Translations under genes and position numbers: made by a program
The notes under the pieces: generated by a model
The model's input: the letters and a program-made list of their open reading frames with translations, nothing else
Database searches by the model: none
What the model was told of the DNA's origin: nothing
Shown: positions 1 to 64,000 of the stretch, piece after piece
Layout of the letters: every line of letters starts with the position of its first letter
Position numbering within the stretch: the stretch's first letter is position 1
From: Agreia sp. COWG
Lineage (GTDB): Bacteria; Actinomycetota; Actinomycetes; Actinomycetales; Microbacteriaceae
NCBI RefSeq assembly: GCF_904528075.1
Contig: NZ_LR882035.1
Coordinates: 2,108,001 to 2,172,000, forward strand
Length of the DNA stretch: 64,000 bases
Reading direction: 5' to 3'

Positions 1-1843
1 GCTCGACCGCGATGTCGCGCACAGCCTTGCGGGCCTTGCCCTTTGCCGCAGACCAATCGCTGCCGCCCATCTTCGACAGCCCCGGCGCCTCGCCGCCGAC
101 GTAGCGCGAGAGCAGGTCGAGCTGATCGGTGGGCACGTACAGCTTGTCGCCCGGATATCCGCGCTTCGACGGAGCGTACTCGATCACGAGGTACTCGCGG
201 GTGGTCTTGATGGGGTTGCGCCCGCCCGACTTGACCTCGCGCTGGGTCAACTCGATGAACTTGCCGATGCCGTGAGTCGTGTGCACGACGTGATCGCCCT
301 GCTTCAGCTGCAGGGGGTCGACGACGTTGCGCCTTCTCGAGGCCAGCTTCTTGACCTGACGCGAGTCGTAGCCGACTGTTCGTCCATAGAACTCGGACTC
401 CCCGAGCAGGGCCAGTTTGATCTCGGGCAGCTGGAACCCATGGTCGACCGTCGCCTTCAGGAGATAGGCGATGCCGGGCTCGGCGTCATGCGGGTAGAGC
501 TCGACGACCCGCGCCGGGATCTCGTTCTCGGCCAGGACGTCGGCTGCGCGCTCGACGAGCCCGGCTCCCTGCGCGACGACGGCGACCGTCCAGCCGGCGG
601 CCACCAGGTCGCGCACGTGGGCGATCGCTCCGTCGACGTTGCCCTGGAAGCTCGGAACCGGATCGGCGGCGATGCGCACGGTGAGGTGCTCTTCGATGTC
701 TCTGTGCTCGGGCAGCACCTCGATGAGGCCGTCGGCTGCGCCGGGCGCGGACTGGAAGGTCGACAGGGTCCACCAGGCCCGATCGGGGCCGGCAGCCGCG
801 CGCAGCTCGTTCAGGGTGATGAACTCGCCGCTCGTCAGGTCGATGGGGGCTTCGGCGCCCGCGGTGGCGGCGGTCCAGGCCGCAGCGAGGAACTCCCGGT
901 TCGTCTCGGCGAGGCTCACGGCACGGCTGGCAACCTTCTCTGGCGAGAGCACGGCGATGGCCGCACCCTTCGGCAGGTAGTGCGCCACGGTCACCAGACG
1001 GTCGAGCAGCGCGGGCGCCAGCGACTCCATGCCCTCGACCGGGATGCCCTCGGCGATCTTGGCGAGAAGACCCGCGATGCTCGGAAACTCGTGCTGCATC
1101 TCCCGCGCGCGCTGCCGAACGGCCTCGGACAGGAGCAGCTCTCTGCTCGGGGGGAGGTCGACGGCGTCGACGACGGTCTCGAGCGAACGCTGGTCTGCCA
1201 CCGAGAAGGCCCGGATGGACTCGACCTCGTCGCCGAAGAAGTCGACCCGGTACGGGTGCTCCGCAACCGGCGGGAAGACGTCGAGGATTCCCCCACGCAC
1301 CGCGTATTCTCCGCGTCTGGTCACCATGTCCACGCGCGAATACGCGAGGTTCACGAGGTCGAGAGAGAGCCGAGAGAGGTCATAACCGCGGGCGCCGCTC
1401 ACCAGGTGAATGGGTTCGAGGTCGGCGAGGTTGTCGGCGAGCGGCTGGAGTGCCGCGCGCACTGAGGCGACGACCACGATCGGAGTCGCGCCATCCCACG
1501 TTGCGAGCCTGCGCAGTGCGTCGATGCGCTTGCCCACGATCTCGGCGCTGGGGCTGAGACGCTCGTGGGGAAGGGTCTCCCAGGCCGGGAACTCGATGAT
1601 CTGGGTGCCGGGACTCATGGACGCCAGAGTGCCTCGCAGCATCTCGGACTCGCGTCCCGTGGCCGTGACGACGAGCAACGCCTGCGCGTCGCCGTTGCGA
1701 CCGCGCTGGTCGAGAAGGCCTGCGAGCAGTGGCGCTCTCAGCCCCTCTGTGAGGGAGAAGTCGACGTCGCGCGCGGCGTATGCCAGGGCGTTATCGAACG
1801 TGGAGGCGCGCGAAAGCGCACGAGTCAAGCCCTGGAGGATCAC
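1..1843 (-). CDS. mfd: Transcription-repair coupling factor Mfd (N-terminal part; runs off window)
   Basis: ATP-dependent translocase that removes stalled RNA polymerase and recruits UvrABC. The first 614 residues are present. They begin VILQGLTRALSRAS, pass through the UvrB-like damage-recognition region (for example the FPAWETLPHERLSP motif typical of Mfd), and reach the CarD/RID polymerase-binding domain, recognisable by HTTHGIGKFIEL in roughly the last 100 residues. The translocase motor lies beyond base 1. The GTG start at 1843 is forced: an in-frame TAA lies three codons upstream. There is no Shine-Dalgarno sequence, but TAAGCT sits 6 nt before the GTG, which suggests a leaderless mRNA. 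The identity is secure; only the missing C-terminal part is unseen. Confidence 0.95.
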   Translation of the reverse strand, partial: MILQGLTRALSRASTFDNALAYAARDVDFSLTEGLRAPLLAGLLDQRGRNGDAQALLVVTATGRESEMLRGTLASMSPGTQIIEFPAWETLPHERLSPSAEIVGKRIDALRRLATWDGATPIVVVASVRAALQPLADNLADLEPIHLVSGARGYDLSRLSLDLVNLAYSRVDMVTRRGEYAVRGGILDVFPPVAEHPYRVDFFGDEVESIRAFSVADQRSLETVVDAVDLPPSRELLLSEAVRQRAREMQHEFPSIAGLLAKIAEGIPVEGMESLAPALLDRLVTVAHYLPKGAAIAVLSPEKVASRAVSLAETNREFLAAAWTAATAGAEAPIDLTSGEFITLNELRAAAGPDRAWWTLSTFQSAPGAADGLIEVLPEHRDIEEHLTVRIAADPVPSFQGNVDGAIAHVRDLVAAGWTVAVVAQGAGLVERAADVLAENEIPARVVELYPHDAEPGIAYLLKATVDHGFQLPEIKLALLGESEFYGRTVGYDSRQVKKLASRRRNVVDPLQLKQGDHVVHTTHGIGKFIELTQREVKSGGRNPIKTTREYLVIEYAPSKRGYPGDKLYVPTDQLDLLSRYVGGEAPGLSKMGGSDWSAAKGKARKAVRDIAVE

Positions 1844-1849
1844 CGGACA

Positions 1850-1855
1850 AGCTTA
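1850..1855 (-). promoter_or_regulatory. -10-like hexamer of mfd (leaderless)
   Basis: TAAGCT ends 6 nt before the GTG start of mfd, the spacing expected when transcription starts at the start codon. No ribosome binding site is present. The -35 is not clear. Confidence 0.45.
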
Positions 1856-1961
1856 CGCGGGCGCACCGACAGCGGCCCCGCCCGCCCGGGTAGAGTTCGG
1901 TGAGTAATTCGCCTGAGCATCGGCGACCATCGATCAGCCTTCGACCTGAGGACACCCAGCC

Positions 1962-2573
1962 GTGAGTAGCATTCCCCCCGTCGAGCCCACCGAGCCCATC
2001 GATCCCCCCGCTTCCGTCGAGCCGCGTCGCGACGAGCGCCCCCGGCCGCGCTACGGCGAGTACGCGCCGGAGGGGGCCGCACCGTTCGTGCCCCCGACCC
2101 CGCGCGAGGACTACCCGGCTCCCGCCTCGACGACTCCCCAGTACACCGAGGCCGCCCAGGTCTTTCACAACGCGCCGCCGGCGCACTCGAAGCGCCTCGG
2201 CGTGGTCGCCTTCGTGGTGAGCATCGTGTTGCTCGCCTTCGGTCTCGCGCTCTCCATCGTCGCAGGATTCGCCTTCGGGCCCCTCGCCTCGAAGATGATC
2301 ACCTCGAGTGGCACGATCGACCAGACCGCGATCTCGAGCGACGACCCCGGAGTCGCCGGATTCGGCATGCTCGCGGTCGCCTTCTTCGCGGGAGGCACTC
2401 TTCTCGGGCTCTGGGCACTCGTTCAGGGAATCATCGCCACGGTCAAGAAGAAGGGTCGCGCTTTCGGCATCGTGGCCATGTGCCTGGCCGTCGCGACGCC
2501 CGTGATCTGCTTCGTCGTGTTCTACGTCGTCACGTTCGCTTCCGCGCCCGAGATCATCAGCTCGGTCAGCTGA
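1962..2573 (+). CDS. Proline-rich DUF4190-like membrane protein
   Basis: The first 75 of 203 residues are acidic and proline-rich (PPVEPTEPIDPP and similar) and look disordered and cytoplasmic. Three hydrophobic segments follow, at about 80-104, 131-156 and 167-192, with KKKGRAFG between the last two. This architecture is common in actinobacterial DUF4190-type proteins of unknown role. The GTG start has GAGGAC upstream. The gene lies divergent from mfd and convergent with pth. No catalytic motif is seen, so no function is assigned. Confidence 0.7.
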   Translation: MSSIPPVEPTEPIDPPASVEPRRDERPRPRYGEYAPEGAAPFVPPTPREDYPAPASTTPQYTEAAQVFHNAPPAHSKRLGVVAFVVSIVLLAFGLALSIVAGFAFGPLASKMITSSGTIDQTAISSDDPGVAGFGMLAVAFFAGGTLLGLWALVQGIIATVKKKGRAFGIVAMCLAVATPVICFVVFYVVTFASAPEIISSVS

Positions 2574-2594
2574 GCCGCTGCCGGGCCGCCGCCT

Positions 2595-3179
2595 CTACGC
2601 GGGCGAGTGGAACTGCTGCTGCGCGGCCGTGAGCCCGTCGTCGGCGATCTTCTCGACGGCGTCCGCGGCATCCACGAGCAGGATGGGCAGCGTCGTCCGC
2701 TCGGTTCCCGAGAAGTCCCGCAGCACGAAGTCCGCCGCATCCATTCGACCGGGCGGTCGGCCGACACCGACTCGCACGCGGATGAAGTCCGGGGTGCCGG
2801 CGGCGCTGATGATGTCGCGCACCCCGTTGTGGCCTCCGGGGCCGCCTCCCGTCTTCAGGCGGAGCGTGTCGAACGGGATGTCGAGCTCGTCATGCACGAC
2901 GATGAGGCGATCCGCGCCGAGGCTGTAGAAGTTCAGCAGCTGCGACACGGGGCCGCCGGAGTTGTTCATGAACGAGTTCGGCTTCGCGAGAACGAGCTTC
3001 GGACCGCCGGGTCGCAGAAAACCCTCGGCCACGGTGGCGTTCGCCTTGTGCCGGCCGAACTTCGCCCCGATGCGGCGCGCAAGCTCGTCGAGTACCATCT
3101 GGCCCACATTGTGCCGGTTGTGCGCGTAGCCGGGCCCGGGATTCCCGAGCCCGGCTACGAGCCAGACGTTGTCAGACAG
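2595..3179 (-). CDS. pth: Peptidyl-tRNA hydrolase, apparent CTG start
   Basis: Releases tRNA from peptidyl-tRNA dropped by ribosomes. Family motifs are GLGNPGPGY (residues 11-18 from the CTG), the catalytic histidine in NRHNVG (His23), [18 protein letters not shown] and GGGPGGHNG. No ATG, GTG or TTG lies between the in-frame TAG at 3198-3200 and the essential GNPGPGY motif. The first usable start is CTG at 3177-3179 ([15 protein letters not shown]), giving 194 residues, the usual length. The first GTG downstream would delete GNPG and His23. The gene follows rplY by about 30 nt, so the two are probably cotranscribed. A 15-bp hairpin covers codons 8-18. Confidence 0.93.
3126..3158 (-). other. 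15-bp hairpin inside the 5' end of pth
   Basis: On the transcript strand the arm beginning GTAGCCGGGC pairs with the arm ending GCCCGGCTAC. This gives 15 consecutive pairs (one U-G wobble) closed by the loop AAU. It lies 19 nt after the CTG start and encodes the GLGNPGPGY region. It could restrain pth translation or act as an attenuator, or it may be a by-product of the Gly/Pro-rich motif. Confidence 0.6.
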
Positions 3180-3210
3180 GTGAGTGCCTTGTCTTGTCTA
3201 GAAGAGGTGC

Positions 3211-3840
3211 TTATTCGGCGTCGGCCTCGGGCGTACCCGTGGCCAGGTCGCCGGCGCTCGCGGAGTCGCCCAGGTCGGCCTCCTCCGGAACGGTGACGTT
3301 GATGACCAGGAGCTCGGGGTCGCTGACGAGCGTCGCGCCCTCGGGCAGCACGACGTCTTTCGCGAAGATCTGCGTGCCCTCGACGGCACCTTCGATGTCG
3401 ACGGTGATGCGCTCGGGGATGCTGATGGCCAGGACCTCGACCAGCAGGGTGTTCTCGTCGAGCGTCGCCAGCGTGCCGGCGAACGACTCGCCCTCGATGT
3501 GGATCGGAACCTCGACCTGGACCTTCTCGCCCTTGCGCAGAACGATGAGGTCGATGTGCTCGATGATCTGCAGCACGGGGTCCTTCTGCACGTCCTTGAC
3601 CAGGGCGGCCTGCTCGGTGCCCTCGATGTCGAGGTCGAGCACGGCGTTCGCCTTGCGCAGGATCAGCGAGATCTGGTGACCGGGCAGCGTGATGTGCACC
3701 GGCTCGGTTCCGTGACCGTAGAGCACGGCGGGGATCTTGCCGACGGCGCGGATCTTGCGGGCCGCACCCTTGCCGAACGAGGTGCGGACCTCGGCGGCGA
3801 CGCTGTTCAGGTTGTCGTCGTTCTTCTTCTTGTCAGCCAT
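3211..3840 (-). CDS. rplY: 50S ribosomal protein L25/general stress protein Ctc
   Basis: 5S rRNA-binding ribosomal protein of the long CTC type (209 residues). It has an N-terminal L25 RNA-binding domain (about 12-100, with GKGAARKIRAVGKIPAVLYG), a TL5-type C-terminal beta domain (about 105-195) and an acidic Ala/Glu-rich tail. The ATG has a strong ribosome binding site, AAGGAG, 7 nt upstream. It is transcribed just ahead of pth, a common bacterial pairing. The 176 nt upstream should hold the promoter, but I could not pick a convincing one. Confidence 0.96.
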   Translation of the reverse strand: MADKKKNDDNLNSVAAEVRTSFGKGAARKIRAVGKIPAVLYGHGTEPVHITLPGHQISLILRKANAVLDLDIEGTEQAALVKDVQKDPVLQIIEHIDLIVLRKGEKVQVEVPIHIEGESFAGTLATLDENTLLVEVLAISIPERITVDIEGAVEGTQIFAKDVVLPEGATLVSDPELLVINVTVPEEADLGDSASAGDLATGTPEADAE

Positions 3841-4016
3841 GAGATTTCTCCTTGGCGAGCTGTGAGGCCCGCATCGTTAGTGTCAGTGATTCAACTCGAC
3901 CGCGTGTAGCGAGAGGAAAGACAAAGGTGTTGCGTGCCTCATCCACCGCGTCGATAACGGATGTGCCCGGTGGCGAGAGCGCACACCGAACGGCATCCCT
4001 CGCCGAAGTTCAGGTG

Positions 4017-4961
4017 TCAGTGTACACGGTGGGCTCGCGACGCAGACGCGGCGGCTCCCATCAGCACGACGCCGACGACGGCCACCCATCCCAGTGCGAT
4101 GACCGAGGCGGTTCCGTTCGCCAACTCCCCCGACAGCCTGCTCGATGCGGTCACGACCCCGTTCGCGACGACCGGAAGCACCACGGTGATTCCCAGTACC
4201 AGCGCCAGCGCTCCGGCAACCGACGCACCGACCGAGCTCCAGCCCGTGGTCAGGGCCACACCCCCTAGCGCCGCCGCGCCGGCGAGCAGCAGTGTGAGCG
4301 ACTGCGCGTCGACGGCCTGGGTGCCGGATGCCCGACCGTACGCCGTCAACAGACCGCTCGACCCGAGCGCGACGAGCGCAAGACCCGCGGGGGTCGCGAC
4401 GACGGCCACGACGAGTGCTACGACCGACCGGGCGCCCGACCGTCCAGAGCGGCGCGGCGCACCCGCGCGTGAGGCGACGACAAGTCCGAGGGAGGAGGCA
4501 AGGAGAATGATGCCGATACAGAGGAGCAGACCCGACTGGCACCAGAAGACCAGCAGCATCAACGGAGTGGCACCCACGGCGGGAAGATGTGTCGACACTG
4601 TCGCGACCAGCTGTGGGTCAGCGACGAAGGCGGCACCGCATGCCGTGGCAACGACGCCCGCGAAGAAAGGTCCGAGGGCCGAGAAGAGACCGGACAGGCA
4701 GACGATCAGAACGAGCACCAGACCTGCGGCCATCAGCACCGTCGCGGCGGGAACAGGCTGCGTCGACCCTTGTTGCACGGTCTCGGCGTAGGAACGGGCA
4801 CCGCCCGCCATGACGAGAAACAGTGCAGGAAGCACGAGAACGAGACCCACGAGGCACGCGCCGACTCTCGCCGCGCCCTGTGCGCCGTGCGCGCCTCTAC
4901 CGCGACGACGGCGCACGGGCACATCCTTGAAGTCGGCGGACGAGAAGATGCGCTGGCTCAT
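4017..4961 (-). CDS. Multi-pass membrane protein of unknown function
   Basis: 314 residues with a basic N-terminus (VRRRRGRG near residues 16-23). At least seven hydrophobic stretches rich in Val, Leu, Gly and Ala follow, starting near residues 33, 73, 97, 130, 180, 225 and 255. No conserved catalytic or binding motif is recognised. Its ATG overlaps the stop of the EamA transporter gene by 4 nt (ATGA), so it is probably translated with that exporter and may be an accessory membrane protein (inference). Confidence 0.7.
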   Translation of the reverse strand: MSQRIFSSADFKDVPVRRRRGRGAHGAQGAARVGACLVGLVLVLPALFLVMAGGARSYAETVQQGSTQPVPAATVLMAAGLVLVLIVCLSGLFSALGPFFAGVVATACGAAFVADPQLVATVSTHLPAVGATPLMLLVFWCQSGLLLCIGIILLASSLGLVVASRAGAPRRSGRSGARSVVALVVAVVATPAGLALVALGSSGLLTAYGRASGTQAVDAQSLTLLLAGAAALGGVALTTGWSSVGASVAGALALVLGITVVLPVVANGVVTASSRLSGELANGTASVIALGWVAVVGVVLMGAAASASRAHRVH

Positions 4962-5848
4962 GCAGCGATCCTCTCAGCTCTCACCCGCCCACGGATACTG
5001 GCGAACAGCACGCCACCGACCACGAAGACCCCCGCGACCAGCTCGACGATGTCGATGATCTCGCCGAAGGCCAGCCACGACGCGAGAACACCGACGACCG
5101 GCACCAGCATGGAGAACGGCGCCACGACGCTCGACGGGTTGCGCTTCAGCAGCCCACCCCAGATGCCGTATCCCACCAGCGTCGCAATGAGCACGATGTA
5201 GAGCAGCCCGAACACCGAGGGCAGCGCCTCGGGGCTGAGCGCTGTCGCGAGGCTGTCGCCGATGCGCTGCGGCCCCTCGACCACGAGGGCGAGGGCCAAC
5301 ATGGGCAGTGGCGGAACCACCGACATCCAGAGCGTGAGTCGGAACGGGTTCGGCGCCTCCGCCTTGCGCGTCGAGACGTTGCCGATAGCCCAGCCGAGCG
5401 CACCGCAGAGGGTCAGCACCACCGGCAGCAGCGCCGCCACCTGCGCCCGGTGGAAGGCGATGGCGGCCAGCCCCAGCACCGCGATGCCGATGCCGATCGC
5501 CTGCCGCTGCGTGATGCGCTCCCTCAGCCAGATTCCGGCGATCACCACGGTGAAGGGCGCGGATGCCTGCAGCACGAGCGAGGCGAGCCCGCTCGGCATA
5601 CCCGCGGCCATTCCCAGATAGAGGAAGGCGAACTGAAGCAGACCGATTCCGAGGCCCACCCCGAGCAGCCAGCGCAGCCTGACCTGTGGCCGGGGCACGA
5701 ACAGGATCGTCGGGATCGCGATGATGGCAAACCGCAGGGCCACGAGGAAGAACGGCGGAAAGTGATCGAGGGCGAGTGCGGTGGCGGGAAAGTTGAGGCC
5801 CCAGCACACGGCGACGATCACGGCGAGGAGTCGATCACGGAGTGTCAT
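4958..5848 (-). CDS. EamA/RhaT-family drug/metabolite transporter
   Basis: Inner-membrane exporter of 296 residues with ten predicted membrane segments in two EamA repeats (about 8-132 and 140-285). Signature pieces are CWGLNFPATALALDHFPPF and GLLYIVLIATLVGYGIWG, as in O-acetylserine/cysteine-type exporters. The substrate cannot be read from sequence; amino-acid or metabolite export is the family norm. It is transcribed divergently from a LysR regulator, the usual arrangement for a regulated exporter, and overlaps the next membrane gene by 4 nt. Confidence 0.88.
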   Translation of the reverse strand: MTLRDRLLAVIVAVCWGLNFPATALALDHFPPFFLVALRFAIIAIPTILFVPRPQVRLRWLLGVGLGIGLLQFAFLYLGMAAGMPSGLASLVLQASAPFTVVIAGIWLRERITQRQAIGIGIAVLGLAAIAFHRAQVAALLPVVLTLCGALGWAIGNVSTRKAEAPNPFRLTLWMSVVPPLPMLALALVVEGPQRIGDSLATALSPEALPSVFGLLYIVLIATLVGYGIWGGLLKRNPSSVVAPFSMLVPVVGVLASWLAFGEIIDIVELVAGVFVVGGVLFASIRGRVRAERIAA

Positions 5849-5891
5849 GTGCTCATCGTGTCCGAGTTCTGACTTAAGGACAATTTCACTT

Positions 5892-5910
5892 CTACTCAGG
5901 TACTTTGTAG
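5892..5910. promoter_or_regulatory. Imperfect dyad between LysR gene and EamA gene
   Basis: CTAC-N11-GTAG with extra inner AG/CT pairing lies in the 71-nt divergent region and overlaps the probable -10 of the LysR gene. It resembles a LysR-type autoregulatory site but is not the canonical T-N11-A. Confidence 0.3.
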
Positions 5911-5913
5911 TGT
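5908..5913 (+). promoter_or_regulatory. -10-like hexamer of the LysR gene (leaderless)
   Basis: TAGTGT ends 6 nt before the ATG. TTCACT at 5885-5890 is a possible -35 with 17-bp spacing. No ribosome binding site is seen. Confidence 0.45.
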
Positions 5914-5919
5914 TCCTTC

Positions 5920-6834
5920 ATGGACGTGGAGCAGTTGGCCCTGTTGAGAGAGCTCCGAGAACGCGGAAGCGTGACCGAGGTCGCGGAGGTGCTCGGCAAG
6001 TCACCCAGCGCGGTGTCGCAGCAGCTGAAGACGCTGCAGAGGCGGGTCGGTGTCGCCCTGGTCGAGCGACACGGCCGTGGCGTGCGGTTGACGGATGCGG
6101 GCGTCGCACTGGCGGAGAGCTCGGTGCGCGTCTCTACGGCCATCGCCGAGGCCGAGGCGATCTGGGATGCCTACCGGGGCGGAGCATCCGGCACCGTTCG
6201 AATCGCCACCTTCTACTCGGCGGCCGAACTCCTGGTTCCCGGCCTGCTCACGCGAATGAGGACTCACGACGGCATCACCCTCGAGATCAGTGATCGCGAC
6301 GTCTCACAGAATGATTTCGCGGCGCTGAGCAACGACTACGACATCGTGATCGCACACCGTTCAGACGACGTTCTGCCCCCCGACAGAGCCGGACTCACGG
6401 TCGTGCCCCTGCTTCGGGAACCGCTCGATGTAGCCGTGGCGCTCGATCATCCACTGGCGACGCGCGTCACCGTGTCGCCCGCCGACATCATCGGAGAGAA
6501 CTGGATCGGGGTGCCCCGCGACTATCCGATCGACCGGGTGCTGGGGGCGATGAGCGCCCAGGTCGGCGTGGCGGCGAACATCGTCTATCGCACCACCCAC
6601 CTGCCCCTCGCCGAGAAGCTGGTCGCCGCCGGACACGGCGTGGCCCTCCTTCCCCGTCACACCTCGCTCGAGCGTGCGCCGGGGCGGTTCACCCTTTTGC
6701 CCCTCCTCGATGTGCGGGCGGGCCGTCGCATCGAGGCGCTGCTTCGACCGGAGCGCGCCGCTCGCCGCGCCGTGTCGCTGGTGCTCGAGCAGCTGCGACA
6801 GGAAGCCGACTTCGACACGGCGTCGACTCAGTAG
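5920..6834 (+). CDS. LysR-family transcriptional regulator
   Basis: 304 residues. The N-terminal winged helix-turn-helix (about 1-60, with GSVTEVAEVLGKSPSAVSQQLKTLQ) is followed by a LysR substrate-binding domain (about 90-295) of two alpha/beta lobes. It is divergent from the EamA exporter and is the likely regulator of that exporter, the inducer being unknown. The 3' end overlaps the convergent 2-hydroxyacid dehydrogenase gene by 7 nt. The start is an ATG with no ribosome binding site and a -10-like hexamer 6 nt upstream. Confidence 0.9.
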   Translation: MDVEQLALLRELRERGSVTEVAEVLGKSPSAVSQQLKTLQRRVGVALVERHGRGVRLTDAGVALAESSVRVSTAIAEAEAIWDAYRGGASGTVRIATFYSAAELLVPGLLTRMRTHDGITLEISDRDVSQNDFAALSNDYDIVIAHRSDDVLPPDRAGLTVVPLLREPLDVAVALDHPLATRVTVSPADIIGENWIGVPRDYPIDRVLGAMSAQVGVAANIVYRTTHLPLAEKLVAAGHGVALLPRHTSLERAPGRFTLLPLLDVRAGRRIEALLRPERAARRAVSLVLEQLRQEADFDTASTQ

Positions 6835-7916
6835 AACTCGACCGTGTCGACGACGTTCACCATGGGCTCGCCGTCGAGGAACCGGGTGGCGTTCTCTGCG
6901 AACAGCGTCGCGATGTCTCTGTCGATGTCGGGGTTGAGAGCCGCGGTGTGGGGACTGATCAAGACCGAGGGAAGCGACCACAGAGGGCTGTCGGCGGCCA
7001 ACGGCTCGCGTGCGAACACGTCGAGGGCGGCAAAACCGACCTGTCCCGATTGCAGCGCCGCGATCAACGCCTCCTCGTCGATGACGGTTCCGCGTCCGAC
7101 GTTCACGACGGTGGCACCCGGAGTAAGGGAGGCCAGCACGGCGGCGGAGATCATGCCGGTCGTCGACTCCGTGCCGGGAAGCGTCACGACGAGGCCGTCG
7201 ACGTGGGGCGCGACCTCTGCGATTCGGTCCGGATGGATGACCTCGGCAACTCCCTCGACGGACACCTCACGCCTGCTCGTGCCGATCACACGAACGCCGA
7301 GGGCGGCGAGCTTCGACGCGACCTCCCGGCCGATGCTCCCCAGTCCGACGACGAGGATCGTCTGCTGGAACAGATGGCGCATCTGCCATCTCTCGCCCCA
7401 GGTGCTATCTGCCTTCAGCCGTTCGAGCCGCGGCAGCGTCTTCGCACCCGCGAGCAGGCCGAGCAGCGCGAACTCTGCCAGCGGCTTCGCATGCACGCCC
7501 GCCGACGTGGTCACCGTGACACGGGCCAGCTGCTCGTCGCTCAGTCGAGCAGAACGCAGCTGGCTGCCCGCGCCCGCGGGCATGCCGTGCACCCAGCGCA
7601 GCCGGGGGTTGGCATTCACCGTTCGGGCGAGCTGGGTCGAACTCTCATCGGGGAATCCGAAGAGCACCTCGGCCGTGTCGACGAGCTGCTCGTAGCGGCG
7701 CTGCTCGTCTTCACTGCGCGCGAAACCGGGAGGGCCCGTCGGGTCTCCGGGGAACCGCATGGGGGCGAGCAGGGTCTGGTCTCGAACGAAGTCGATGCGC
7801 GGCTCGATCGTGGTGACGAGCGACACCAGCTCCTCCGAGATAGGAGCAGCCGCGACGACCCGCAGCCTCGCTCCGTCGACGTTCTCGGTCTCGGTTCGCT
7901 TCGTGTGTTCGCTCAT
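6828..7916 (-). CDS. D-2-hydroxyacid dehydrogenase (NAD(P)-dependent)
   Basis: Reduces 2-keto acids such as glyoxylate or hydroxypyruvate, or oxidises the matching D-hydroxyacid. From the ATG at 7916 (MSEHTKR) the protein has 362 residues. The Rossmann motif is VVGLGSIGREVASKL. The NVGRGTVIDEEAL segment, the catalytic Arg/Glu regions and the ISPHTAALNPDID region supplying the catalytic His are typical of GhrA-like enzymes. An upstream in-frame ATG would add 20 residues without homologous character, and the hexamer TATCTT lies 7 nt before the chosen ATG. The exact substrate is not predictable. Confidence 0.88.
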   Translation of the reverse strand: MSEHTKRTETENVDGARLRVVAAAPISEELVSLVTTIEPRIDFVRDQTLLAPMRFPGDPTGPPGFARSEDEQRRYEQLVDTAEVLFGFPDESSTQLARTVNANPRLRWVHGMPAGAGSQLRSARLSDEQLARVTVTTSAGVHAKPLAEFALLGLLAGAKTLPRLERLKADSTWGERWQMRHLFQQTILVVGLGSIGREVASKLAALGVRVIGTSRREVSVEGVAEVIHPDRIAEVAPHVDGLVVTLPGTESTTGMISAAVLASLTPGATVVNVGRGTVIDEEALIAALQSGQVGFAALDVFAREPLAADSPLWSLPSVLISPHTAALNPDIDRDIATLFAENATRFLDGEPMVNVVDTVEFY

Positions 7917-7923
7917 CGGGGAC

Positions 7924-7929
7924 AAGATA
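7924..7929 (-). promoter_or_regulatory. -10-like hexamer of the 2-hydroxyacid dehydrogenase gene
   Basis: TATCTT ends 7 nt before the ATG at 7916. No ribosome binding site is present, consistent with a leaderless mRNA. Confidence 0.4.
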
Positions 7930-7994
7930 CCAGCCGCTTCATCAGCCCCGGTGGCTACGCTGTGAAGACAGACCAACAGCTAGGAGATACGACA

Positions 7995-9461
7995 GTGTCA
8001 GACACTTCACCATCCACCGCCACAGCCAACATCGGCGTGGTCGGCCTCGCCGTGATGGGCTCGAACCTCGCCAGAAACCTCGCCAGCCGAGAGGGCAACA
8101 CGGTCGCCGTGTATAACCGCTCCCCCGAGCGAACCGACACCCTCACGACCGAGCACCCCGAGGCGAATTTCGTGGCGTCGAAGAGCATCGAGGATTTCGT
8201 GGCCTCGCTCACGAAGCCGCGCACGGCGATCATCATGGTGCAGGCGGGCAAGGGCACCGATGCCGTCATCAGCCAGCTGTCCGATCTGTTCGAAGAGGGC
8301 GACATCATCGTCGATGGCGGAAACGCGCTCTTCACCGACACCATCCGCCGAGAGAAGGCGGCCCGAGAGCGCGGCCTCAACTTCGTGGGAGCGGGAATCT
8401 CCGGCGGCGAGGAGGGTGCCCTCAACGGACCCAGCATCATGCCCGGCGGCAGCGCGGAGGCCTATAAGACCCTCGGCCCCATCCTGTCGTCGATTGCGGC
8501 GGTCGCCGAGGGCGAGCCCTGCGTGACGCACGTCGGCACCGATGGGGCCGGGCACTTCGTGAAGATGATCCACAACGGCATCGAATACGCCGATATGCAG
8601 CTCATCGCCGAGGCCTACGACCTCATCCGCCGCGGCACCGGTTACTCCCCCGCGCAGATCGCCGACGTCTTCACCGAGTGGAACAAGGGAGAACTCGAGA
8701 GCTATCTCATCGAGATCACCGCGGAAGTGCTGCGTCAGGTCGATGCGAAGACCGGCACACCCCTGGTCGACGTCATCCTCGACCAGGCCGGCTCCAAGGG
8801 AACCGGCGTCTGGACCGTGCAGACGGCGCTCGACCTCGGCATACCCGTCTCCGGCATCGCCGAGGCCGTGTTCGCCAGGGCCCTGTCGTCGAAGCCCGCC
8901 CAGCGCGCCGCCTCCACAGACCTGCCGGGGCCGAGCGAGACCGTCGCTGTCGACGATCCCGACGGCTTCATCGAAGATGTGCGCAAGGCTCTGTACGCGT
9001 CGAAGATCATCGCCTACTCGCAAGGCTTCGACGCCATCGTGGCCGGTGCCGAGCACTACGACTGGGATATCAAGAAGGGCGAGATCGCCAAGATCTGGCG
9101 AGGCGGCTGCATCATCCGCGCCCGCTTCCTGAACCGCATCACGGATGCTTACGCCGAGAACCCGGGGCTCGTCGCCCTGGTCACGGCCCCCTACTTCACG
9201 GAGGCCATCGAGGGCACGCAGGAGGCGTGGCGCCGCGTGGTCGTGAGCGCAGTGCAGGCCGGCATCCCCACGCCCGCCTTCTCGTCGTCACTCGCCTACT
9301 ACGACGGACTGCGCGCCGACCGGCTGCCCGCATCGATCGTGCAGGGCCAGCGCGACTTCTTCGGGGCCCACACCTACAAGCGCATCGATATGGACGGCAC
9401 CTTCCACACTCTGTGGTCGGGAGACCGCAGCGAGATCGAGGGCGAAGGCTCCTCGCACTAG
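7995..9461 (+). CDS. gnd: 6-phosphogluconate dehydrogenase, decarboxylating
   Basis: Oxidative pentose-phosphate pathway: converts 6-phosphogluconate to ribulose 5-phosphate, CO2 and NADPH. From GTG 7995 (VSDTSPSTATANIGVVG) it has 488 residues. Features are the dinucleotide fold VGLAVMGSNLA (16-26), VDGGNALFTDT (107-115), the GISGGEEGALNGPSIMPGG substrate motif (134-152) and the catalytic Lys190/Asn194 in FVKMIHNGIEYADMQLIAE. The helical C-terminal domain is complete. AGGAG at 7983-7987 is the ribosome binding site and fixes the start. Confidence 0.97.
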   Translation: MSDTSPSTATANIGVVGLAVMGSNLARNLASREGNTVAVYNRSPERTDTLTTEHPEANFVASKSIEDFVASLTKPRTAIIMVQAGKGTDAVISQLSDLFEEGDIIVDGGNALFTDTIRREKAARERGLNFVGAGISGGEEGALNGPSIMPGGSAEAYKTLGPILSSIAAVAEGEPCVTHVGTDGAGHFVKMIHNGIEYADMQLIAEAYDLIRRGTGYSPAQIADVFTEWNKGELESYLIEITAEVLRQVDAKTGTPLVDVILDQAGSKGTGVWTVQTALDLGIPVSGIAEAVFARALSSKPAQRAASTDLPGPSETVAVDDPDGFIEDVRKALYASKIIAYSQGFDAIVAGAEHYDWDIKKGEIAKIWRGGCIIRARFLNRITDAYAENPGLVALVTAPYFTEAIEGTQEAWRRVVVSAVQAGIPTPAFSSSLAYYDGLRADRLPASIVQGQRDFFGAHTYKRIDMDGTFHTLWSGDRSEIEGEGSSH

Positions 9462-9463
9462 GC

Positions 9464-9832
9464 ATGACTTTCGACTCGGACGAACCAGAGCTCTCGGGCT
9501 ACGTTCCGCACGGCGACAAGCCGCTGCGCAGCGAGCGGATGAGACGCACGATGCGCATCGTCGTCATCGTGGGTCTCATCTGCCTGGTGCTGCCCGGAAT
9601 CTTGACGACGGTCAGCTTCAGCAAGGCCACGGCAGAGCGGGCGTGCGCCGTGATCGCGCCCTATCAAGATCCGAGCACCCTCGGCTCGAGCGCGCACTTC
9701 GAACTCTTCGGCAAGGGCGGCCTCGGCTGGCAGTGCTACACGGTCGGCGCGTTCGGCGGAGACCGGAATGTCGCGCCGATGGGCTTGTTGCCGAGAATTC
9801 CGGCCCAACCCCAGCCGGGCATCCGCAGCTGA
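9464..9832 (+). CDS. Single-pass membrane protein, unknown function
   Basis: 122 residues starting 3 nt after gnd, so almost certainly cotranscribed with it. The first 30 residues are polar and basic (RSERMRRTMR). One membrane segment spans about 31-51, and the outward-facing tail contains two cysteines (about 61 and 91) and ends PRIPAQPQPGIRS. No known domain is recognised. The reality of the gene rests on its spacing and its membrane-protein character. Confidence 0.65.
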   Translation: MTFDSDEPELSGYVPHGDKPLRSERMRRTMRIVVIVGLICLVLPGILTTVSFSKATAERACAVIAPYQDPSTLGSSAHFELFGKGGLGWQCYTVGAFGGDRNVAPMGLLPRIPAQPQPGIRS

Positions 9833-9847
9833 ATCCGAACCGCCGCG

Positions 9848-10102
9848 TTACGCGAGACGCGTGGCGACCTCGTGGGCAGAGGGGTTCGTGGCCGAGGTGC
9901 CGTCGGGGAAGATGACGGTGGGAACCGTCTGGTTTCCACCGTTGAGAGAGGCCACGAGCTCTGCCGTTCCGGGAACGTTCTCGATGTTGATCTCGGTGTA
10001 GCCGATGCCCTGCTTGTCGAGCTGGCTCTTCAGCCTGTTGCAGTAGCCGCACCACGTGGTGCTGAACATGGTGATGGTGCCGGCGTCGGGAATGTAGTCC
10101 AT
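9848..10102 (-). CDS. Mycoredoxin (glutaredoxin-like, CGYC)
   Basis: 84-residue thioredoxin-fold protein with the active site WCGYC (Cys18/Cys21), the TVPTVIFPDG cis-proline region and a short C-terminal helix. CGYC is typical of mycoredoxin-1, which reduces mycothiol mixed disulfides in Actinobacteria. NrdH redoxins usually have CVQC instead. It is convergent with the gene after gnd and lies downstream of prsA, but has its own likely leaderless promoter. Confidence 0.88.
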   Translation of the reverse strand: MDYIPDAGTITMFSTTWCGYCNRLKSQLDKQGIGYTEINIENVPGTAELVASLNGGNQTVPTVIFPDGTSATNPSAHEVATRLA

Positions 10103-10108
10103 GACGAA

Positions 10109-10114
10109 AGCCTA
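10109..10114 (-). promoter_or_regulatory. -10-like hexamer of the mycoredoxin gene
   Basis: TAGGCT ends 6 nt before the ATG. No ribosome binding site is present. Confidence 0.4.
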
Positions 10115-10128
10115 CGCTCGAGAAACCG

Positions 10129-11106
10129 CTACGCGTCCCCGTCGAACATGCTCGTGACGGAACCGTCCTCGAAGACCTCGTGGATGGCCCTGGCGATGAG
10201 CGGGGCGATCGGCAGAATGGTGAGCTTGGCGAAGCGCTTGTCTTCTGGCAGGGGCAGAGTGTCGGTGACGACGACCGAGTCGATGAAGTCCGACTGCAGG
10301 ATCTCGGTGGCGGGGTCTGAGAAGACGGCGTGCGTGGCCGCGACGACCACGCTGAGGGCGCCCGCCTTCTTCAGTGCCTCGGATGCGGCGACGATGGTGC
10401 GCCCGGTGTCGATCAGGTCGTCGACCAAGAGGCAGACCCGACCCGAGACATCTCCGACGATCTCGTGCACGGACACCTGGTTGGGAACGAGGGGATCGCG
10501 ACGCTTGTGGATGATGGCGAGCGGTGCGCCGAGCTTGTCGCTCCAGATGTCGGCGACACGCACACGACCCATGTCGGGCGAGACCACCGTGAGCGTGGAG
10601 GAATCGAGGGTCTTTCGCATGTGAGTCATGAGAACCGGCATCGCGAACAGGTGGTCGACGGGGCCATCGAAGAAGCCCTGGATCTGTGCGGCGTGCAGAT
10701 CGACCGACATGATGCGGTCGGCGCCGGCGGCCTTGAAGAGGTCGGCGACCAGGCGGGCGGAGATCGGCTCGCGGCCCCGGCCCTTCTTGTCTTGGCGCGC
10801 GTAGGGGTAGAACGGCGCGACCACGGTGATGCGCTTGGCGGAGGCCCGCTTGAGCGCGTCGACCATGATGAGCTGCTCCATGAGCCACTCGTTGATCGGC
10901 GCGGTGTGGGACTGGATGACGAACACGTCCGCGCCACGGACGCTGTCGTCGTAGCGCACGTACAGCTCGCCGTTGGCGAAGGTGCGCGCGTCGGTCGGGA
11001 GGAGGTGGGTTCCGAGTTCGGCGGCGATGTCGATGGCCAGCTGCGGATGAGCCCGACCAGTGGCGACCAGCAGTCGCTTCTCCCCCGACGAGGTGATGTC
11101 CGACAC
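10129..11106 (-). CDS. prsA: Ribose-phosphate pyrophosphokinase (PRPP synthase)
   Basis: Makes PRPP from ribose 5-phosphate and ATP for nucleotide, His and Trp synthesis. Motifs are FANGELYVRYDDSVRG, PYARQDKKGRGREPISARLVADL (the flexible ATP loop), SVDLHAAQIQGFFD and the PRPP-binding LLVDDLIDTGRT. I choose GTG 11106 (VSDITSSG; 325 residues) because GGAG lies 6 nt upstream and the TAA of glmU ends right there. The other GTG at 11118 would overlap glmU by 11 nt. It forms an operon with glmU. Confidence 0.96.
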   Translation of the reverse strand: MSDITSSGEKRLLVATGRAHPQLAIDIAAELGTHLLPTDARTFANGELYVRYDDSVRGADVFVIQSHTAPINEWLMEQLIMVDALKRASAKRITVVAPFYPYARQDKKGRGREPISARLVADLFKAAGADRIMSVDLHAAQIQGFFDGPVDHLFAMPVLMTHMRKTLDSSTLTVVSPDMGRVRVADIWSDKLGAPLAIIHKRRDPLVPNQVSVHEIVGDVSGRVCLLVDDLIDTGRTIVAASEALKKAGALSVVVAATHAVFSDPATEILQSDFIDSVVVTDTLPLPEDKRFAKLTILPIAPLIARAIHEVFEDGSVTSMFDGDA

Positions 11107-11107
11107 G

Positions 11108-12547
11108 TTAGTCTCCACTCTGTTCAGGGGTGCTGTCTTGCGCAGCCGTCGCAGCGTCGGTTCCGGGCCGATTGTCGACGACCCAGCCTTCGAGGTTGCG
11201 TTGTGGAGCGACAGAAATGCCTAGGGCTCCGGACGGAATGTCTTTTCGAACGACGGTGCCGGCTCCCGTATACGCTCCGTCGCCAATTCTAACCGGGGCC
11301 ACGAACACGTTGTGCGACCCGGTGCGAACGTGCGAGCCGACGATGGTCTTGTTCTTGTTCACCCCGTCGTAGTTCGCCGTGATCGTGCCGGCGCCGACAT
11401 TGGAGCCGGTGCCCACCGTCGTGTCTCCGATGTACGACAGGTGCGGCACCTTGCTTCCGGCGCCGATGGTCGAGTTCTTCGTCTCGACGAACGTTCCGAT
11501 CTTGCCGCCCGCGTCGAGGATCGTGTTGGGCCGCAGATAGGCGAATGGGCCCACGCTCGTGTCGGCCCCGATCACGCTGAGAGTGGCGTCGGTGCGCTTG
11601 ACGACGGCCCGCTCCCCCACCTCGCAGTCGAGCAGGGTCGTGTCCGGCCCGACGACGGCACCGGTGGCGATGACCGTCGCCCCCCGGATCTGCGTGCCCG
11701 GCAACAACTCGACATCGTTCGCGATGGTGGCCTTCAGGTCGATCCACGTCGTCGCCGGGTCTTGCACGGTCACGCCGGCCAGCTGCCAGCCCCGCACGAT
11801 CAGGGCGTTCAGCTTGGCCGCGGCCTCGCTGAGCTGCGCGCGGTCGTTGATGCCCGCCACCAGCCACGGGTCTTCGACAGGCACGGCGGCAACCTCGGAG
11901 CCTGCGGCACGCAGCAGACCCACGACATCGGTGAGGTACTTCTCGCCCTGTGAATTCTCCGTGCCCAGCGACGCGAGCGTGTCGCGCAGCTCTGCAAGAC
12001 CGAAGAGGTAGACCCCAGCGTTGATCTCGGACAGAGCGAGTTCGGCTGCCGTGGCGTCGCGGTGCTCGACGATGCGATCGAGCCGACCACCGGCATCCCG
12101 CACGATGCGACCGTACCCGGTGGGGTCGTCGAGCACGGCCGACAGCAGGGTCGCCGACGACGAGCCCGCCCGGTGCGATTCGATGAGGGAGGTGAGCGTG
12201 TCCGCATCGAGAAGGGGGACGTCGCCGTTGACGACGAGCACCTCCCCGGCGAAGTCGAGAGGCAGAGCCGCGACGGCCTGCTCGACTGCGCGGCCGGTGC
12301 CGGGGATCTCGTCTTGATCGACGATCATGCCTCCGGGCAGCTGCTCCTCGATGACCTCGGCGAGGCGATCCCGCTCGTGTCTCACGACGGCCACCGTGTA
12401 GGCGGCATCCATCTCCCTCGCCGTGGCGAGGACGTGGCTCACGATGGGGATCCCCGCGAGCGTGTGCAACAGCTTCGGGGTCTCGGACTTCATTCGCGTG
12501 CCCTGGCCTGCCGCCAGGATCACGATGGCCAGGCGGGAATCGGTCAC
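11108..12547 (-). CDS. glmU: Bifunctional UDP-N-acetylglucosamine pyrophosphorylase / glucosamine-1-phosphate N-acetyltransferase
   Basis: Last two steps of UDP-GlcNAc synthesis for the cell wall. From GTG 12547 (VTDSRLAIVILAAGQGTRMKS) it has 479 residues. The N-terminal nucleotidyltransferase domain (about 1-235) carries the LAAGQGTRMKS signature and VNGDVPLL. The C-terminal left-handed beta-helix acetyltransferase (about 255-455) is built of hexapeptide repeats, with the active-site region NFVETKNSTIG-like and ANYDGVNKNKT. GGAG lies about 9 nt upstream. A longer in-frame extension upstream has no homologous character and is rejected. Confidence 0.96.
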   Translation of the reverse strand: MTDSRLAIVILAAGQGTRMKSETPKLLHTLAGIPIVSHVLATAREMDAAYTVAVVRHERDRLAEVIEEQLPGGMIVDQDEIPGTGRAVEQAVAALPLDFAGEVLVVNGDVPLLDADTLTSLIESHRAGSSSATLLSAVLDDPTGYGRIVRDAGGRLDRIVEHRDATAAELALSEINAGVYLFGLAELRDTLASLGTENSQGEKYLTDVVGLLRAAGSEVAAVPVEDPWLVAGINDRAQLSEAAAKLNALIVRGWQLAGVTVQDPATTWIDLKATIANDVELLPGTQIRGATVIATGAVVGPDTTLLDCEVGERAVVKRTDATLSVIGADTSVGPFAYLRPNTILDAGGKIGTFVETKNSTIGAGSKVPHLSYIGDTTVGTGSNVGAGTITANYDGVNKNKTIVGSHVRTGSHNVFVAPVRIGDGAYTGAGTVVRKDIPSGALGISVAPQRNLEGWVVDNRPGTDAATAAQDSTPEQSGD

Positions 12548-12661
12548 TCTTCTGCTCCGGTTTCTGGCGGCGGCCGAGCGTCCTTCGTCGGCCGCGGGGC
12601 GGTGCGCGTCGCCTCCACGATACCGGCGCGTGCCGCTCTGTGCTGCACGCGGCCGACGCGG

Positions 12662-12667
12662 CATACT
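12662..12667 (+). promoter_or_regulatory. -10-like hexamer of the LysM lipoprotein gene
   Basis: CATACT ends 6 nt before the ATG at 12674. No ribosome binding site is seen, so a leaderless transcript is likely. Confidence 0.35.
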
Positions 12668-12673
12668 TGCGCT

Positions 12674-13471
12674 ATGACACGACGAGCGGGCTTTCTGGGC
12701 TGCGCGGTGGGCGTGCTGCTCCTCGCCGGATGCTCGGCCCCAGCGGGCGACACACCCTCGGCGACGACGGCCACGGCCGGTGCGGATGACGCCGGCCCCG
12801 CGTCGTCCCGGCCCGTGATAGCGCCGGGAACGACCGTGGCGAGGGGCGATCTCGTGACGGCGAACGGAGTGTCGGGTGCGGTCGAGATCCGATTGAACGA
12901 CGCGAATGTCTTCGAACTCGTCGTCGACGATCTGGCGGTGGCGGACGGCCGGGCGGTTCAGTTCACCCTCACCGCAGACACCATCGCGTCGCAGGCATCC
13001 TGCCTCGAGTCGGACTGGCGCCTCGGCCTCGGCCAAGCTGCAGGGGGCATCGACACGGACACGCCTCTCGTCTTTCCCATCGGCGGTACCGACGGCATCG
13101 GCCAGGGCGACCCGTCGTTCATCCGAGAGATCGTCGTCTCTCCGGTGCCCGACGGCCGCGCGCCCGACAAGACCTGCCCCATCCCGCTGCTCTCCCACGC
13201 GAGCCTGGACTGGACGCTGCCGGACATGCGGCCCGGCCTCACGGTGCGAGATTCCGGTGCGGGCCCCGGCGCGCAGGGACTCGTCATCCTCGATGGCGAC
13301 GATCCGGCCTCGTACACGGTTGCCCAGGGCGACCAGCTCGCGGCCATCGCCACTCGATTCGGGATCGACCTCGACGAGGTGTTCTACCTCAATCCGAGGC
13401 GCTCGCCGAACCCCGAGGACTCGACGGCCCTCGTGGGCGAGAAACTCAACCTCTCTCGAGACACACGCTGA
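12674..13471 (+). CDS. LysM-domain lipoprotein
   Basis: 265 residues. The lipoprotein signal MTRRAGFLGCAVGVLLLAGC has its lipobox ending at Cys20. A low-complexity Ala/Thr linker, a beta-rich central region of unknown type (about 55-190, with two cysteines) and a C-terminal LysM (about 216-262, YTVAQGDQLAAIATRFGI) follow. It is probably anchored to the outer face of the membrane, binding peptidoglycan. It is divergent from glmU and convergent with a second LysM lipoprotein 27 nt away. The function of the central region is unknown. Confidence 0.8.
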   Translation: MTRRAGFLGCAVGVLLLAGCSAPAGDTPSATTATAGADDAGPASSRPVIAPGTTVARGDLVTANGVSGAVEIRLNDANVFELVVDDLAVADGRAVQFTLTADTIASQASCLESDWRLGLGQAAGGIDTDTPLVFPIGGTDGIGQGDPSFIREIVVSPVPDGRAPDKTCPIPLLSHASLDWTLPDMRPGLTVRDSGAGPGAQGLVILDGDDPASYTVAQGDQLAAIATRFGIDLDEVFYLNPRRSPNPEDSTALVGEKLNLSRDTR

Positions 13472-13498
13472 CGTCGAGCGGCAACCGCACGCCGCGGA

Positions 13499-14035
13499 TC
13501 AGCAGCCGCTTCCGATCTGCTCGCCGGGCAGGGGCCACCGAATGTCGAGAACGTCTCCGGGCTGCACCTCGAGTGGATCCGAGCATCGGAAGTTGACGCG
13601 GTCGACGTCGTCGGTCTGCAGATTGAACCGAGACGCGATGGCCAGAACCTGGTCTTCTTTCACGACCGTGTAGCTGAACTCGTAGTCGTTCACGGCGGTG
13701 GCCGGGCCCGTTGCAAATGGCTGAGCACCCGTGTCTGACACCAGCGGCGTGGTGGCGGTGTTGCCGCCGTTGGTCTGGCCCCCTGCCGCATTCGGCGGCA
13801 CCGGCGGAGCCGGGGGCTCCGGGGCAGGAACCGGCTCCGGTGCCGCTACCGGCTCGGGTGCCTGCGTCGGGCTGGGAGTGGGCGTGACCGTCACCGTGGG
13901 TGCGGCCAGAGGGGCCGCGCTCTGAGTCACCGTGACCGTCGGTGCGGGGGCAGCGGCGGGCGCGCACGCGGCGAGGGAGACGATCACGACGGTGGACAGG
14001 AGGGCGAGACGCACTCCGCGCGAGGCACGGTTCAT
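13499..14035 (-). CDS. Small LysM-domain lipoprotein with Pro/Thr/Val linker
   Basis: 178 residues from ATG 14035 (MNRASRGVRL), which has GAGGCA directly upstream. The signal peptide ends in the lipobox SLAAC (Cys24). A long Pro/Ala/Thr/Val linker with repeated VTVT and PEPV units spans about 25-95. A LysM-like domain (about 118-165, YTVVKEDQVLAIASRFNL) ends the protein. The linker probably spans the cell wall so that LysM can bind peptidoglycan. The gene faces the other LysM lipoprotein tail to tail. No enzymatic domain is present. Confidence 0.8.
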   Translation of the reverse strand: MNRASRGVRLALLSTVVIVSLAACAPAAAPAPTVTVTQSAAPLAAPTVTVTPTPSPTQAPEPVAAPEPVPAPEPPAPPVPPNAAGGQTNGGNTATTPLVSDTGAQPFATGPATAVNDYEFSYTVVKEDQVLAIASRFNLQTDDVDRVNFRCSDPLEVQPGDVLDIRWPLPGEQIGSGC

Positions 14036-14123
14036 TGCCTCATTCTGACCTGCCCGCGGCATCGGGCGCAGTCATTACTTATGCGGACATCCGACTCGGA
14101 CGGGACTTCGTGTCCCAGCCCGA

Positions 14124-14912
14124 TCAGTTCGAGACGGGCTCGATGATTCCGATGGGCTCGCGCTTCTCTGCCTGGAAACGATCCTCGGTTCGCCCGAACG
14201 CCCAGTAGCCAGAGAGGGAGAGCTGCTGGCGCGATAGCCCCCGGGCCGCGAAGACCGCGCGAAGGAGCTTCATGGCGCCGCGTTCTCCGTGCGCGAAGAC
14301 CTGCGCCGTTCCCTCTCGCCAGGGCTCTGCGTCGACGGCTTCCGCTAAGAGAGTGGTCGACCCTGCATCGGCCTCGCCCCGTAGCAACCAGCGCACCTCG
14401 ACGCCGACCGGAGCGTTCAGCTGAAGCATGTCGCTCTCGGTGTGAGCCTCGATGAAGGCGACTCCCTGCGCGGTGGCGGGAAGCGCCTCCAGCGCCGCCG
14501 CGATGGCGGGCAGCGCCGACTCGTCGCCCGCGAACAGGCGCCAATCGGCGGTGGCGTCGGGAGCATAGCCACCACCCGACCCACCCAGCACCAGCGTGTC
14601 TCCGGGGCGCGCTGCCGCGGCCCAGGGCCCGGCGAGACCGCTGTCGCCGTGAACGACGAAGTCGATAGACAGTGTGCGCGCCTGCTCGTCTACCGACCGG
14701 ATCGTGTACGTGCGGGTGACGGGCTCTCCGGCATCGTCGAACACCAGCTTCACGTACTGGTCGGTCATCTGCGTGCGCGTGAACGCGTCGAACGCGTCGC
14801 CGCCCAGCACTACACGCACGAGGTGTGGCGTCAGCCACTCGGTGCGCTGCACGGTGAGCGTGATCTGCGGCTGAGCCCGGCGGGCCGGGCGGGCGGGAGC
14901 TACTGCCGACAT
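14124..14912 (-). CDS. Siderophore-interacting protein (FAD-dependent ferric reductase)
   Basis: 262 residues of the SIP/ViuB family, which release iron from ferric siderophores by reduction with NAD(P)H. The FAD domain (about 15-130) contains the flavin-binding RTYTIR motif and DFVVHGDSGLAGPWA. The C-terminal NAD(P)H-binding SIP domain holds LFAGDESALPAIAAAL and ends SGYWAFGRTEDRFQAEKRE. The ATG has AGGTG 7 nt upstream. A DtxR/IdeR-like box lies 25 nt upstream of the start, so iron repression is likely. No siderophore uptake gene is adjacent. Confidence 0.92.
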   Translation of the reverse strand: MSAVAPARPARRAQPQITLTVQRTEWLTPHLVRVVLGGDAFDAFTRTQMTDQYVKLVFDDAGEPVTRTYTIRSVDEQARTLSIDFVVHGDSGLAGPWAAAARPGDTLVLGGSGGGYAPDATADWRLFAGDESALPAIAAALEALPATAQGVAFIEAHTESDMLQLNAPVGVEVRWLLRGEADAGSTTLLAEAVDAEPWREGTAQVFAHGERGAMKLLRAVFAARGLSRQQLSLSGYWAFGRTEDRFQAEKREPIGIIEPVSN

Positions 14913-14936
14913 GGTGACACCTCATTCTCGAAAGAC

Positions 14937-14955
14937 TTAGGACACCCTAACAAAT
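14937..14955. promoter_or_regulatory. DtxR/IdeR-like iron box
   Basis: The 19-mer TTAGGACACCCTAACAAAT matches the DtxR consensus TTAGGTTAGCCTAACCTAA at 13 of 19 positions, including both core half-sites TTAGG and CCTAAC. It is placed to control the siderophore-interacting protein gene. Confidence 0.55.
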
Positions 14956-14999
14956 GAGTTCGTAGGTCCTCCCAGATTCGCGCATCGCCCGCGCGTTGC

Positions 15000-15005
15000 T
15001 ACTCT
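15000..15005 (+). promoter_or_regulatory. -10-like hexamer before the cls leader ORF
   Basis: TACTCT ends 6 nt before GTG 15012, the start of a 17-codon ORF. The spacing fits a leaderless transcript. Confidence 0.4.
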
Positions 15006-15011
15006 GAGGCT

Positions 15012-15065
15012 GTGCCCGCCTCTCGTCCACGACCGCGCTCTTCTGCAGTGCGCCAGGCCGCCTGA
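15012..15065 (+). CDS. 17-codon leader ORF coupled to cls
   Basis: GTG 15012 opens the short reading frame MPASRPRPRSSAVRQAA, whose TGA overlaps the cls ATG as TGATG. The hexamer TACTCT lies 6 nt before the GTG, so the ORF would be translated from the 5' end of the mRNA. The cls ATG itself has no good ribosome binding site and would then depend on ribosomes terminating here. The peptide is basic (five Arg) with no known family. It could be a coupling device, or an accident of reading frame. Confidence 0.45.
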   Translation: MPASRPRPRSSAVRQAA

Positions 15066-16537
15066 TGGCGCGAAGCACCTGGCGATCGATCCTGAAGGTC
15101 TTCCCGACCATCGTCTTGGTCGTGGACATCCTGATTCGCATCGGCGCGGTCGTGACCGTGCCCCGCAATCGCCGGCCGAGCTCGGCGATGGCCTGGCTGC
15201 TGGCCATCTTCATCTCACCCATTCCCGGCAGCCTGCTGTACGTGCTGCTCGGCAGCTCGCGGCTGCCGAAAGATCGGCGTGAGAAGCAGCGAGAGGTGAA
15301 CGACTTCATTCTCGAGTCCTCGGGCGCTTCCGACGCGGCGTCCGAGACCTTCGCCGAGCCGCCGTGGTTCGGCTCCGTCGTACACCTGAACCGTCGGTTG
15401 GGTGCCATGCCGCTGATCGAGGGCAACTCCGCGGTCTTGCTGCCCGATTACGACGCGTCGATCGCATCGATGACCGATGCCATCACCCACGCCCAGACCT
15501 ATGTGCACGTCGAGTTCTACATCCTGGCCAGGGACGACACCACGGAGGCCTTCTTCGACGCGCTGCGCGATGCCCACGAGCGAGGGGTCACGGTGCGCGT
15601 GCTCTACGACCACTGGGCAACCATGCGCAACCCGCGTGGACGCTCGACCCGGCGTTGGCTGAGGGCCAGCGGAATCCCCTTCGAGGAGATGCTGCCGTTC
15701 CGTCCGTGGCAGGGCAATTGGCGTCGGCCAGATCTGCGCAACCATCGCAAGATCGTCGTCATCGACGGCCGCATCGGCTTCAGCGGTTCGCAGAACATGA
15801 TCGATGCCAGCTACAACAAGCGCGGCAACATCCGGCGGGGTCTGCGCTGGAAGGACCTCATGGTGCGGCTCGAGGGCCCCGCCGCACTGGGACTCGACGC
15901 CCTCTTCGTCACCGACTGGTACAGCGAGACCGGCGACATCGTCGAGGTGATCGACCGGGCCGTCGAGGCGCCAGTGATCGCCGATGGAATCGAGTGCCAG
16001 GTGGTGCCGAGCGGCCCTGGCTTCGACGGCGAGAACAATCTGCGACTCTTCAACGCCCTGGTCTATGGCGCCCAGAAGAGGCTCATCATCGCGAGCCCGT
16101 ACTTCGTGCCCGACGACTCGATGCTCTACGCCATCACCACGGCGGCGGAACGGGGCGTCGAGGTGCAGCTCTTCGCCTGTGCCGTCGCCGACCAGTACGT
16201 GGTCTATCACGCGCAGCGCTCCTACTACGAGACGCTGCTGCGTTCAGGCGTGCGCATCTTTCTCTACCAAGAGCCGACGGTGCTGCACTCCAAGCACTTC
16301 ACCGTCGACGACGACGTCGCGGTCATCGGCTCCAGCAACATGGACATGCGCTCCTTCAGCCTCAACTTCGAGGTGTCGCTGATGGTGCGGAGCTCGTCCT
16401 TCGTCGACGAACTGCGCGACATCGAAGACGGCTATCGCGCCAAATCGAGAGAGATCACGCTGGAACAGTGGCTCGCGCGATCCCCCATCGCGCAGGCACT
16501 CGACACGGTAGCCCGACTCACTGCGGCGGTTCAGTAG
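15065..16537 (+). CDS. cls: Cardiolipin synthase (phospholipase D family)
   Basis: Makes cardiolipin at the membrane. Of 490 residues, two N-terminal membrane segments (about 12-31 and 42-62) are followed by two PLD domains with HKD motifs: NHRKIVVIDGRIGFSGSQN (His227, Lys229, Asp234) and LHSKHFTVDDDVAVIGSSN (His408, Lys410, Asp415). Length and layout fit bacterial ClsA-type enzymes. The ATG overlaps the stop of a 17-codon leader ORF, and its 3' end overlaps the convergent TetR gene by 20 nt. Confidence 0.93.
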   Translation: MARSTWRSILKVFPTIVLVVDILIRIGAVVTVPRNRRPSSAMAWLLAIFISPIPGSLLYVLLGSSRLPKDRREKQREVNDFILESSGASDAASETFAEPPWFGSVVHLNRRLGAMPLIEGNSAVLLPDYDASIASMTDAITHAQTYVHVEFYILARDDTTEAFFDALRDAHERGVTVRVLYDHWATMRNPRGRSTRRWLRASGIPFEEMLPFRPWQGNWRRPDLRNHRKIVVIDGRIGFSGSQNMIDASYNKRGNIRRGLRWKDLMVRLEGPAALGLDALFVTDWYSETGDIVEVIDRAVEAPVIADGIECQVVPSGPGFDGENNLRLFNALVYGAQKRLIIASPYFVPDDSMLYAITTAAERGVEVQLFACAVADQYVVYHAQRSYYETLLRSGVRIFLYQEPTVLHSKHFTVDDDVAVIGSSNMDMRSFSLNFEVSLMVRSSSFVDELRDIEDGYRAKSREITLEQWLARSPIAQALDTVARLTAAVQ

Positions 16538-17138
16538 CCGCGACTCGGGGCGCACCCGATGCCAGGCCAGCGGAGCCATCGGCGGTACGCCGGAGCCTGT
16601 CGAAGGTATCGTGCAGCAGTTCGGGAAGCGACGCCGTCTCGCCCGGAGAGAGCCAGCGACCTATGGACACGCTGAAGACCGTGCCCGTGAGATGCGATGC
16701 GAGCAGCGCCTCCAGCGGATCGATTCCCCGGCCCTCGAATCCGCGGCGCAGCGCGTCGACGAGCGCGGCCTGCTTGCGCAGCTCCCGCTCCCGAAGCCCC
16801 TCATCGGACTGGATGACGACGTGCCGCGCGAGAAAGTACTGCTTCGGACGGGTGAACTGCCTCGCCGCCACCTCGTCGAATCCGTCGGCCACGATCTGCA
16901 TGGCGCTCGTGCCCTCCGGGGCCTCGGCAATCATGCGCGAAGCCAGCTCGGGAATCGCGTTCTCATCGGCGAACAGGGCCTCGCGCTTGTCGGCGAAGTG
17001 GCGAAAAAAGGTGCGGGTCGAGAGCCCGGCTCGCTGCGCGATCTCGGGAACCGTGCTGTCGGCGAATCCCCGCTCCACGAAGAGGTCGAAGGCCGCCTTC
17101 TCCAGCCGCTCGCGCGCATCCGGTTGCCATCGTGCCAT
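16518..17138 (-). CDS. TetR-family transcriptional regulator
   Basis: 206 residues. The helix-turn-helix (about 9-55, FADSTVPEIAQRAGLSTRTFFRHFADK) is typical of TetR, and the variable C-terminal ligand domain gives no clue to the effector. It is divergent from an MDR oxidoreductase gene, which it probably represses through two dyads in the shared region. TAGACT lies 6 nt before the ATG and there is no ribosome binding site, so the mRNA is probably leaderless. Confidence 0.9.
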   Translation of the reverse strand: MARWQPDARERLEKAAFDLFVERGFADSTVPEIAQRAGLSTRTFFRHFADKREALFADENAIPELASRMIAEAPEGTSAMQIVADGFDEVAARQFTRPKQYFLARHVVIQSDEGLRERELRKQAALVDALRRGFEGRGIDPLEALLASHLTGTVFSVSIGRWLSPGETASLPELLHDTFDRLRRTADGSAGLASGAPRVAATEPPQ

Positions 17139-17144
17139 GAGCGC

Positions 17145-17150
17145 AGTCTA
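17145..17150 (-). promoter_or_regulatory. -10-like hexamer of the TetR gene (leaderless)
   Basis: TAGACT ends 6 nt before the TetR ATG at 17138. Confidence 0.45.
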
Positions 17151-17165
17151 TCGAAAAGATCGAGT

Positions 17166-17184
17166 GATGACACGCAGTGCCATC
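17166..17184. promoter_or_regulatory. Putative TetR operator 1
   Basis: The dyad GATGACACGCAGTGCCATC pairs at 7 of 9 positions (GATG-x-CAC / GTG-x-CATC). It covers a possible -35 (ATGACA, 17167-17172) for the oxidoreductase gene. Confidence 0.5.
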
Positions 17185-17190
17185 GCCCTG

Positions 17191-17196
17191 TAGAGT
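17191..17196 (+). promoter_or_regulatory. Putative -10 of the MDR oxidoreductase gene
   Basis: TAGAGT lies 18 bp after ATGACA (17167-17172) and abuts operator 2. Repressor bound at either dyad would block this promoter. Confidence 0.4.
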
Positions 17197-17217
17197 GATG
17201 GCGCGCGATGCCATTAC
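17195..17217. promoter_or_regulatory. Putative TetR operator 2
   Basis: GTGATGGC-N7-GCCATTAC is a second dyad sharing the GATGxC/GxCATC core with operator 1. Its centre is 31 bp from that of operator 1, about three helical turns. Confidence 0.5.
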
Positions 17218-17234
17218 CCCAGAAGGAAGCCATC

Positions 17235-18353
17235 ATGCCCCAGAACTCAGCCGCCGTGCTGCCCGCGCCCTACGCCGACCTGGTGGTGAGAGATGCCGAC
17301 TACACCGCCCCCGCAGCGGGCGAGCTCGTCATCCGCAATCGCGCCGTGGCCGTGAACCCGCTCGATGAGATCAAACAGTCCACCGGCGATCTGATGTACA
17401 AATGGCTCCCCCACCCCGCCGTGCTCGGTGAGGATGTCGCCGGCGACGTCGTCGAGATCGGCCCCGGGGTCACGGGCTTTCACGTGGGCGATCGTGTCGT
17501 CGCCTACGCGGTGGGCATGGAGAAGGGTCGCAATCACACGGCCGAGGGCGGCTTCCAGCTGTATTCGGTCGTCGAGGCCCAGCTCACCGCTCGCATTCCC
17601 GACGATCTCGCGTTCGAAGACGTCGTGGTGCTGCCGCTCGCCATCTCCACGGCGGCCTCGGCTCTGTTCCAGAAGGATCAGTTGGGCCTCGACCACCCCA
17701 CCGCGGGTGGGCACCACCCGGCCCCACGACAGAGCGTGCTGGTCTGGGGCGGCTCGACCAGCGTGGGCAGCAATGCCATCCAGCTGGCCGTCGCAGCCGG
17801 CTACCGCGTGGTGACCACAGCATCGCCGCACAACCACGACCGGATGCGCGCCCTCGGCGCCGAGCACGTCGTCGACTACCGCAGCCCCAGCGCCGTCAGC
17901 GACCTCCTCACCCTGCTCGACGATCAGACGGTCGCCGGAATCTTCGCAGTCGGCACGGGGTCGGCCGAACCCTGCCTCACCATCGCCATCGCCACGGGCG
18001 CACGGCGCCTGTGCCTGGCGAGCCCCTCGGTCTCGATGAGCACCCTGCCCCGCCGCCGGTCGCTGCTCGCGCTCTCGCGCTTCGGGCTGCAGATGGCGTC
18101 GCGCGTGGCGCCGCTGATGGTGCGCAGTCGCCTACGCGGCATTCGCACACGCTTCGTGTGGGGAAGCTCGCTGATGACGAACGAGGTCGGCCCCATGCTG
18201 TGGAACGACTTCCTCCCGAAGGCACTCGCCGACAGGAGCTACGTGACAGCGCCTCGAGCTGAGGTCGTCGGCACGGGGCTTCAGAGCATCCAGCCCGCCC
18301 TCGACGCGGTTCGCGAGGGCGCCTCTGCCACGAAATTCGTGGTGCTGCTCTAG
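17235..18353 (+). CDS. Zinc-independent MDR-family oxidoreductase (quinone oxidoreductase-like)
   Basis: 372 residues. The GroES-like N-terminal domain (about 1-125, with NPLDEIKQSTG and the HPAVLGEDVAGDVVEIGPGVTGFHVGDRV signature) is followed by an NAD(P)-binding fold (VLVWGGSTSVGSNAIQLA). The cysteine ligands of the structural zinc are absent, as in fungal enoyl-reductase-like MDR proteins. ATG 17235 (MPQNSAAV) has AAGGAAG 7-8 nt upstream. An ATG at 17208 lies inside an operator and is less likely. It is probably induced by the ligand of the neighbouring TetR regulator. Confidence 0.85.
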   Translation: MPQNSAAVLPAPYADLVVRDADYTAPAAGELVIRNRAVAVNPLDEIKQSTGDLMYKWLPHPAVLGEDVAGDVVEIGPGVTGFHVGDRVVAYAVGMEKGRNHTAEGGFQLYSVVEAQLTARIPDDLAFEDVVVLPLAISTAASALFQKDQLGLDHPTAGGHHPAPRQSVLVWGGSTSVGSNAIQLAVAAGYRVVTTASPHNHDRMRALGAEHVVDYRSPSAVSDLLTLLDDQTVAGIFAVGTGSAEPCLTIAIATGARRLCLASPSVSMSTLPRRRSLLALSRFGLQMASRVAPLMVRSRLRGIRTRFVWGSSLMTNEVGPMLWNDFLPKALADRSYVTAPRAEVVGTGLQSIQPALDAVREGASATKFVVLL

Positions 18354-18385
18354 CCCGCTCGGGTCGCCGGGGCTCAGCGCGGGCT
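18352..18385. terminator. Possible bidirectional hairpin between convergent genes
   Basis: AGCCCGC and GCGGGCT form a 7-bp stem with a 20-nt loop across the two facing gene ends. There is no T-run, so this is only a candidate for the GC-rich terminators of actinobacteria. Confidence 0.25.
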
Positions 18386-20017
18386 GTTCCAGTCCTGCGG
18401 TCCGACACCGTCGTCTCGGCCGGACACCACGTTCGCGTCAATGTCGATAATCGTGCCGGCCGCGCCGACCGGTCGCGCCTGGATCTGGTTGAAGGCCCAG
18501 TTCTCGGGCATGGGCTCGGTCTCGTTACCGCCCCAACCCGATGACATTCCGGCGACGAACGAGAAATGGGCGAGCCCGGCGTGGCTGATCCGAGAGCAGA
18601 CCAGCCTCGACCCGTATACACCGGCCTTGTAGACGTCGCCCGCATCCTGCAGGCCCTGGGCGATGCCCTCGAAGTACGAGGTGACCGACGACGACACCTG
18701 TTCCGCCGTCACATCGAGATCGACGGCGAAGTAGATGGTCGTCTGCTTCGGCACTCCCAGGTCTTCTGCAGCCGCCACCGCACGGTGGGCGTCGGTGACT
18801 CCCTGGGCGCGGCTGAACCACGACAGCTCGTCTCCGCCCTCCTCGAAGATCGGCCACACTCGAAGCTTTGCGGCGGCGATCGACGCCACCTCGTCGGTCG
18901 TGAGCATCTTGTCGAGTGCTCCCGTCGCCGTCGAGTTCGTCAGGTAGCGCCCGATGATGGTGTAGCCCGCGGCGGCGACCGCCTGGGCTCCACCGGCATC
19001 GAGCCGGTGCGCGAGGTCGGCACCGGTGACGGCACGATCGGCGTCGCCATAACTCACGAGCAGCGCTGCCCACGTCGGAAAGCGGCAGACCCCCGTCTGA
19101 TCCTCGGCCGCGAGCGCCTGGAACTGCTGGAAAGCCGTCAATGCACCGGCGTCGGCCTGGGTGAAGGTGTCGTCGAAGGACACACGATCGCCGTTGAGCA
19201 GGAGAAGCGCCTTGACCAGGCGCACCCACGCGCCCTGTGCACCCACCCCCACAACGCTCGCGGAGGTCGCACGGAGGGCCTTGGCGGTCGCCGGACCGTA
19301 GATCCCGTCGGCGTTCGCGGGGTCGACACCCGCTCCTAGCTGCACCGCGCGAACGAGGGATGTGCGAGTGCTGGAGTCGTAGGCTCCGCTGGCGGAACAG
19401 TACGTGGCACCGGCGGTCTCTCCGTAGGCGCCGTTCAGCCAGCGCTGTATCGCCACGATCTCAGAGCGCCCATCCCCGACGGGCGCGATGGCCTCGACAG
19501 TGAGAAGCGCCCGCACGAGGTTGGTCGTCAGAGTTGCGCCGCTCGTCACCGAGCCGAGCGCGTCGCGGAGACCTCCGACGGCCTTCGTCGTCGCGTCGTC
19601 CCATGCTCCCGAGAGCGCAACCGAGGTGAAGCCCCTGCAGATGAGCGCCCCCTGAACGACGAGGCACCATTGCTTCGCATCGGCGCCGGTCTCGGCACCG
19701 ACCGGGCCGTGCTGCTGGAGCTTCTGTGCCGTGGTGGGGCCGAACGCGGGGACCACCGGAGAGATGGCGAGCAGCACCTGCAACGCCTGTACCAGTCCGG
19801 CGAGGGTGCCCTGGCCGGCGACCCCGTCTTCGTCGACGTGCACCCATCCGGCCTGCGCGCCGAACGTCGAATTCAGCCAGCGCTGCACCGCCAGAACGCC
19901 GGTGGGCGCCTCCGATTGGGTGGTCGCGGCGGCGGCCCTCTGCGGTTCCGCCATGGTGACGACGAGGGGCGCGGCGGCGACGAGTCCGATCAGCGCGGTC
20001 CGGCGGGTGATATCCAA
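18374..20017 (-). CDS. Tat-exported protein: peptidoglycan-binding repeats plus DUF1906 (glycoside-hydrolase-like)
   Basis: From TTG 20017 (LDITRRTALIGLVAAAP) the protein has 547 residues and a Tat-like signal with twin arginine. Three peptidoglycan-binding-like segments follow (VLAVQRWLNSTFG, WCLVVQGALICRGF and VAIQRWLNGAYG regions). The C-terminal DUF1906 domain occupies about the last 220 residues (GADLAHRLDAGG, YFAVDLDV, GVYGSRLVCSRI), as in Rv2525c of Mycobacterium. This suggests a cell-wall hydrolase or wall-binding role outside the cell. An ATG at 20062 would add 15 residues. I prefer the TTG because GAAGAGG precedes it by 5 nt and the signal is then of normal size. Confidence 0.82.
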   Translation of the reverse strand: MDITRRTALIGLVAAAPLVVTMAEPQRAAAATTQSEAPTGVLAVQRWLNSTFGAQAGWVHVDEDGVAGQGTLAGLVQALQVLLAISPVVPAFGPTTAQKLQQHGPVGAETGADAKQWCLVVQGALICRGFTSVALSGAWDDATTKAVGGLRDALGSVTSGATLTTNLVRALLTVEAIAPVGDGRSEIVAIQRWLNGAYGETAGATYCSASGAYDSSTRTSLVRAVQLGAGVDPANADGIYGPATAKALRATSASVVGVGAQGAWVRLVKALLLLNGDRVSFDDTFTQADAGALTAFQQFQALAAEDQTGVCRFPTWAALLVSYGDADRAVTGADLAHRLDAGGAQAVAAAGYTIIGRYLTNSTATGALDKMLTTDEVASIAAAKLRVWPIFEEGGDELSWFSRAQGVTDAHRAVAAAEDLGVPKQTTIYFAVDLDVTAEQVSSSVTSYFEGIAQGLQDAGDVYKAGVYGSRLVCSRISHAGLAHFSFVAGMSSGWGGNETEPMPENWAFNQIQARPVGAAGTIIDIDANVVSGRDDGVGPQDWNSPR

Positions 20018-20165
20018 GGCGGCCTCTTCTCGAGCGGGATCATAGAGATACGAGTCACACATCGTTGCTTAGACGATCGTATGACAATATCAATGCAACA
20101 CCACCCGCCCCCGTTACGGGGCATTCTCCCGAGAGTTTCACAGGGACACGCCCGAACCATCACGG

Positions 20166-20237
20166 CTCCGCCTCCAGGACTCGAACCTAGACCTAACAGC
20201 TCCAAAGGCTGTCGTGCTGCCATTACACCAAGGCGGA
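20166..20237 (-). tRNA. tRNA-Gln(TTG)
   Basis: 72 nt. The acceptor stem is TCCGCCT/AGGCGGA with discriminator G. The anticodon stem ACAGC/GCTGT encloses the loop CTTTGGA, giving anticodon TTG. The T-arm carries GGTTCGAGTCC. CCA is not encoded. No repeat of its 3' end is visible nearby, so there is no sign of an integrated element. Confidence 0.95.
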
Positions 20238-20308
20238 ACGCGCACCCCGTGGAGCACGCATTCAGCAATTCTGCCAGACGGCGAGAGTGTCGGCGCCCGC
20301 GGGCACCG

Positions 20309-20314
20309 GATAAT
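20309..20314 (+). promoter_or_regulatory. -10-like hexamer of the MarR gene
   Basis: GATAAT matches TATAAT at five of six positions and ends 6 nt before GTG 20321. TGGAG in the same stretch could also act as a ribosome binding site. Confidence 0.45.
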
Positions 20315-20320
20315 GGAGTC

Positions 20321-20821
20321 GTGCCAGATGCGACCGCCCGAGATTCTGTCGACAACATCGTCGACGCGTGGGAGCGCGAGCGTCCCGATCTCGACTTCGC
20401 TCCGCTCAAGGTCCTCTCTCGCGTGTGGCGACTCTCCCGCCACCTCGACCGCACCCGCCGCACGGCGTTCGCCACGGGCGAGCTCGAGTCGTGGGAGTTC
20501 GACGTGCTCTCGGCGCTCCGCCGCGCGGGCGAGCCGCACCAGCTGAGTCCCAAGGCGCTGCTCGAAGAGACCATGGTCTCCTCCGGCACCATGACGAACC
20601 GCATAGACCGGATGTCGCGGCGCGGCCTGGTCGAGCGCCGTACCGACCCGCACGATGGTCGCGGCATCCTCGTCTGCATGACCGTGGAAGGCCGCGCCAG
20701 GGTCGACGAGGCCATCACGGCGCTCGTCACGGCGGAGGGGCAGCTGCTCGCCGGGCTCAGCACCGCCGACCAGGAGCGCATCGCGGCCCTTTTACGCAGG
20801 CTCAGCGTGGACTTCGACTAG
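20321..20821 (+). CDS. MarR-family transcriptional regulator
   Basis: 166 residues from GTG 20321 (VPDATARDSVDNIVDAWERERPD). The winged helix-turn-helix runs about 55-135 with LSPKALLEETMVSSGTMTNRIDRM (recognition helix) and the wing RRTDPHDGRGILV, where DxR is the usual MarR signature. The stop codon is directly followed by the GTG of the next gene, so the regulator and a secreted protein share one transcript. The ligand is unknown. Confidence 0.9.
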   Translation: MPDATARDSVDNIVDAWERERPDLDFAPLKVLSRVWRLSRHLDRTRRTAFATGELESWEFDVLSALRRAGEPHQLSPKALLEETMVSSGTMTNRIDRMSRRGLVERRTDPHDGRGILVCMTVEGRARVDEAITALVTAEGQLLAGLSTADQERIAALLRRLSVDFD

Positions 20822-22039
20822 GTGCGGATTTTCACCAGACGACGACTTGCCACCGTGGCCGCCGCCACACTCGGCGTGCTGCTCGCGACCGCGGGCGTCG
20901 GAACGCAGGCCGGTGTCGCTGAGGCCGCGCCTACGAGCGCAACCGCATCCTCCACGGCGTTCGCCGACGTGGCCTCCCTCGTGGCGTCGGCCGCCACCCC
21001 GCCCGTGTTCGACGCCGGCTACATCATCTCGGACGCCCTGTTCTACGACGGCGACGCGCTCGACGCTGCGGGGATTCAGCACTTTCTCGATGAGAAGGTG
21101 GCCGCCTGCTCTCCGGGAGTCGTGTGCCTCGCCGACTACCGGCAGAGCACCGTGACCCGAGAGGCCGACGACGTCTGCCGGGCCTATCGCGGAAAAGCCG
21201 ACGAGTCGGCGGCGGAGATCATCGCAAAGGTCGGCCACGCCTGCGGCATCAGCCAGAAGGCGCTGCTCGTGCTGGTGCAGAAGGAACAGGGACTCGTTCT
21301 CGACCCGGCACCCACCACGGGCGACTTTTCGTTCGCCGCGGGTTACGCCTGCCCCGACACGGCGACGTGCGACACGGAATACTCCGGCTTCTACAACCAG
21401 GTCTACTGGGCGGCGTGGCAACTGAAGCGCTACGCGAACCCTCCGGGTACCAGCGAGTTTTTCACGACGCGGCCGATCGGCACCCCCGCACCCATCGCCT
21501 ACAACCCCGACCAGGCCTGCGGCGCAGCCGACGTGACACTGATGAACATCGCGACCGCCGCGCTCTACTACTACACGCCCTACCAGCCGAACCCGGCAAC
21601 GGTCGCCGGGGCGAAGGACGACCCGTGCGGCGCCTACGGCAACCTGAACTTCTGGACGTTCTACTCCGAGTGGTTCGGCGACCCGAAGCAGGGCTCCGTC
21701 GCCACCGGGGCACTCGAGGGCGTCACCGTCGTGCGCGGGCGCGTCGTCGCCACCGGCTGGGCCATCGATCCGAGCTCGGTGCGAACGGGATCGTCGGTGC
21801 GCCTCTCGGTGACGGATGCGGCCGGGCGACTGAAGACGACGACCGTCGGGGCCGCATCCGGCTCTGACGGCGCCTTGTCCGTGAGCACGCTGGCCGGGGC
21901 CGAGCACGGCTTCAACGGAGGCGTGACCGTCGAATCCCAGGGTCTCGTTCGGGTCTGCGCAACAGCGCTCCCGCTGCCGGGAACCTCGTCGGCCGCCACG
22001 GCGATCGGCTGCATGACCACGTTCGCCCTCACGCCGTAG
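20822..22039 (+). CDS. Secreted protein with lysozyme-like domain and GWAIDP repeat
   Basis: 405 residues. The signal peptide (VRIFTRRRLATVAAATLGV, cleaved near AEAA, residue 36) is followed by a domain of about 55-275 starting FDAGYIISDALFYDGDALDAAGIQ. In it ISQKALLVLVQKEQGLV resembles the catalytic-Glu helix of soluble transglycosylases. The C-terminal 110 residues contain a surface repeat with GWAIDPSS and HGFNGG, as in many actinobacterial wall proteins often labelled hemagglutinin. A peptidoglycan-acting role is inference. It starts directly after the MarR stop codon. Confidence 0.72.
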   Translation: MRIFTRRRLATVAAATLGVLLATAGVGTQAGVAEAAPTSATASSTAFADVASLVASAATPPVFDAGYIISDALFYDGDALDAAGIQHFLDEKVAACSPGVVCLADYRQSTVTREADDVCRAYRGKADESAAEIIAKVGHACGISQKALLVLVQKEQGLVLDPAPTTGDFSFAAGYACPDTATCDTEYSGFYNQVYWAAWQLKRYANPPGTSEFFTTRPIGTPAPIAYNPDQACGAADVTLMNIATAALYYYTPYQPNPATVAGAKDDPCGAYGNLNFWTFYSEWFGDPKQGSVATGALEGVTVVRGRVVATGWAIDPSSVRTGSSVRLSVTDAAGRLKTTTVGAASGSDGALSVSTLAGAEHGFNGGVTVESQGLVRVCATALPLPGTSSAATAIGCMTTFALTP

Positions 22040-22072
22040 CGCGACGGGCGACCAGATCGGACGGCTGGGGCG

Positions 22073-25332
<3,260 letters not shown>

Positions 25333-25338
25333 CTGACG

Positions 25339-25344
25339 AGGTTA
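25339..25344 (-). promoter_or_regulatory. -10-like hexamer of the ABC-F gene
   Basis: TAACCT ends 6 nt before the GTG start. No ribosome binding site is present. Confidence 0.4.
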
Positions 25345-25362
25345 CCCGTAGCCGAGCCGCGC

Positions 25363-26715
25363 TCAGCCCAGGAAGCGTCGGACGACCGAGTCGAGGGCCC
25401 GCGCGGTCATGCGCACCGAGTCGAGGTCGATGTGTTCGTCGTTGCCGTGGATCAGGTGCCGGAACCGACCGTAATCCCAGCTGCGACTCAAGACGCTGAA
25501 GCCGTATGCCTGCCGACCGCGCTTGCGGTAGAAGCGGGCATCCGAGCCACCTGCGGCGATGATCGGCAGCGGCACAGCCCCCGGGTATGCCTCGTCGATC
25601 ACATCGGCCAGAACCTCGAAGAGGGGCGTGTTCATGGGTGACACGTTGGCCGGGCTGAACGATGCGCCCACGATGTCGACGATGTCGACGTGCTCGATCA
25701 GGTCGCCCAGCGCCCCGATCACATAGGCGTCTACCGCCTCGGCGCTCACTCCGGGTAGCTGGCGGATGTCGAGATCGATGCTCGCCTGGCCCGGAATGAC
25801 GTTGATCGCATCTCCGGCGCGGATGACGTTGGGAGAGATGGTCGTGTGCGTGGTGGCATGGGCGTAGCCGGCGAGCTCGCCGAGGGAGTTGAGGGCACCC
25901 AGCATCTCGGCCTCGGAGGTCAGCCTCCGCGCCACGTCGGCGTCGAGGCCGAGCGCATCCACGTAGCGGGGCCAATAGTCGCCGATCACGGCGCGGGGCG
26001 CGAATCGGGTGAGCCTCGTGATGGCTTCGGCCGCGATGACCCCGGCATTCGACGAGCCCCACGGGGCCGAGCCGTGGCCGGGTATCCCGCGGATGAGCAG
26101 GCGACGACGGGCGAGGCCCTTCTCCCCCACCGTGACGGTGACGGCTGTGGGCGCGCCGACCGTTCCGCCGACGGGAACGCCCCCCGATTCGGTGAGAACG
26201 TAGTCGGCGTCGATCAGCTCGGGGTGATGCTGCATGAGCCACTCGATGCCGAGCCTCGACCCACCCTCCTCGTCGGCAACGCCCACGAAGACCAAGTCGC
26301 CGCGAAGCGCCCGCCCCTCGGCCACCACCGCGCGGGTGGCCACGGCGTAGGCCGCCGTGAGGTACAGCATGTCGAGGGCCCCCCGGCCGAAGATCTGCCC
26401 GCGCACGATATCGGCGGCGAAGGGATCCTCGCTCCATCCCGCGTGCATCACCGGCACCACGTCGAGGTGTCCGACCAGCGCGAGCGACGGCGCCTCGGGG
26501 TCGGTGCCCGGGATGCGCACGACGAACGTGGCTCGCCCGGGAGCGGATTCCACGACCACGGGCTCGACATCGACGTCGGCGAAGAAACGGCGCAGCACGC
26601 CGGCGTTGCGGATCTCCTGACCGGACTCGTCGGTTCCGTCGTTCACGCAGGCGCTGCGGATGAGATCGCGCAGCAGGGCGATCGCCTGGTCTCCGAGGGG
26701 CGCAGAATCGGTCAT
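25363..26715 (-). CDS. M20/M25/M40-family metallopeptidase
   Basis: 450 residues. The metal-binding segments are LVGHLDVVPV, IFGRGALDMLY and VADEEGGSRLGIEWL, the classical M20 His/Asp/Glu set. A dimerisation domain sits between about 195 and 320. The C-terminal GGSDARFYRKRG region is typical of carboxypeptidase/dipeptidase-type M20 enzymes. It is probably a cytoplasmic peptidase or deacylase; the substrate is not predictable. It is divergent from apt, and both show leaderless-type promoters. Confidence 0.9.
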   Translation of the reverse strand: MTDSAPLGDQAIALLRDLIRSACVNDGTDESGQEIRNAGVLRRFFADVDVEPVVVESAPGRATFVVRIPGTDPEAPSLALVGHLDVVPVMHAGWSEDPFAADIVRGQIFGRGALDMLYLTAAYAVATRAVVAEGRALRGDLVFVGVADEEGGSRLGIEWLMQHHPELIDADYVLTESGGVPVGGTVGAPTAVTVTVGEKGLARRRLLIRGIPGHGSAPWGSSNAGVIAAEAITRLTRFAPRAVIGDYWPRYVDALGLDADVARRLTSEAEMLGALNSLGELAGYAHATTHTTISPNVIRAGDAINVIPGQASIDLDIRQLPGVSAEAVDAYVIGALGDLIEHVDIVDIVGASFSPANVSPMNTPLFEVLADVIDEAYPGAVPLPIIAAGGSDARFYRKRGRQAYGFSVLSRSWDYGRFRHLIHGNDEHIDLDSVRMTARALDSVVRRFLG

Positions 26716-26721
26716 CGCCCC

Positions 26722-26727
26722 AACTTA
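26722..26727 (-). promoter_or_regulatory. -10-like hexamer of the M20 peptidase gene
   Basis: TAAGTT ends 6 nt before the ATG at 26715. Confidence 0.4.
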
Positions 26728-26789
26728 TCGTGGTGTTCGCACCGCCATGACCGTCGTGACCGTCGTGACGACACCCCGACATCGGCCGA

Positions 26790-26795
26790 TACCGT
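26790..26795 (+). promoter_or_regulatory. -10-like hexamer of apt
   Basis: TACCGT ends 6 nt before the ATG at 26802. Confidence 0.4.
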
Positions 26796-26801
26796 TGAGG
26801 T

Positions 26802-27341
26802 ATGCACCCCGATGCCGTCGCCGCCCTGATCGATGCCCACCTGCGCACCGTGCGCGACTATCCGAGCCCGGGCATCCTGTTTCGCGATGTGACCCCGGTG
26901 TATGCCGACGGGCCCACGTTCGCGGCGGTCGTCGATGCGTTCGCGACCCACCAGTGGGGGCAGGTCGACGCCGTGCTGGGTATCGAGGCCCGCGGCTTCG
27001 GCATCGCGGCCGCCATGGCCTACGCCCGTGGCGTCGGCATGGTGTCGGTGCGCAAGGCGGGCAAGCTGCCCGGCCTTCTGCTGAGCGAGTCCTATGCGCT
27101 CGAGTACGGCGAGGCCACGCTCGAGGTGCAGCCGGATGCGCTGCCGCCGGGCTCTCGCGTCGTCATCCTCGACGATCTGCTGGCGACGGGCGGCACCCTC
27201 GCGGCAACGGTGAGGCTCGCCGAGCGGGCGGGGTGGATCGTCGGAGGCCTCGGCGTGGTGATCGCCCTCGACGGACTGCCCGGCCGGGAGGCGTTGCCCG
27301 ACCACGAGGTCTTCGCCCTCAGCACCTACCCCGCGTCGTAG
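26802..27341 (+). CDS. apt: Adenine phosphoribosyltransferase
   Basis: Salvages adenine to AMP with PRPP. 179 residues with YPSPGILFRDVTPVYAD near the N-terminus, IEARGFGIAAAMAYARG, the KAGKLPG loop and the PRPP-binding VVILDDLLATGGT (about 124-136). Complete and of normal length. It fits the purine theme of prsA and the nucleoside transporter/hydrolase operon, though it is not in the same transcript as either. Confidence 0.95.
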   Translation: MHPDAVAALIDAHLRTVRDYPSPGILFRDVTPVYADGPTFAAVVDAFATHQWGQVDAVLGIEARGFGIAAAMAYARGVGMVSVRKAGKLPGLLLSESYALEYGEATLEVQPDALPPGSRVVILDDLLATGGTLAATVRLAERAGWIVGGLGVVIALDGLPGREALPDHEVFALSTYPAS

Positions 27342-27348
27342 ACCGCGC

Positions 27349-28443
27349 TCAGGCCACCCGGCTGCCGGCCGCGAGCTTTCGCGCGGGCGTCTTCGTGCGC
27401 GCGATACCCCAGGCGAGCGCCCCCGCCGCCAGCACGAGGTGCAGGGCGAGGCCGACGAACCACGACGGCACTGTACTGGCATAGATCTCTTCGGACGTCT
27501 TGTACTGCCTCGAACCGCTGTCGGTGCAGTAGTCGTACTGACGAGAGAGCTCGGGGGCGATCTGGGTCGAGCGCACACCGGAGCCGATGGTGGTGAAGAG
27601 ATCCTGCGGATTGCCGTCGGAGTCGAACTGGCCGGGTGTGACATCGGCGAGAACGACGTAGGGATTGGCCGAGAGGATCGGCCAGAAGAGGTCGAACCGC
27701 GGAGTGGAATACGTCGTCGTGGTCGGCGGCCCGCACGTGAAGGTCTGCTTCTCGTCGTACGAGCCGTCCGAGCCGTCCGAGCCGTCCGAGCCGTCCGAGC
27801 CGTCGTACACAGGGCTGATCGTCGTGGAACGCACCTCGGACTGCACCGCCACACCGCCGAGGCCGAACGCGATGAGCGTGCCGAGGCTCAGCGCCGCCAC
27901 GGCGAGATAGCTGACGACGATCGAGAAAAGCGGCCGACTGAGGATCGCCGACAGCCCGACGCCGATCGCCGCGATGACTCCCAGCTCGAGGGCGAGCACC
28001 AGCAGCGAAGCCAGCACGGTCACGGGAGCCAGCCCGCCGAAGGCTGAGGAGATGAGCAGGAAGGGCGTGGAGGCGACGAGGAAGGCCAGCGTCGCGATCC
28101 ATGCCGCCACGAACTTGCCGAGAACGATCTGTGCGCTCGACACGAGGGTCACCTGCATCGTGGCCAGCGTGCCGCTCTCGCGCTCCCCGTTGACCGCATT
28201 CCCGCTCAGTGCAGGGGCGATGAGCGTGCCCAGCAGCAGAACGAAGTAGATGATGAGCGAGTAGAGCCAACCGCCCGTGTCGGACTCGCCCAGGTAGCTC
28301 GATCGGGCGACGACGCCCACAAGCACGGTGACGATGGCGACGAGCAGCACGAAGATGCCCAGCAGCACGTACCAGGCGACTCCGCGCACGCGCTGTCTGA
28401 GCTCGAGGCCGACGATGATTCTGAGTCCTTCCAAAAAGCTCAT
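27349..28443 (-). CDS. ABC-2 type transporter permease
   Basis: 364 residues from ATG 28443 (MSFLEGLRIIVGLELRQRVRG). There are six hydrophobic segments in ABC-2 style, with GNAVNGERESGTLATMQVTLVSS after the second. A large external loop (about 215-330) lies between the last two segments and contains four cysteines or fewer. At about residues 218-232 the loop has five GSD units in tandem, encoded by a 9-bp DNA repeat. The ATG overlaps the stop of the ATPase gene by 4 nt. The substrate is unknown. Confidence 0.88.
   Translation of the reverse strand: MSFLEGLRIIVGLELRQRVRGVAWYVLLGIFVLLVAIVTVLVGVVARSSYLGESDTGGWLYSLIIYFVLLLGTLIAPALSGNAVNGERESGTLATMQVTLVSSAQIVLGKFVAAWIATLAFLVASTPFLLISSAFGGLAPVTVLASLLVLALELGVIAAIGVGLSAILSRPLFSIVVSYLAVAALSLGTLIAFGLGGVAVQSEVRSTTISPVYDGSDGSDGSDGSDGSYDEKQTFTCGPPTTTTYSTPRFDLFWPILSANPYVVLADVTPGQFDSDGNPQDLFTTIGSGVRSTQIAPELSRQYDYCTDSGSRQYKTSEEIYASTVPSWFVGLALHLVLAAGALAWGIARTKTPARKLAAGSRVA
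27761..27804. repeat. 9-bp tandem repeat (GSD-encoding) in the permease gene
   Basis: Four perfect copies of GAGCCGTCC plus an 8-nt partial copy. Each unit encodes Gly-Ser-Asp on the minus strand. Units are in multiples of three, so copy changes keep the reading frame. Confidence 0.9.
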
Positions 28444-29396
28444 CGTCCGCTCCCCTCGCCCAAATCGCGCGGCCTCGACTGGAGGTCGAGGAAGGTGTGC
28501 TCGAGATCTCCCGTGGCCGGGCCGAACGAGGTGACCTCGACTCCCGCGGCGACGAGGGAGCCGAGCAGTGCCGCGGCTCGCCGCTCGGTGTCGACCGACA
28601 CGAGGATGCCCGAGCCGTCGGCGCCGATCGCCTCCGGTGGGACGCCGGCTGCGACGAGCGCGGGGGTGATCGACGTGGGCTCGAGGGCCCGGATGCGCCA
28701 CGACCGCGCGCTCGATGTGGCCCTGGCCACGCGCTCGGCACTGATGGACGAGCCCCGCTCGACGTAGATCGCGGCATCCGCCAGTTCGTCGAGCTCGGCG
28801 AGCACGTGACTGGAGATGAGGATCGTTCGGCCCTCGGCAGCGAGCCGGCGCACCAGGATGCGCAGCTCGATCCGTGCGGCCGGATCCAGGCCTGAGGCCG
28901 GCTCGTCGAGCAGCAGAACCGACGGGTCGTGCACCAGCGCCCTCGCCAGGCTGAGCTTCTGCTTCTGCCCACGCGAGAGCACCCTCGTCGGCCGGTCGGC
29001 CAGCTCCCACAGCTCGACCAGATCGATGAGTTCATCGGCCCTGGCCGCCGCCTGCGCTTTATCGCGGCCGTACATGCGGGCGGTGATCTGCAGGGTGGTG
29101 CGCACCGAGAGCGCGGCCCAGGAGCCGAGCACATCTGGCATCCAGCCCATGATCGCCCGCACCGCGAGCGGATCGGCGACGGGATCGTGCCCCGCGATGC
29201 GAATGGAGCCCGCGTCTGCCTCGAGCAGGGTGGCGAGCATCAGCAGCAGGGTGGTCTTGCCAGAGCCGTTCGGGCCGACCAGCGCCGTAACGGTTCCGGG
29301 CCGCGCCTCGAAGCTGATGTCGGTGACGGCCTGTACCGCGCCGAACGAACGGCGCACCCCCTCGACGGTGATTCCTTCGGTCGTGGAGAGAGTCAT
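28440..29396 (-). CDS. ABC transporter ATP-binding protein (ABC-2 exporter partner)
   Basis: 318 residues. Walker A GPNGSGKTT (41-49), signature LSRGQKQKLSLARALV, Walker B LLLDEPASGLDPAAR and the switch ISSHV are all present. The C-terminal 100 residues are the DrrA/CcmA-type extension. It is coupled to the permease by ATGA. GAAAGG lies 5 nt before its ATG, 30 nt downstream of ispE, so transcription may continue from ispE. Confidence 0.93.
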   Translation of the reverse strand: MTLSTTEGITVEGVRRSFGAVQAVTDISFEARPGTVTALVGPNGSGKTTLLLMLATLLEADAGSIRIAGHDPVADPLAVRAIMGWMPDVLGSWAALSVRTTLQITARMYGRDKAQAAARADELIDLVELWELADRPTRVLSRGQKQKLSLARALVHDPSVLLLDEPASGLDPAARIELRILVRRLAAEGRTILISSHVLAELDELADAAIYVERGSSISAERVARATSSARSWRIRALEPTSITPALVAAGVPPEAIGADGSGILVSVDTERRAAALLGSLVAAGVEVTSFGPATGDLEHTFLDLQSRPRDLGEGSGR

Positions 29397-29426
29397 GACG
29401 CCTTTCGAGGTGCGGTCGGTATGTCG

Positions 29427-30362
29427 CTAGTCCGACACGACCCGCGCGCCGTGCACGGGGCCGGTCACCCTCACGACGCGCAGCCTCGCGGCGGAGAGGG
29501 CTATCTGCAGATCGAGTGCCGCATCGACGGACTCCGCGAGGAACGCGACCGTCGGCCCCGAACCAGAGACGATGCCGGCCAGGGCACCGTTCTCTTCGCC
29601 CAGCTCGAGGATGCCCGCCAGGCTCGGATTGAGATGCAGGGCGGGCGCCTGCAGGTCGTTGGAGAGGGCCTCGGCGAGAACCTGGGCGTCGCCGGAGCGG
29701 AGCGCCTGCAGCACGTTCGCATCGACGGTCGGTTGGGTCTGGGCGGGAAAGATGTCCTGCGCGTGGCGATCACGGTGACGGTCGAGCTCACGGTAGACAT
29801 CCGGCGTGCTCGAGCCGAAGTCGGCCAGAACCAGTACCCACTGGAACGTGCCCTTGGCGAGCGCGGGGCTCAGCTGGTCGCCGCGCCCGGTGCCGATCGC
29901 GGTGCCGCCGGTGAGGGCGAACGGTACGTCCGCTCCGAGACGTGCGGCGAGCGAGAGCAGTTCTTCGCGCCCCAGCTCGGTGCCCCACAGGGCATCGCAG
30001 GCGACGAGGGTGGCGGCCGCGTCGGCCGATCCGCCGCCCATGCCGCCGGCGATGGGAACGTTCTTCTCGATCTCGAGGTGTACGCCCCCGCGATAACCCG
30101 CCTTACGTGCGAGCATACGGGCCGCGCGAATGGCCAGGTTCGATCCATCGACCTCGAGGCCCGAGCTGTCGATGCTGCCAGCGAACGAGACGGAGAAGTC
30201 GTCAGAGAGCGACGCGTGCACCTCTTCGTAGAGCGAGACGGCCTGATACGCCGTGGCCACGTCGTGGTAGCCGTCGTCCATGACGGCCCCGACCTTCAGA
30301 AAGACATTGATCTTTCCCGGGGCCCGTACGTGCACCGTGGAAAGCGCCCTCTGAGTGACCAT
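29427..30362 (-). CDS. ispE: 4-diphosphocytidyl-2-C-methyl-D-erythritol kinase
   Basis: MEP-pathway isoprenoid synthesis: phosphorylates CDP-ME. 311 residues of the GHMP kinase family: [14 protein letters not shown] near the N-terminus, the ATP loop [17 protein letters not shown] (about 104-120) and the C-terminal [13 protein letters not shown]. In many actinobacteria ispE follows ksgA directly. Here a nucleoside-uptake operon lies between them. TAGGTT 6 nt before the ATG suggests its own leaderless promoter. Confidence 0.95.
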
Positions 30363-30368
30363 GGAAAC

Positions 30369-30374
30369 AACCTA
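30369..30374 (-). promoter_or_regulatory. -10-like hexamer of ispE
   Basis: TAGGTT ends 6 nt before the ATG at 30362. Confidence 0.4.
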
Positions 30375-30404
30375 TATGCATCCTGAGTCGGAGCTCGACC
30401 GCCC

Positions 30405-31394
30405 TCAGGGACGTGGGATCCCTGCGAGGGTCGAGACGAAGTCGGCCAGAAATGCTTTTCTATCGACCGCGGTGACGACCACGGTGTCGGGCGCGGGGGT
30501 CGAAGACCAGCTCACGGGCAGGCCCTCGTGCGTGCGCATCAGGTGCGCCCGGGTGGCGAAGCCGTCGGAGGTGATGTTCACCGGTCCCGTCAGCGATGCG
30601 GTGATCCATTCCGGATGCACGAGCAGCGCCGCGGCCAGCCCGTCGTGGGCGGGCGAGACTCTGCGCCCCCACGAGAACTGGTAGAAGTCCATGTAGGCCT
30701 CGAGGATCTCGGCCGAGAACGTTCCCCAGTCTGTGCCCGCACGGTGCAGGGCCTGTACGGCGGTCTCGTCGACGATCGTTCCGGCGGTCACGTTCACTCC
30801 CACCATGACGAGGTTCGTGCGGGGCGCGGCGAACACCCGGGCCGCCGCCTCGGCGTCGTTCTGGATGTTCGCATCGACCATCTGCACCGTGCCGAGCGGC
30901 GGGAACGGGCCGGAGCCGCCCATGATGACGGTCGAACGGAACAGGGTGAGCAGATCGGGCTCGATCTGGAGCGCGAGCCCCACGTTGGTGAGCGGGCCGA
31001 TCGGAAGCAGGTCGTAGTAGCCGGGGCGCGAGCGGGCGAGTTCGACGAGCAGCTCGGCCGACGACAGGGGCGACAGGTTTTTCGGCGCCAACTTCTCGCT
31101 GTAGAGGTCGCCGAGGCCGTCTCCTCCGTGCACGTGGCCGGCGATGCGCGGCTCGCCGTTGATCGGTCCCGCGGCTCCCCGAGCGACGAGCGTGTCTTCG
31201 AGCCCGGCGATCTTAAGTACCCGGGCGATGTTCGCGACCGCGTCTTCGACGGGGGTGTTGCCGTAGACGCTCGTGATCGCCGAGATCTCGGCGTCGTCGC
31301 GACCCGCCAGGTAGAGCAGCGCGAGGGCGTCGTCGATTCCGGTGTCGGTGTCGACGATGATGTGGCGCACGTCGCTCGGCTCTGCTGCGGTCAT
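30405..31394 (-). CDS. Nucleoside hydrolase (IunH family)
   Basis: Cleaves nucleosides to base and ribose. 329 residues from ATG 31394. The calcium-binding VDTDTGIDDALALLYL (14-29) is the family signature (usually DTDPGxDDA, so Thr replaces Pro here). LPIGPLTNVGLAL, the VMGGSG region and AHDGLAAALLVHPE are also present. It is the last gene of the BMP transporter operon, coupled by ATGA, so it most likely acts on nucleosides brought in by that transporter. Confidence 0.93.
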   Translation of the reverse strand: MTAAEPSDVRHIIVDTDTGIDDALALLYLAGRDDAEISAITSVYGNTPVEDAVANIARVLKIAGLEDTLVARGAAGPINGEPRIAGHVHGGDGLGDLYSEKLAPKNLSPLSSAELLVELARSRPGYYDLLPIGPLTNVGLALQIEPDLLTLFRSTVIMGGSGPFPPLGTVQMVDANIQNDAEAAARVFAAPRTNLVMVGVNVTAGTIVDETAVQALHRAGTDWGTFSAEILEAYMDFYQFSWGRRVSPAHDGLAAALLVHPEWITASLTGPVNITSDGFATRAHLMRTHEGLPVSWSSTPAPDTVVVTAVDRKAFLADFVSTLAGIPRP

Positions 31395-32311
31395 ACGAGG
31401 GTCTCCTTGGCTGTGAGGGTGTGCGTGCGTCGGCGCGTCACCACGACGCGCATGATGACGAGAACGACGAGGGTGATGGCGTAGGGGGCGGCATCGGTGA
31501 GCTGCTGCGGAGCGCCGATGCCCTGCAGCCGGAAGCCGAGGGCCTCGGCCGCACCGAAGCCGAGGCAGGCGACGGGAAGCCAGAAGGCCCTGTTCGCCAC
31601 CAAGATGACGGCGGCAACCGCGATCCAGCCGCGCCCGGCCGTCATGTTCTCGGTGAACAGGGTCACATTGCCGAGTGAGAGCTGGGCTCCGGCCAGGCCG
31701 CAGAGCGCGCCGCCGAGGATGGTGATCCACATCTGGTAGCGGGCGACGCCGATGCCGAGCGTGGCCGCGGCATCCGGATGCTCGCCCACGCCGCGCAGGC
31801 GCAGGCCGCCGGGCGTGAGCCGCAGCCACAGGCCCGCCGCGACGATGAGCACGAACGCCAGGGGAACGAGCACGGACTGCCCGGCGAAGACGTCGCCGAT
31901 CACCGGGATGCCCTTGAGGAACGGCATCGCGCCGATGCCGTTGAGACCCTGCGGCGCGAAGGATCCGGAGGTGTCGAAGAGCACGCGGAGAAGAAAACCG
32001 GTGAGGCCGAGCGACAGCAGATTCGTGCCGATCGCGATGATGATCGGGTCGGCTTTCCACCGCGCGGCTCCCACCGCGAGGATCACGGAATAGAGGGCCG
32101 TCGACAAAACGGCGGCCAGAACCCCGGCCCAGGCGCTGCCGGTGTAGTAACTGCCTACGACGGCGGCGAACGCGCCCCACAGCATCTGCCCCTCGAGGGC
32201 GATGTTGAATATTCCGGCCTGGGCGCACAGGGCCCCGGCCAAGGCCGCGAAGAGGATGGGGGTCGCGCTGGTGAGCACGGCCGCGAGGAAGCTCCACTCG
32301 AAGATGCTCAT
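31391..32311 (-). CDS. Nucleoside ABC transporter permease (second permease)
   Basis: 306 residues of the BPD_transp_2/NupQ (YufQ) type with about eight to ten membrane segments. Markers are FNIALEGQMLWGAF, DPIIIAIGTNLLSLGLTGF and RLRGVGEHPDAAATLGIGV. Its ATG touches the stop of the preceding permease gene, and its stop overlaps the hydrolase ATG (ATGA). It forms the membrane channel with the other permease. Confidence 0.92.
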   Translation of the reverse strand: MSIFEWSFLAAVLTSATPILFAALAGALCAQAGIFNIALEGQMLWGAFAAVVGSYYTGSAWAGVLAAVLSTALYSVILAVGAARWKADPIIIAIGTNLLSLGLTGFLLRVLFDTSGSFAPQGLNGIGAMPFLKGIPVIGDVFAGQSVLVPLAFVLIVAAGLWLRLTPGGLRLRGVGEHPDAAATLGIGVARYQMWITILGGALCGLAGAQLSLGNVTLFTENMTAGRGWIAVAAVILVANRAFWLPVACLGFGAAEALGFRLQGIGAPQQLTDAAPYAITLVVLVIMRVVVTRRRTHTLTAKETLV

Positions 32312-33360
32312 CAGCTGTCCCTTCCTGCCCCAGCCCGCCGGCGGTCGAGAACCACGCGCAGGGCGAGGATCACGATGACGACGCCCTGCAGCACGTCGGA
32401 GAGCTGGCGGGGAACATCCGCGGTGCGCTCCATGCTCGCACCGCCCACCTGCAGGATCGTGAAGAGGATAGCGGTGACGGGCACGAGTGCGGGGCGACCG
32501 CCGGCGAGGAGTGCCGCGGCGAGCCCGGCGAACGTGTAACCGGGAGAGATGAGCGCCCCGTCGATGAAGCGGTAGGGCGACGAGAGCACGATGATCGCGC
32601 CGACCAGGCCGGCCACGGCCCCCGCGGAGCCCATCGCCCCGAGGGCGAGGCGTCCGGGTGTGAGGCCCGCGTACTCGCCGAAGCGTCGGTTAGAACCGAC
32701 CACCCGCAGCTCGAAGCCCACCGCGCTCCGCGAGTCCACGACGTAGAACACCACCATGACGGCGATGATGAGCAGCAGCCCCACCGTGGTGTAACGCAGA
32801 TCGCCGAGGCTCCAGATGTGGGAGTCCTCGGGCAGCACGGGCGTCTGGGCGTTGCCCGATCCCTTCTCGGCGAGGGGGAAACGCACGAGGTATGAGGCCA
32901 CGGCCACCGCCACCGGCGACAGCAGCAGGGTCGAGACGATGATCGGGATTCCGAAGCGCGTGGCCAGCGGCGCAGACACAGCCGCGAAGCCGCCGCTCAC
33001 GAGCATCGCGGCGATCACAGCGAGCGGCACGGCGACGATCCCCGGCAGGCCGAGCTGGCTCGCCACGACGTAGGCGGTGATGCCGCCCAGCACGAGCTGG
33101 CCATTGCCGCCGAGGTTGAACTCGCCCATGCGCAGTGGGATGGCGGCGACGAGTCCCATTCCGCAGATGAAGCCCCAGACCGAGAACGTGTAGTCGAGGT
33201 TGCGGGGGTTGAGGGAGCCCTGGAGCACGGCCGCGTAGGCGTCGATCGGGTTGAGGCCGGCGAGCACGATGACCACGGCGCCGAGAAGGATCGCGACGAC
33301 GACGGCGCCGATGGGCACCACCGCGGGATGACGGGCCAGACGCGCGATCATGCTGTCCAT
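32311..33360 (-). CDS. Nucleoside ABC transporter permease (first permease)
   Basis: 349 residues of the NupP (YufP) type with about nine membrane segments; GEFNLGGNGQLVLGG and RVVGSNRRFGEYAGL are characteristic. Two ATGs are possible: 33360 (with GGAG 4 nt upstream) and 33351, which would give the ATGA overlap with the ATPase stop seen elsewhere in this operon. The choice changes only three residues. Confidence 0.92.
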   Translation of the reverse strand: MDSMIARLARHPAVVPIGAVVVAILLGAVVIVLAGLNPIDAYAAVLQGSLNPRNLDYTFSVWGFICGMGLVAAIPLRMGEFNLGGNGQLVLGGITAYVVASQLGLPGIVAVPLAVIAAMLVSGGFAAVSAPLATRFGIPIIVSTLLLSPVAVAVASYLVRFPLAEKGSGNAQTPVLPEDSHIWSLGDLRYTTVGLLLIIAVMVVFYVVDSRSAVGFELRVVGSNRRFGEYAGLTPGRLALGAMGSAGAVAGLVGAIIVLSSPYRFIDGALISPGYTFAGLAAALLAGGRPALVPVTAILFTILQVGGASMERTADVPRQLSDVLQGVVIVILALRVVLDRRRAGAGRDS

Positions 33361-34895
33361 TCCTCTCCGGCCGCCGCTGCCGCTCCAGCCATGGCCGCAC
33401 CGATGTGCTCGGCGCTGGCCTGCGAGCGCTCGAACTCGGCAACGAGCTCGCCGGCGAACATGACGAGCACCCGGTCGGCCAGGGCCAGGAGCTCGGAGAT
33501 CTCGTGGGAGACGAGCAGGATGCCGCGACCCGACGCCCGGTAGTCGAGCAAGCGGCCGTGGATGGCCTCGATGGCTCCCACGTCGACACCCTGGGTGGGC
33601 TGCTCGGCGATCAACAGTGGGGCGTCGAACGAGAGTTCGCGAGCAATGACGACCTTCTGGGCGTTGCCACCCGAGAGAGACCCCACGGGCTGCTTCTCAC
33701 CCGAGGTGCGGATGTCGTACGACGAGATCTGCTCGCTCGCGCGCGATCGGGCCGCCGCGAGAGACATCCACCCCCTGCCGAAGCCCCGAGATCTACCGAT
33801 CGGGGGCTGCCGGTGATGGCCGAGCGAGAGGTTCTCGGTGATCGACATGGTCACCGAACTGCCTTCGCCGCGTCGGTCCTCTGGGATGACCGCGAGTCCC
33901 GCCGCGCGACGGGCCGCGACGGGTGCGCGCGTCACATCGCGCTCGCCGAGCCGGATGTGCCCGGCCGAGACCGGGGTCGTGCCGAGAATGGCGGCCACGA
34001 GATCGTGCTGGCCGTTGCCAGACACACCCGCGATGCCGACGATCTCTCCTCGGCGAACCGAGAGCGAGACGTTCGAGACCCGCTCGACCCTGGCATCCGT
34101 GACCGACACGCCCTCGACCTCGAGCACGGTCTCGCCGAGCGTTCCCGTTCCGGGATTCGCGACGACCTCGACCTCCCGCCCGGTCATGGCGCGCACGAGC
34201 TGGGCCGATGTGGTCTGTGCTGTGACGAATCGACCGGAGACCCGGCCGTCGCGCAGCACGGTGACCTCGGTCGACACGTCGAGCACCTCTTGGATCTTGT
34301 GGGTGACGAGCACCACGGTGGTGCCGTCTTCGGCCGCCCGCCGGATCACCGTGAACAGCGAGGTCACCTCGGCGGGCGTGAGCACAGCGGTGGGCTCGTC
34401 GAGGATGAGAATGCGGGCGTCGCGGTGCAGAGCCTTCAAGATCTCGACACGCTGCCGGGCTCCTGCAGACAGGTCCCCCACTCGCGCCTGCGGATCGGTG
34501 TCGAGCCCGTAACGCTCGGCCAGGCTCAGCACCCTCGCGGCGGCCGCGGCGCGATCGATACGCCCGCCACGGGTGGGCTCGGCGCCGAAGACGACGTTCT
34601 CGGCAACGGTCATCGAGTCGAAGAGCCGGAAATGCTGGTGCACCATCCCGAGTCCGGCGGCGATCGCATCGAGGGGGGTGTGAAACGAGCGACTCTCCCC
34701 GTCGACCAGGATCTCGCCCGAGTCCGGGCGCACAAGACCGAACAGGATAGACATCAGGGTGGACTTGCCCGCGCCGTTCTCGCCCATCACCGCGTGAACG
34801 GTGCCCCGGGTCAGCACGAGGTCGATTGCGTCGTTCGCCACGACGGCACCGAATCTCTTGCTGATCGCTCTCAGCTCTACTGCGGACGCGCTCAT
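33348..34895 (-). CDS. Nucleoside ABC transporter ATP-binding protein (tandem NBDs)
   Basis: 515 residues with two ABC domains, as in NupO/RbsA. The first has intact GENGAGKST, LSAGARQRVEILKAL and LDEPTAVLT. The second has the degenerate Walker A GVSGNGQHDL, lacking the Lys, but keeps LSGGNAQKVVIAREL, which is normal for this family. The ATG at 34895 overlaps the stop of the binding-protein gene (ATGA). It powers the two permeases encoded downstream. Confidence 0.94.
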   Translation of the reverse strand: MSASAVELRAISKRFGAVVANDAIDLVLTRGTVHAVMGENGAGKSTLMSILFGLVRPDSGEILVDGESRSFHTPLDAIAAGLGMVHQHFRLFDSMTVAENVVFGAEPTRGGRIDRAAAAARVLSLAERYGLDTDPQARVGDLSAGARQRVEILKALHRDARILILDEPTAVLTPAEVTSLFTVIRRAAEDGTTVVLVTHKIQEVLDVSTEVTVLRDGRVSGRFVTAQTTSAQLVRAMTGREVEVVANPGTGTLGETVLEVEGVSVTDARVERVSNVSLSVRRGEIVGIAGVSGNGQHDLVAAILGTTPVSAGHIRLGERDVTRAPVAARRAAGLAVIPEDRRGEGSSVTMSITENLSLGHHRQPPIGRSRGFGRGWMSLAAARSRASEQISSYDIRTSGEKQPVGSLSGGNAQKVVIARELSFDAPLLIAEQPTQGVDVGAIEAIHGRLLDYRASGRGILLVSHEISELLALADRVLVMFAGELVAEFERSQASAEHIGAAMAGAAAAAGEEWTA

Positions 34896-35938
34896 CCGGC
34901 GGCGACGGGGTCCTTGACGCTGATCGCTCCCGAGACGATCTGGTCGCGCACAGCCTTGACCTTCTCGATCACGTCGGGGTGGTCGGCGATCAGGCACTTC
35001 GACGATGCCACGTCGTCGTCGAGACCGGTCACACCGACGCCGCCCTCGGCGAGTCCGTACGACTTGAAGCCGCCACCGTTGCCGGCGAAGATGTCCTTCA
35101 CCGCGTTCTCGACCGCCACGTCGACACGCTTGATCGAGTTGTCGACCACGTTGCCGGGCGACTCGAGGCACTGGTTGCTGTCGACACCGAAGGCCTTGAA
35201 GCTACCCGCTGCCGCCGCCTCGAACACGCCGAGATTTCCGGCGGAGGCCGCCGCGTTCACATAGTCGGCGCCCGAGTCGGCGATGATCTGGGCCTGCGCC
35301 TTGGCACGGGCCTGGTCGCCGAAGGGATTGTCGCCGCCCACGTACTGCTGGGTCGTCTTGACCGCGGGGTTCACGCTCGTGGCTCCCGCGAAGAACGGGT
35401 CGATCCAGCGATGCACGAACGGGGTGTCGAGGGCGCCGATCGCCCCGATGCTGTTCGTCTTGGTGAGCAGGCCGGCCTCGACGCCGATCAGGTAGTTCGA
35501 TTCATACTCTTTGAACACGGCGGCGGTGAGGTTGGCGGTGGGCTTCTCGGCCGAGGTGTCGATGAGCAGGAACTGCTGGTCGGGGTTGTCGGCCGCCGCC
35601 GCCGTGACCTGGTCGAGAACGCTGAACGAGACGCCGATGATCACATCGGGGGCGGCGCGAACGGCCTCGTCGACGTTCTGCTGGATCGACGCGGGATCTT
35701 TGCTCTCGTAGACGTCGACTTTTGCGCCGTTGGCTTTTCCCGCTGCCTTGGCGCCTTCGACGGCGAGCTTGAGGAAGTTGTTCGAGCCGACGGCCGTCGG
35801 GGTGATGAGGATGATCGACTTGTCGAGGGATGAGTCATCCGCCGAGCCGGAACCGCCTCCCGACGAACAGGCGGAGACGGACGCGACGAGCGTGGCCGCG
35901 ACGGCGAGGGCACCGAGGCGTCGAGAGAGTGTGGACAT
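34892..35938 (-). CDS. BMP-family nucleoside-binding lipoprotein
   Basis: 348 residues. Signal peptide with lipobox SVSAC (Cys24), then SSGGGSGS. The mature part is a BMP/PnrA fold with NNFLKLAVEGAKAAG, DPASIQQNVDEAV, FLLIDTS and the GALDTPFVHRWIDPFFAGA segment. It is the first gene of a five-gene operon for uptake and hydrolysis of nucleosides. GGAGA lies 5-6 nt before the ATG. A dyad at 35972-35993 lies in the probable 5' leader. Confidence 0.93.
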   Translation of the reverse strand: MSTLSRRLGALAVAATLVASVSACSSGGGSGSADDSSLDKSIILITPTAVGSNNFLKLAVEGAKAAGKANGAKVDVYESKDPASIQQNVDEAVRAAPDVIIGVSFSVLDQVTAAAADNPDQQFLLIDTSAEKPTANLTAAVFKEYESNYLIGVEAGLLTKTNSIGAIGALDTPFVHRWIDPFFAGATSVNPAVKTTQQYVGGDNPFGDQARAKAQAQIIADSGADYVNAAASAGNLGVFEAAAAGSFKAFGVDSNQCLESPGNVVDNSIKRVDVAVENAVKDIFAGNGGGFKSYGLAEGGVGVTGLDDDVASSKCLIADHPDVIEKVKAVRDQIVSGAISVKDPVAAG

Positions 35939-35971
35939 GGGTGTCTCCAGTGCTGTTCGGGTGACAGGGCT

Positions 35972-35993
35972 GGCGGTCCTGCCTCGGACTGCC
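35972..35993. promoter_or_regulatory. Dyad at the probable 5' end of the nucleoside operon
   Basis: GGCGGTCC-N6-GGACTGCC has 7 of 8 arm positions complementary. TAGCGT (36002-36007, minus strand) could be the -10, placing transcription start at the edge of this dyad. It is an operator or leader-hairpin candidate. Confidence 0.35.
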
Positions 35994-36059
35994 CTATACC
36001 AACGCTAGCAATGCGCCAGACGTGCCCCGCACCACGTCGTCACAGACGGTAACGCCTGG

Positions 36060-36917
36060 TCAGTCGTTGGCCAGAGCCGCCAGACCGATGCGGTGGAAGT
36101 CGGGCATGGTGAGCGCCTCGCCCCGCATGGTCGGCTCGACGCCGGCACGTTCGAGCACCGCGGTGGCGTGCTGGGTGTCACCGAACACGGGGATGAGCGA
36201 CTGGCGCAGCATCTTGCGTCGCTGCTGGAAGGCCGCGTCGACGACTTCGAAGGTGGCGAGCCTCACCTTTTCGGTGTCGGGCAGCTCGGCGTGCCGCGTG
36301 AACGACACCAGAATCGAGTCGACGTTCGGCACGGGCCAGAACACCTGCCGGCTCACGTTGCCGCTCGTTTTCACCGTGCCGTACCAGGCGGCCTTGACGC
36401 TCGGCGAGCCGTAGATCTTCGAACCGGGAACCGCGGCGAGTCGGTGACCGACCTCTGCCTGAACCATCACCAGACCGGAGCGAATAGACGGAAAGTGCTC
36501 GAGAAAGTGCAGCAGCACGGGCACCGACACGTTGTACGGCAGATTCGCGACGAGCCGCACGGGCTCGCCCGGCAGGCTGCGGATGCTCATGGCATCGTCT
36601 CGCACCACCGTCAGCTGGGCGTCGGGCTGGAGGGCCCGCACGGTGTCGGGCAGTTGTGCCGCGAGACGCTTGTCGATCTCGACCGCGATCACCGTGGCGT
36701 CGACCTCGGTGAGTCCCAGTGTCAGCGAGCCGAGCCCGGGTCCGACCTCGACGACCGTCTCCCCCGGCTGCACACCCGCGACGCGCACGATGCGCCGCAC
36801 CGTGTTGGCGTCGATCACGAAGTTCTGCCCGAGCTTCTTGGTCGGCGTCAAATCGAGCAGCTCGGCGAGGTCGCGGATCTCGGCCGGCCCCAGGAGGCGA
36901 GGGCTCTCGTCGGTCAT
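36060..36917 (-). CDS. ksgA: 16S rRNA (adenine1518-N6/adenine1519-N6)-dimethyltransferase
   Basis: Ribosome maturation enzyme (RsmA). 285 residues with KKLGQNFVIDANTVRRIV near the N-terminus, SAM motif VVEVGPGLGSLTL, the catalytic LVANLPYNVSVP and the C-terminal MLRQSLIPVF region. Its ATG overlaps the tatD stop (ATGA). It ends the metG-tatD-ksgA run, a conserved actinobacterial order. Confidence 0.96.
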   Translation of the reverse strand: MTDESPRLLGPAEIRDLAELLDLTPTKKLGQNFVIDANTVRRIVRVAGVQPGETVVEVGPGLGSLTLGLTEVDATVIAVEIDKRLAAQLPDTVRALQPDAQLTVVRDDAMSIRSLPGEPVRLVANLPYNVSVPVLLHFLEHFPSIRSGLVMVQAEVGHRLAAVPGSKIYGSPSVKAAWYGTVKTSGNVSRQVFWPVPNVDSILVSFTRHAELPDTEKVRLATFEVVDAAFQQRRKMLRQSLIPVFGDTQHATAVLERAGVEPTMRGEALTMPDFHRIGLAALAND

Positions 36918-37807
36918 TCCGCGATCACCGGTTCTGAATCCCAGCTGCCGTAGACCAGCTCGGTATTCGAGCTGATCTGCGCTGCCAGCATCGACACGTC
37001 GGTGCCCAGGTGGTTCGCCATGAAGCGCAGCGTGTAGGGCAGCAGATAGGGGGCATTCGGCCGCCCCCTCAGCGGTGTCGGCGTGAGGTAGGGCGCATCC
37101 GTCTCGACCAGCAGCAGCCTGCGGGGCGCCACCTCGAGGGCCTCGCGCAGGTTCTCGGCGTTCTTGAACGTGACCGTGCCGGCGAACGACATGTACCAGC
37201 CGTTCTCGGCACAGACCCTCGCCATGGCCGCGTCTCCGGAGTAGCAGTGGAACACCGTCTTCTCTGGCGCACCCACGCGCCGGAGGGTCTGGATGACGAC
37301 GTCGTGGGCGTCTCGGTCGTGGATCTGCAGGGCGAGCCCGTTGGCCTTGGCGATCTCGATGTGCGCCTCGAACGAGCGCAACTGCGCCGCGCGACCCTCC
37401 TCTGGCGTGCGAAAGAAGTCGAGACCGGTCTCGCCGACGGCCCGAACGCGGGGCCTGGTCGCCAGCTCGGCGATCGCGGTGAGCGCATCGTCGAGCTCGC
37501 CCGCCCGCTCGTAGCGCGGCGCCTCGTTCGGGTGGATGGACACGGCCGCCAGCATGCGCGGCTCTCGGGCGGCCTGCTCGGCCGACCAGATGCTCGACTC
37601 GAGGTCTGTGCCGACCTGCACGACTCCGCGAACGCCCACGCTGGAGGCCCGATCGAGCTGCTCTCGATAATCGAGAACCTCGTGGTCGACGTTCTCGTCG
37701 CTCTCTGACGCGGTCGACGGCGGCGGCGGGTCGAGATGGGTGTGGTTGTCGTATACGCCCACCACGAGCGGCTCGGGTAGCGGCGGGTAGCTCAAGTCTT
37801 TCGGCAC
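36914..37807 (-). CDS. TatD-family metal-dependent hydrolase
   Basis: 297 residues of the TatD/YcfH DNase-like family. The metal ligands are visible as DNHTHLD, AVGETGLDFFRTP, LQIHDRDAHDV, VFHCYSGD and LLVETDAPYLTPTP. The GTG at 37807 lies 4 nt after the metG stop. The first 40 residues carry an extra Pro/Ser/acidic insertion (PPPPSTASESDENVDHE) after the HTHLD motif. General role: 3'-5' exonuclease or nuclease quality control. Confidence 0.94.
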   Translation of the reverse strand: MPKDLSYPPLPEPLVVGVYDNHTHLDPPPPSTASESDENVDHEVLDYREQLDRASSVGVRGVVQVGTDLESSIWSAEQAAREPRMLAAVSIHPNEAPRYERAGELDDALTAIAELATRPRVRAVGETGLDFFRTPEEGRAAQLRSFEAHIEIAKANGLALQIHDRDAHDVVIQTLRRVGAPEKTVFHCYSGDAAMARVCAENGWYMSFAGTVTFKNAENLREALEVAPRRLLLVETDAPYLTPTPLRGRPNAPYLLPYTLRFMANHLGTDVSMLAAQISSNTELVYGSWDSEPVIAE

Positions 37808-37811
37808 GGCT

Positions 37812-39392
37812 CTACGCGGCCGCGCCGTCGCCGGCGTCGACGACCTCGATGCGCGGGAACAGGGGCTCGAGAGGCGAAACCGACGTGCCGCCGACCCAGT
37901 CGAATGCCGAGCGGATGGGCTGGTCGCTGACGGCTCCCGCGCCGTTCAGCGCGGTCCACAGCTTGGCCGCGGCCTCGGGGATCACCGGCGACAGCAGCAC
38001 GGCGAGCGTTCCGATGCCGCGCACGGCGGTGTTCAGCACGGTGCCGAGGCGCTCGCGGTTGGCCGGGTCCTTCGACAGCGCCCAGGGCTCCTGCAGCGTG
38101 ATGTAGCCGTTGAGCTCGTCGACGAGCTCCCAGATCGAGGCGATGGCCTCGTGGATGGCGAGCCGGTCGATGGCCTCGTCTGCTGCGGCCGTCACCCGCA
38201 GCTCGGTGTCGCGGATCGCCCGGTCGGGCGCATCCAGCTCGCCGGCCGACGGGATCGTGCCGTCGAAGTAGCGGGTGACCATGGCGATGACCCGCGAAGC
38301 GAGGTTGCCGAATCCGTTGGCGAGCTCGGCCTGGTAACGAGCCGACAGGTCTTCCCAGCTGAACGAACCGTCCTGGCCGAAGCTGATCGCGCGCAGAAAG
38401 TAGTACCGGAAGGCATCGGAGCCGAACGTGTCGGTGATCTGGTTCGGTGCGATTCCGGTGAGCTTCGACTTGGACATCTTCTCGCCGCCGACGAGCAGCC
38501 AGCCGTGGCCGAACACCTGCTTCGGAACCTCGAGCCCGGCGGCCATGAGCATGGCGGGCCAGATCACGGCGTGGAAGCGTGCGATGTCTTTGCCGACGAT
38601 GTGCGTGGCGGGCCAACGGCGGGCGAAGGCCTCGTCGTCGGAGCCGTAGCCGGCCGCGGTGATGTAGTTCAGCAGCGCGTCGAACCACACATAGACCACG
38701 TGCGATGAGTCCCACGGCACCTTGACGCCCCAGTCGAAACTCTGCCGCGAGATCGACAGGTCGGTGAGCCCGCGACGCACGAACGACACGATCTCGTTGC
38801 GCACGCTCTCCGGCTGGATGAACTGGGGATTCTCCTCGTAGAGCGCGAGCAGCCGCTCGGCGAAGTCGCTCATGCGGAAGAAGTAGTTGCGCTCCTTCAA
38901 GAGCTCCACCGGCTTGGAATGGATGGCGCAGACCTTCTGGCCCTCGTAGACCCCGGTGCCGTCGACCAGGTCGCTGTCGGCCTTGTACTCCTCACAGCCC
39001 ACGCAGTAGTAGCCCTCGTACTCACCCGTGTAGATGTAACCGGCATCGAAGAGGCGCTGAAGAAAGAGCTGCACGTTCGTCTCGTGGCGCTCGTCGGTCG
39101 TGCGGATGAAGTCGTCGTTCGAGATGTCGATCGTCTTGAGCAGAGGCTGCCAGGCCGTCTCGACGAGCCGGTCGGCCCATTGTTTCGGCGTGACGCCGTT
39201 CGCCGTGGCGGTGCGCAGGATCTTCTGGCCGTGCTCGTCGGTGCCGGTGAGGAACCAGGTATCGTCGCCCGCCTGGCGGTGCCAGCGCGCGAGCACGTCG
39301 GAGGCCACCTCCGTGTAGGCGTGCCCGATGTGGGGCACGTCATTCACATAGAAAATAGGCGTGGTGACATAAAACGAGGAGCCGTCGGACAT
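37812..39392 (-). CDS. metG: Methionyl-tRNA synthetase
   Basis: Charges tRNA-Met. From ATG 39392 (MSDGSSFYVTTPIFYVND) it has 526 residues. It has the HIGH-type PHIGHAY, a zinc-knuckle insert with CVGCEEY, the KMSKS-type GEKMSKSKL and an anticodon-binding helical domain. There is no C-terminal tRNA-binding EMAP domain. An ATG pair at 39404/39401 would add three or four residues. It lies 41 nt downstream of rsmI. Confidence 0.96.
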   Translation of the reverse strand: MSDGSSFYVTTPIFYVNDVPHIGHAYTEVASDVLARWHRQAGDDTWFLTGTDEHGQKILRTATANGVTPKQWADRLVETAWQPLLKTIDISNDDFIRTTDERHETNVQLFLQRLFDAGYIYTGEYEGYYCVGCEEYKADSDLVDGTGVYEGQKVCAIHSKPVELLKERNYFFRMSDFAERLLALYEENPQFIQPESVRNEIVSFVRRGLTDLSISRQSFDWGVKVPWDSSHVVYVWFDALLNYITAAGYGSDDEAFARRWPATHIVGKDIARFHAVIWPAMLMAAGLEVPKQVFGHGWLLVGGEKMSKSKLTGIAPNQITDTFGSDAFRYYFLRAISFGQDGSFSWEDLSARYQAELANGFGNLASRVIAMVTRYFDGTIPSAGELDAPDRAIRDTELRVTAAADEAIDRLAIHEAIASIWELVDELNGYITLQEPWALSKDPANRERLGTVLNTAVRGIGTLAVLLSPVIPEAAAKLWTALNGAGAVSDQPIRSAFDWVGGTSVSPLEPLFPRIEVVDAGDGAAA

Positions 39393-39433
39393 GCTCCCCA
39401 TCATAAAGGCGCGTCCAGCCGCCCGACCTCGCG

Positions 39434-40294
39434 TTACAGCAGCGGCAGCCGGGCCTGCTCGTTCGCGGGGGTACGACCCGTTCTCTTCGACAGCGCCGCC
39501 TCGTAGAGATCCCTCCGCGAGAGTCCGGTCGCCTCGGCGATCGAGGCCGAAGCCTCCTTGAGCCTGCTGCCGTCTTCGACGAGTTCGAGTACCTGGGCGA
39601 CCCCCGTGTCGAGGTCGACCTCCAGCGGTGCTGCACCGGCGATCACGATGACGATCTCGCCCTTGACCCCCTCATTCGCCCACTCGATAAGGCCGGATGC
39701 GGTGCCCCGCTTCACCTCTTCGTACAGTTTGGTGAGTTCCCGCGCGACGGCCACGCGGCGGTCCGCGCCGAGCGCCGTCGCGATGTCGGCGAGCGCCGCG
39801 GCGATGCGATTCGGAGACTCGAAGAACACCATCGTGCGCGGCTCACGCACGAGGGCGCCGAGCGTCGTCAGCCTCTCCCCCTGCTTGCGCGGCAGGAATC
39901 CCTCGAAAGTGAAGCGGTCGGTGGGCAGCCCGGACACCGCGAGCGCCATCAGCACGGCAGAGGGGCCGGGGATCGCCGTGACCTCGACACCCGCGGCGAC
40001 CGCGGCTGCAACGAGGTGGAATCCGGGGTCCGACACGGTGGGCATGCCGGCGTCGCTCATCACGACGAGGTCCGCGGTGCGCGCGAACTCCACGAGCTCG
40101 GCCGCCTTCTCCCTCTCGTTGTGGTCGTGCAGGGCCACGAGGCGAGGACGGTTCTCCAGGTTCAAAGCCCGCAGGAGCTTGATCGCCACACGCGTGTCCT
40201 CGGCCGCGATCAGCTCGCAGGCTTCGAGCGTCTCGACGAGCCGCACCGAGGCATCTTTCAGATTGCCGATGGGCGTGCCCGCGAGGATGATCAT
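39434..40294 (-). CDS. rsmI: 16S rRNA (cytidine1402-2'-O)-methyltransferase
   Basis: 286 residues of the tetrapyrrole-methylase fold: LAGTPIGNLKDASVRL at the start, AAEDTRVAIKLL, VVMSDAGMPTVSDPGFHLV and AIPGPSAVLMAL. Normal length. It is divergent from gtrA and heads the metG-tatD-ksgA run. TACGCT 6 nt before the ATG suggests a leaderless promoter. Confidence 0.96.
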   Translation of the reverse strand: MIILAGTPIGNLKDASVRLVETLEACELIAAEDTRVAIKLLRALNLENRPRLVALHDHNEREKAAELVEFARTADLVVMSDAGMPTVSDPGFHLVAAAVAAGVEVTAIPGPSAVLMALAVSGLPTDRFTFEGFLPRKQGERLTTLGALVREPRTMVFFESPNRIAAALADIATALGADRRVAVARELTKLYEEVKRGTASGLIEWANEGVKGEIVIVIAGAAPLEVDLDTGVAQVLELVEDGSRLKEASASIAEATGLSRRDLYEAALSKRTGRTPANEQARLPLL

Positions 40295-40300
40295 GGGCTA

Positions 40301-40306
40301 AGCGTA
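40301..40306 (-). promoter_or_regulatory. -10-like hexamer of rsmI
   Basis: TACGCT ends 6 nt before the ATG at 40294. Confidence 0.4.
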
Positions 40307-40332
40307 TCGAGCGCCCACACGTGAGGAGTCGA

Positions 40333-40797
40333 ATGCAGAGCGATGAGATCGCGACGGGCGGCGGCCGACGTGGGGTGATCGGGAGGCTCTGGCGCAGCCG
40401 GGTAGTGCGCTTCGGCGCGCTGGGGGTGGCGAACAACCTTCTCGCGTACGCCATCTTCGCCGGGCTGACCCTCGCGGGCGTTGCATCTATCGCGGCAGCG
40501 ACCATCACCTACGTTCTCGGCATGGTCGTGAGCTACCTCGGCAACCGCTCCTTCACCTTCCGGCACACGGGCAGCGCCCGCCGCTCGCTCGTCAGGTTCC
40601 TCATCGTGAACGCCGTCGGTTACGGCATCAACGTAGCGATCCTGGCCATCTTCGTCGAACACCTGGGGTTCAATGCCCTGCTGGTTCAGTTCGTCGCGAT
40701 CGTGATCGTGGCCGGCTTCATCTTCGTATCGATGCGCTTCTGGGTGTTCTCTGGCGACAAAACCGTCCCGACGAAGCCCTTACGATGGGGCACGTGA
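40333..40797 (+). CDS. GtrA-family membrane protein
   Basis: 154 residues from ATG 40333 (MQSDEIATGG), preceded by GAGGAG. Four membrane segments with the family core RFGALGVANNLLAYAIFAGL, SYLGNRSFTFRHTG and FVSMRFWVFSG. GtrA proteins are thought to flip or carry polyprenyl-phosphate-linked sugars. The next gene uses polyprenyl-phosphate mannose, so a role in supplying that donor is plausible (inference). A GTG at 40321 would add four residues. Confidence 0.88.
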   Translation: MQSDEIATGGGRRGVIGRLWRSRVVRFGALGVANNLLAYAIFAGLTLAGVASIAAATITYVLGMVVSYLGNRSFTFRHTGSARRSLVRFLIVNAVGYGINVAILAIFVEHLGFNALLVQFVAIVIVAGFIFVSMRFWVFSGDKTVPTKPLRWGT

Positions 40798-42395
40798 CCG
40801 ACCTCGAGAGCCCTCCTGTTCGCGAGGCAGAACCGAGAGGCTCGAGGCTCGACGACTGGTGGGGCCGGCTGCTCTCCACCCCCGGTCGGCAGCGGCTCTG
40901 GGCGTGGGGCGGCCCCATCGCCGTGACGCTGCTCGCCGCCGTCCTGCGCCTGGTGAATCTCGGTCACCCGCACACCCTGGTCTTCGACGAGACGTTCTAC
41001 GTCAAAGACGCCTACACGACGCTCAAGAACGGCTACGAGTCCACGTGGCCCGCCAATGCCGACGCGAGCTTCAACGCCGGCGACGCCGACATCTACCAGC
41101 AGACCGGGTCCTTCGCGGTGCATCCGCCGCTGGGCAAGTGGATCATCGCTCTCGGCATCGCCGTGTTCGGCGTCGATTCCAGCTTCGGCTGGCGCATCTC
41201 GGTGGCCGTGTGCGGAATCCTTCTCGTCCTGCTGACGGTGCTCATCGCCAAGAAGCTGTTCCGCTCCACGTTCCTCGCCACGGTCGCGGGATTCCTGCTC
41301 GCCATCGACGGGCACGCCATCGTCATGAGCCGCGTCGCCGTCCTCGACGGAATCTTCGCCCTCGTCGCCCTGGCCGGCGTCGGCGCGGTGCTGATGGACC
41401 GCGAGTGGCAGAGTCGGCGGCTCGACGAGAAGCTGATGGCCTTCGACAAGGTGGGCCGGGTATCAAGGTGGGGGCCCGCCATCTGGTGGCGCCCGTGGGT
41501 GCTGGCCGCGGGCATCCTGTTCGGGGCCGCCTCGGCCGTGAAGTGGTCTGGCCTGTACTTTCTGGCCGCCTTCGCGGTCTACCTGATCGTGGTCGACGCA
41601 GTGGCGCGTCGCCGGGCCGGGTTGCCGCTCTGGGCCGCGGGCGCGATCGTCAAGCAGGGGCCGATCACGTTCCTTCTGACCGTGCCGATCGCCATCGCGG
41701 TCTACCTGTCGACCTGGGCCGGCTGGTTTCTCACCTCGGGAGGCATGCACAGGCAATGGGTGCAGTCCTCTGGCGAGTACTGGACGGGGCCGCTGGCATG
41801 GGTTCCCAACTGGGCCCAGAACTTCTGGCACCTCGAGGTGGCGATCTACAACTACCACGTCAACGAGCACACTCCGCACCCGTACCAGTCGAACCCGTTC
41901 ACCTGGCTGTTCCTCATCCGACCCGTGCAGATGTATGTCCAGACGACCGACAACGGCCAGGGCGGCTGCGGCTCGGGCATCTGCTACGAGAACATCAGCT
42001 CGATCGCCAACCCCATCATCTGGTGGGCCGGCACGGCCGCGCTGCTCTATCTCGTGTACCGCCTCATCCGCAAGCGCGAGTGGGTCGTGGGCTTCATCAT
42101 GATGGGCATGGCCGCCGGTTACCTGCCCTGGTTGCTCTATGTGAACCGCACCATCTTCCAGTTCTATACGATCGCGTTCGAGCCCTATCTGATCCTCGGG
42201 CTGGTCTTCGTGATCGGCCTCGCCCTCGGTAAACGCACCGACCCTCGTTGGATGCGGGTGGGCGGTGTGCGCGCGGTCATCGCGTTCCTCGTCATCTGCG
42301 CGGCGGTCAGCGCCTTCTTCTATCCGGTGTGGACGGCGCAGTCGATTCCCGGTTGGTTCCTCTCGCTGCACTACTGGCTGCCGTCGTGGCGCTAG
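40785..42395 (+). CDS. PMT-family polyprenyl-phosphate-mannose-protein mannosyltransferase
   Basis: O-mannosylates secreted proteins during export. 536 residues with about ten membrane segments. The catalytic Asp-Glu is in LVFDETFYVKDAY. The HPPLGKW, MSRVAVLDGIFA and VKWSGLYFLAAF motifs follow, and the C-terminal region with LPWLLYVNRTIFQFYTIAFEPY is typical of actinobacterial Pmt. The start overlaps the gtrA stop; GTG 40794 is an alternative start nine bases on. Targets are likely lipoproteins and secreted wall proteins such as those at 12.7-22 kb. Confidence 0.92.
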   Translation: MGHVTDLESPPVREAEPRGSRLDDWWGRLLSTPGRQRLWAWGGPIAVTLLAAVLRLVNLGHPHTLVFDETFYVKDAYTTLKNGYESTWPANADASFNAGDADIYQQTGSFAVHPPLGKWIIALGIAVFGVDSSFGWRISVAVCGILLVLLTVLIAKKLFRSTFLATVAGFLLAIDGHAIVMSRVAVLDGIFALVALAGVGAVLMDREWQSRRLDEKLMAFDKVGRVSRWGPAIWWRPWVLAAGILFGAASAVKWSGLYFLAAFAVYLIVVDAVARRRAGLPLWAAGAIVKQGPITFLLTVPIAIAVYLSTWAGWFLTSGGMHRQWVQSSGEYWTGPLAWVPNWAQNFWHLEVAIYNYHVNEHTPHPYQSNPFTWLFLIRPVQMYVQTTDNGQGGCGSGICYENISSIANPIIWWAGTAALLYLVYRLIRKREWVVGFIMMGMAAGYLPWLLYVNRTIFQFYTIAFEPYLILGLVFVIGLALGKRTDPRWMRVGGVRAVIAFLVICAAVSAFFYPVWTAQSIPGWFLSLHYWLPSWR

Positions 42396-43426
42396 GGCGC
42401 ACCGCGCCAGGCTGGCTTCCCGGCATGGCCGTGGCCGCCGCGGCAGCATTCGTCGCGTTTCTGCTGCACCTCGCAGTGCCAGGCATCCCCCTGCTCACCG
42501 CCGCGGTGGCCCTGGGCATGATCGTCGCTCAGATCCCGGCGCTGCGGCCCCTGCTCGACGGGCCGCTGAAGCCCGGTCTCGCCGTGTCGTCTCGTCGTCT
42601 CCTGCGCATCGGCATCGTCTTGCTCGGGCTCAAGCTCAGCCTCGTCGACATCGCCGGCCTCGGTCTGGTGACCATCGTCGCAATCGTGTTCGTGGTCATC
42701 CTGACGTTCGGCGTCACCCTGCTGCTGGGCCGGATGCTCGGCCTTCCCGGCTACCAACCCCTGCTCATCGCCGCGGGATTCTCGATCTGCGGCGCCTCCG
42801 CCGTGGGTGCCATGAGCGCCGTCACCCGGGCGAAGGACGCCGAGAGCGCGACGCCCATCGCGCTCGTCACGCTCTGCGGCACCCTCGCGATCGTTCTTCT
42901 CCCCCTCGCCCGCATCCCGCTCGGCTTCGATCCGACCGAGTTCGGCACGTGGGTCGGCCTCAGCGTGCACGACGTGGGCCAGGTGGTCGCGACCGCCCAG
43001 ATCGTGGGGCCCGTCGCCCTTGCGTCCGCCGTGGTCGTGAAGCTCACCCGCGTGTTGACACTGGCCCCCATGGTCGCGATCGTCGGTGCGGTCGAGCGAC
43101 GCCGCCCGCGAGCGGAGGGGTCGGCCGCTGATTCAGCGGCGGGCAAGCGGCCTCCGATCGTGCCTCTCTTCGTCGTCGGTTTCGTGGCGGCCGTGCTCGT
43201 GCGCACCCTTCTGCCCCTGCCCGATGTGGCGCTTCAGGTGGCCGACATCCTGCAGACCGCCCTCCTGGCGACGGCGCTCTTCGCGCTCGGCACGGGCATC
43301 CGGTTCGCCGAACTGGCCCGCACCGGCTGGAAGGCTCTGGTCGTGGGCCTCGGCTCGTGGGTCTTCATCGCCGTGCTCTCCATCGTCGCCGTGTGGGTGA
43401 CGACCGGACTCAGCGCGGCGCCGTAG
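42386..43426 (+). CDS. YeiH-family putative sulfate exporter
   Basis: 346 residues, about ten membrane segments. Family markers are RIGIVLLGLKLSL, AAGFSICGASAVGAMSAV and LSVHDVGQVVATAQIVGP. The GTG 42386 overlaps the end of the mannosyltransferase gene by 10 nt, so translation is probably coupled. The UPF0324/YeiH family is annotated as sulfate exporters, but direct evidence is limited. No link to mannosylation is evident. Confidence 0.87.
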   Translation: MALGRTAPGWLPGMAVAAAAAFVAFLLHLAVPGIPLLTAAVALGMIVAQIPALRPLLDGPLKPGLAVSSRRLLRIGIVLLGLKLSLVDIAGLGLVTIVAIVFVVILTFGVTLLLGRMLGLPGYQPLLIAAGFSICGASAVGAMSAVTRAKDAESATPIALVTLCGTLAIVLLPLARIPLGFDPTEFGTWVGLSVHDVGQVVATAQIVGPVALASAVVVKLTRVLTLAPMVAIVGAVERRRPRAEGSAADSAAGKRPPIVPLFVVGFVAAVLVRTLLPLPDVALQVADILQTALLATALFALGTGIRFAELARTGWKALVVGLGSWVFIAVLSIVAVWVTTGLSAAP

Positions 43427-43456
43427 GGCCGACGGGCTCCGGGGCGGGTGCGTGGC

Positions 43457-43471
43457 GGCCGTCTGACGGCC
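43457..43471 (+). terminator. Candidate hairpin terminator after the YeiH gene
   Basis: GGCCGTCTGACGGCC is a perfect short inverted repeat 31 nt after the stop codon. It lacks a T-run, as is common in actinobacteria. Confidence 0.35.
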
Positions 43472-43495
43472 CCAATCCAGCCGGTCCGAGTGCAG

Positions 43496-43501
43496 TAGTT
43501 T
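43496..43501 (+). promoter_or_regulatory. -10-like hexamer of the RDD gene
   Basis: TAGTTT ends 6 nt before GTG 43508. Confidence 0.4.
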
Positions 43502-43507
43502 CAGAAA

Positions 43508-44032
43508 GTGGATACTGCAGCTCGGCGGCTCGTAGCGTGGCTGATCGACTGGTGCTGCATCCTCGTCTGGGTCGCTACCACGGCGGCGATCGGGGTGCCA
43601 CTGCTGCTGGTCGGAGTCATCACCGTGACGAACGTGATCGTGCTGAACCTCGTCGGGGCCATCGTGGTCATCGTTCCGGTAGTCGGCGCTGCTGCGTGGT
43701 GCGAGTCCACGCCCCGAGGAGCGACCCCGGGGAAACGTGCCATGGGTTTGGTGGTTCAGTCCGGAAGCATCCGGCTGCCGTACCGGCTCGCTCTGCTGCG
43801 CAATGCACTCAAGCTCGGGGTGCCGTGGCTCATCGGTCATGCGGCGGTGTTCGCCATAGTGAACAGTAGTAACGCGGGCAACGTGCCAGCTGGAGTCTGG
43901 GTGCTGACCGGTCTTGCGTACCTGATTCCTGTCATCTGGATCATCTCGCTGTTTGTCGGAGACCACCGAACGCCCTATGACCGGATCTGCGGTACTCACG
44001 TCCTGCGCATCAGGGTGACGACCGCACACTGA
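43508..44032 (+). CDS. RDD-family membrane protein
   Basis: 174 residues with three or four membrane segments. RRLVAWLIDW at the N-terminus contains the Arg-Asp pattern of the family. RGATPGKRAMGLVV and HRTPYDRICGTHVL are the other conserved parts. RDD proteins have been linked to ion or solute transport, but the function is generally unknown. The GTG start is supported by the -10-like hexamer 6 nt upstream. Confidence 0.85.
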   Translation: MDTAARRLVAWLIDWCCILVWVATTAAIGVPLLLVGVITVTNVIVLNLVGAIVVIVPVVGAAAWCESTPRGATPGKRAMGLVVQSGSIRLPYRLALLRNALKLGVPWLIGHAAVFAIVNSSNAGNVPAGVWVLTGLAYLIPVIWIISLFVGDHRTPYDRICGTHVLRIRVTTAH

Positions 44033-44085
44033 AAGCTCGTCAGACGCGCATGAGGTGGGCCGAGTGCTAGACGAAGAGGGCGCCG

Positions 44086-44724
44086 TCAGAGATCAGAAGA
44101 CGAAGACTCCGCCAGGTCACGGATGAATGCCCCGTGGTCCAACCCGGCGGTTGAGGCGATGCCAGGTGGGAGTTCTGACATGAAATCGTAGTGTCCGACA
44201 TTGTCATGAACCCGGATACTCACCGAGGCGGGTGCCGTCCGCAACAACTCGGCCGACGCGGGCGGAGTGATCGTGTCGCTCGTTCCTGCGTGCACGATGA
44301 TCGGCTGGTGAACCTGCGCTAGTGCGTCCGGCGCTCGAAACCAGCCCACGGTCGGCGCGTACAGCACCAGACGGGACACTCGTGCCTCTGAAGGAACGGC
44401 AATCGGTTGGCCGTCCCGAGTCCACGGCTGGGCGCCGGCGAGACACAGTGCCGCCCAGCCTCCGACCGAGTGGCCGGCGGCGACGACGGGAAGGTGATCA
44501 CCGCTGTAGTGGGACAGCGCTGCTTTCAGTCGCACCACACGTTCTTGAAGTTGCTGCGTGGTAACGGTGCGCGGATCGAATCGTTCATGCGTGGGTGCGA
44601 GCACCACGAACCCGACACTGACAAAGCCGTCGAGCAATGCTCTGTAACGCCGTGGTTCGCCTCCCGCGCCCGGCCCGAAGAGTACGATGCCACGGGGCGC
44701 TTCGGGCGGCTCGAGGATGAACAT
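44086..44724 (-). CDS. Alpha/beta hydrolase
   Basis: 212 residues. Beta-strand GIVLFGPGAGGEP supplies the oxyanion hole, the nucleophile elbow is VAAGHSVGGWAAL (Ser91), and a late Asp and His (HAGTSDTITPP, NVGHYDFM) complete a triad. It resembles small dienelactone-hydrolase-like or poly(ethylene terephthalate)-like hydrolases, but the substrate is unknown. It is transcribed towards the ABC exporter's 3' end, away from it, with a likely leaderless promoter. Confidence 0.82.
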   Translation of the reverse strand: MFILEPPEAPRGIVLFGPGAGGEPRRYRALLDGFVSVGFVVLAPTHERFDPRTVTTQQLQERVVRLKAALSHYSGDHLPVVAAGHSVGGWAALCLAGAQPWTRDGQPIAVPSEARVSRLVLYAPTVGWFRAPDALAQVHQPIIVHAGTSDTITPPASAELLRTAPASVSIRVHDNVGHYDFMSELPPGIASTAGLDHGAFIRDLAESSSSDL

Positions 44725-44730
44725 TCCAGC

Positions 44731-44736
44731 ATCTTA
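44731..44736 (-). promoter_or_regulatory. -10-like hexamer of the alpha/beta hydrolase gene
   Basis: TAAGAT ends 6 nt before the ATG at 44724. Confidence 0.4.
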
Positions 44737-44794
44737 GGCTCAGCCGACGTCGCCGCGGTGGGTGCACCGAATCCACGAGCAGCGGGCTCAGTGG

Positions 44795-46696
44795 CTAGGA
44801 GCCGCTCAGCGCTTCCTCATCCGCTGCGACATTCTTCTGCACCGCGAACTGCGTTCGGTGCAATTCCTCGTAGCGCCCGCCCGCCGCCAGCAGTTCCTCG
44901 TGCGTGCCGCGTTCCACGATGGAGCCGTCCTCGACCACCAGGATCAAGTCCGCGCTGCGGATGGTCGAGAGGCGGTGCGCGATCACCATCGCCGTGCGTC
45001 CCTCGAGCGCCTCGCTGAGCGCCGCCTGCACGGCAGCCTCCGACGTCGAGTCCAGCGCGGCCGTCGCCTCGTCGAGGATGACGACGCGCGGCTGGGCGAG
45101 CAGGAGCCTCGCGATGGTCATCCGCTGGCGCTCGCCACCGCTCAATCGGTAGCCGCGTTCGCCCACCATCGTGTCCAGCTGGTCGGGCAGCGACCGGATG
45201 AGCGGCTCGAGCCGCGCACGGCGCACCGCGTCCCAGACCTCGTCGTCGGATGCCTCCGGCCTGGCGAGACGCAGATTGGAGAGGATGGTCTCGTGGAACA
45301 GGTGGCCGTCTTGCGTCACCATGCCCAGGGTGTGCCGCATGGAGGCAAAAGTCACATCGCGCACATCCGCGCCCGCGAGGCGCACGGCTCCACTGTCGAC
45401 GTCGTAGAGTCGCGAGAGCAGTTGCGCAATCGTGGACTTACCAGCGCCGGACGTTCCGACGAGGGCGACTGTCTGGCCCGGTTCGATGCGGAAGGAGATG
45501 CCGTGCAGCACCTCCTCGCCGCCGCGGGTGTCCAGCGTAGAGACCTCTTCGAGCGAGGCGAGCGACACTTTGTCTGCGCTCGGGTAGGCGAAGCGCACGT
45601 CGTCGAACTCGACGGACACCGGGCCTCCGGGCACGGATGCGGCGTCGGGCTTCTCCTGGATGAGCGGTTCGAGGTCGAGCACCTCGAAGACGCGCTCGAA
45701 GCTGACCACCGCGCTCATGATCTCGACTCGCGCGCTCGCGAGGCCGGTCAGCGGAACGTAGAGGCGGGTCAGCAGCAGCGCCAGCGTGACCACGTCGCCG
45801 GTGTCGAGCTGACCGGCGAGTGCGAGGAAGCCGCCGAGCCCGTAGACGAGCGCGAGGGCCAGAGCGGAGACGAGCGTCAGGGCGGTGACGAAGACGAACT
45901 GCAGCATCGCGGCGCGCACTCCGATGTCGCGCACACGGGCGGCGCGCACGCGGAACTCCTCGGCCTCCTCGTCGGGCCGACCGAACAGCTTGACGAGGGT
46001 GGCACCGGGCGCCGAGAAGCGCTCGGTCATCTGCGTACTCATGGCGGCGTTGTGATCGGCGGCCTCGCGGCGCAGGGCGGCGAGACGGCCGCCCATCCGG
46101 CGCGCGGGTATCAAGAAGATCGGGAGCATGATCACGGCGAGCAGCGTCACGAGCCACGACGTGTTGAGCATGACGATCAGGGTGAGAATCAGCGCCACGA
46201 CGTTCGTGACCACACCCGACAGCGTGCCGCTGAAGGCCTGCTGGGCACCGATCACGTCGTTGTTGAGGCGGCTCACGAGGGCGCCCGTTCGTGTGCGGGT
46301 GAAGAACGCGATCGGCATCTTCTGCACGTGGTTGAACACGGCGGTGCGCAGATCGAGGATGACGCCTTCACCGATGCGCGCCGAGTACCAGCGCGTCACG
46401 AGTGACACCGCGGCGTCGGCCACGGCGACGAGGGCGATGACGACGGCGAGCCACACGATCGTGTTGACCGCGCCCCGCGCGACGATCACGTTGACCACCT
46501 GGCCGGCGAGCACGGGAGTCGCGACCGCGAGGAAAGCTCCCACGACAGAGAGGGCGATGAAGATCAGCAGCTTGGCCCGGTAGGGCACCGCGAACGACAG
46601 GATCCGCCGCACGGACTCACGAGAGAAGCCGTGCTTTCCGTCTCTGGCGCTCGAGATCTTATACAACGAGCTCCAGGCGGCGCTTTCCATACTCAT
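44795..46696 (-). CDS. ABC exporter, fused permease-ATPase
   Basis: 633-residue half transporter of the MsbA/MDR type. Six membrane segments lie in about 35-330, with FFTRTRTGALVSRLNNDV as the typical intracellular-loop motif. The ATPase domain (about 375-620) has GTSGAGKST, GMVTQDGHLFHETILSNL, LSGGERQRMTIARLLL, ILDEATAALD and the IAHRLSTI switch. AAGGAA precedes the ATG. It would work as a homodimer, since no partner half-transporter is adjacent. The substrate is unknown; lipid or drug export is the usual range. Confidence 0.92.
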   Translation of the reverse strand: MSMESAAWSSLYKISSARDGKHGFSRESVRRILSFAVPYRAKLLIFIALSVVGAFLAVATPVLAGQVVNVIVARGAVNTIVWLAVVIALVAVADAAVSLVTRWYSARIGEGVILDLRTAVFNHVQKMPIAFFTRTRTGALVSRLNNDVIGAQQAFSGTLSGVVTNVVALILTLIVMLNTSWLVTLLAVIMLPIFLIPARRMGGRLAALRREAADHNAAMSTQMTERFSAPGATLVKLFGRPDEEAEEFRVRAARVRDIGVRAAMLQFVFVTALTLVSALALALVYGLGGFLALAGQLDTGDVVTLALLLTRLYVPLTGLASARVEIMSAVVSFERVFEVLDLEPLIQEKPDAASVPGGPVSVEFDDVRFAYPSADKVSLASLEEVSTLDTRGGEEVLHGISFRIEPGQTVALVGTSGAGKSTIAQLLSRLYDVDSGAVRLAGADVRDVTFASMRHTLGMVTQDGHLFHETILSNLRLARPEASDDEVWDAVRRARLEPLIRSLPDQLDTMVGERGYRLSGGERQRMTIARLLLAQPRVVILDEATAALDSTSEAAVQAALSEALEGRTAMVIAHRLSTIRSADLILVVEDGSIVERGTHEELLAAGGRYEELHRTQFAVQKNVAADEEALSGS

Positions 46697-46748
46697 GGCG
46701 GTTCCTTCCGTGGGACCAGGCCCAACTTACAGGCCGGGAGTGCTGGGC

Positions 46749-47063
46749 TCAGTGCAACACCTTGAGGCCTACGACACAGGCCACGATGCCGAGAACGAGT
46801 AGGAGTTTAACGACCGAGACACCCTCTCCCCCGAAGAACATCGCGTAGCCAACGGTGAGGGCGGCACCGATGCCGACCCACACGGCGTACGACGTGCCCA
46901 CCGGGATGTCGCGCATCGCGTAAGCGAGGCCACCCATGCTGAGTGCGAGGGAGACAACAAAAGTGATCGTCGGCCAGAGCTTCGTGAAGCCCTCCGACTT
47001 GTCGAGGGCCGTCGCCCAGACTGCTTCGAGAACTCCGGAGACGATGAGGATGATCCAAGACAT
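46749..47063 (-). CDS. gdx: SMR-family guanidinium exporter (Gdx/SugE type)
   Basis: 104 residues with four membrane helices. MSWIILIVSGVLEAVWATALDKSEGF carries the essential Glu13 and matches the SugE/Gdx branch of SMR proteins rather than EmrE. IPVGTSYAVWVGIGA is the second signature. A guanidine-III riboswitch lies in its 5' leader, which supports export of guanidinium as the function. The ribosome binding site AAGGAG lies inside a hairpin between aptamer and start, implying control of translation. Confidence 0.93.
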   Translation of the reverse strand: MSWIILIVSGVLEAVWATALDKSEGFTKLWPTITFVVSLALSMGGLAYAMRDIPVGTSYAVWVGIGAALTVGYAMFFGGEGVSVVKLLLVLGIVACVVGLKVLH

Positions 47064-47070
47064 AACCGTG

Positions 47071-47084
47071 CCACTCCTTAGTGG
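47071..47084 (-). promoter_or_regulatory. Shine-Dalgarno-sequestering hairpin of gdx
   Basis: On the transcript strand CCACT-AAGG-AGTGG forms a 5-bp stem that hides AAGGAG, the ribosome binding site of gdx. It begins 1 nt after the aptamer and is the likely expression platform. Confidence 0.6.
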
Positions 47085-47085
47085 T

Positions 47086-47126
47086 GGTCAGTCTTGTCGC
47101 GTTCCGGGTACTGCGCCCTCGTCCGG
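47086..47126 (-). promoter_or_regulatory. Guanidine-III riboswitch (ykkC-III)
   Basis: The 41-nt minus-strand element begins CCGGACGAGG, continues GCGCAGT, then ACCCGG, and later GACAAGAC. These blocks match the conserved ykkC-III/guanidine-III aptamer in order, spacing and total length (the Thermobifida fusca aptamer, as I recall it, is also 41 nt). CCGG at the 5' end can pair with the CCGG of ACCCGG (pseudoknot), and CAGT pairs with ACTG to close P1. It lies 23 nt upstream of gdx, a known partner gene of this riboswitch class. Confidence 0.9.
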
Positions 47127-47421
47127 TGACCGTCTCAGGCGGCCATGCCCACCATCTTCACAGGCCACGCTGTGCAGAACATGAGCAGTCGGCGCCCATT
47201 CGAGGCGCGCGCTCCGTAACGTGAAGTCATGTGGCGCACGCGCACGCAGTGCTGGAATACGGTGTGAGGGCAGCGCGAACAACGAAGCCTCGCGTCCCGA
47301 CCGGGGACACGCCTGCGACATTTTCATCCACGAGGTCGCGCCACCGTGACCTCACAATCGAGGGGCACACCGCCATGGTCACCATCCCGAACTCCGATCG
47401 CGCTCTGGCGGGGTTCTGTCG
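47127..47421. other. Gene-free region between gdx leader and mesX
   Basis: About 295 nt that must hold both divergent promoters. Small reading frames here show no family character. It contains the odd palindrome ATGGTCACCAT (47375-47385) and a GTCCC/GGGAC hairpin near 47295-47308. I see no SAM, SAH or B12 riboswitch in front of mesX. Confidence 0.5.
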
Positions 47422-48432
47422 ATGACGAACGTGGAGTTCTCGATCGACAGCACTCGCTTCGACGAGGACTACCACCCCCTCGCCAATTCACGCACGACAA
47501 CGAACTTCGCCAACCTCGCGCGCGGTGAGAAGCGTCAAGAAAATCTGCGCAAGACGTTCGCGATGATCGACCGTCGTTTCAACGAACTGGCCACCGCGGG
47601 CAACGAAGATGGCACTCGCTACTCGGTCGAGCTCGACATCATCTCTGCGAGCGTCGATATCGACGGCGAGGGCCTCCGCGACGCGGTGCCACTGATCGAG
47701 GTGCTGCAGACGACCGTCATCGACAGACGCTCGGGTGAGCGCATCGAGGGCGTCGTCGGAAACAACTTCTCCTCGTACGTGCGCGACTACGACTTCAGCA
47801 TCCTGCTCCCTGCGTTCAGCGCGCGGGCATCCGGCCCGGGCTTGCCAGACGATTTCGGAGAGCTGCATGGAAAGCTGTTCAAGGCCTTCCTGCGCTCCGA
47901 GGCTTGGGCAGAGCGCTTCGCCAAGCCCCCCATCATCTGTCTGAGCGTCTCGACCAGCAAGACCTACCATCGCACCGAGAATCGGCACCCCGCGCTGGGC
48001 GTCGAGTATCGACAGAGCGCCTACTCGCAGACAGACGCCTACTTCGAAAAAATGGGACTGCAGGTTCGGTTCTTCATGCCACCGAACAGCGTGGCCCCTC
48101 TCGCCTTCTACCACCTCGGCGATCTGGCGGGCGATTACACCGACCTGGAGTTGGTCAGCACCATCAGCACGATGGAGACCTTCCAGAAGATCTACCGGCC
48201 AGAGATCTACAACGCCCGCTCCGCCGCCGGCGCGACGTATCAGGCGAGCCTCGCCAATCAAGACTTCGAGGCGACCTCGATCGACTACGACCGGGAGGAG
48301 CGCACCAGGCTGGCGCTCGAGCAGGCCAGGTTCGCCGAGAAGCACTTCATCACACCCCACAAAGCCGCCCTCGATCAATGGTCGACAGGCGTGGCGGTGC
48401 CCCCACTCGAGCCGCACGGAGAACCCTCGTGA
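47422..48432 (+). CDS. mesX: MesX (DUF1852), partner of folate-independent methionine synthase
   Basis: 336 residues. DUF1852 character is clear from RTTTNFANLARGEKRQENLR, EGVVGNNFSSYVRDYDFSIL, CLSVSTSKTYHRTENRHP and MGLQVRFFMPPNSVAPLAFY. In other bacteria this protein is required by the MetE-core protein MesD for methionine synthesis without a folate methyl donor, in an oxygen-dependent way (established for MesD/MesX). Its stop overlaps the mesD GTG (GTGA). The ribosome binding site is weak. Confidence 0.9.
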   Translation: MTNVEFSIDSTRFDEDYHPLANSRTTTNFANLARGEKRQENLRKTFAMIDRRFNELATAGNEDGTRYSVELDIISASVDIDGEGLRDAVPLIEVLQTTVIDRRSGERIEGVVGNNFSSYVRDYDFSILLPAFSARASGPGLPDDFGELHGKLFKAFLRSEAWAERFAKPPIICLSVSTSKTYHRTENRHPALGVEYRQSAYSQTDAYFEKMGLQVRFFMPPNSVAPLAFYHLGDLAGDYTDLELVSTISTMETFQKIYRPEIYNARSAAGATYQASLANQDFEATSIDYDREERTRLALEQARFAEKHFITPHKAALDQWSTGVAVPPLEPHGEPS

Positions 48433-49457
48433 CCACATTTCTTCCCACGTCCTCCGCAGGAAGCCTGCCCAAGCCGTCGTGGCTTGCGGAGCCCGAAAAA
48501 CTCTGGTCGGCCTGGAAGCTGGAGGGCGACGAGCTCGCCGAGGGCAAGCGCGACGCGCTGCGCCTGTCACTGGCGGAGCAGCGGCAGGCGGGCATCGACA
48601 TCGTGAGCGACGGCGAGCAGAGTCGGCAGCACTTCGTTACCACCTTCATCGAGCACCTCGGCGGAGTGGACTTCGAGAACCGCGAGACTGTGAGGATCCG
48701 TGATCGCTACGACGCATCCGTGCCCACCGTCGTCGGCGCGGTGACCCGCGAGAAGCCGGTCTTCGTCGAGGACGCTCGGTTTCTTCGGCAACAGACCGAT
48801 CAGCCCATCAAGTGGGCCCTGCCCGGCCCCATGACCATGGTCGATACCCTCTACGACGCCCACTACGGCAGCCGCGAGAAACTGGCTTGGGAGTTCGCCA
48901 CCATCCTCAACCAGGAGGCCAAGGAGTTGCAGGCCGCGGGCGTCGACATCATCCAGTTCGACGAGCCCTCGTTCAACGTCTTTTTCGATGAGGTGAACGA
49001 CTGGGGTGTAGCCACTCTAGAGAGGGCCATCGAGGGGCTCACCTGCGAAACGGCGGTGCACGTCTGCTACGGCTACGGCATCAAGGCCAACACCGATTGG
49101 AAAGAGAGCCTCGGGGCGGAGTGGCGCCAGTACGAGGCGATCTTCCCGAAGATCCAGGCGTCGGACATCGACATCGTGTCGCTCGAGTGTCACAACTCGC
49201 ACGTGCCGCTCGATCTGGTCGAGCTCATCCGGGGCAAGAAGGTGATGCTCGGAGCCATCGACGTGGCAACGAGCACCATCGAGACGCCCGATGAAGTCGC
49301 TCAGACGCTGCGGCGGGCCCTTCAGTTCGTCGATGCCGACAAGCTCTACCCCTCCACCAACTGCGGCATGGCGCCGCTGCCCCGAACCGTCGCCCGCGCC
49401 AAGCTCGCGGCGCTGGGCGCAGGGGCCCAGATTCTGAGGGCGGAGTTGTCGGCCTAG
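48429..49457 (+). CDS. mesD: MesD, core methionine synthase (MetE C-terminal-like)
   Basis: 342 residues equal to the catalytic half of MetE, without the N-terminal folate-binding half. Zinc ligands are visible as His211 and Cys213 (AVHVCYGYG), Glu253 (SLECHNSH) and Cys312 (STNCGMAPL). TAGSLPKP-like SSAGSLPKPSW and QFDEPSFNVF form the homocysteine site. It probably makes methionine from homocysteine with an unidentified methyl donor, together with MesX. No metE, metH or metF lies in the window. Confidence 0.92.
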   Translation: MTTFLPTSSAGSLPKPSWLAEPEKLWSAWKLEGDELAEGKRDALRLSLAEQRQAGIDIVSDGEQSRQHFVTTFIEHLGGVDFENRETVRIRDRYDASVPTVVGAVTREKPVFVEDARFLRQQTDQPIKWALPGPMTMVDTLYDAHYGSREKLAWEFATILNQEAKELQAAGVDIIQFDEPSFNVFFDEVNDWGVATLERAIEGLTCETAVHVCYGYGIKANTDWKESLGAEWRQYEAIFPKIQASDIDIVSLECHNSHVPLDLVELIRGKKVMLGAIDVATSTIETPDEVAQTLRRALQFVDADKLYPSTNCGMAPLPRTVARAKLAALGAGAQILRAELSA

Positions 49458-49481
49458 GTGTGTCTGAACGCCTCGATGGTG

Positions 49482-50318
49482 CTAGACGAAACTCTGGTGC
49501 CCCACGACGCTCAACAGGGCGAGCTTGTCCGCGGCGTCGGTCCCGGGTGACGCCGTGAGCACGAGCAGCGTCTGCGAGAGGTTCTCGGTGAAGAGGGCCT
49601 GGCAGTCGAGCGCGAGCTCGCCGATCTCGGGGTGCACCAGGGTCTTGTGATCGTCGAAGCGGCTGCGCACCTCGTGCAGCTCCCACAGGGCGGCGAACTC
49701 CTCGCTCGATGCCAACAGCTGCTGCACGAGGGCGCTGCCCTCGTGATCGTCGCCGCGCGCGGAGAGGGCGGCGCGGAGGGCCGCGACCTGGATGCGCGAC
49801 TGGTGGTCGTGGTCGCGCTCGGGATAGTGGCTGCGCGCCGAGGGATCGGTGAACCAGCGGTAGACGAAACTGCGAGACAGACCGGTGAAGTGTGTCTCGT
49901 CGCCGAGCAAGGCCGTCGCCATCGCGTTCTGCGCGAGCGTCTCGCCCAGGTCGCTCAGCACCATGGCAGGGGTGTCGTCGAGCCGGTCGAGCACCCGCAT
50001 CAGGGCTGGCGACACGTGCTGCGTCGACCGCGCGCGGCGCGGCGCGGTGTGCCCCGCCAGGCGGAACAGATGGTCCCGCTCATCGAGAGTGAGCCGCAGC
50101 CCCCGCGCGATCGCGGCGACCATCTGCTCCGACGGCTGCGGCCCGCGCTGCTGCTCGAGCCTCGAGTAGTAGTCGGTCGACATGCCCACGAGCAGCGCTA
50201 CCTCCTCGCGCTTCAGGCCCGGAGTGCGCCTGCGGGATCCCTCGAGCAGTCCTACGTCGCGGGGCTTGAGGGCCTCCCGGTGCCGGCGCAGAAAGTCGGC
50301 GAGCGCAGTTCTGTTCAT
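49482..50318 (-). CDS. XRE-type regulator with MmyB-like ligand domain
   Basis: 278 residues from ATG 50318 (MNRTALADFLRRHREAL). The helix-turn-helix at about 30-75 (TPGLKREEVALLVGMSTDYYSRLEQQRG) is the signature of this actinobacterial family. The C-terminal MmyB-like PAS domain (about 110-275, with YRWFTDPSARSHYPERDHDHQS) may bind a fatty-acid-like ligand. It is divergent from an SDR gene, the most frequent target of such regulators, with a symmetric dyad between them. Confidence 0.9.
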   Translation of the reverse strand: MNRTALADFLRRHREALKPRDVGLLEGSRRRTPGLKREEVALLVGMSTDYYSRLEQQRGPQPSEQMVAAIARGLRLTLDERDHLFRLAGHTAPRRARSTQHVSPALMRVLDRLDDTPAMVLSDLGETLAQNAMATALLGDETHFTGLSRSFVYRWFTDPSARSHYPERDHDHQSRIQVAALRAALSARGDDHEGSALVQQLLASSEEFAALWELHEVRSRFDDHKTLVHPEIGELALDCQALFTENLSQTLLVLTASPGTDAADKLALLSVVGHQSFV

Positions 50319-50351
50319 GTGACCATCGTGGCCGCAGCTCGACCGAGCAAC

Positions 50352-50385
50352 AAGGGACTGCCGGTCCATGGACACACACTCCCTT
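50352..50385. promoter_or_regulatory. 34-bp composite dyad operator between XRE and SDR genes
   Basis: AAGGGA-N6-GTCCATGGAC-N6-TCCCTT. The central 10-mer is a perfect palindrome and the outer hexamers are a perfect inverted pair at equal distance. The centre (50368.5) is exactly midway between the two start codons (50318 and 50419). Probable operator of the XRE regulator. Confidence 0.6.
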
Positions 50386-50418
50386 TTGCGACCGCGTGAA
50401 ACGACGTTCAGTAGAACC

Positions 50419-51162
50419 ATGAACATCACCGGAAACACCCTTTTCATTCCTGGCGGGACCTCGGGCCTCGGCCTGGGCCTCGCCCTGCGCTTTCGTGCCG
50501 CGGGCAACACCGTCATCGTGGGCGGCCGCCGACAGGAACTCCTCGACCAGATCACGAATGAGCACCCGGGAATCCACGCGGTGCGCATCGACACCGCCGA
50601 TCCCGCTTCGATCGCGGATGCGACGGCGCAGGTCATCGCAAACTACCCCGAGCTCGATTCCGTCATCCTGATGGCCGGCATCATGCAGGCGGAGGACCTC
50701 ACCACGCCCGACTTCCTGGCCACATCCGAGCGCATCATCACCACCAACCTGCTGGGCCCCATCCGGCTGATCGCGGCGCTCACTCCCCATTTCGCCAGCC
50801 GGCCGTCCGCGACCATCGTGACCGTCTCATCCGGCCTCGCGTTCGTGCCGCTGCCCGTCACCCCCACCTACAACGCCACCAAGGCGGCGATCCACTCCTT
50901 CACCGAGAGCCTGCGCGTGCAGCTCGCCGACACCGCCATCCAGGTCATGGAGCTGGTGCCGCCGAAGGTCGCCACCGAGCTGATGGGCAATGCCGACGCC
51001 GCCGACTCGATGCCCGTCGACGAGTTCCTCGACGAGACCATGTCGATCATCGCGGCGCAGCCCGACGCCACCGAGATTCTGGTCGACAGGGTGAAATTCC
51101 TGCGCTTCGCCGAGGTCGAGGGGCGCTACGACGCCGTTCTCACCATGCTCAGCGGGCACTGA
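50419..51162 (+). CDS. Short-chain dehydrogenase/reductase (DltE-like)
   Basis: 247 residues from ATG 50419 (MNITGNTLFIPGGTSGLG). Cofactor motif GGTSGLGLGLA, NAG-equivalent LMAGIMQ, catalytic Ser in VTVSSGLAF and YxxxK in TYNATKAAIHSFTESL. The substrate is unknown. It is probably controlled by the divergent XRE regulator through the central dyad. Confidence 0.9.
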   Translation: MNITGNTLFIPGGTSGLGLGLALRFRAAGNTVIVGGRRQELLDQITNEHPGIHAVRIDTADPASIADATAQVIANYPELDSVILMAGIMQAEDLTTPDFLATSERIITTNLLGPIRLIAALTPHFASRPSATIVTVSSGLAFVPLPVTPTYNATKAAIHSFTESLRVQLADTAIQVMELVPPKVATELMGNADAADSMPVDEFLDETMSIIAAQPDATEILVDRVKFLRFAEVEGRYDAVLTMLSGH

Positions 51163-51209
51163 TTCGACGGCGACGCGGCACATCCGGCCCACCGCCGCAC
51201 CCGAAGTAT

Positions 51210-51215
51210 TAGGGT
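51210..51215 (+). promoter_or_regulatory. -10-like hexamer of sdaA
   Basis: TAGGGT ends 6 nt before GTG 51222. No ribosome binding site is evident. Confidence 0.4.
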
Positions 51216-51221
51216 CTGGAT

Positions 51222-52655
51222 GTGACCGCTTACGTTTCGCTCTTCGACCTGTTCTCCGTCGGCATCGGCCCGTCGAGCTCGCACACGGTGGGCCCGATGC
51301 GCGCCGCCGGAGACTTCGTCGAGCGCCTGCGGGCGGACGGCCTGATCGACGACGCGCTCTCCATCACCTGCTCGCTCTACGGATCCCTCGGTGCCACCGG
51401 CCTCGGCCACGGCACCCCCGACGCGATCGTCGCCGGCCTCGAGGGGCTCGACCCCGAGACCTGCGACCCGCAGCGCGTGCACGGCTCCTGGTCCGGCCTC
51501 GTTCCCGGCTCGTCCACCGCGCTCCGGGACGCCGGATTCCTCGAGTTGGCGACCGTGGGCATCCGGCCGACGATCTCGCTCGGCGGCACCCACACCATCT
51601 CGATGCAGCAGTCCGACGTGTCGTTCGAGCCCTACACCAGGCTGCCGCAGCATCCGAACGCGATGACCCTCACCGCGTGGGGCGATGAGTCCGGACTGCC
51701 GATAGCGAGCGAGACCTACTACTCGGTGGGTGGCGGCTTCATCCAGCGCCACGGCGAGCCGACCTCGTCGATCCAGCTGGTCGAGCATCCGCTGTCGTTC
51801 TCCAGTGCCGCCGCCCTGCTCGAACTGTGCGAGCGGAACGGGGTGAGCATCGCCGAGATCGCGTGGCGCATCGAGAGCGAGCTGCACGGCGCCGACGCGG
51901 TGCTCGAGCGGCTCGACCTCATCTGGAACACGATGGAGGCGTGCATCTCGGCGGGAATGCACTCTGAGGGCACCCTGCCCGGCGGCCTCGGTGTGCCGAG
52001 GCGGGCGTCGCAGTTGCGGGAACGCCTCGAACGCGAGCGCGAGGCCGGCACGGGCGACCACGACACGTCGACCGAGTGGCTGCACGCCTATGCGCTCGCG
52101 GTGAACGAAGAGAATGCGTCGGGCGGCCGCGTCGTCACTGCTCCGACCAACGGCGCCGCCGGCATCATCCCCGCCGTCGGGCGGTACTACCTCGACTTCG
52201 TCCGTGGCGCCGATCGCGCGGGCATCCACCGCTACCTGCTGACCGCCACCGCCATCGGTTCGCTGTTCAAGTCGAACGCCTCGATCTCGGGGGCCGAGGC
52301 CGGCTGCCAGGGTGAGGTCGGATCGGCGTGTGCCATGGCCTGCGGAGCCCTCTGCGCCGTGCTGGGCGGAACACCACGCCAGGTCGAGAACGCGGCCGAG
52401 ATCGCCATGGAGCACCACCTCGGCCTCACCTGCGATCCGGTGGGCGGCCTTGTGCAGGTTCCGTGCATCGAGCGCAACGCGATCGCCTCATCGACCGCGG
52501 TGAGCGCAGCACGCCTCGCGATGCACGGCGACGGCACGCACCTGGTGTCGCTCGACATGGTGATCGAGACCATGCGTCAGACCGGGGTGGACATGTCGAC
52601 CAAGTACAAGGAGACCAGCGAGGGCGGTCTCGCGGTGAACGTGATCGAGTGCTGA
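51222..52655 (+). CDS. sdaA: L-serine ammonia-lyase (iron-sulfur, single chain)
   Basis: Deaminates L-serine to pyruvate. 477 residues: N-terminal beta domain with [19 protein letters not shown], then the alpha domain with the Fe-S cysteines in [16 protein letters not shown] and VQVPCIERN. The C-terminus has [17 protein letters not shown]. It is the fused one-chain form of the type found in E. coli and most Actinobacteria. The GTG start is supported by the nearby -10-like hexamer. It is convergent with the MOSC gene. Confidence 0.95.
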
Positions 52656-52665
52656 GCGACGCGCT

Positions 52666-53235
52666 CTAGAACAGGGTCGCCCCGACCTCGTCGAGGGCGT
52701 GCGACGACCGCAGTATCGCGGTGCCCACGCTCAGTTCGCCGCTCGACAGGGGCTCGCAGCGCAGCCCACCCCTGCCGCGCAGCGCCTTGTGCGCCCCCGG
52801 CGCGAGCATCACGTCCATCCACGCGCAGGGATTCGCCGGCCGGTGGGCGTGAAAGAGCACCGGTCCCCAGCCTGAGTCGAGCGAGAAATCCGCTCCGCGC
52901 AGGCGATCGACGTCGACGCCGCGAAGCAGGATGTTGCGGCGGGTGTCGAGCGGGTCGAGCGGCCTCTCGAGGCCGAGCACTCGTTCGACGTGCTCGACCG
53001 ACTCGACCGCCATCACGGTGACCGATGCCGTTCTATGGGCCGCCTTACCGAAGTGCCTGTCCCCCACGATGCCGAGGTGTGCGCGCACGCTTACCCGCTG
53101 ATGGCTCTCCACCCCTGTGGTGGGAATGGGTCCGTCCGACGGCCGCCCCTCGTAGCGATGCTGCGAAGAGGCCAGGAGATACTCGATGCTCACCGTGTAG
53201 ACGAAGTCGAGGCTGTCCCCCGTCACGTCATCCAC
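52666..53235 (-). CDS. MOSC-domain protein
   Basis: 189 residues. MOSC features are [30 protein letters not shown] (motif around the cofactor pocket) and the cysteine in [17 protein letters not shown] proteins handle sulfur on molybdenum cofactor or act as amidoxime/hydroxylamine reductases. No molybdenum cofactor gene is nearby, so the substrate is open. The GTG start has TAGCCT 6 nt upstream. Confidence 0.87.
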
Positions 53236-53241
53236 CGGCTC

Positions 53242-53247
53242 AGGCTA
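53242..53247 (-). promoter_or_regulatory. -10-like hexamer of the MOSC gene
   Basis: TAGCCT ends 6 nt before the GTG at 53235. Confidence 0.4.
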
Positions 53248-53324
53248 CTCCTCCCCAGGATCAGATTCGCCCGACGATTATTACCCGATGCGACACACAG
53301 CGACCGGTTGTCGGTGGTGCCGGT

Positions 53325-53330
53325 TAGCGT
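53325..53330 (+). promoter_or_regulatory. -10-like hexamer of the rhodanese-like gene
   Basis: TAGCGT ends 6 nt before GTG 53337, which favours that GTG over the one at 53331. Confidence 0.4.
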
Positions 53331-53336
53331 GTGCGT

Positions 53337-53696
53337 GTGAGTACTTCCCCACGCCCTCCCAGCGGCCCCCTTCTGCTCTCGTCGACCGTCTCCACCCAGT
53401 GGCTTGCCGACCACCTCGGCGCCGAAGGGCTCGAGATCGTCGCCGCCTCGGCATCCACCGATCGCGCCACGACGGCGAGGCGCATCCCCGCGTCGCTCGA
53501 CACCGGAGCCACGGTGATCGTCTACGACAGCACCGAGGGCAGCTGCGCAGAACGCTTCGCCGCGATTCTTCGAGACAGCGGCTTCAGCAACGTCGCCACC
53601 CTGCGCGGCGGCCGAGCCCGCTGGGTCTCGGAAGAGCGTCCGGCAGACCTCGATTCGCTGTCACACCTGGTCGACGCTCACACCCGCATCGCGTAG
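53337..53696 (+). CDS. Short rhodanese-like protein
   Basis: 119 residues. LLSSTVSTQWLADHLGAEGLEIV resembles the start of thiosulfate sulfurtransferases, and TVIVYDSTEGSCAERFAAILRDSGFSNVATLRGGRARW resembles the end of a rhodanese domain. The canonical CxxGxR active-site loop is missing; the only cysteine is in EGSCAERF. It may be a regulatory or inactive rhodanese domain. Its last 36 nt overlap the convergent DeoR gene. Confidence 0.68.
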   Translation: MSTSPRPPSGPLLLSSTVSTQWLADHLGAEGLEIVAASASTDRATTARRIPASLDTGATVIVYDSTEGSCAERFAAILRDSGFSNVATLRGGRARWVSEERPADLDSLSHLVDAHTRIA

Positions 53697-54461
53697 CAGC
53701 GCGAGTGCCTGCGGCCGGGCCGATGCGCCGGTGATGACCCGCTCGACCTCGTCGATTCCCACGACGCGCCCCAGATGGATCTCCCCGATTTTCGACCCGT
53801 CTGCGAGCACGATCCTCCTCGTCGCCGACGACAGCATCCGCTTCTTGACCTCTGCCTCGGGCAGGTTGATGTTCGTGATGCCGCGCCCGACATCCACGCC
53901 GTTGCAGCCGACGAAGGCGATGTCGGCGTGAAGCGACGAGAACAGGCCGTCTGCGAGCGGATTCACCAGCGAATGCTGAAGGGGCCGCAGGGTGCCGCCT
54001 GTCACGATCACCGTGAACCTCGGGATGGCTCGCTCCAGCTCGAGGGCGATCTTCAGCCCATTGGTGATCACCACCAGGTCGTGCAGCTCTGCGCGCTCCA
54101 CGAGCGCTCGCGCCAGCGCCGCCGCGGTGGTGCCCACATCGATGATCACCGCATCGCCGGCCGAGACCAGAGACGCGGCGTGCGCGGCGATGCGCAGCTT
54201 CTCGTCCCACAACGAACCGAGCGCCTCTTCGAAGGCCGGTTCGGTGCGGGAAGCCACCCGTGCGGCCACAGCTCCCCCGTGTACCCGACTCAACGCCGAC
54301 GCCTGCTCGAGCGCGTCGAGGTCGGCCCTGATCGTCACCTCGGAGACGCCGAAGAGCGCGCTGAGATCAGTCACCTTGACGAAGCCACCCGAATCGATCA
54401 GCTCGAGGATGCGCGCGCGTCGGACGGGGGCGGGGGCGCTGGCGAACTCGGCTTCGGTCAT
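53661..54461 (-). CDS. DeoR/GlpR-family repressor of the galactose genes
   Basis: 266 residues. The N-terminal helix-turn-helix (about 15-65, FVKVTDLSALFGVSEVTIRADLDALE, HGGAVAA) is followed by a sugar-phosphate-sensing DeoRC domain (VIIDVGTTAAALARAL, NGVDVGRGITNINLPEAEVKKRML, LADGSKIG). It is divergent from galT-galK, which it likely represses. Directly repeated TACTTTCG sites in the shared region are candidate operators. Confidence 0.9.
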   Translation of the reverse strand: MTEAEFASAPAPVRRARILELIDSGGFVKVTDLSALFGVSEVTIRADLDALEQASALSRVHGGAVAARVASRTEPAFEEALGSLWDEKLRIAAHAASLVSAGDAVIIDVGTTAAALARALVERAELHDLVVITNGLKIALELERAIPRFTVIVTGGTLRPLQHSLVNPLADGLFSSLHADIAFVGCNGVDVGRGITNINLPEAEVKKRMLSSATRRIVLADGSKIGEIHLGRVVGIDEVERVITGASARPQALALLRDAGVSVDQV

Positions 54462-54467
54462 GTGCTG

Positions 54468-54475
54468 TACTTTCG
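54468..54475. promoter_or_regulatory. Candidate DeoR operator repeat 1
   Basis: TACTTTCG, repeated identically 44 bp away at 54512-54519 (about four helical turns) in the divergent galT/DeoR-gene region. Confidence 0.4.
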
Positions 54476-54511
54476 TTTATCTGCGATTGCTTGTCAATAT
54501 GACGCGTGGCA

Positions 54512-54519
54512 TACTTTCG
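54512..54519. promoter_or_regulatory. Candidate DeoR operator repeat 2
   Basis: Second copy of TACTTTCG, on the same face of the helix as repeat 1. It lies 53 bp before the galT start and may overlap its promoter. Confidence 0.4.
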
Positions 54520-54571
54520 CATGTTGTGATTTCGAGCGACCCGAGCGCTCTCACCGAAGGGCACCCCCGCT

Positions 54572-55689
54572 ATGCCAGACATCGTCTCCCGCGAGACCGT
54601 CCTCGCCGACGGCCGCCAGCTCATCTACTTCGATGATGCCGACACCACGCTTCCCGCCGAACGCAGAGCGGATGCCCGGGTTCTCGATCCGAGGCCCCTC
54701 ACCGCATCGATGCGCCAGGATGTGCTCACGGGCGAGTGGGTGTCGATTGCTGCCGCGCGCCAGAACCGCGTCTTCCTGCCCTCCGATGATGCCGACCCCC
54801 TGGCCCCGGCGTCCGCCAGCAACCCCTCCGAGATTCCCGACATCTACGACGTGGCGGTCTTCGAGAACAGATCCCCCTCGTTCGGCCCGCTGCTGGTCGA
54901 CGGTAACGCGCCCGCTGGCCTCGACGACCTCACCGCCATCGGCCTCGAGCGCACTCGAACCTCGGTGGGCCGGTGCGAGGTCGTGTGCTTCAGCCCCGCA
55001 CACACCGGATCGTTCGCCTCTCAGACGGCCTCGCGCGCCCGCACCATCGTCGAGGCGTGGGCCCAGCGCACGGCAGCGCTGTCGGCCATGCCCGGCATCG
55101 AGCAGGTGTTCCCGTTCGAGAATCGCGGGGCCGAGATCGGAGTCACGCTGAACCACCCGCACGGCCAGATCTACGCCTACCCCTACGTGACCCCCCGCAC
55201 CACGAAGCTGCTCGACTCGATCGACCGCTTCGGCCGCGACATGTTCGCGCAGATCCTCGAGCGCGAGCAGGCGTCTGAGCGCGTGCTGCTGCGCGGCGAG
55301 CACTTCACCGCGTTCGTGCCCTTCGCCGCGCGCTGGCCCATCGAGGTGCACATGCTGCCGCACCGCCACGTGCCCGACCTCGCGGCTCTGAGCTCCGAAG
55401 AACGCGACGAGCTCGCCATCCTGTACCTGCGTCTCTTGCGCGGAATAGACGCCCTCTACGAGACTCCCACCCCGTACATCTCCGCCTGGCACCAGGCCCC
55501 CGTAAACGTGGGACGGCACGCGACGCGGCTCATGCTGCAGGTCACCTCGCCCAGGAGGGCCGAGAACCGACTCAAGTTCCTGGCTGGCTCCGAGGCGGCC
55601 ATGGGCGCCTTCATCGGAGACGTTCCCCCCGAGACATCCGCCGCCCTCGTGCGCGACGCAATCGCACGCGCCGACCTGGAGAACCCCGT

Positions 55690-55693
<4 letters not shown>
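54572..55693 (+). CDS. galT: Galactose-1-phosphate uridylyltransferase
   Basis: Leloir pathway: exchanges UDP between UDP-glucose and galactose 1-phosphate. 373 residues. The active-site histidine is in LNHPHGQIYAYPY. PFENRGAEIGVTL and the HMLPHRHVPDL metal-site region are also present. GAAGGG lies 9 nt before the ATG. Its stop overlaps the galK ATG (ATGA). No galE or sugar transporter is adjacent. Confidence 0.96.
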
Positions 55694-56844
<1,151 letters not shown>

Positions 56845-56871
<27 letters not shown>

Positions 56872-58695
56872 ATCAGCGGGCCGTGTGATGGGCAGACGGC
56901 ACACGAAGTCGCGGCACAGATATGCGGTGTCCACGCCGTTCTGAGCGACCCGGCCCTCGAGCAGCTCGAAGCCCGCGTCGACCCAGTCACGCGTCTGCGT
57001 CTCGGCCACGACGACCGTGAGCGCGTGCACGTTCTTCCTGGCAGGGTCCTTCCTGGCAGCGTCGACGAGCGCACGCCCGACATCGGCGGAACCGGCGGCG
57101 GCATCCGACGTCACGATCACGAGTTGTTGGGTCGGCGCGACGAGCCGCGACAACACCTCGAGTGAGGCACCGTAGGCGATGGGCCGTGCCAGCGCCTCGG
57201 CGGCCACTCCCCCGATGGCCGCAGCGGCCGCGGCGCGATATCGGGCAGCGCCGGTGAGTTCGTACAGCGTCAGCGCCGCGTCGCTGACGGCGCTGAGGCC
57301 CGATGGATAAGCGCCCTCGGCGGTGTCGACACCCGCGGTGATGCCCTGGGCGACCAACACCGGATCGCCTCCGCTCGGAACCGAGAAATCTGCGGCAAGC
57401 ACGGCATCGATGAGGCTCCGGGCCGCGATCGCGTACCGCACTCGACCTGTCGCAGCCGAGAGGGCCAACAGCCCGCCCGCGAAAGCCCCGTAGTCCTCCA
57501 GCGTCGCCGCGGCATCCGATCGCTCGTGACCGATGGAGGCACGGACAAGGACGCCCGAGTCGTCGACGTGCGTGTCGAGCAGGAAGTCCGCAGCCCGCAC
57601 AGCTGCCTCGATCCAGTCCGGGTGATCGAGGGCGGAGCCGGCGCGACACAGCGCAGCGATCGCAAAGCCGTTCCACCCGGTGAGAACCTTGGCGTCGACG
57701 GCGGGCGGCGTCTCTGCCGCCCGGCCCGCCGCATCCAGCGCGTAATAGCCGCCCTCGCTTCGGGAGCCCTTCACGGTGCTCTCCGAGTCTTGGGCGGAGC
57801 CGAAGCCTCCGGCGGGCTGTCGCAGAACGGTGAGGAGGAAGGAGGCCACGCCCTCGGCGACATCGCGCATACCTGTTCGGGCATACAGATCGAGCAGAAG
57901 CGCGTTGTCGTAGAGCATTCGCTCGTAGTGAGGGTCGCTCCAGTCGCGGTTCACGGAGTAGCGGAAGAAGCCGCCCTCGACGGAATCCCGCAGGTGCGAG
58001 GCGGCCATGGCCACGAGGGTGCGTTCGGCCAGCGGCGAATCCCGACGTGCGAGGAAGGACAGCGTGGGGGCGACGGGAAACTTCGGGGCTCCGCCGAAGC
58101 CTCCGTAGCTCGTGTCCTCGTAGGCCTCGAGCCCGGCTACCGCCGCCCCGAGAAGCTGCTGCGCATCTGCCGGAATCGCGCCAGCCGGCACCCCCGCCGA
58201 CCCAGCCGCAAGCGCGTCGGTGATGGCCGTGGCCGTCTCGTCGACCTGATCGCGCCGGGACCGCCAGGCGTCATCGACGGCATCGAGTAGCTGCGAGAAC
58301 GACGGATGCCCCTGGACCGGAGTCGGGGGCGAGTACGTTCCGGCGTAGAACGCCTTGCCCTGAGGTGTGACGAAGACGTTCAGCGGCCAGCCGAGGTTCT
58401 GGGTGAAGGCGCCGGCGGCGGCGAGGTAGACGGAATCGACTTCGGGGTGCTCTTCCCGGTCGACCTTGATCGCGACGAAACGGTCGTTCAGCGTCGCCGC
58501 CAGAACGGGGTCGGAGAACGATTCGCGCGCCATCACGTGACACCAGTGGCACGTCGAGTAGCCGATCGACACGAGAACGGGAACGTCTCGCCGAGCCGCC
58601 TCCGCGAACGCCGCCTCGCCCCACGGATACCAGTCGACGGGGTTGTCGGCGTGGGATCGCAGATACGGGCTGATGGCGTCGCGGAGGCGATTCAT
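56845..58695 (-). CDS. YyaL/DUF255 thioredoxin-domain protein
   Basis: 616 residues. The N-terminal thioredoxin-like domain (about 1-130) holds [15 protein letters not shown] (Cys49, Cys52). A long alpha/alpha-toroid region (about 180-560) resembles N-acylglucosamine-epimerase/glycosidase folds. The family (spermatogenesis-associated protein 20/YyaL) has no firm biochemical role. It is the last gene of the five-gene operon, 8 nt after the aldo/keto reductase stop. Confidence 0.9.
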
Positions 58696-58703
58696 GATCG
58701 TGA

Positions 58704-59543
58704 CTAGTTGACCTCGTCGGGGTGGCCGCCGACGCGACCGTCCTTCTCGAGGCCCGTGATCGACGCCTGCTCGGCCTCGGTGAGGGCGAAGTCGAAGATC
58801 TCGAAATTTTCGACGATGCGGTCACGGCTGTTCGACTTCGGGAAGATGATGTTGCCCTGCTGGATGTGCCAGCGCAGAATCACCTGAGCCAGCGACTTGC
58901 CGTGCGCGTCCGCGATGGCCTGAACGCTCTCATCTTTCAGCAGCGCTCCGTGGGCGAGCGGGCTCCAGGCCTCGGTGGCAATGCCGTGCTGGTGGCCGTA
59001 GGCCGTGATCTCGCGCTGCTGGAATTCGGGGTGCAGCTCGATCTGATTGACGGCGGGCACGACCTGAGTCTCCTCGAGCAGGCGGGTCAGGTGCGGCACC
59101 GTGAAGTTCGAGACGCCGATCGAGCGCGCCCTGCCGGATTCGGCGATCTTCTCCAGAGCCTTCCAGGCGTCGACGTAGTTGTCGTTCGCCGGGGCCGGCC
59201 AGTGGATCAGGTACAGATCGACGTAGTCGAGCTGCAGCCGGCCGAGGCTCTTCTCGAACGCCTCGAGGCCCGACTCGTAGCCCTGGTCGGAGTTCCACAG
59301 CTTGGTAGTGATGAACAGCTCGTCACGGTCGATGCCGCTGGTCTTGATGGCGTGGCCCACGCCCTCTTCGTTGCCGTAGATCTTGGCGGTGTCGATGTGT
59401 CGGTAGCCCACCTCGAACGCCTCGCTGACGACGCGGGAGGTCTTGTCGGGATCGACCTTGAAGACGCCGAAGCCGAGCTGCGGAATTGTGTTGCCGTCGT
59501 TGAGGGTGATCGTGGGAACGGTGTTCGGACTGGTATTCGTCAT
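58704..59543 (-). CDS. Aldo/keto reductase
   Basis: 279 residues of the AKR5-like group (2,5-diketo-D-gluconate reductase type). Catalytic tetrad residues are visible in [18 protein letters not shown] (Asp, Tyr), [10 protein letters not shown] (Lys) and LYLIHWPAP (His). NADPH contacts are in [12 protein letters not shown]. It reduces aldehydes or ketones with NADPH. Its ATG overlaps the stop of the MIO-family gene (ATGA), so it should act with that operon. Confidence 0.92.
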
Positions 59544-61012
59544 TCGTCAATCGTGTCACGCGACGCGCATTTCGCCACGGCCTTGACGGCTGCCCCCAGC
59601 AGCGTGCGAGCAGTCTCCCTGCCTGCCTCCAGCGTCTCGGCGAGCTCGGCCGCGAGCTGCCGTGTGCCGCGTCCGAGTACCGGAACACTACCGCCGTCGC
59701 CGTCAGGCCGACCGCCGTGGGCGCGCAGCAGCTCCGCCGAGTGCAGCGCCTCGATTGCGACGATGTCGCGCACCAGTCCGAGCTGACGCTGCAGCTGGCG
59801 CAGGGCGAGCGGCGCGAAGGAGGCGTGGTCTTCGACCTCGGAGAGCGTCGTGCCCGATGTCGACACCGGGTTGGCCAGATGCCGGATCTCGGCCAGAGTG
59901 GCGGATGCCGCGTACCAGCTGAGACCGGGGACGGCGTTCGCGCCGGCCCGCCGAAGCGGGGTGGCCAGGCCGCTCAGCACGGCGATGCGCCGCTCCGAGA
60001 GCCCCGCGAGGTGCGCGAGCGCCACGCGCAGGGTCTCGAACGCGAGTGCCAGGCCCAAAGGCTCGAAGTTGCCATTCGAGAGCAACACGCCGTCGCTGTC
60101 GTCTCGATCTCCGGGGCCGCCCAGAACGACCAGTGGATTGTCGCCGGGCGCGTTCAACTCGTCCTCCACGACGTCGACCGCACGCGACGCGGCGTCTCGC
60201 ACCGCTCCGTGCACCTGGGGCACCGTGCGAAACGAGAGCGCATCCTGCACAGACGAGGCGCGGCCCGGGTCCTCGAGAAAGCTCCCCTCGAGACGAGACC
60301 GGATGGCGGCCGCCACCGCGCGCTGCCCGGGCGAGGCCCGCCGCGCGTGCACGCGAGGATCGAACGGCGCGAGCGAACCCCCGCCGCCCGCCGCGCCGAG
60401 CGCCTCGAGCGAAAGGGCTGCGACGAGATCGGCCTCGTCGAGAAGGGCATGCAGCTCGGTGAGGGCCAGCGCCCCGACACCGATCGAGTACGAGTTGGCG
60501 CTGATGGCGGCGAGCGCCTCACCCGCGGCGAAGGGCAACGTCTCGCGTACGTGTGCTGCGAGCTCCGCGAGCAGGGCGAGGTCGGACGCGCCGACGGAGC
60601 CCGTGCCGTAGACCTCGGGAAGCGGCCGTCCGTCGAGGAGCCGAGCGTAGGCATCCGGCAGCTCTGGCCGCACGCCCGACCCGCCCAGGCTGAAGCCCAC
60701 GATCCTGGCGAACACGAGCGCCCGCACCTCGTTCTCGCTCAGTGCGTCTCCGATCGAGCCGCGATGATTATCGATGATGCGGTTCTGGAACACCGAGATC
60801 TCGTCCGGCTCGACGGCCGTGTCGCGGCCCGCGCCCAGGTGCGTGTTCACCCCGTACGTCGACACACCTGCGACAAGAGTCGCCTCGACCACTCGACGGG
60901 CGTCGGCGAGCACATCCCGCACCGGCTGTGCCAGCTGAACCGTTGCACCGCCGGCCACCGAGACCACATCGCCGACCGTGATGCGACGACCATCGAGCAG
61001 CACGGTCGACAT
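59540..61012 (-). CDS. HAL/PAL-family (MIO) lyase-like protein with altered ASD motif
   Basis: 490 residues. The family fold is clear: YGVNTHLGAG (Tyr53), NRIIDNHRGSIG (His83), GTGSVGASDLALLAEL, AISANSYSIG (Asn173), SFRTVPQVHGA (Arg262), LSNGNFEPLGLAL (Phe316) and EVEDHASFAPL (Glu394). In active enzymes Ala-Ser-Gly cyclises to the MIO cofactor. Here residues 142-144 are Ala-Ser-Asp, as if the Gly codon were lost, and the usual Tyr before SxR is Leu259. It may be a non-MIO enzyme, a variant lyase or a non-catalytic partner. The start is coupled to the LLM gene by TGATG. Confidence 0.83.
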   Translation of the reverse strand: MSTVLLDGRRITVGDVVSVAGGATVQLAQPVRDVLADARRVVEATLVAGVSTYGVNTHLGAGRDTAVEPDEISVFQNRIIDNHRGSIGDALSENEVRALVFARIVGFSLGGSGVRPELPDAYARLLDGRPLPEVYGTGSVGASDLALLAELAAHVRETLPFAAGEALAAISANSYSIGVGALALTELHALLDEADLVAALSLEALGAAGGGGSLAPFDPRVHARRASPGQRAVAAAIRSRLEGSFLEDPGRASSVQDALSFRTVPQVHGAVRDAASRAVDVVEDELNAPGDNPLVVLGGPGDRDDSDGVLLSNGNFEPLGLALAFETLRVALAHLAGLSERRIAVLSGLATPLRRAGANAVPGLSWYAASATLAEIRHLANPVSTSGTTLSEVEDHASFAPLALRQLQRQLGLVRDIVAIEALHSAELLRAHGGRPDGDGGSVPVLGRGTRQLAAELAETLEAGRETARTLLGAAVKAVAKCASRDTIDE

Positions 61013-62313
61013 CAGAAGTCCCGCAGGTTGCCGCGCAGTCCGCCGCCGCCGAATTCCCGCCGAATCAGGCCGCGGCGGCGTAACACGGGCACGAGGGGGT
61101 CGAGCGTGCGGTGCACGTTCGCCGGATGCACCGGGCCGGCGAACAGGAATCCGTCGCCGCCGCTCGCCTCGCCCAGCGCTTCGAGGTGGTCGACGATCTC
61201 GTCGGCCGTGCCGATCACGGCGAGACCGTCGCGGTTGGCGCGCACCTGCAGAATCTCGCGCAGCGTCGAGCCGGGAGGCGCCGAGCGCACGAAGTTGTCG
61301 AGCGTGCCCTGGTTGCTGTTGGTCGTCAGCTCGGGCAGTGGCGCGTCGAGGTCGAACGCCTTGAAGTCGACGCCGGAGAGATACGAGATCGATTGCAGCG
61401 CCTCGTCGATGGCGGCCTGATTCAGCTCGGAGCGACGGGCTTTGACGCTGGCCGTCTCCTCGGCGTTGGCCGTCACGATGGGCGTGACGGCGAACAGCAC
61501 CTTCACGTGTTCGGGGTCGCGGCCGGCCGCGAGCGCGATCTGCCGGATGCTGTCGCGGAACTGCCTGTTGCGCTCGGCCGTCGACGAGAGCGCGATGATC
61601 ACATCGGAGTTCTGCCCCGCGAAGTCGCGGCCGCGACCGGATGCGCCGGCCTGCACCATGACCGGTTCTTCGGGCAGCGGGGCCGTGTTGATCGGACCGC
61701 GCACCCTGAAGAAGCGACCGTCGTGGTTGATGGGTGCCACCTTCGTGAAGTCGGCGAATATGCCGCGCTCGGCATCTTCGACGATGGCGTCGGGCTGCCA
61801 GCTGCGCCAGAGCTTGCGAATCACGCTGACCCACTCGTCGGCCCTGTCGTAGCGAAGGTCGTGCTCGATCTGCTTGTCGAGGCCGTAGTTCTGGGCGGCC
61901 AGGTCGCTGCCGCTGGTCACGACGTTCCAGCCGAGACGTCCGTCGGCGAAGTGCTGCAGCGTGGCCAGCAGCCGGGCCGCCGTGAACGGCTCATAGAACG
62001 AGGCGCTGAGGGTCGGCACGATACCGAGGTTCTGGGTGGCACTCAGCAGGTACGGCACCAGCGGCACAGGGTCGTGTTTCGGCGCGAACCGCGCGTTGGC
62101 GAGGTTGACCTGGCTCGTTCCGCCGTAGGTGTCGGGCACCGTCACGCCGTCTTCGATGATCAACAGGTCCAGGCCGCTGCGCTCGAACTGGCGCGCGGCG
62201 TCTTGGTAGACATCCGGCTTCTTCCAGTCGTAGCCGATGCCGTAGCTGGGGTCGCCCCACCCCTGAACCCCGAAGCCAGCGCCCAGAAACCAACCGAAAT
62301 GAAGCAGCGACAT
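61012..62313 (-). CDS. LLM-class flavin-dependent monooxygenase (NtaA/SnaA/DszA family)
   Basis: 433 residues. Family motifs: GWFLGAGFGVQGWGDPSYG near the N-terminus, IPLVPYL-like VPLVPYLLSATQNLGIVPTLS, GRLGWNVVTSG, and PVMVQAGASGRGRDFAGQNSDV (FMN-phosphate region). Such enzymes use FMNH2 and O2 and often cleave C-S or C-N bonds (DszA, dimethylsulfide monooxygenase, NTA monooxygenase). No flavin reductase is adjacent, so reduced flavin must come from elsewhere. Second gene of the operon. Confidence 0.92.
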   Translation of the reverse strand: MSLLHFGWFLGAGFGVQGWGDPSYGIGYDWKKPDVYQDAARQFERSGLDLLIIEDGVTVPDTYGGTSQVNLANARFAPKHDPVPLVPYLLSATQNLGIVPTLSASFYEPFTAARLLATLQHFADGRLGWNVVTSGSDLAAQNYGLDKQIEHDLRYDRADEWVSVIRKLWRSWQPDAIVEDAERGIFADFTKVAPINHDGRFFRVRGPINTAPLPEEPVMVQAGASGRGRDFAGQNSDVIIALSSTAERNRQFRDSIRQIALAAGRDPEHVKVLFAVTPIVTANAEETASVKARRSELNQAAIDEALQSISYLSGVDFKAFDLDAPLPELTTNSNQGTLDNFVRSAPPGSTLREILQVRANRDGLAVIGTADEIVDHLEALGEASGGDGFLFAGPVHPANVHRTLDPLVPVLRRRGLIRREFGGGGLRGNLRDF

Positions 62314-62340
62314 TACAGACCTAACCGTGTTGGGAGGGGC

Positions 62341-63384
62341 TCAGATGGAATAGGTGCCGACCCCGAGGTCGGTCAGCCACGCATCGTCGAAAGCCTTGGT
62401 CAGGTAGTTGGCCCCGGTGTCGGGCGCGATCGCCACAACGACATCTCCGGGGGCTGCGGTTGCCGCGACCCGCAACGCGACGGCCACCGCCAGCGCAGAC
62501 GAGGGCCCGAGCAGCAGAGCCTCCGATGCGGCGAGCGCGTGCACCGTGTCGTAGATCTCCTGGTCGCTCACGACCACGTACTCGTCGACGACCTCGTGGT
62601 GATAGGTCTGCGGCCAGTTCGCCTCGGCCCACCGGTTGCCGGCGCCCTCCACGTTGATGGGGCCCGCCGCATTGCCGCTATAGGTCGAGCCGGTGGGATC
62701 CGCTCCGATGACCCGGATGCGATCGGCCGACACGTCTTTCAGATAGCGGCCGGTTCCGCTGATCGTTCCCCCCGTGCCGACGGAGGCGACGAGGTGTGTC
62801 ACCCCGTGCGCGGTCTGCCGCCAGATCTCTGGTCCCGTGCCCTGGTAGTGGGCGCCGGGATTGCTGTCGTTCTCGTACTGAGACGGTCGCCACGCATTCG
62901 GCAGCTCGGCCGCGATGCGATCCGCGATCGTCCTGGCGTTGTCGGGGCTCTCCGGCGGAGCCTCCCAGTCGGCTTCGACGAGCCGGGCGCCGTAGGCCTT
63001 CAACACGGCTCGCTTCTCGTCGCTGATGTAGGCGCTGTGGATGATCACGACCGGGTGCCCGGTCAGCCGGCCGACGAGCGCCAGTCCGATGCCGGTGTTT
63101 CCTGAGCTCGACTCCACGATCGTCGCGCCGGGCTTCAGTGCACCGCTGGCCTCTGCGGTACGAATCATGTGCAGGGCGATCCTGTCTTTCGCGCTTCCCC
63201 CGGCATTGCGATTCTCGAGCTTCACGAGCACCCGTGCGGGCAGGCCAGCGGCCAGCACGTTCAACTCGATGAGCGGGGTGTTGCCGATGAGCGCGATGAC
63301 CGAGGCGGTGATGTCCTCGACGAACTCGCAGGGCCCCTCGCCCGACGCCGGAGCGGCCAGGGAAACGCTGTCGAGGTTCGTCAT
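62341..63384 (-). CDS. PLP-dependent cysteine synthase/cystathionine beta-synthase-like protein
   Basis: 347 residues, fold type II. PLP-binding Lys66 in NRNAGGSAKDRIA, substrate loop ESSSGNTGIGLAL, SVGTGGTISGTGRYLK phosphate cup, and NPGAHYQGTGPEIW, closer to CBS-type than to CysK. No C-terminal CBS domains. It catalyses beta-replacement or beta-elimination on serine-type amino acids. It is the first gene of the operon and the LLM gene starts 27 nt on. TATTCT 6 nt before its ATG is the probable operon promoter. Confidence 0.9.
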   Translation of the reverse strand: MTNLDSVSLAAPASGEGPCEFVEDITASVIALIGNTPLIELNVLAAGLPARVLVKLENRNAGGSAKDRIALHMIRTAEASGALKPGATIVESSSGNTGIGLALVGRLTGHPVVIIHSAYISDEKRAVLKAYGARLVEADWEAPPESPDNARTIADRIAAELPNAWRPSQYENDSNPGAHYQGTGPEIWRQTAHGVTHLVASVGTGGTISGTGRYLKDVSADRIRVIGADPTGSTYSGNAAGPINVEGAGNRWAEANWPQTYHHEVVDEYVVVSDQEIYDTVHALAASEALLLGPSSALAVAVALRVAATAAPGDVVVAIAPDTGANYLTKAFDDAWLTDLGVGTYSI

Positions 63385-63390
63385 GAGTTG

Positions 63391-63396
63391 AGAATA
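63391..63396 (-). promoter_or_regulatory. -10-like hexamer heading the five-gene operon
   Basis: TATTCT ends 6 nt before the ATG at 63384. It is the only convincing promoter for the run of genes down to 56845. Confidence 0.45.
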
Positions 63397-63509
63397 TGGC
63401 GGCCCATCGCTCGCCGGAGCGGTGTGTCAGAGTGTTACGACCCGAGGGTGGTTAGATCGCAGGGGATGCGGGAACGCCTCCGTCAGCACGAGCACGAGGG
63501 AGCATGGAC

Positions 63510-64000
63510 ATGGGCAAGGGAACAATCGTTTTCGCGGGCGGCGGAGTCGCCGGCATCGCATGGGAGCTGGGTGTGGTGCATGGTCTCCTCGACGCCGATC
63601 CGGTTCTCGTCGAGAAGCTGTTCGCATCCGGCACCCGCTTTGTCGGCACCTCGGCCGGGTCTGCGGTCGCCGCCCAGCTCGCCTCCTCGGCAGGCATCGC
63701 CGACTCGTATGCGGCGCAGCTCGAGGAGGAGACGGCCGAGATCGGCGCCGACGTCGACATGGCCGAGCTTCAACAGCGGTTCGTCGACGCGATCGAGGGC
63801 GCGAGATCGCCCACGGAGGCTCTGCAGGGCATCGGCCGCCTCGCACTCGAGACGCCGTCTGTCGACGAGCAGGTGCGCCTCGACGTGATCGGCGCCCGTC
63901 TCGCCGAGCCCGGGTGGCCAGAGCGCGATCTGCGCATCACCGCCGTCGACGTGACCACCGGCGAGTTCGCCGTCTTCGACCGCACGAGCGGCGTCGACCT
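63510..64000 (+). CDS. Patatin-like phospholipase (N-terminal part; runs off window)
   Basis: The first 163 residues are present. FAGGGVAGIAWELGVVHGL gives the oxyanion-hole glycines, and GTSAGSAVAAQL the nucleophile Ser48 in GxSxG. The catalytic Asp of the Ser-Asp dyad is outside the window. I choose ATG 63510 because GAGGGAG lies 7 nt upstream; ATG 63504 would add two residues. Probably a lipid acyl hydrolase. It is divergent from the five-gene operon. Confidence 0.87.
   Translation, partial: MGKGTIVFAGGGVAGIAWELGVVHGLLDADPVLVEKLFASGTRFVGTSAGSAVAAQLASSAGIADSYAAQLEEETAEIGADVDMAELQQRFVDAIEGARSPTEALQGIGRLALETPSVDEQVRLDVIGARLAEPGWPERDLRITAVDVTTGEFAVFDRTSGVD

Follow-up and report, generated by a model that had tools for sequence, protein, structure and literature searches.

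In the window, a stretch of 64,000 nt from Agreia sp. COWG, five open reading frames follow each other head to tail, all on the minus strand (Table 1). The first three of them, here called the trio, encode a CBS-like enzyme, an LLM monooxygenase and a HAL-fold lyase. The junctions, when recomputed, are 27 nt, TGATG, ATGA and 8 nt, exactly as given in an earlier note on this DNA, and together with the distribution of promoter-like hexamers they make it likely that the five genes are cotranscribed in this genome. A scan of positions 56000-64000 with Rfam gave no match.

Table 1. Genes and sequence elements of the run
Feature	Positions	Strand	Assignment and remarks
CBS-like PLP beta-replacement enzyme (PALP), trio gene 1	62341-63384	-	PF00291; best NCBIfam match TIGR01137
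LLM flavin-dependent monooxygenase, NtaA/SnaA/DszA type, trio gene 2	61012-62313	-	PF00296, TIGR03860
HAL-fold lyase without MIO, trio gene 3	59540-61012	-	PF00221 at 309 bits; short loop; best structural match ergothionase 6s7j
Aldo/keto reductase (AKR, DkgA-like)	58704-59543	-	PF00248; adjoins the lyase only in Agreia
YyaL/DUF255 thioredoxin-fold protein	56845-58695	-	PF03190; trio neighbour only in Agreia
Lyase loop codons Gly141-Ala-Ser-Asp-Leu145, site of HAL Ala-Ser-Gly	60578-60592	-	alignment and codons in the sequence
TATTCT, leaderless-type -10 hexamer	63391-63396	-	6 nt 5' of the CBS-like ATG
GTAACACTCTGACAC, conserved element, possible operator	63424-63438	-	upstream of the CBS-like gene; GTAA[CT]A motif

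Promoter and upstream element

The promoter-like hexamer already noticed before the first gene is supported as a leaderless -10 element. In front of the gene that opens the trio, 31 of 33 loci have TANNNT at 6-9 nt from a start codon, at a background of 0.001 per position, in a test that was devised after inspection of 15 loci and that permitted 1-3 alternative starts per locus, which some loci (L040, L041, L044 and others) required for a match. In the Agreia genomes the distance is exactly 6 nt in all seven. The identical scan found the hexamer before internal genes at 4/28 loci for the LLM, 0/33 for the lyase, 0/7 for the AKR and 2/7 for YyaL, and among the five genes scanned in the window's own genome it precedes only the CBS-like gene. 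As the hexamer is so regularly found before the first gene and so rarely at internal ones, a single leaderless-type promoter for the whole run is well supported. A two-hexamer sigma-70 scan of positions 56500-63600 gave 0 matches, with a mean of 0.4 in shuffled sequences. The tight coupling of the run that had been claimed holds for the AKR-YyaL junction in five of the seven Agreia genomes, where the gap is 8-28 nt, but not in the other two, where an opposite-strand ORF occupies a gap of 967-968 nt (gene starts in this comparison are projections from the window's proteins), and it is in these same two genomes that YyaL has its own TANNNT.

Further upstream, GTAACACTCTGACAC is a possible operator. 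Its motif GTAA[CT]A, which was picked after inspection of 15 loci, is present in 17 of 33 loci in a segment of 180 nt around the start, 150 nt of it upstream and 30 nt beyond, at a background of 0.009 per 180 nt. It is found in 4 of 13 previously uninspected CBS-first loci, where about 0.1 would be expected, and in none of five LLM-first loci.

Three genes that travel together

The comparison of gene neighbourhoods, which had been set beforehand as a check, gave a divided answer: the first three genes are conserved across genera, but the AKR and YyaL are confined to Agreia. Of 36 fetched loci, 33 have the trio genes directly side by side, and the remaining three are interrupted by contig ends. 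Within the sample of 299 Microbacteriaceae genomes, lyase and LLM are present in the identical 30 genomes without exception, at presence thresholds that we chose for this family sample as well as for the order sample; statements on the latter refer to the 30 matches with known surroundings, to which the motif check was confined, and not to the other 121 positive genomes. The AKR adjoins the lyase in 7/7 Agreia loci and in 0/26 other complete loci. Because AKR and YyaL part from the trio outside Agreia, the proposal of a single route for all five genes, with the AKR reducing an aldehyde, is rejected; the functional unit is the trio, and AKR and YyaL are genus-level neighbours.

Other genes recur near the trio. 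Genes of a GNAT cluster (19 of 36 trio loci) and of a polar amino-acid ABC transporter are found close to it in many genomes, not in Agreia: the GNAT of that cluster is absent from the 20 kb surrounding the window's trio, and a link between trio and ABC transporter within the genus was not found, with the SBP orthologue being absent from the window's genome and from G002 but present in the trio-less G006. Of five order-level loci, four have MetZ close to the trio. The hosts of the trio are soil and plant bacteria. Plasmids carry relatives of the LLM, and the five of 317 such records that were inspected (38-44% identity) have unrelated contexts that give no clue to the substrate, while the lyase has no plasmid match at 1e-30. 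In the open-licence PMC literature, no paper on this gene set was found, and the trio is apparently an undescribed conserved enzyme cassette.

The enzymes and their closest relatives

The third gene product had been assigned to the MIO family, a label that the protein does not bear out. Like HutH it has the PF00221 fold and the equivalents of the HAL residues Tyr53, His83, Asn195, Gln277, Arg283, Phe329 and Glu414, but it lacks the Ala/Cys-Ser-Gly tripeptide that forms MIO (Ala-Ser-Gly in HutH), its loop is shorter by one residue (GASDL instead of GASGDL; 14 residues, where HutH controls whose loop is typical have 15), and Tyr280 is replaced by Leu, a position that is Leu, Ile or Val in all 120 listed homologues. 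Judged by these residues, the lyase is unable to make MIO by known chemistry, and this is one reason to agree with the earlier note that it belongs to no recognised pathway. An ordinary HutH in a hut operon is ruled out, as the tripeptide is missing and the window's genome has no urocanase match. A decayed HutH is ruled out as well, because the short loop is shared by 119 of the 120 listed homologues (the best 120 of 1757, the window's own included; P0025 is a fragment) and because, among 49 aligned homologues, the other seven catalytic positions are invariant except for His83, which is conserved to at least 90%. Across 80 loci the loop was located in 78 (L097 and L101 gave no match), with 41 short and 37 long loops, in a count where some loci duplicate one gene and where L096 and L126 gave a spurious second motif. 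Short loop and loss of Tyr280 do not universally coincide, as L045 retains Tyr and L047 has Phe. The lyase tree was built from 66 chosen sequences, part of them with guessed N-termini, and its group named 'MIO' includes the short-loop L045, L047 and L050, so that the change count of this group is uninformative on MIO; going by loops and tree, short loops have multiple origins or are older than the tree shows.

Ergothionase (Treponema denticola 6s7j; Burkholderia-type) is similar in having a HAL fold without MIO, a loop one residue short, Leu for Tyr280 and the other catalytic residues, but it is only about 24-26% identical to the window lyase, is on a separate branch of the tree, and is partnered by thiourocanate hydratase and not by LLM and CBS-like genes. 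Its Lys383 (numbering of the protein chain), which has a role in thioimidazole binding, is Lys in 6s7j and in the proteobacterial L216, L217 and L218, whereas the window lyase has Tyr. The lyases of L157-L160, from actinobacterial loci that resemble ergothioneine-utilisation loci, form a MIO-less clade with the window lyase (support 100/100) at identities of about 39% (L157-L159) and 34% (L160); unlike the trio, these loci have no LLM and CBS-like neighbours, and their lyases have Asn or Gln in place of the Tyr.

The LLM reaches 370 bits against TIGR03860, over the curated cut-off of 279.7. The family takes in NTA and EDTA monooxygenases, and 3sdo and 5dqp are among the solved relatives of the LLM, the best of which are DszA, DmoA and YtnJ. 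Among its relatives are enzymes that cleave C-S bonds (PMC10863075). No flavin reductase partner was recognised among the five genes of the run. The CBS-like enzyme scores 352 bits against TIGR01137, under the cut-off of 510, and covers the profile only to 319 of 457; it consists of the PALP domain only, without C-terminal CBS domains. It is 50% identical to another CBS frame of 457 aa and is an extra paralogue besides the CysK-like and CBS-like frames of the genome, which is why a housekeeping cysteine synthase role is unlikely. Next to those frames, CysE-like and cystathionine-enzyme-like neighbours were recognised by eye.

Possible functions of the trio

It is plausible that the trio is a three-gene organosulfur cassette, and tentatively, with somewhat less than even confidence, we regard it as an oxygen-dependent salvage cassette in which ergothioneine would be a special case. 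The earlier proposal of organosulfur or amine salvage is thereby kept in part: organosulfur salvage is supported for the trio only, and indirectly, by the absence of an NIR_SIR match in the window's genome, by the MetZ neighbours and by the C-S-cleaving relatives of the LLM, while the trio may also serve amine salvage, given that a lyase like ergothionase would yield trimethylamine. The analysis shows the gene set, its co-occurrence and shared promoter element, the loss of MIO on a kept scaffold, the ergothionase-like fold and the lack of a sulfite reductase match in the genome; the substrate, the sequence of the steps and a purpose in sulfur supply are inferred, as follows. The lyase would catalyse a beta-elimination without a cofactor, and its substrate would be of the histidine type with a better leaving group than ammonia, either a quaternary amine, as ergothionase has it, or a sulfur group. 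By means of the flavin peroxide, the LLM would cleave the C-S bond and set sulfur free at the level of sulfide, thiol or sulfenate, and the CBS-like enzyme would condense the released sulfur with activated serine, the source of sulfur being a histidine-type betaine or thioether. Against such a cassette it has to be considered that the trio lyase has Tyr at the site of ergothionase Lys383, that the LLM family can also cleave C-N bonds, that plasmid relatives of the LLM have unrelated contexts, and that the GNAT and ABC genes near many trios are not found in Agreia.

The genomes themselves give a mixed picture. NIR_SIR (PF01077) has no match in five of 12 genomes searched (the window's genome, G005, G006, G007 and G023), single matches in 890-930 aa frames of another five (G001-G004, G032), putatively nitrite reductase, and several matches in two, G035 and G041; the lack of a match does not by itself establish that the function is missing. 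As G035 and G041 are trio genomes with strong NIR_SIR pairs, the trio is not limited to genomes that lack sulfite reductase. Of the 36 trio genomes, 24 have urocanase, but its family PF01175, which includes thiourocanate hydratase, has no match in the window's genome, and a urocanase-based breakdown (hut or ert) is rejected there.

A salvage of S-substituted cysteines of the Cmo/Yxe type, in which the LLM would cleave an S-conjugate, the lyase would break a C-S bond in the manner of 2SL and the thiol would pass to the CBS-like enzyme, without any imidazole, is unlikely. YtnJ is among the relatives of the LLM, and the S-alkyl-cysteine/2SC systems (CmoJ, YxeK, 2SL) likewise use a TIGR03860-type or related C-S flavin monooxygenase or lyase in a logic of acetyltransferase and transporter that is matched near many trios, but the lyase of the trio retains His83 and Glu414 of HAL, which we take to be imidazole-site residues, the trio additionally has the CBS-like enzyme, the window's trio lacks the nearby GNAT, and no deacetylase was identified among the annotated neighbours. 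Acetylation combined with a monooxygenase or lyase is described in PMC9706529 and PMC10863075, and the 2SL of the former is assigned there to the class I lyase domain family cd01334, in contrast to the PF00221 fold of the trio lyase.

Distinctly unlikely is the special form of the organosulfur cassette in which ergothioneine or S-methyl-ergothioneine is the substrate, the lyase yields trimethylamine and (S-methyl-)thiourocanate, and oxidative desulfurization by the LLM replaces the hydratase/desulfurase route. Ergothionase being the best structural match and the L157-L160 lyases of the same clade being located beside relatives of thiourocanate hydratase, thiohydantoin desulfurase and ErtD argue for it, although none of the NCBIfam ert scores for L157 and L160 reaches its cut-off. 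Ergothioneine itself is a doubtful substrate because the trio lyase has Tyr where four lyases of the ergothionase type have Lys in common, and the lack of a urocanase match speaks against it too. EgtD is found in one of 37 genomes (G041, which is also its sole positive control), with no match in the window's genome and none over the cut-off in 14 control genomes, so that endogenous ergothioneine turnover is unlikely and import would be needed, but a betaine transporter was not identified in the trio loci examined.

That the trio is biosynthetic, with the CBS-like enzyme supplying a beta-substituted amino acid for conversion by LLM and lyase into a small specialised metabolite, is improbable. 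Many beta-substituted alanines are made by CBS/CysK-like enzymes, and the CBS-like enzyme is additional to CysK and CBS, but no export, NRPS or regulator gene was recognised as recurrent with the trio in the frequent clusters examined, whereas an importer recurs. Nitrogen or carbon salvage by an NtaA-type N-dealkylating LLM acting on an opine- or aminopolycarboxylate-like compound is very improbable, since the NTA and EDTA monooxygenases that suggest it score below DszA and DmoA, and since, despite a nearby binding protein related to nopaline and deoxyfructosyl-amino-acid binders, the CBS-like enzyme and MetZ would be left unexplained.

To return to the organosulfur cassette, its broader form is put forward with a little more reserve: a large clade of HAL-fold lyases without MIO, so far undescribed, would act with a dedicated LLM and CBS-like synthase under one leaderless promoter in a new aerobic pathway. 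This pathway would take reduced sulfur from a betaine or thioether derived from histidine and so supply bacteria without sulfite reductase; the lyase would eliminate without a cofactor, and its substrate may be another compound than ergothioneine. The trio could in this way account for the reduced-sulfur supply of a plant or soil actinobacterium without a sulfite-reductase match, and as lyase and LLM invariably co-occur in the Microbacteriaceae sample, it defines one concrete pathway that can be assayed. Its lyase is another system for asking how HAL-fold enzymes function without the cofactor. In the databases, proteins of this clade are named 'histidine ammonia-lyase' or 'aromatic amino acid (ammonia-)lyase', although their sequences preclude MIO chemistry as it is known.

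The conserved trio and its Agreia neighbours

Recomputed from the sequence, the five reading frames of the run and its four junctions agree with the earlier note, and profile searches place the products among the PALP (CBS-like) enzymes, the NtaA/SnaA/DszA-type LLM monooxygenases, the PF00221 lyases, the DkgA-like aldo/keto reductases (AKR) and the YyaL/DUF255 proteins. In the window's genome, cotranscription of all five genes is probable. The single five-gene pathway proposed in that note is not supported, as AKR and YyaL are neighbours of the other three genes in Agreia only, and the run is a conserved trio with two late neighbours.

The surroundings of 36 trio-type lyases, taken in sets of 12 (the window's own among them), 20 and 4, were compared. 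The genes for the CBS-like enzyme, the LLM monooxygenase and the lyase are contiguous at 33 of these loci, and at the remaining three (L079, L084, L086) a contig end falls within the cassette. The order is CBS-LLM-lyase at 28 loci and LLM-lyase-CBS at five Arthrobacter-like ones (L043, L152-L155). With gene starts projected, adjacent trio genes overlap or lie no more than 51 nt apart, with three exceptions: CBS-LLM in L040 (408 nt; the CBS-like match there is broken into two frames) and LLM-lyase in L080 (144 nt) and L043 (94 nt). AKR stands beside the lyase at 7/7 Agreia loci and at none of the 26 other complete loci, some of which have unlinked AKR genes elsewhere. YyaL follows closely behind AKR in five of the seven Agreia genomes; in the other two, L033 (the locus of Agreia bicolorata, Microbacteriaceae) and L035, the two genes are separated by about 970 bp that hold an ORF of 306-315 aa (stop-to-stop frame) on the opposite strand. 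The single YyaL relative seen outside Agreia, in L073, is some 7 kb away from the lyase.

Lyase and LLM orthologue occur in the same 30 of 299 Microbacteriaceae genomes (E <=1e-40 and <=1e-120, respectively), and neither was found alone. In the order-level sample, the LLM is present in 6/297 genomes, which are the six with trio-type loops among 30 loop-checked lyase matches. Five genomes with MIO-less lyases (G405, G425, G432, G438, G553) gave no LLM in the search of this sample, and their loci, L156-L160, have no LLM or CBS-like neighbours. The three-gene cassette is real and conserved, and as far as the literature was searched it is undescribed.

Coordinates of the genes, upstream elements and related loci
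Feature	Position	Strand
CBS-like PLP enzyme	window 62341-63384	-
LLM monooxygenase	window 61012-62313	-
HAL-fold lyase	window 59540-61012	-
AKR	window 58704-59543	-
YyaL	window 56845-58695	-
TANNNT element (TATTCT)	window 63391-63396	
GTAA[CT]A-type upstream element, window copy	window 63424-63438	
Agreia PF00221 protein (L050)	G005:C53:214759-216111	
Urocanase gene near L050	G005:C53:213428-214051	
NtaA/DmoA-type monooxygenase (L190)	NZ_CP015236.1:83138-84442	

Promoter element and recurrent neighbours

The trio is under one conserved promoter element. TANNNT, which we take to be the actinobacterial -10, stands 6 nt (19 loci), 7 nt (10) or 9 nt (2) before a start codon of the trio's first gene, at 31/33 loci in all. 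It does so with either gene order and against a background of 0.001 per position, and the hexamer of the earlier note is the window's copy. The same scan found it before 0/33 lyase genes, 0/7 AKR genes and 4/28 internal LLM genes; YyaL has its own in 2/7 genomes, exactly the two with the insert. The pattern fits a leaderless -10 element. Further upstream, 17/33 loci have GTAA[CT]A with a CAAC- or GACAC-like half behind it (background 0.009 per 180 nt). A scan for two-hexamer sigma-70 promoters found nothing.

At 19 loci outside Agreia, a GNAT gene on the opposite strand points at the trio. Genes of a polar amino-acid ABC transporter also recur nearby outside Agreia (binding protein at 13 loci, permease at 14), and in L083 and L087 they lie upstream of the trio on the same strand. 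As the orthologue is unlinked or missing in Agreia, the transporter is at most an optional partner. The HrpA and ribonucleotide-reductase genes near the trio are probably shared synteny.

A possible role in sulfur salvage

The role that appears most likely, put forward tentatively, would be to recover reduced sulfur aerobically from a putative substrate of the histidine-betaine or histidine-thioether type. The LLM is a TIGR03860 member whose best matches among solved structures are DszA, DmoA and YtnJ, and PMC10863075 describes how DszA, YxeK and CmoJ cleave C-S bonds with a flavin peroxide. The third enzyme is of the CBS-like beta-replacement type, with paralogue frames in the window's genome G000 (3.44 Mb, 99.98% complete) of 457 aa (CBS-like, 50% identity) and 315 aa (CysK-like, 39%). 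No NIR_SIR domain (PF01077) was matched in G000, and sulfide for CysK should thus have another source. At four of the five LLM-first loci, MetZ is encoded close by on the opposite strand, as is a small protein that is rhodanese-like by eye, with a weak MoeB match as its sole profile match; in addition, P0108, a distant MIO-less relative of the lyase with 647 aa, is annotated with PF00221 and rhodanese (PF00581). Against the sulfur reading, the trio genomes G035 and G041 have several NIR_SIR matches, and NtaA-type LLMs can also cleave C-N bonds.

A 39% identical monooxygenase of the NtaA/DmoA type (L190) is encoded directly behind the fas genes of pFiD188, a plasmid of Rhodococcus fascians.

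Ergothioneine and the relatives of the lyase

Ergothioneine itself is an unlikely substrate of the trio. Like the ergothionase of Treponema denticola (6s7j), the trio lyase is MIO-less, but it has Tyr at the position of Lys383, and as it fails this signature it is not classed as an ergothionase. Lys is also found there in the proteobacterial lyases L216, L217 and L218, each of which has an L160-hydratase relative at most 7 kb away; L157, L158 and L160 have Asn or Gln (L159 is outside this alignment view). In a tree of 66 sequences, the trio clade (support 100/99) and the L157-L160 clade (100/99) are both nested in a MIO-less clade of 49 rows (100/100); T. denticola ergothionase and L168-type lyases fall outside it on long, less certain branches. 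EgtD was found in 1/37 genomes, so ergothioneine, if used, would be imported. Urocanase (PF01175) had no match in the 99.98% complete G000, so that in the window's strain the Hut route would not be open to a product of the urocanate type; urocanase likewise had no match in 11 others of the 36 trio genomes searched and was positive in 25/37 genomes, including the trio-less G006.

Judged by their gene content, L157-L160 are probable actinobacterial loci of ergothioneine utilisation, and their neighbours point to ergothioneine-type catabolism, short of proof. L157 has a thiourocanate-hydratase relative at 695 bits (cut-off 930), a thiohydantoin-desulfurase relative at 352 bits (cut-off 440) and an ErtD relative at 401 bits (cut-off 600), each of them under its cut-off; L160 has S-Me-THD domains above the Pfam cut-offs and a hydratase relative under its own (672 bits). 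L158 shares the desulfurase and hydratase clusters with L157, and L159 the desulfurase cluster, a hydratase not being seen there with the gene caller used. Across these loci (in G425, G438, G553 and G405), desulfurase relatives occur in 4/4 and hydratase relatives in L157, L158 and L160. L168 (G825), with lyase, urocanase, HutF, M20 amidase and an OpuAC betaine-binding protein, looks like a locus of histidine-betaine (hercynine) catabolism, and so does the second, MIO-less lyase of L167 (G773), near HutF-type genes in a locus that also has an ordinary ASG-loop lyase.

Apart from the trio clade, L045 (G010, GTGDL) and L047 (G053, GTADL) are further PF00221 proteins without Ala-Ser-Gly, with Tyr or Phe at the position of Tyr280 (HAL numbering). 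One Agreia PF00221 protein (L050) has a loop three residues shorter (GSVGYL) and is encoded close to a urocanase gene.
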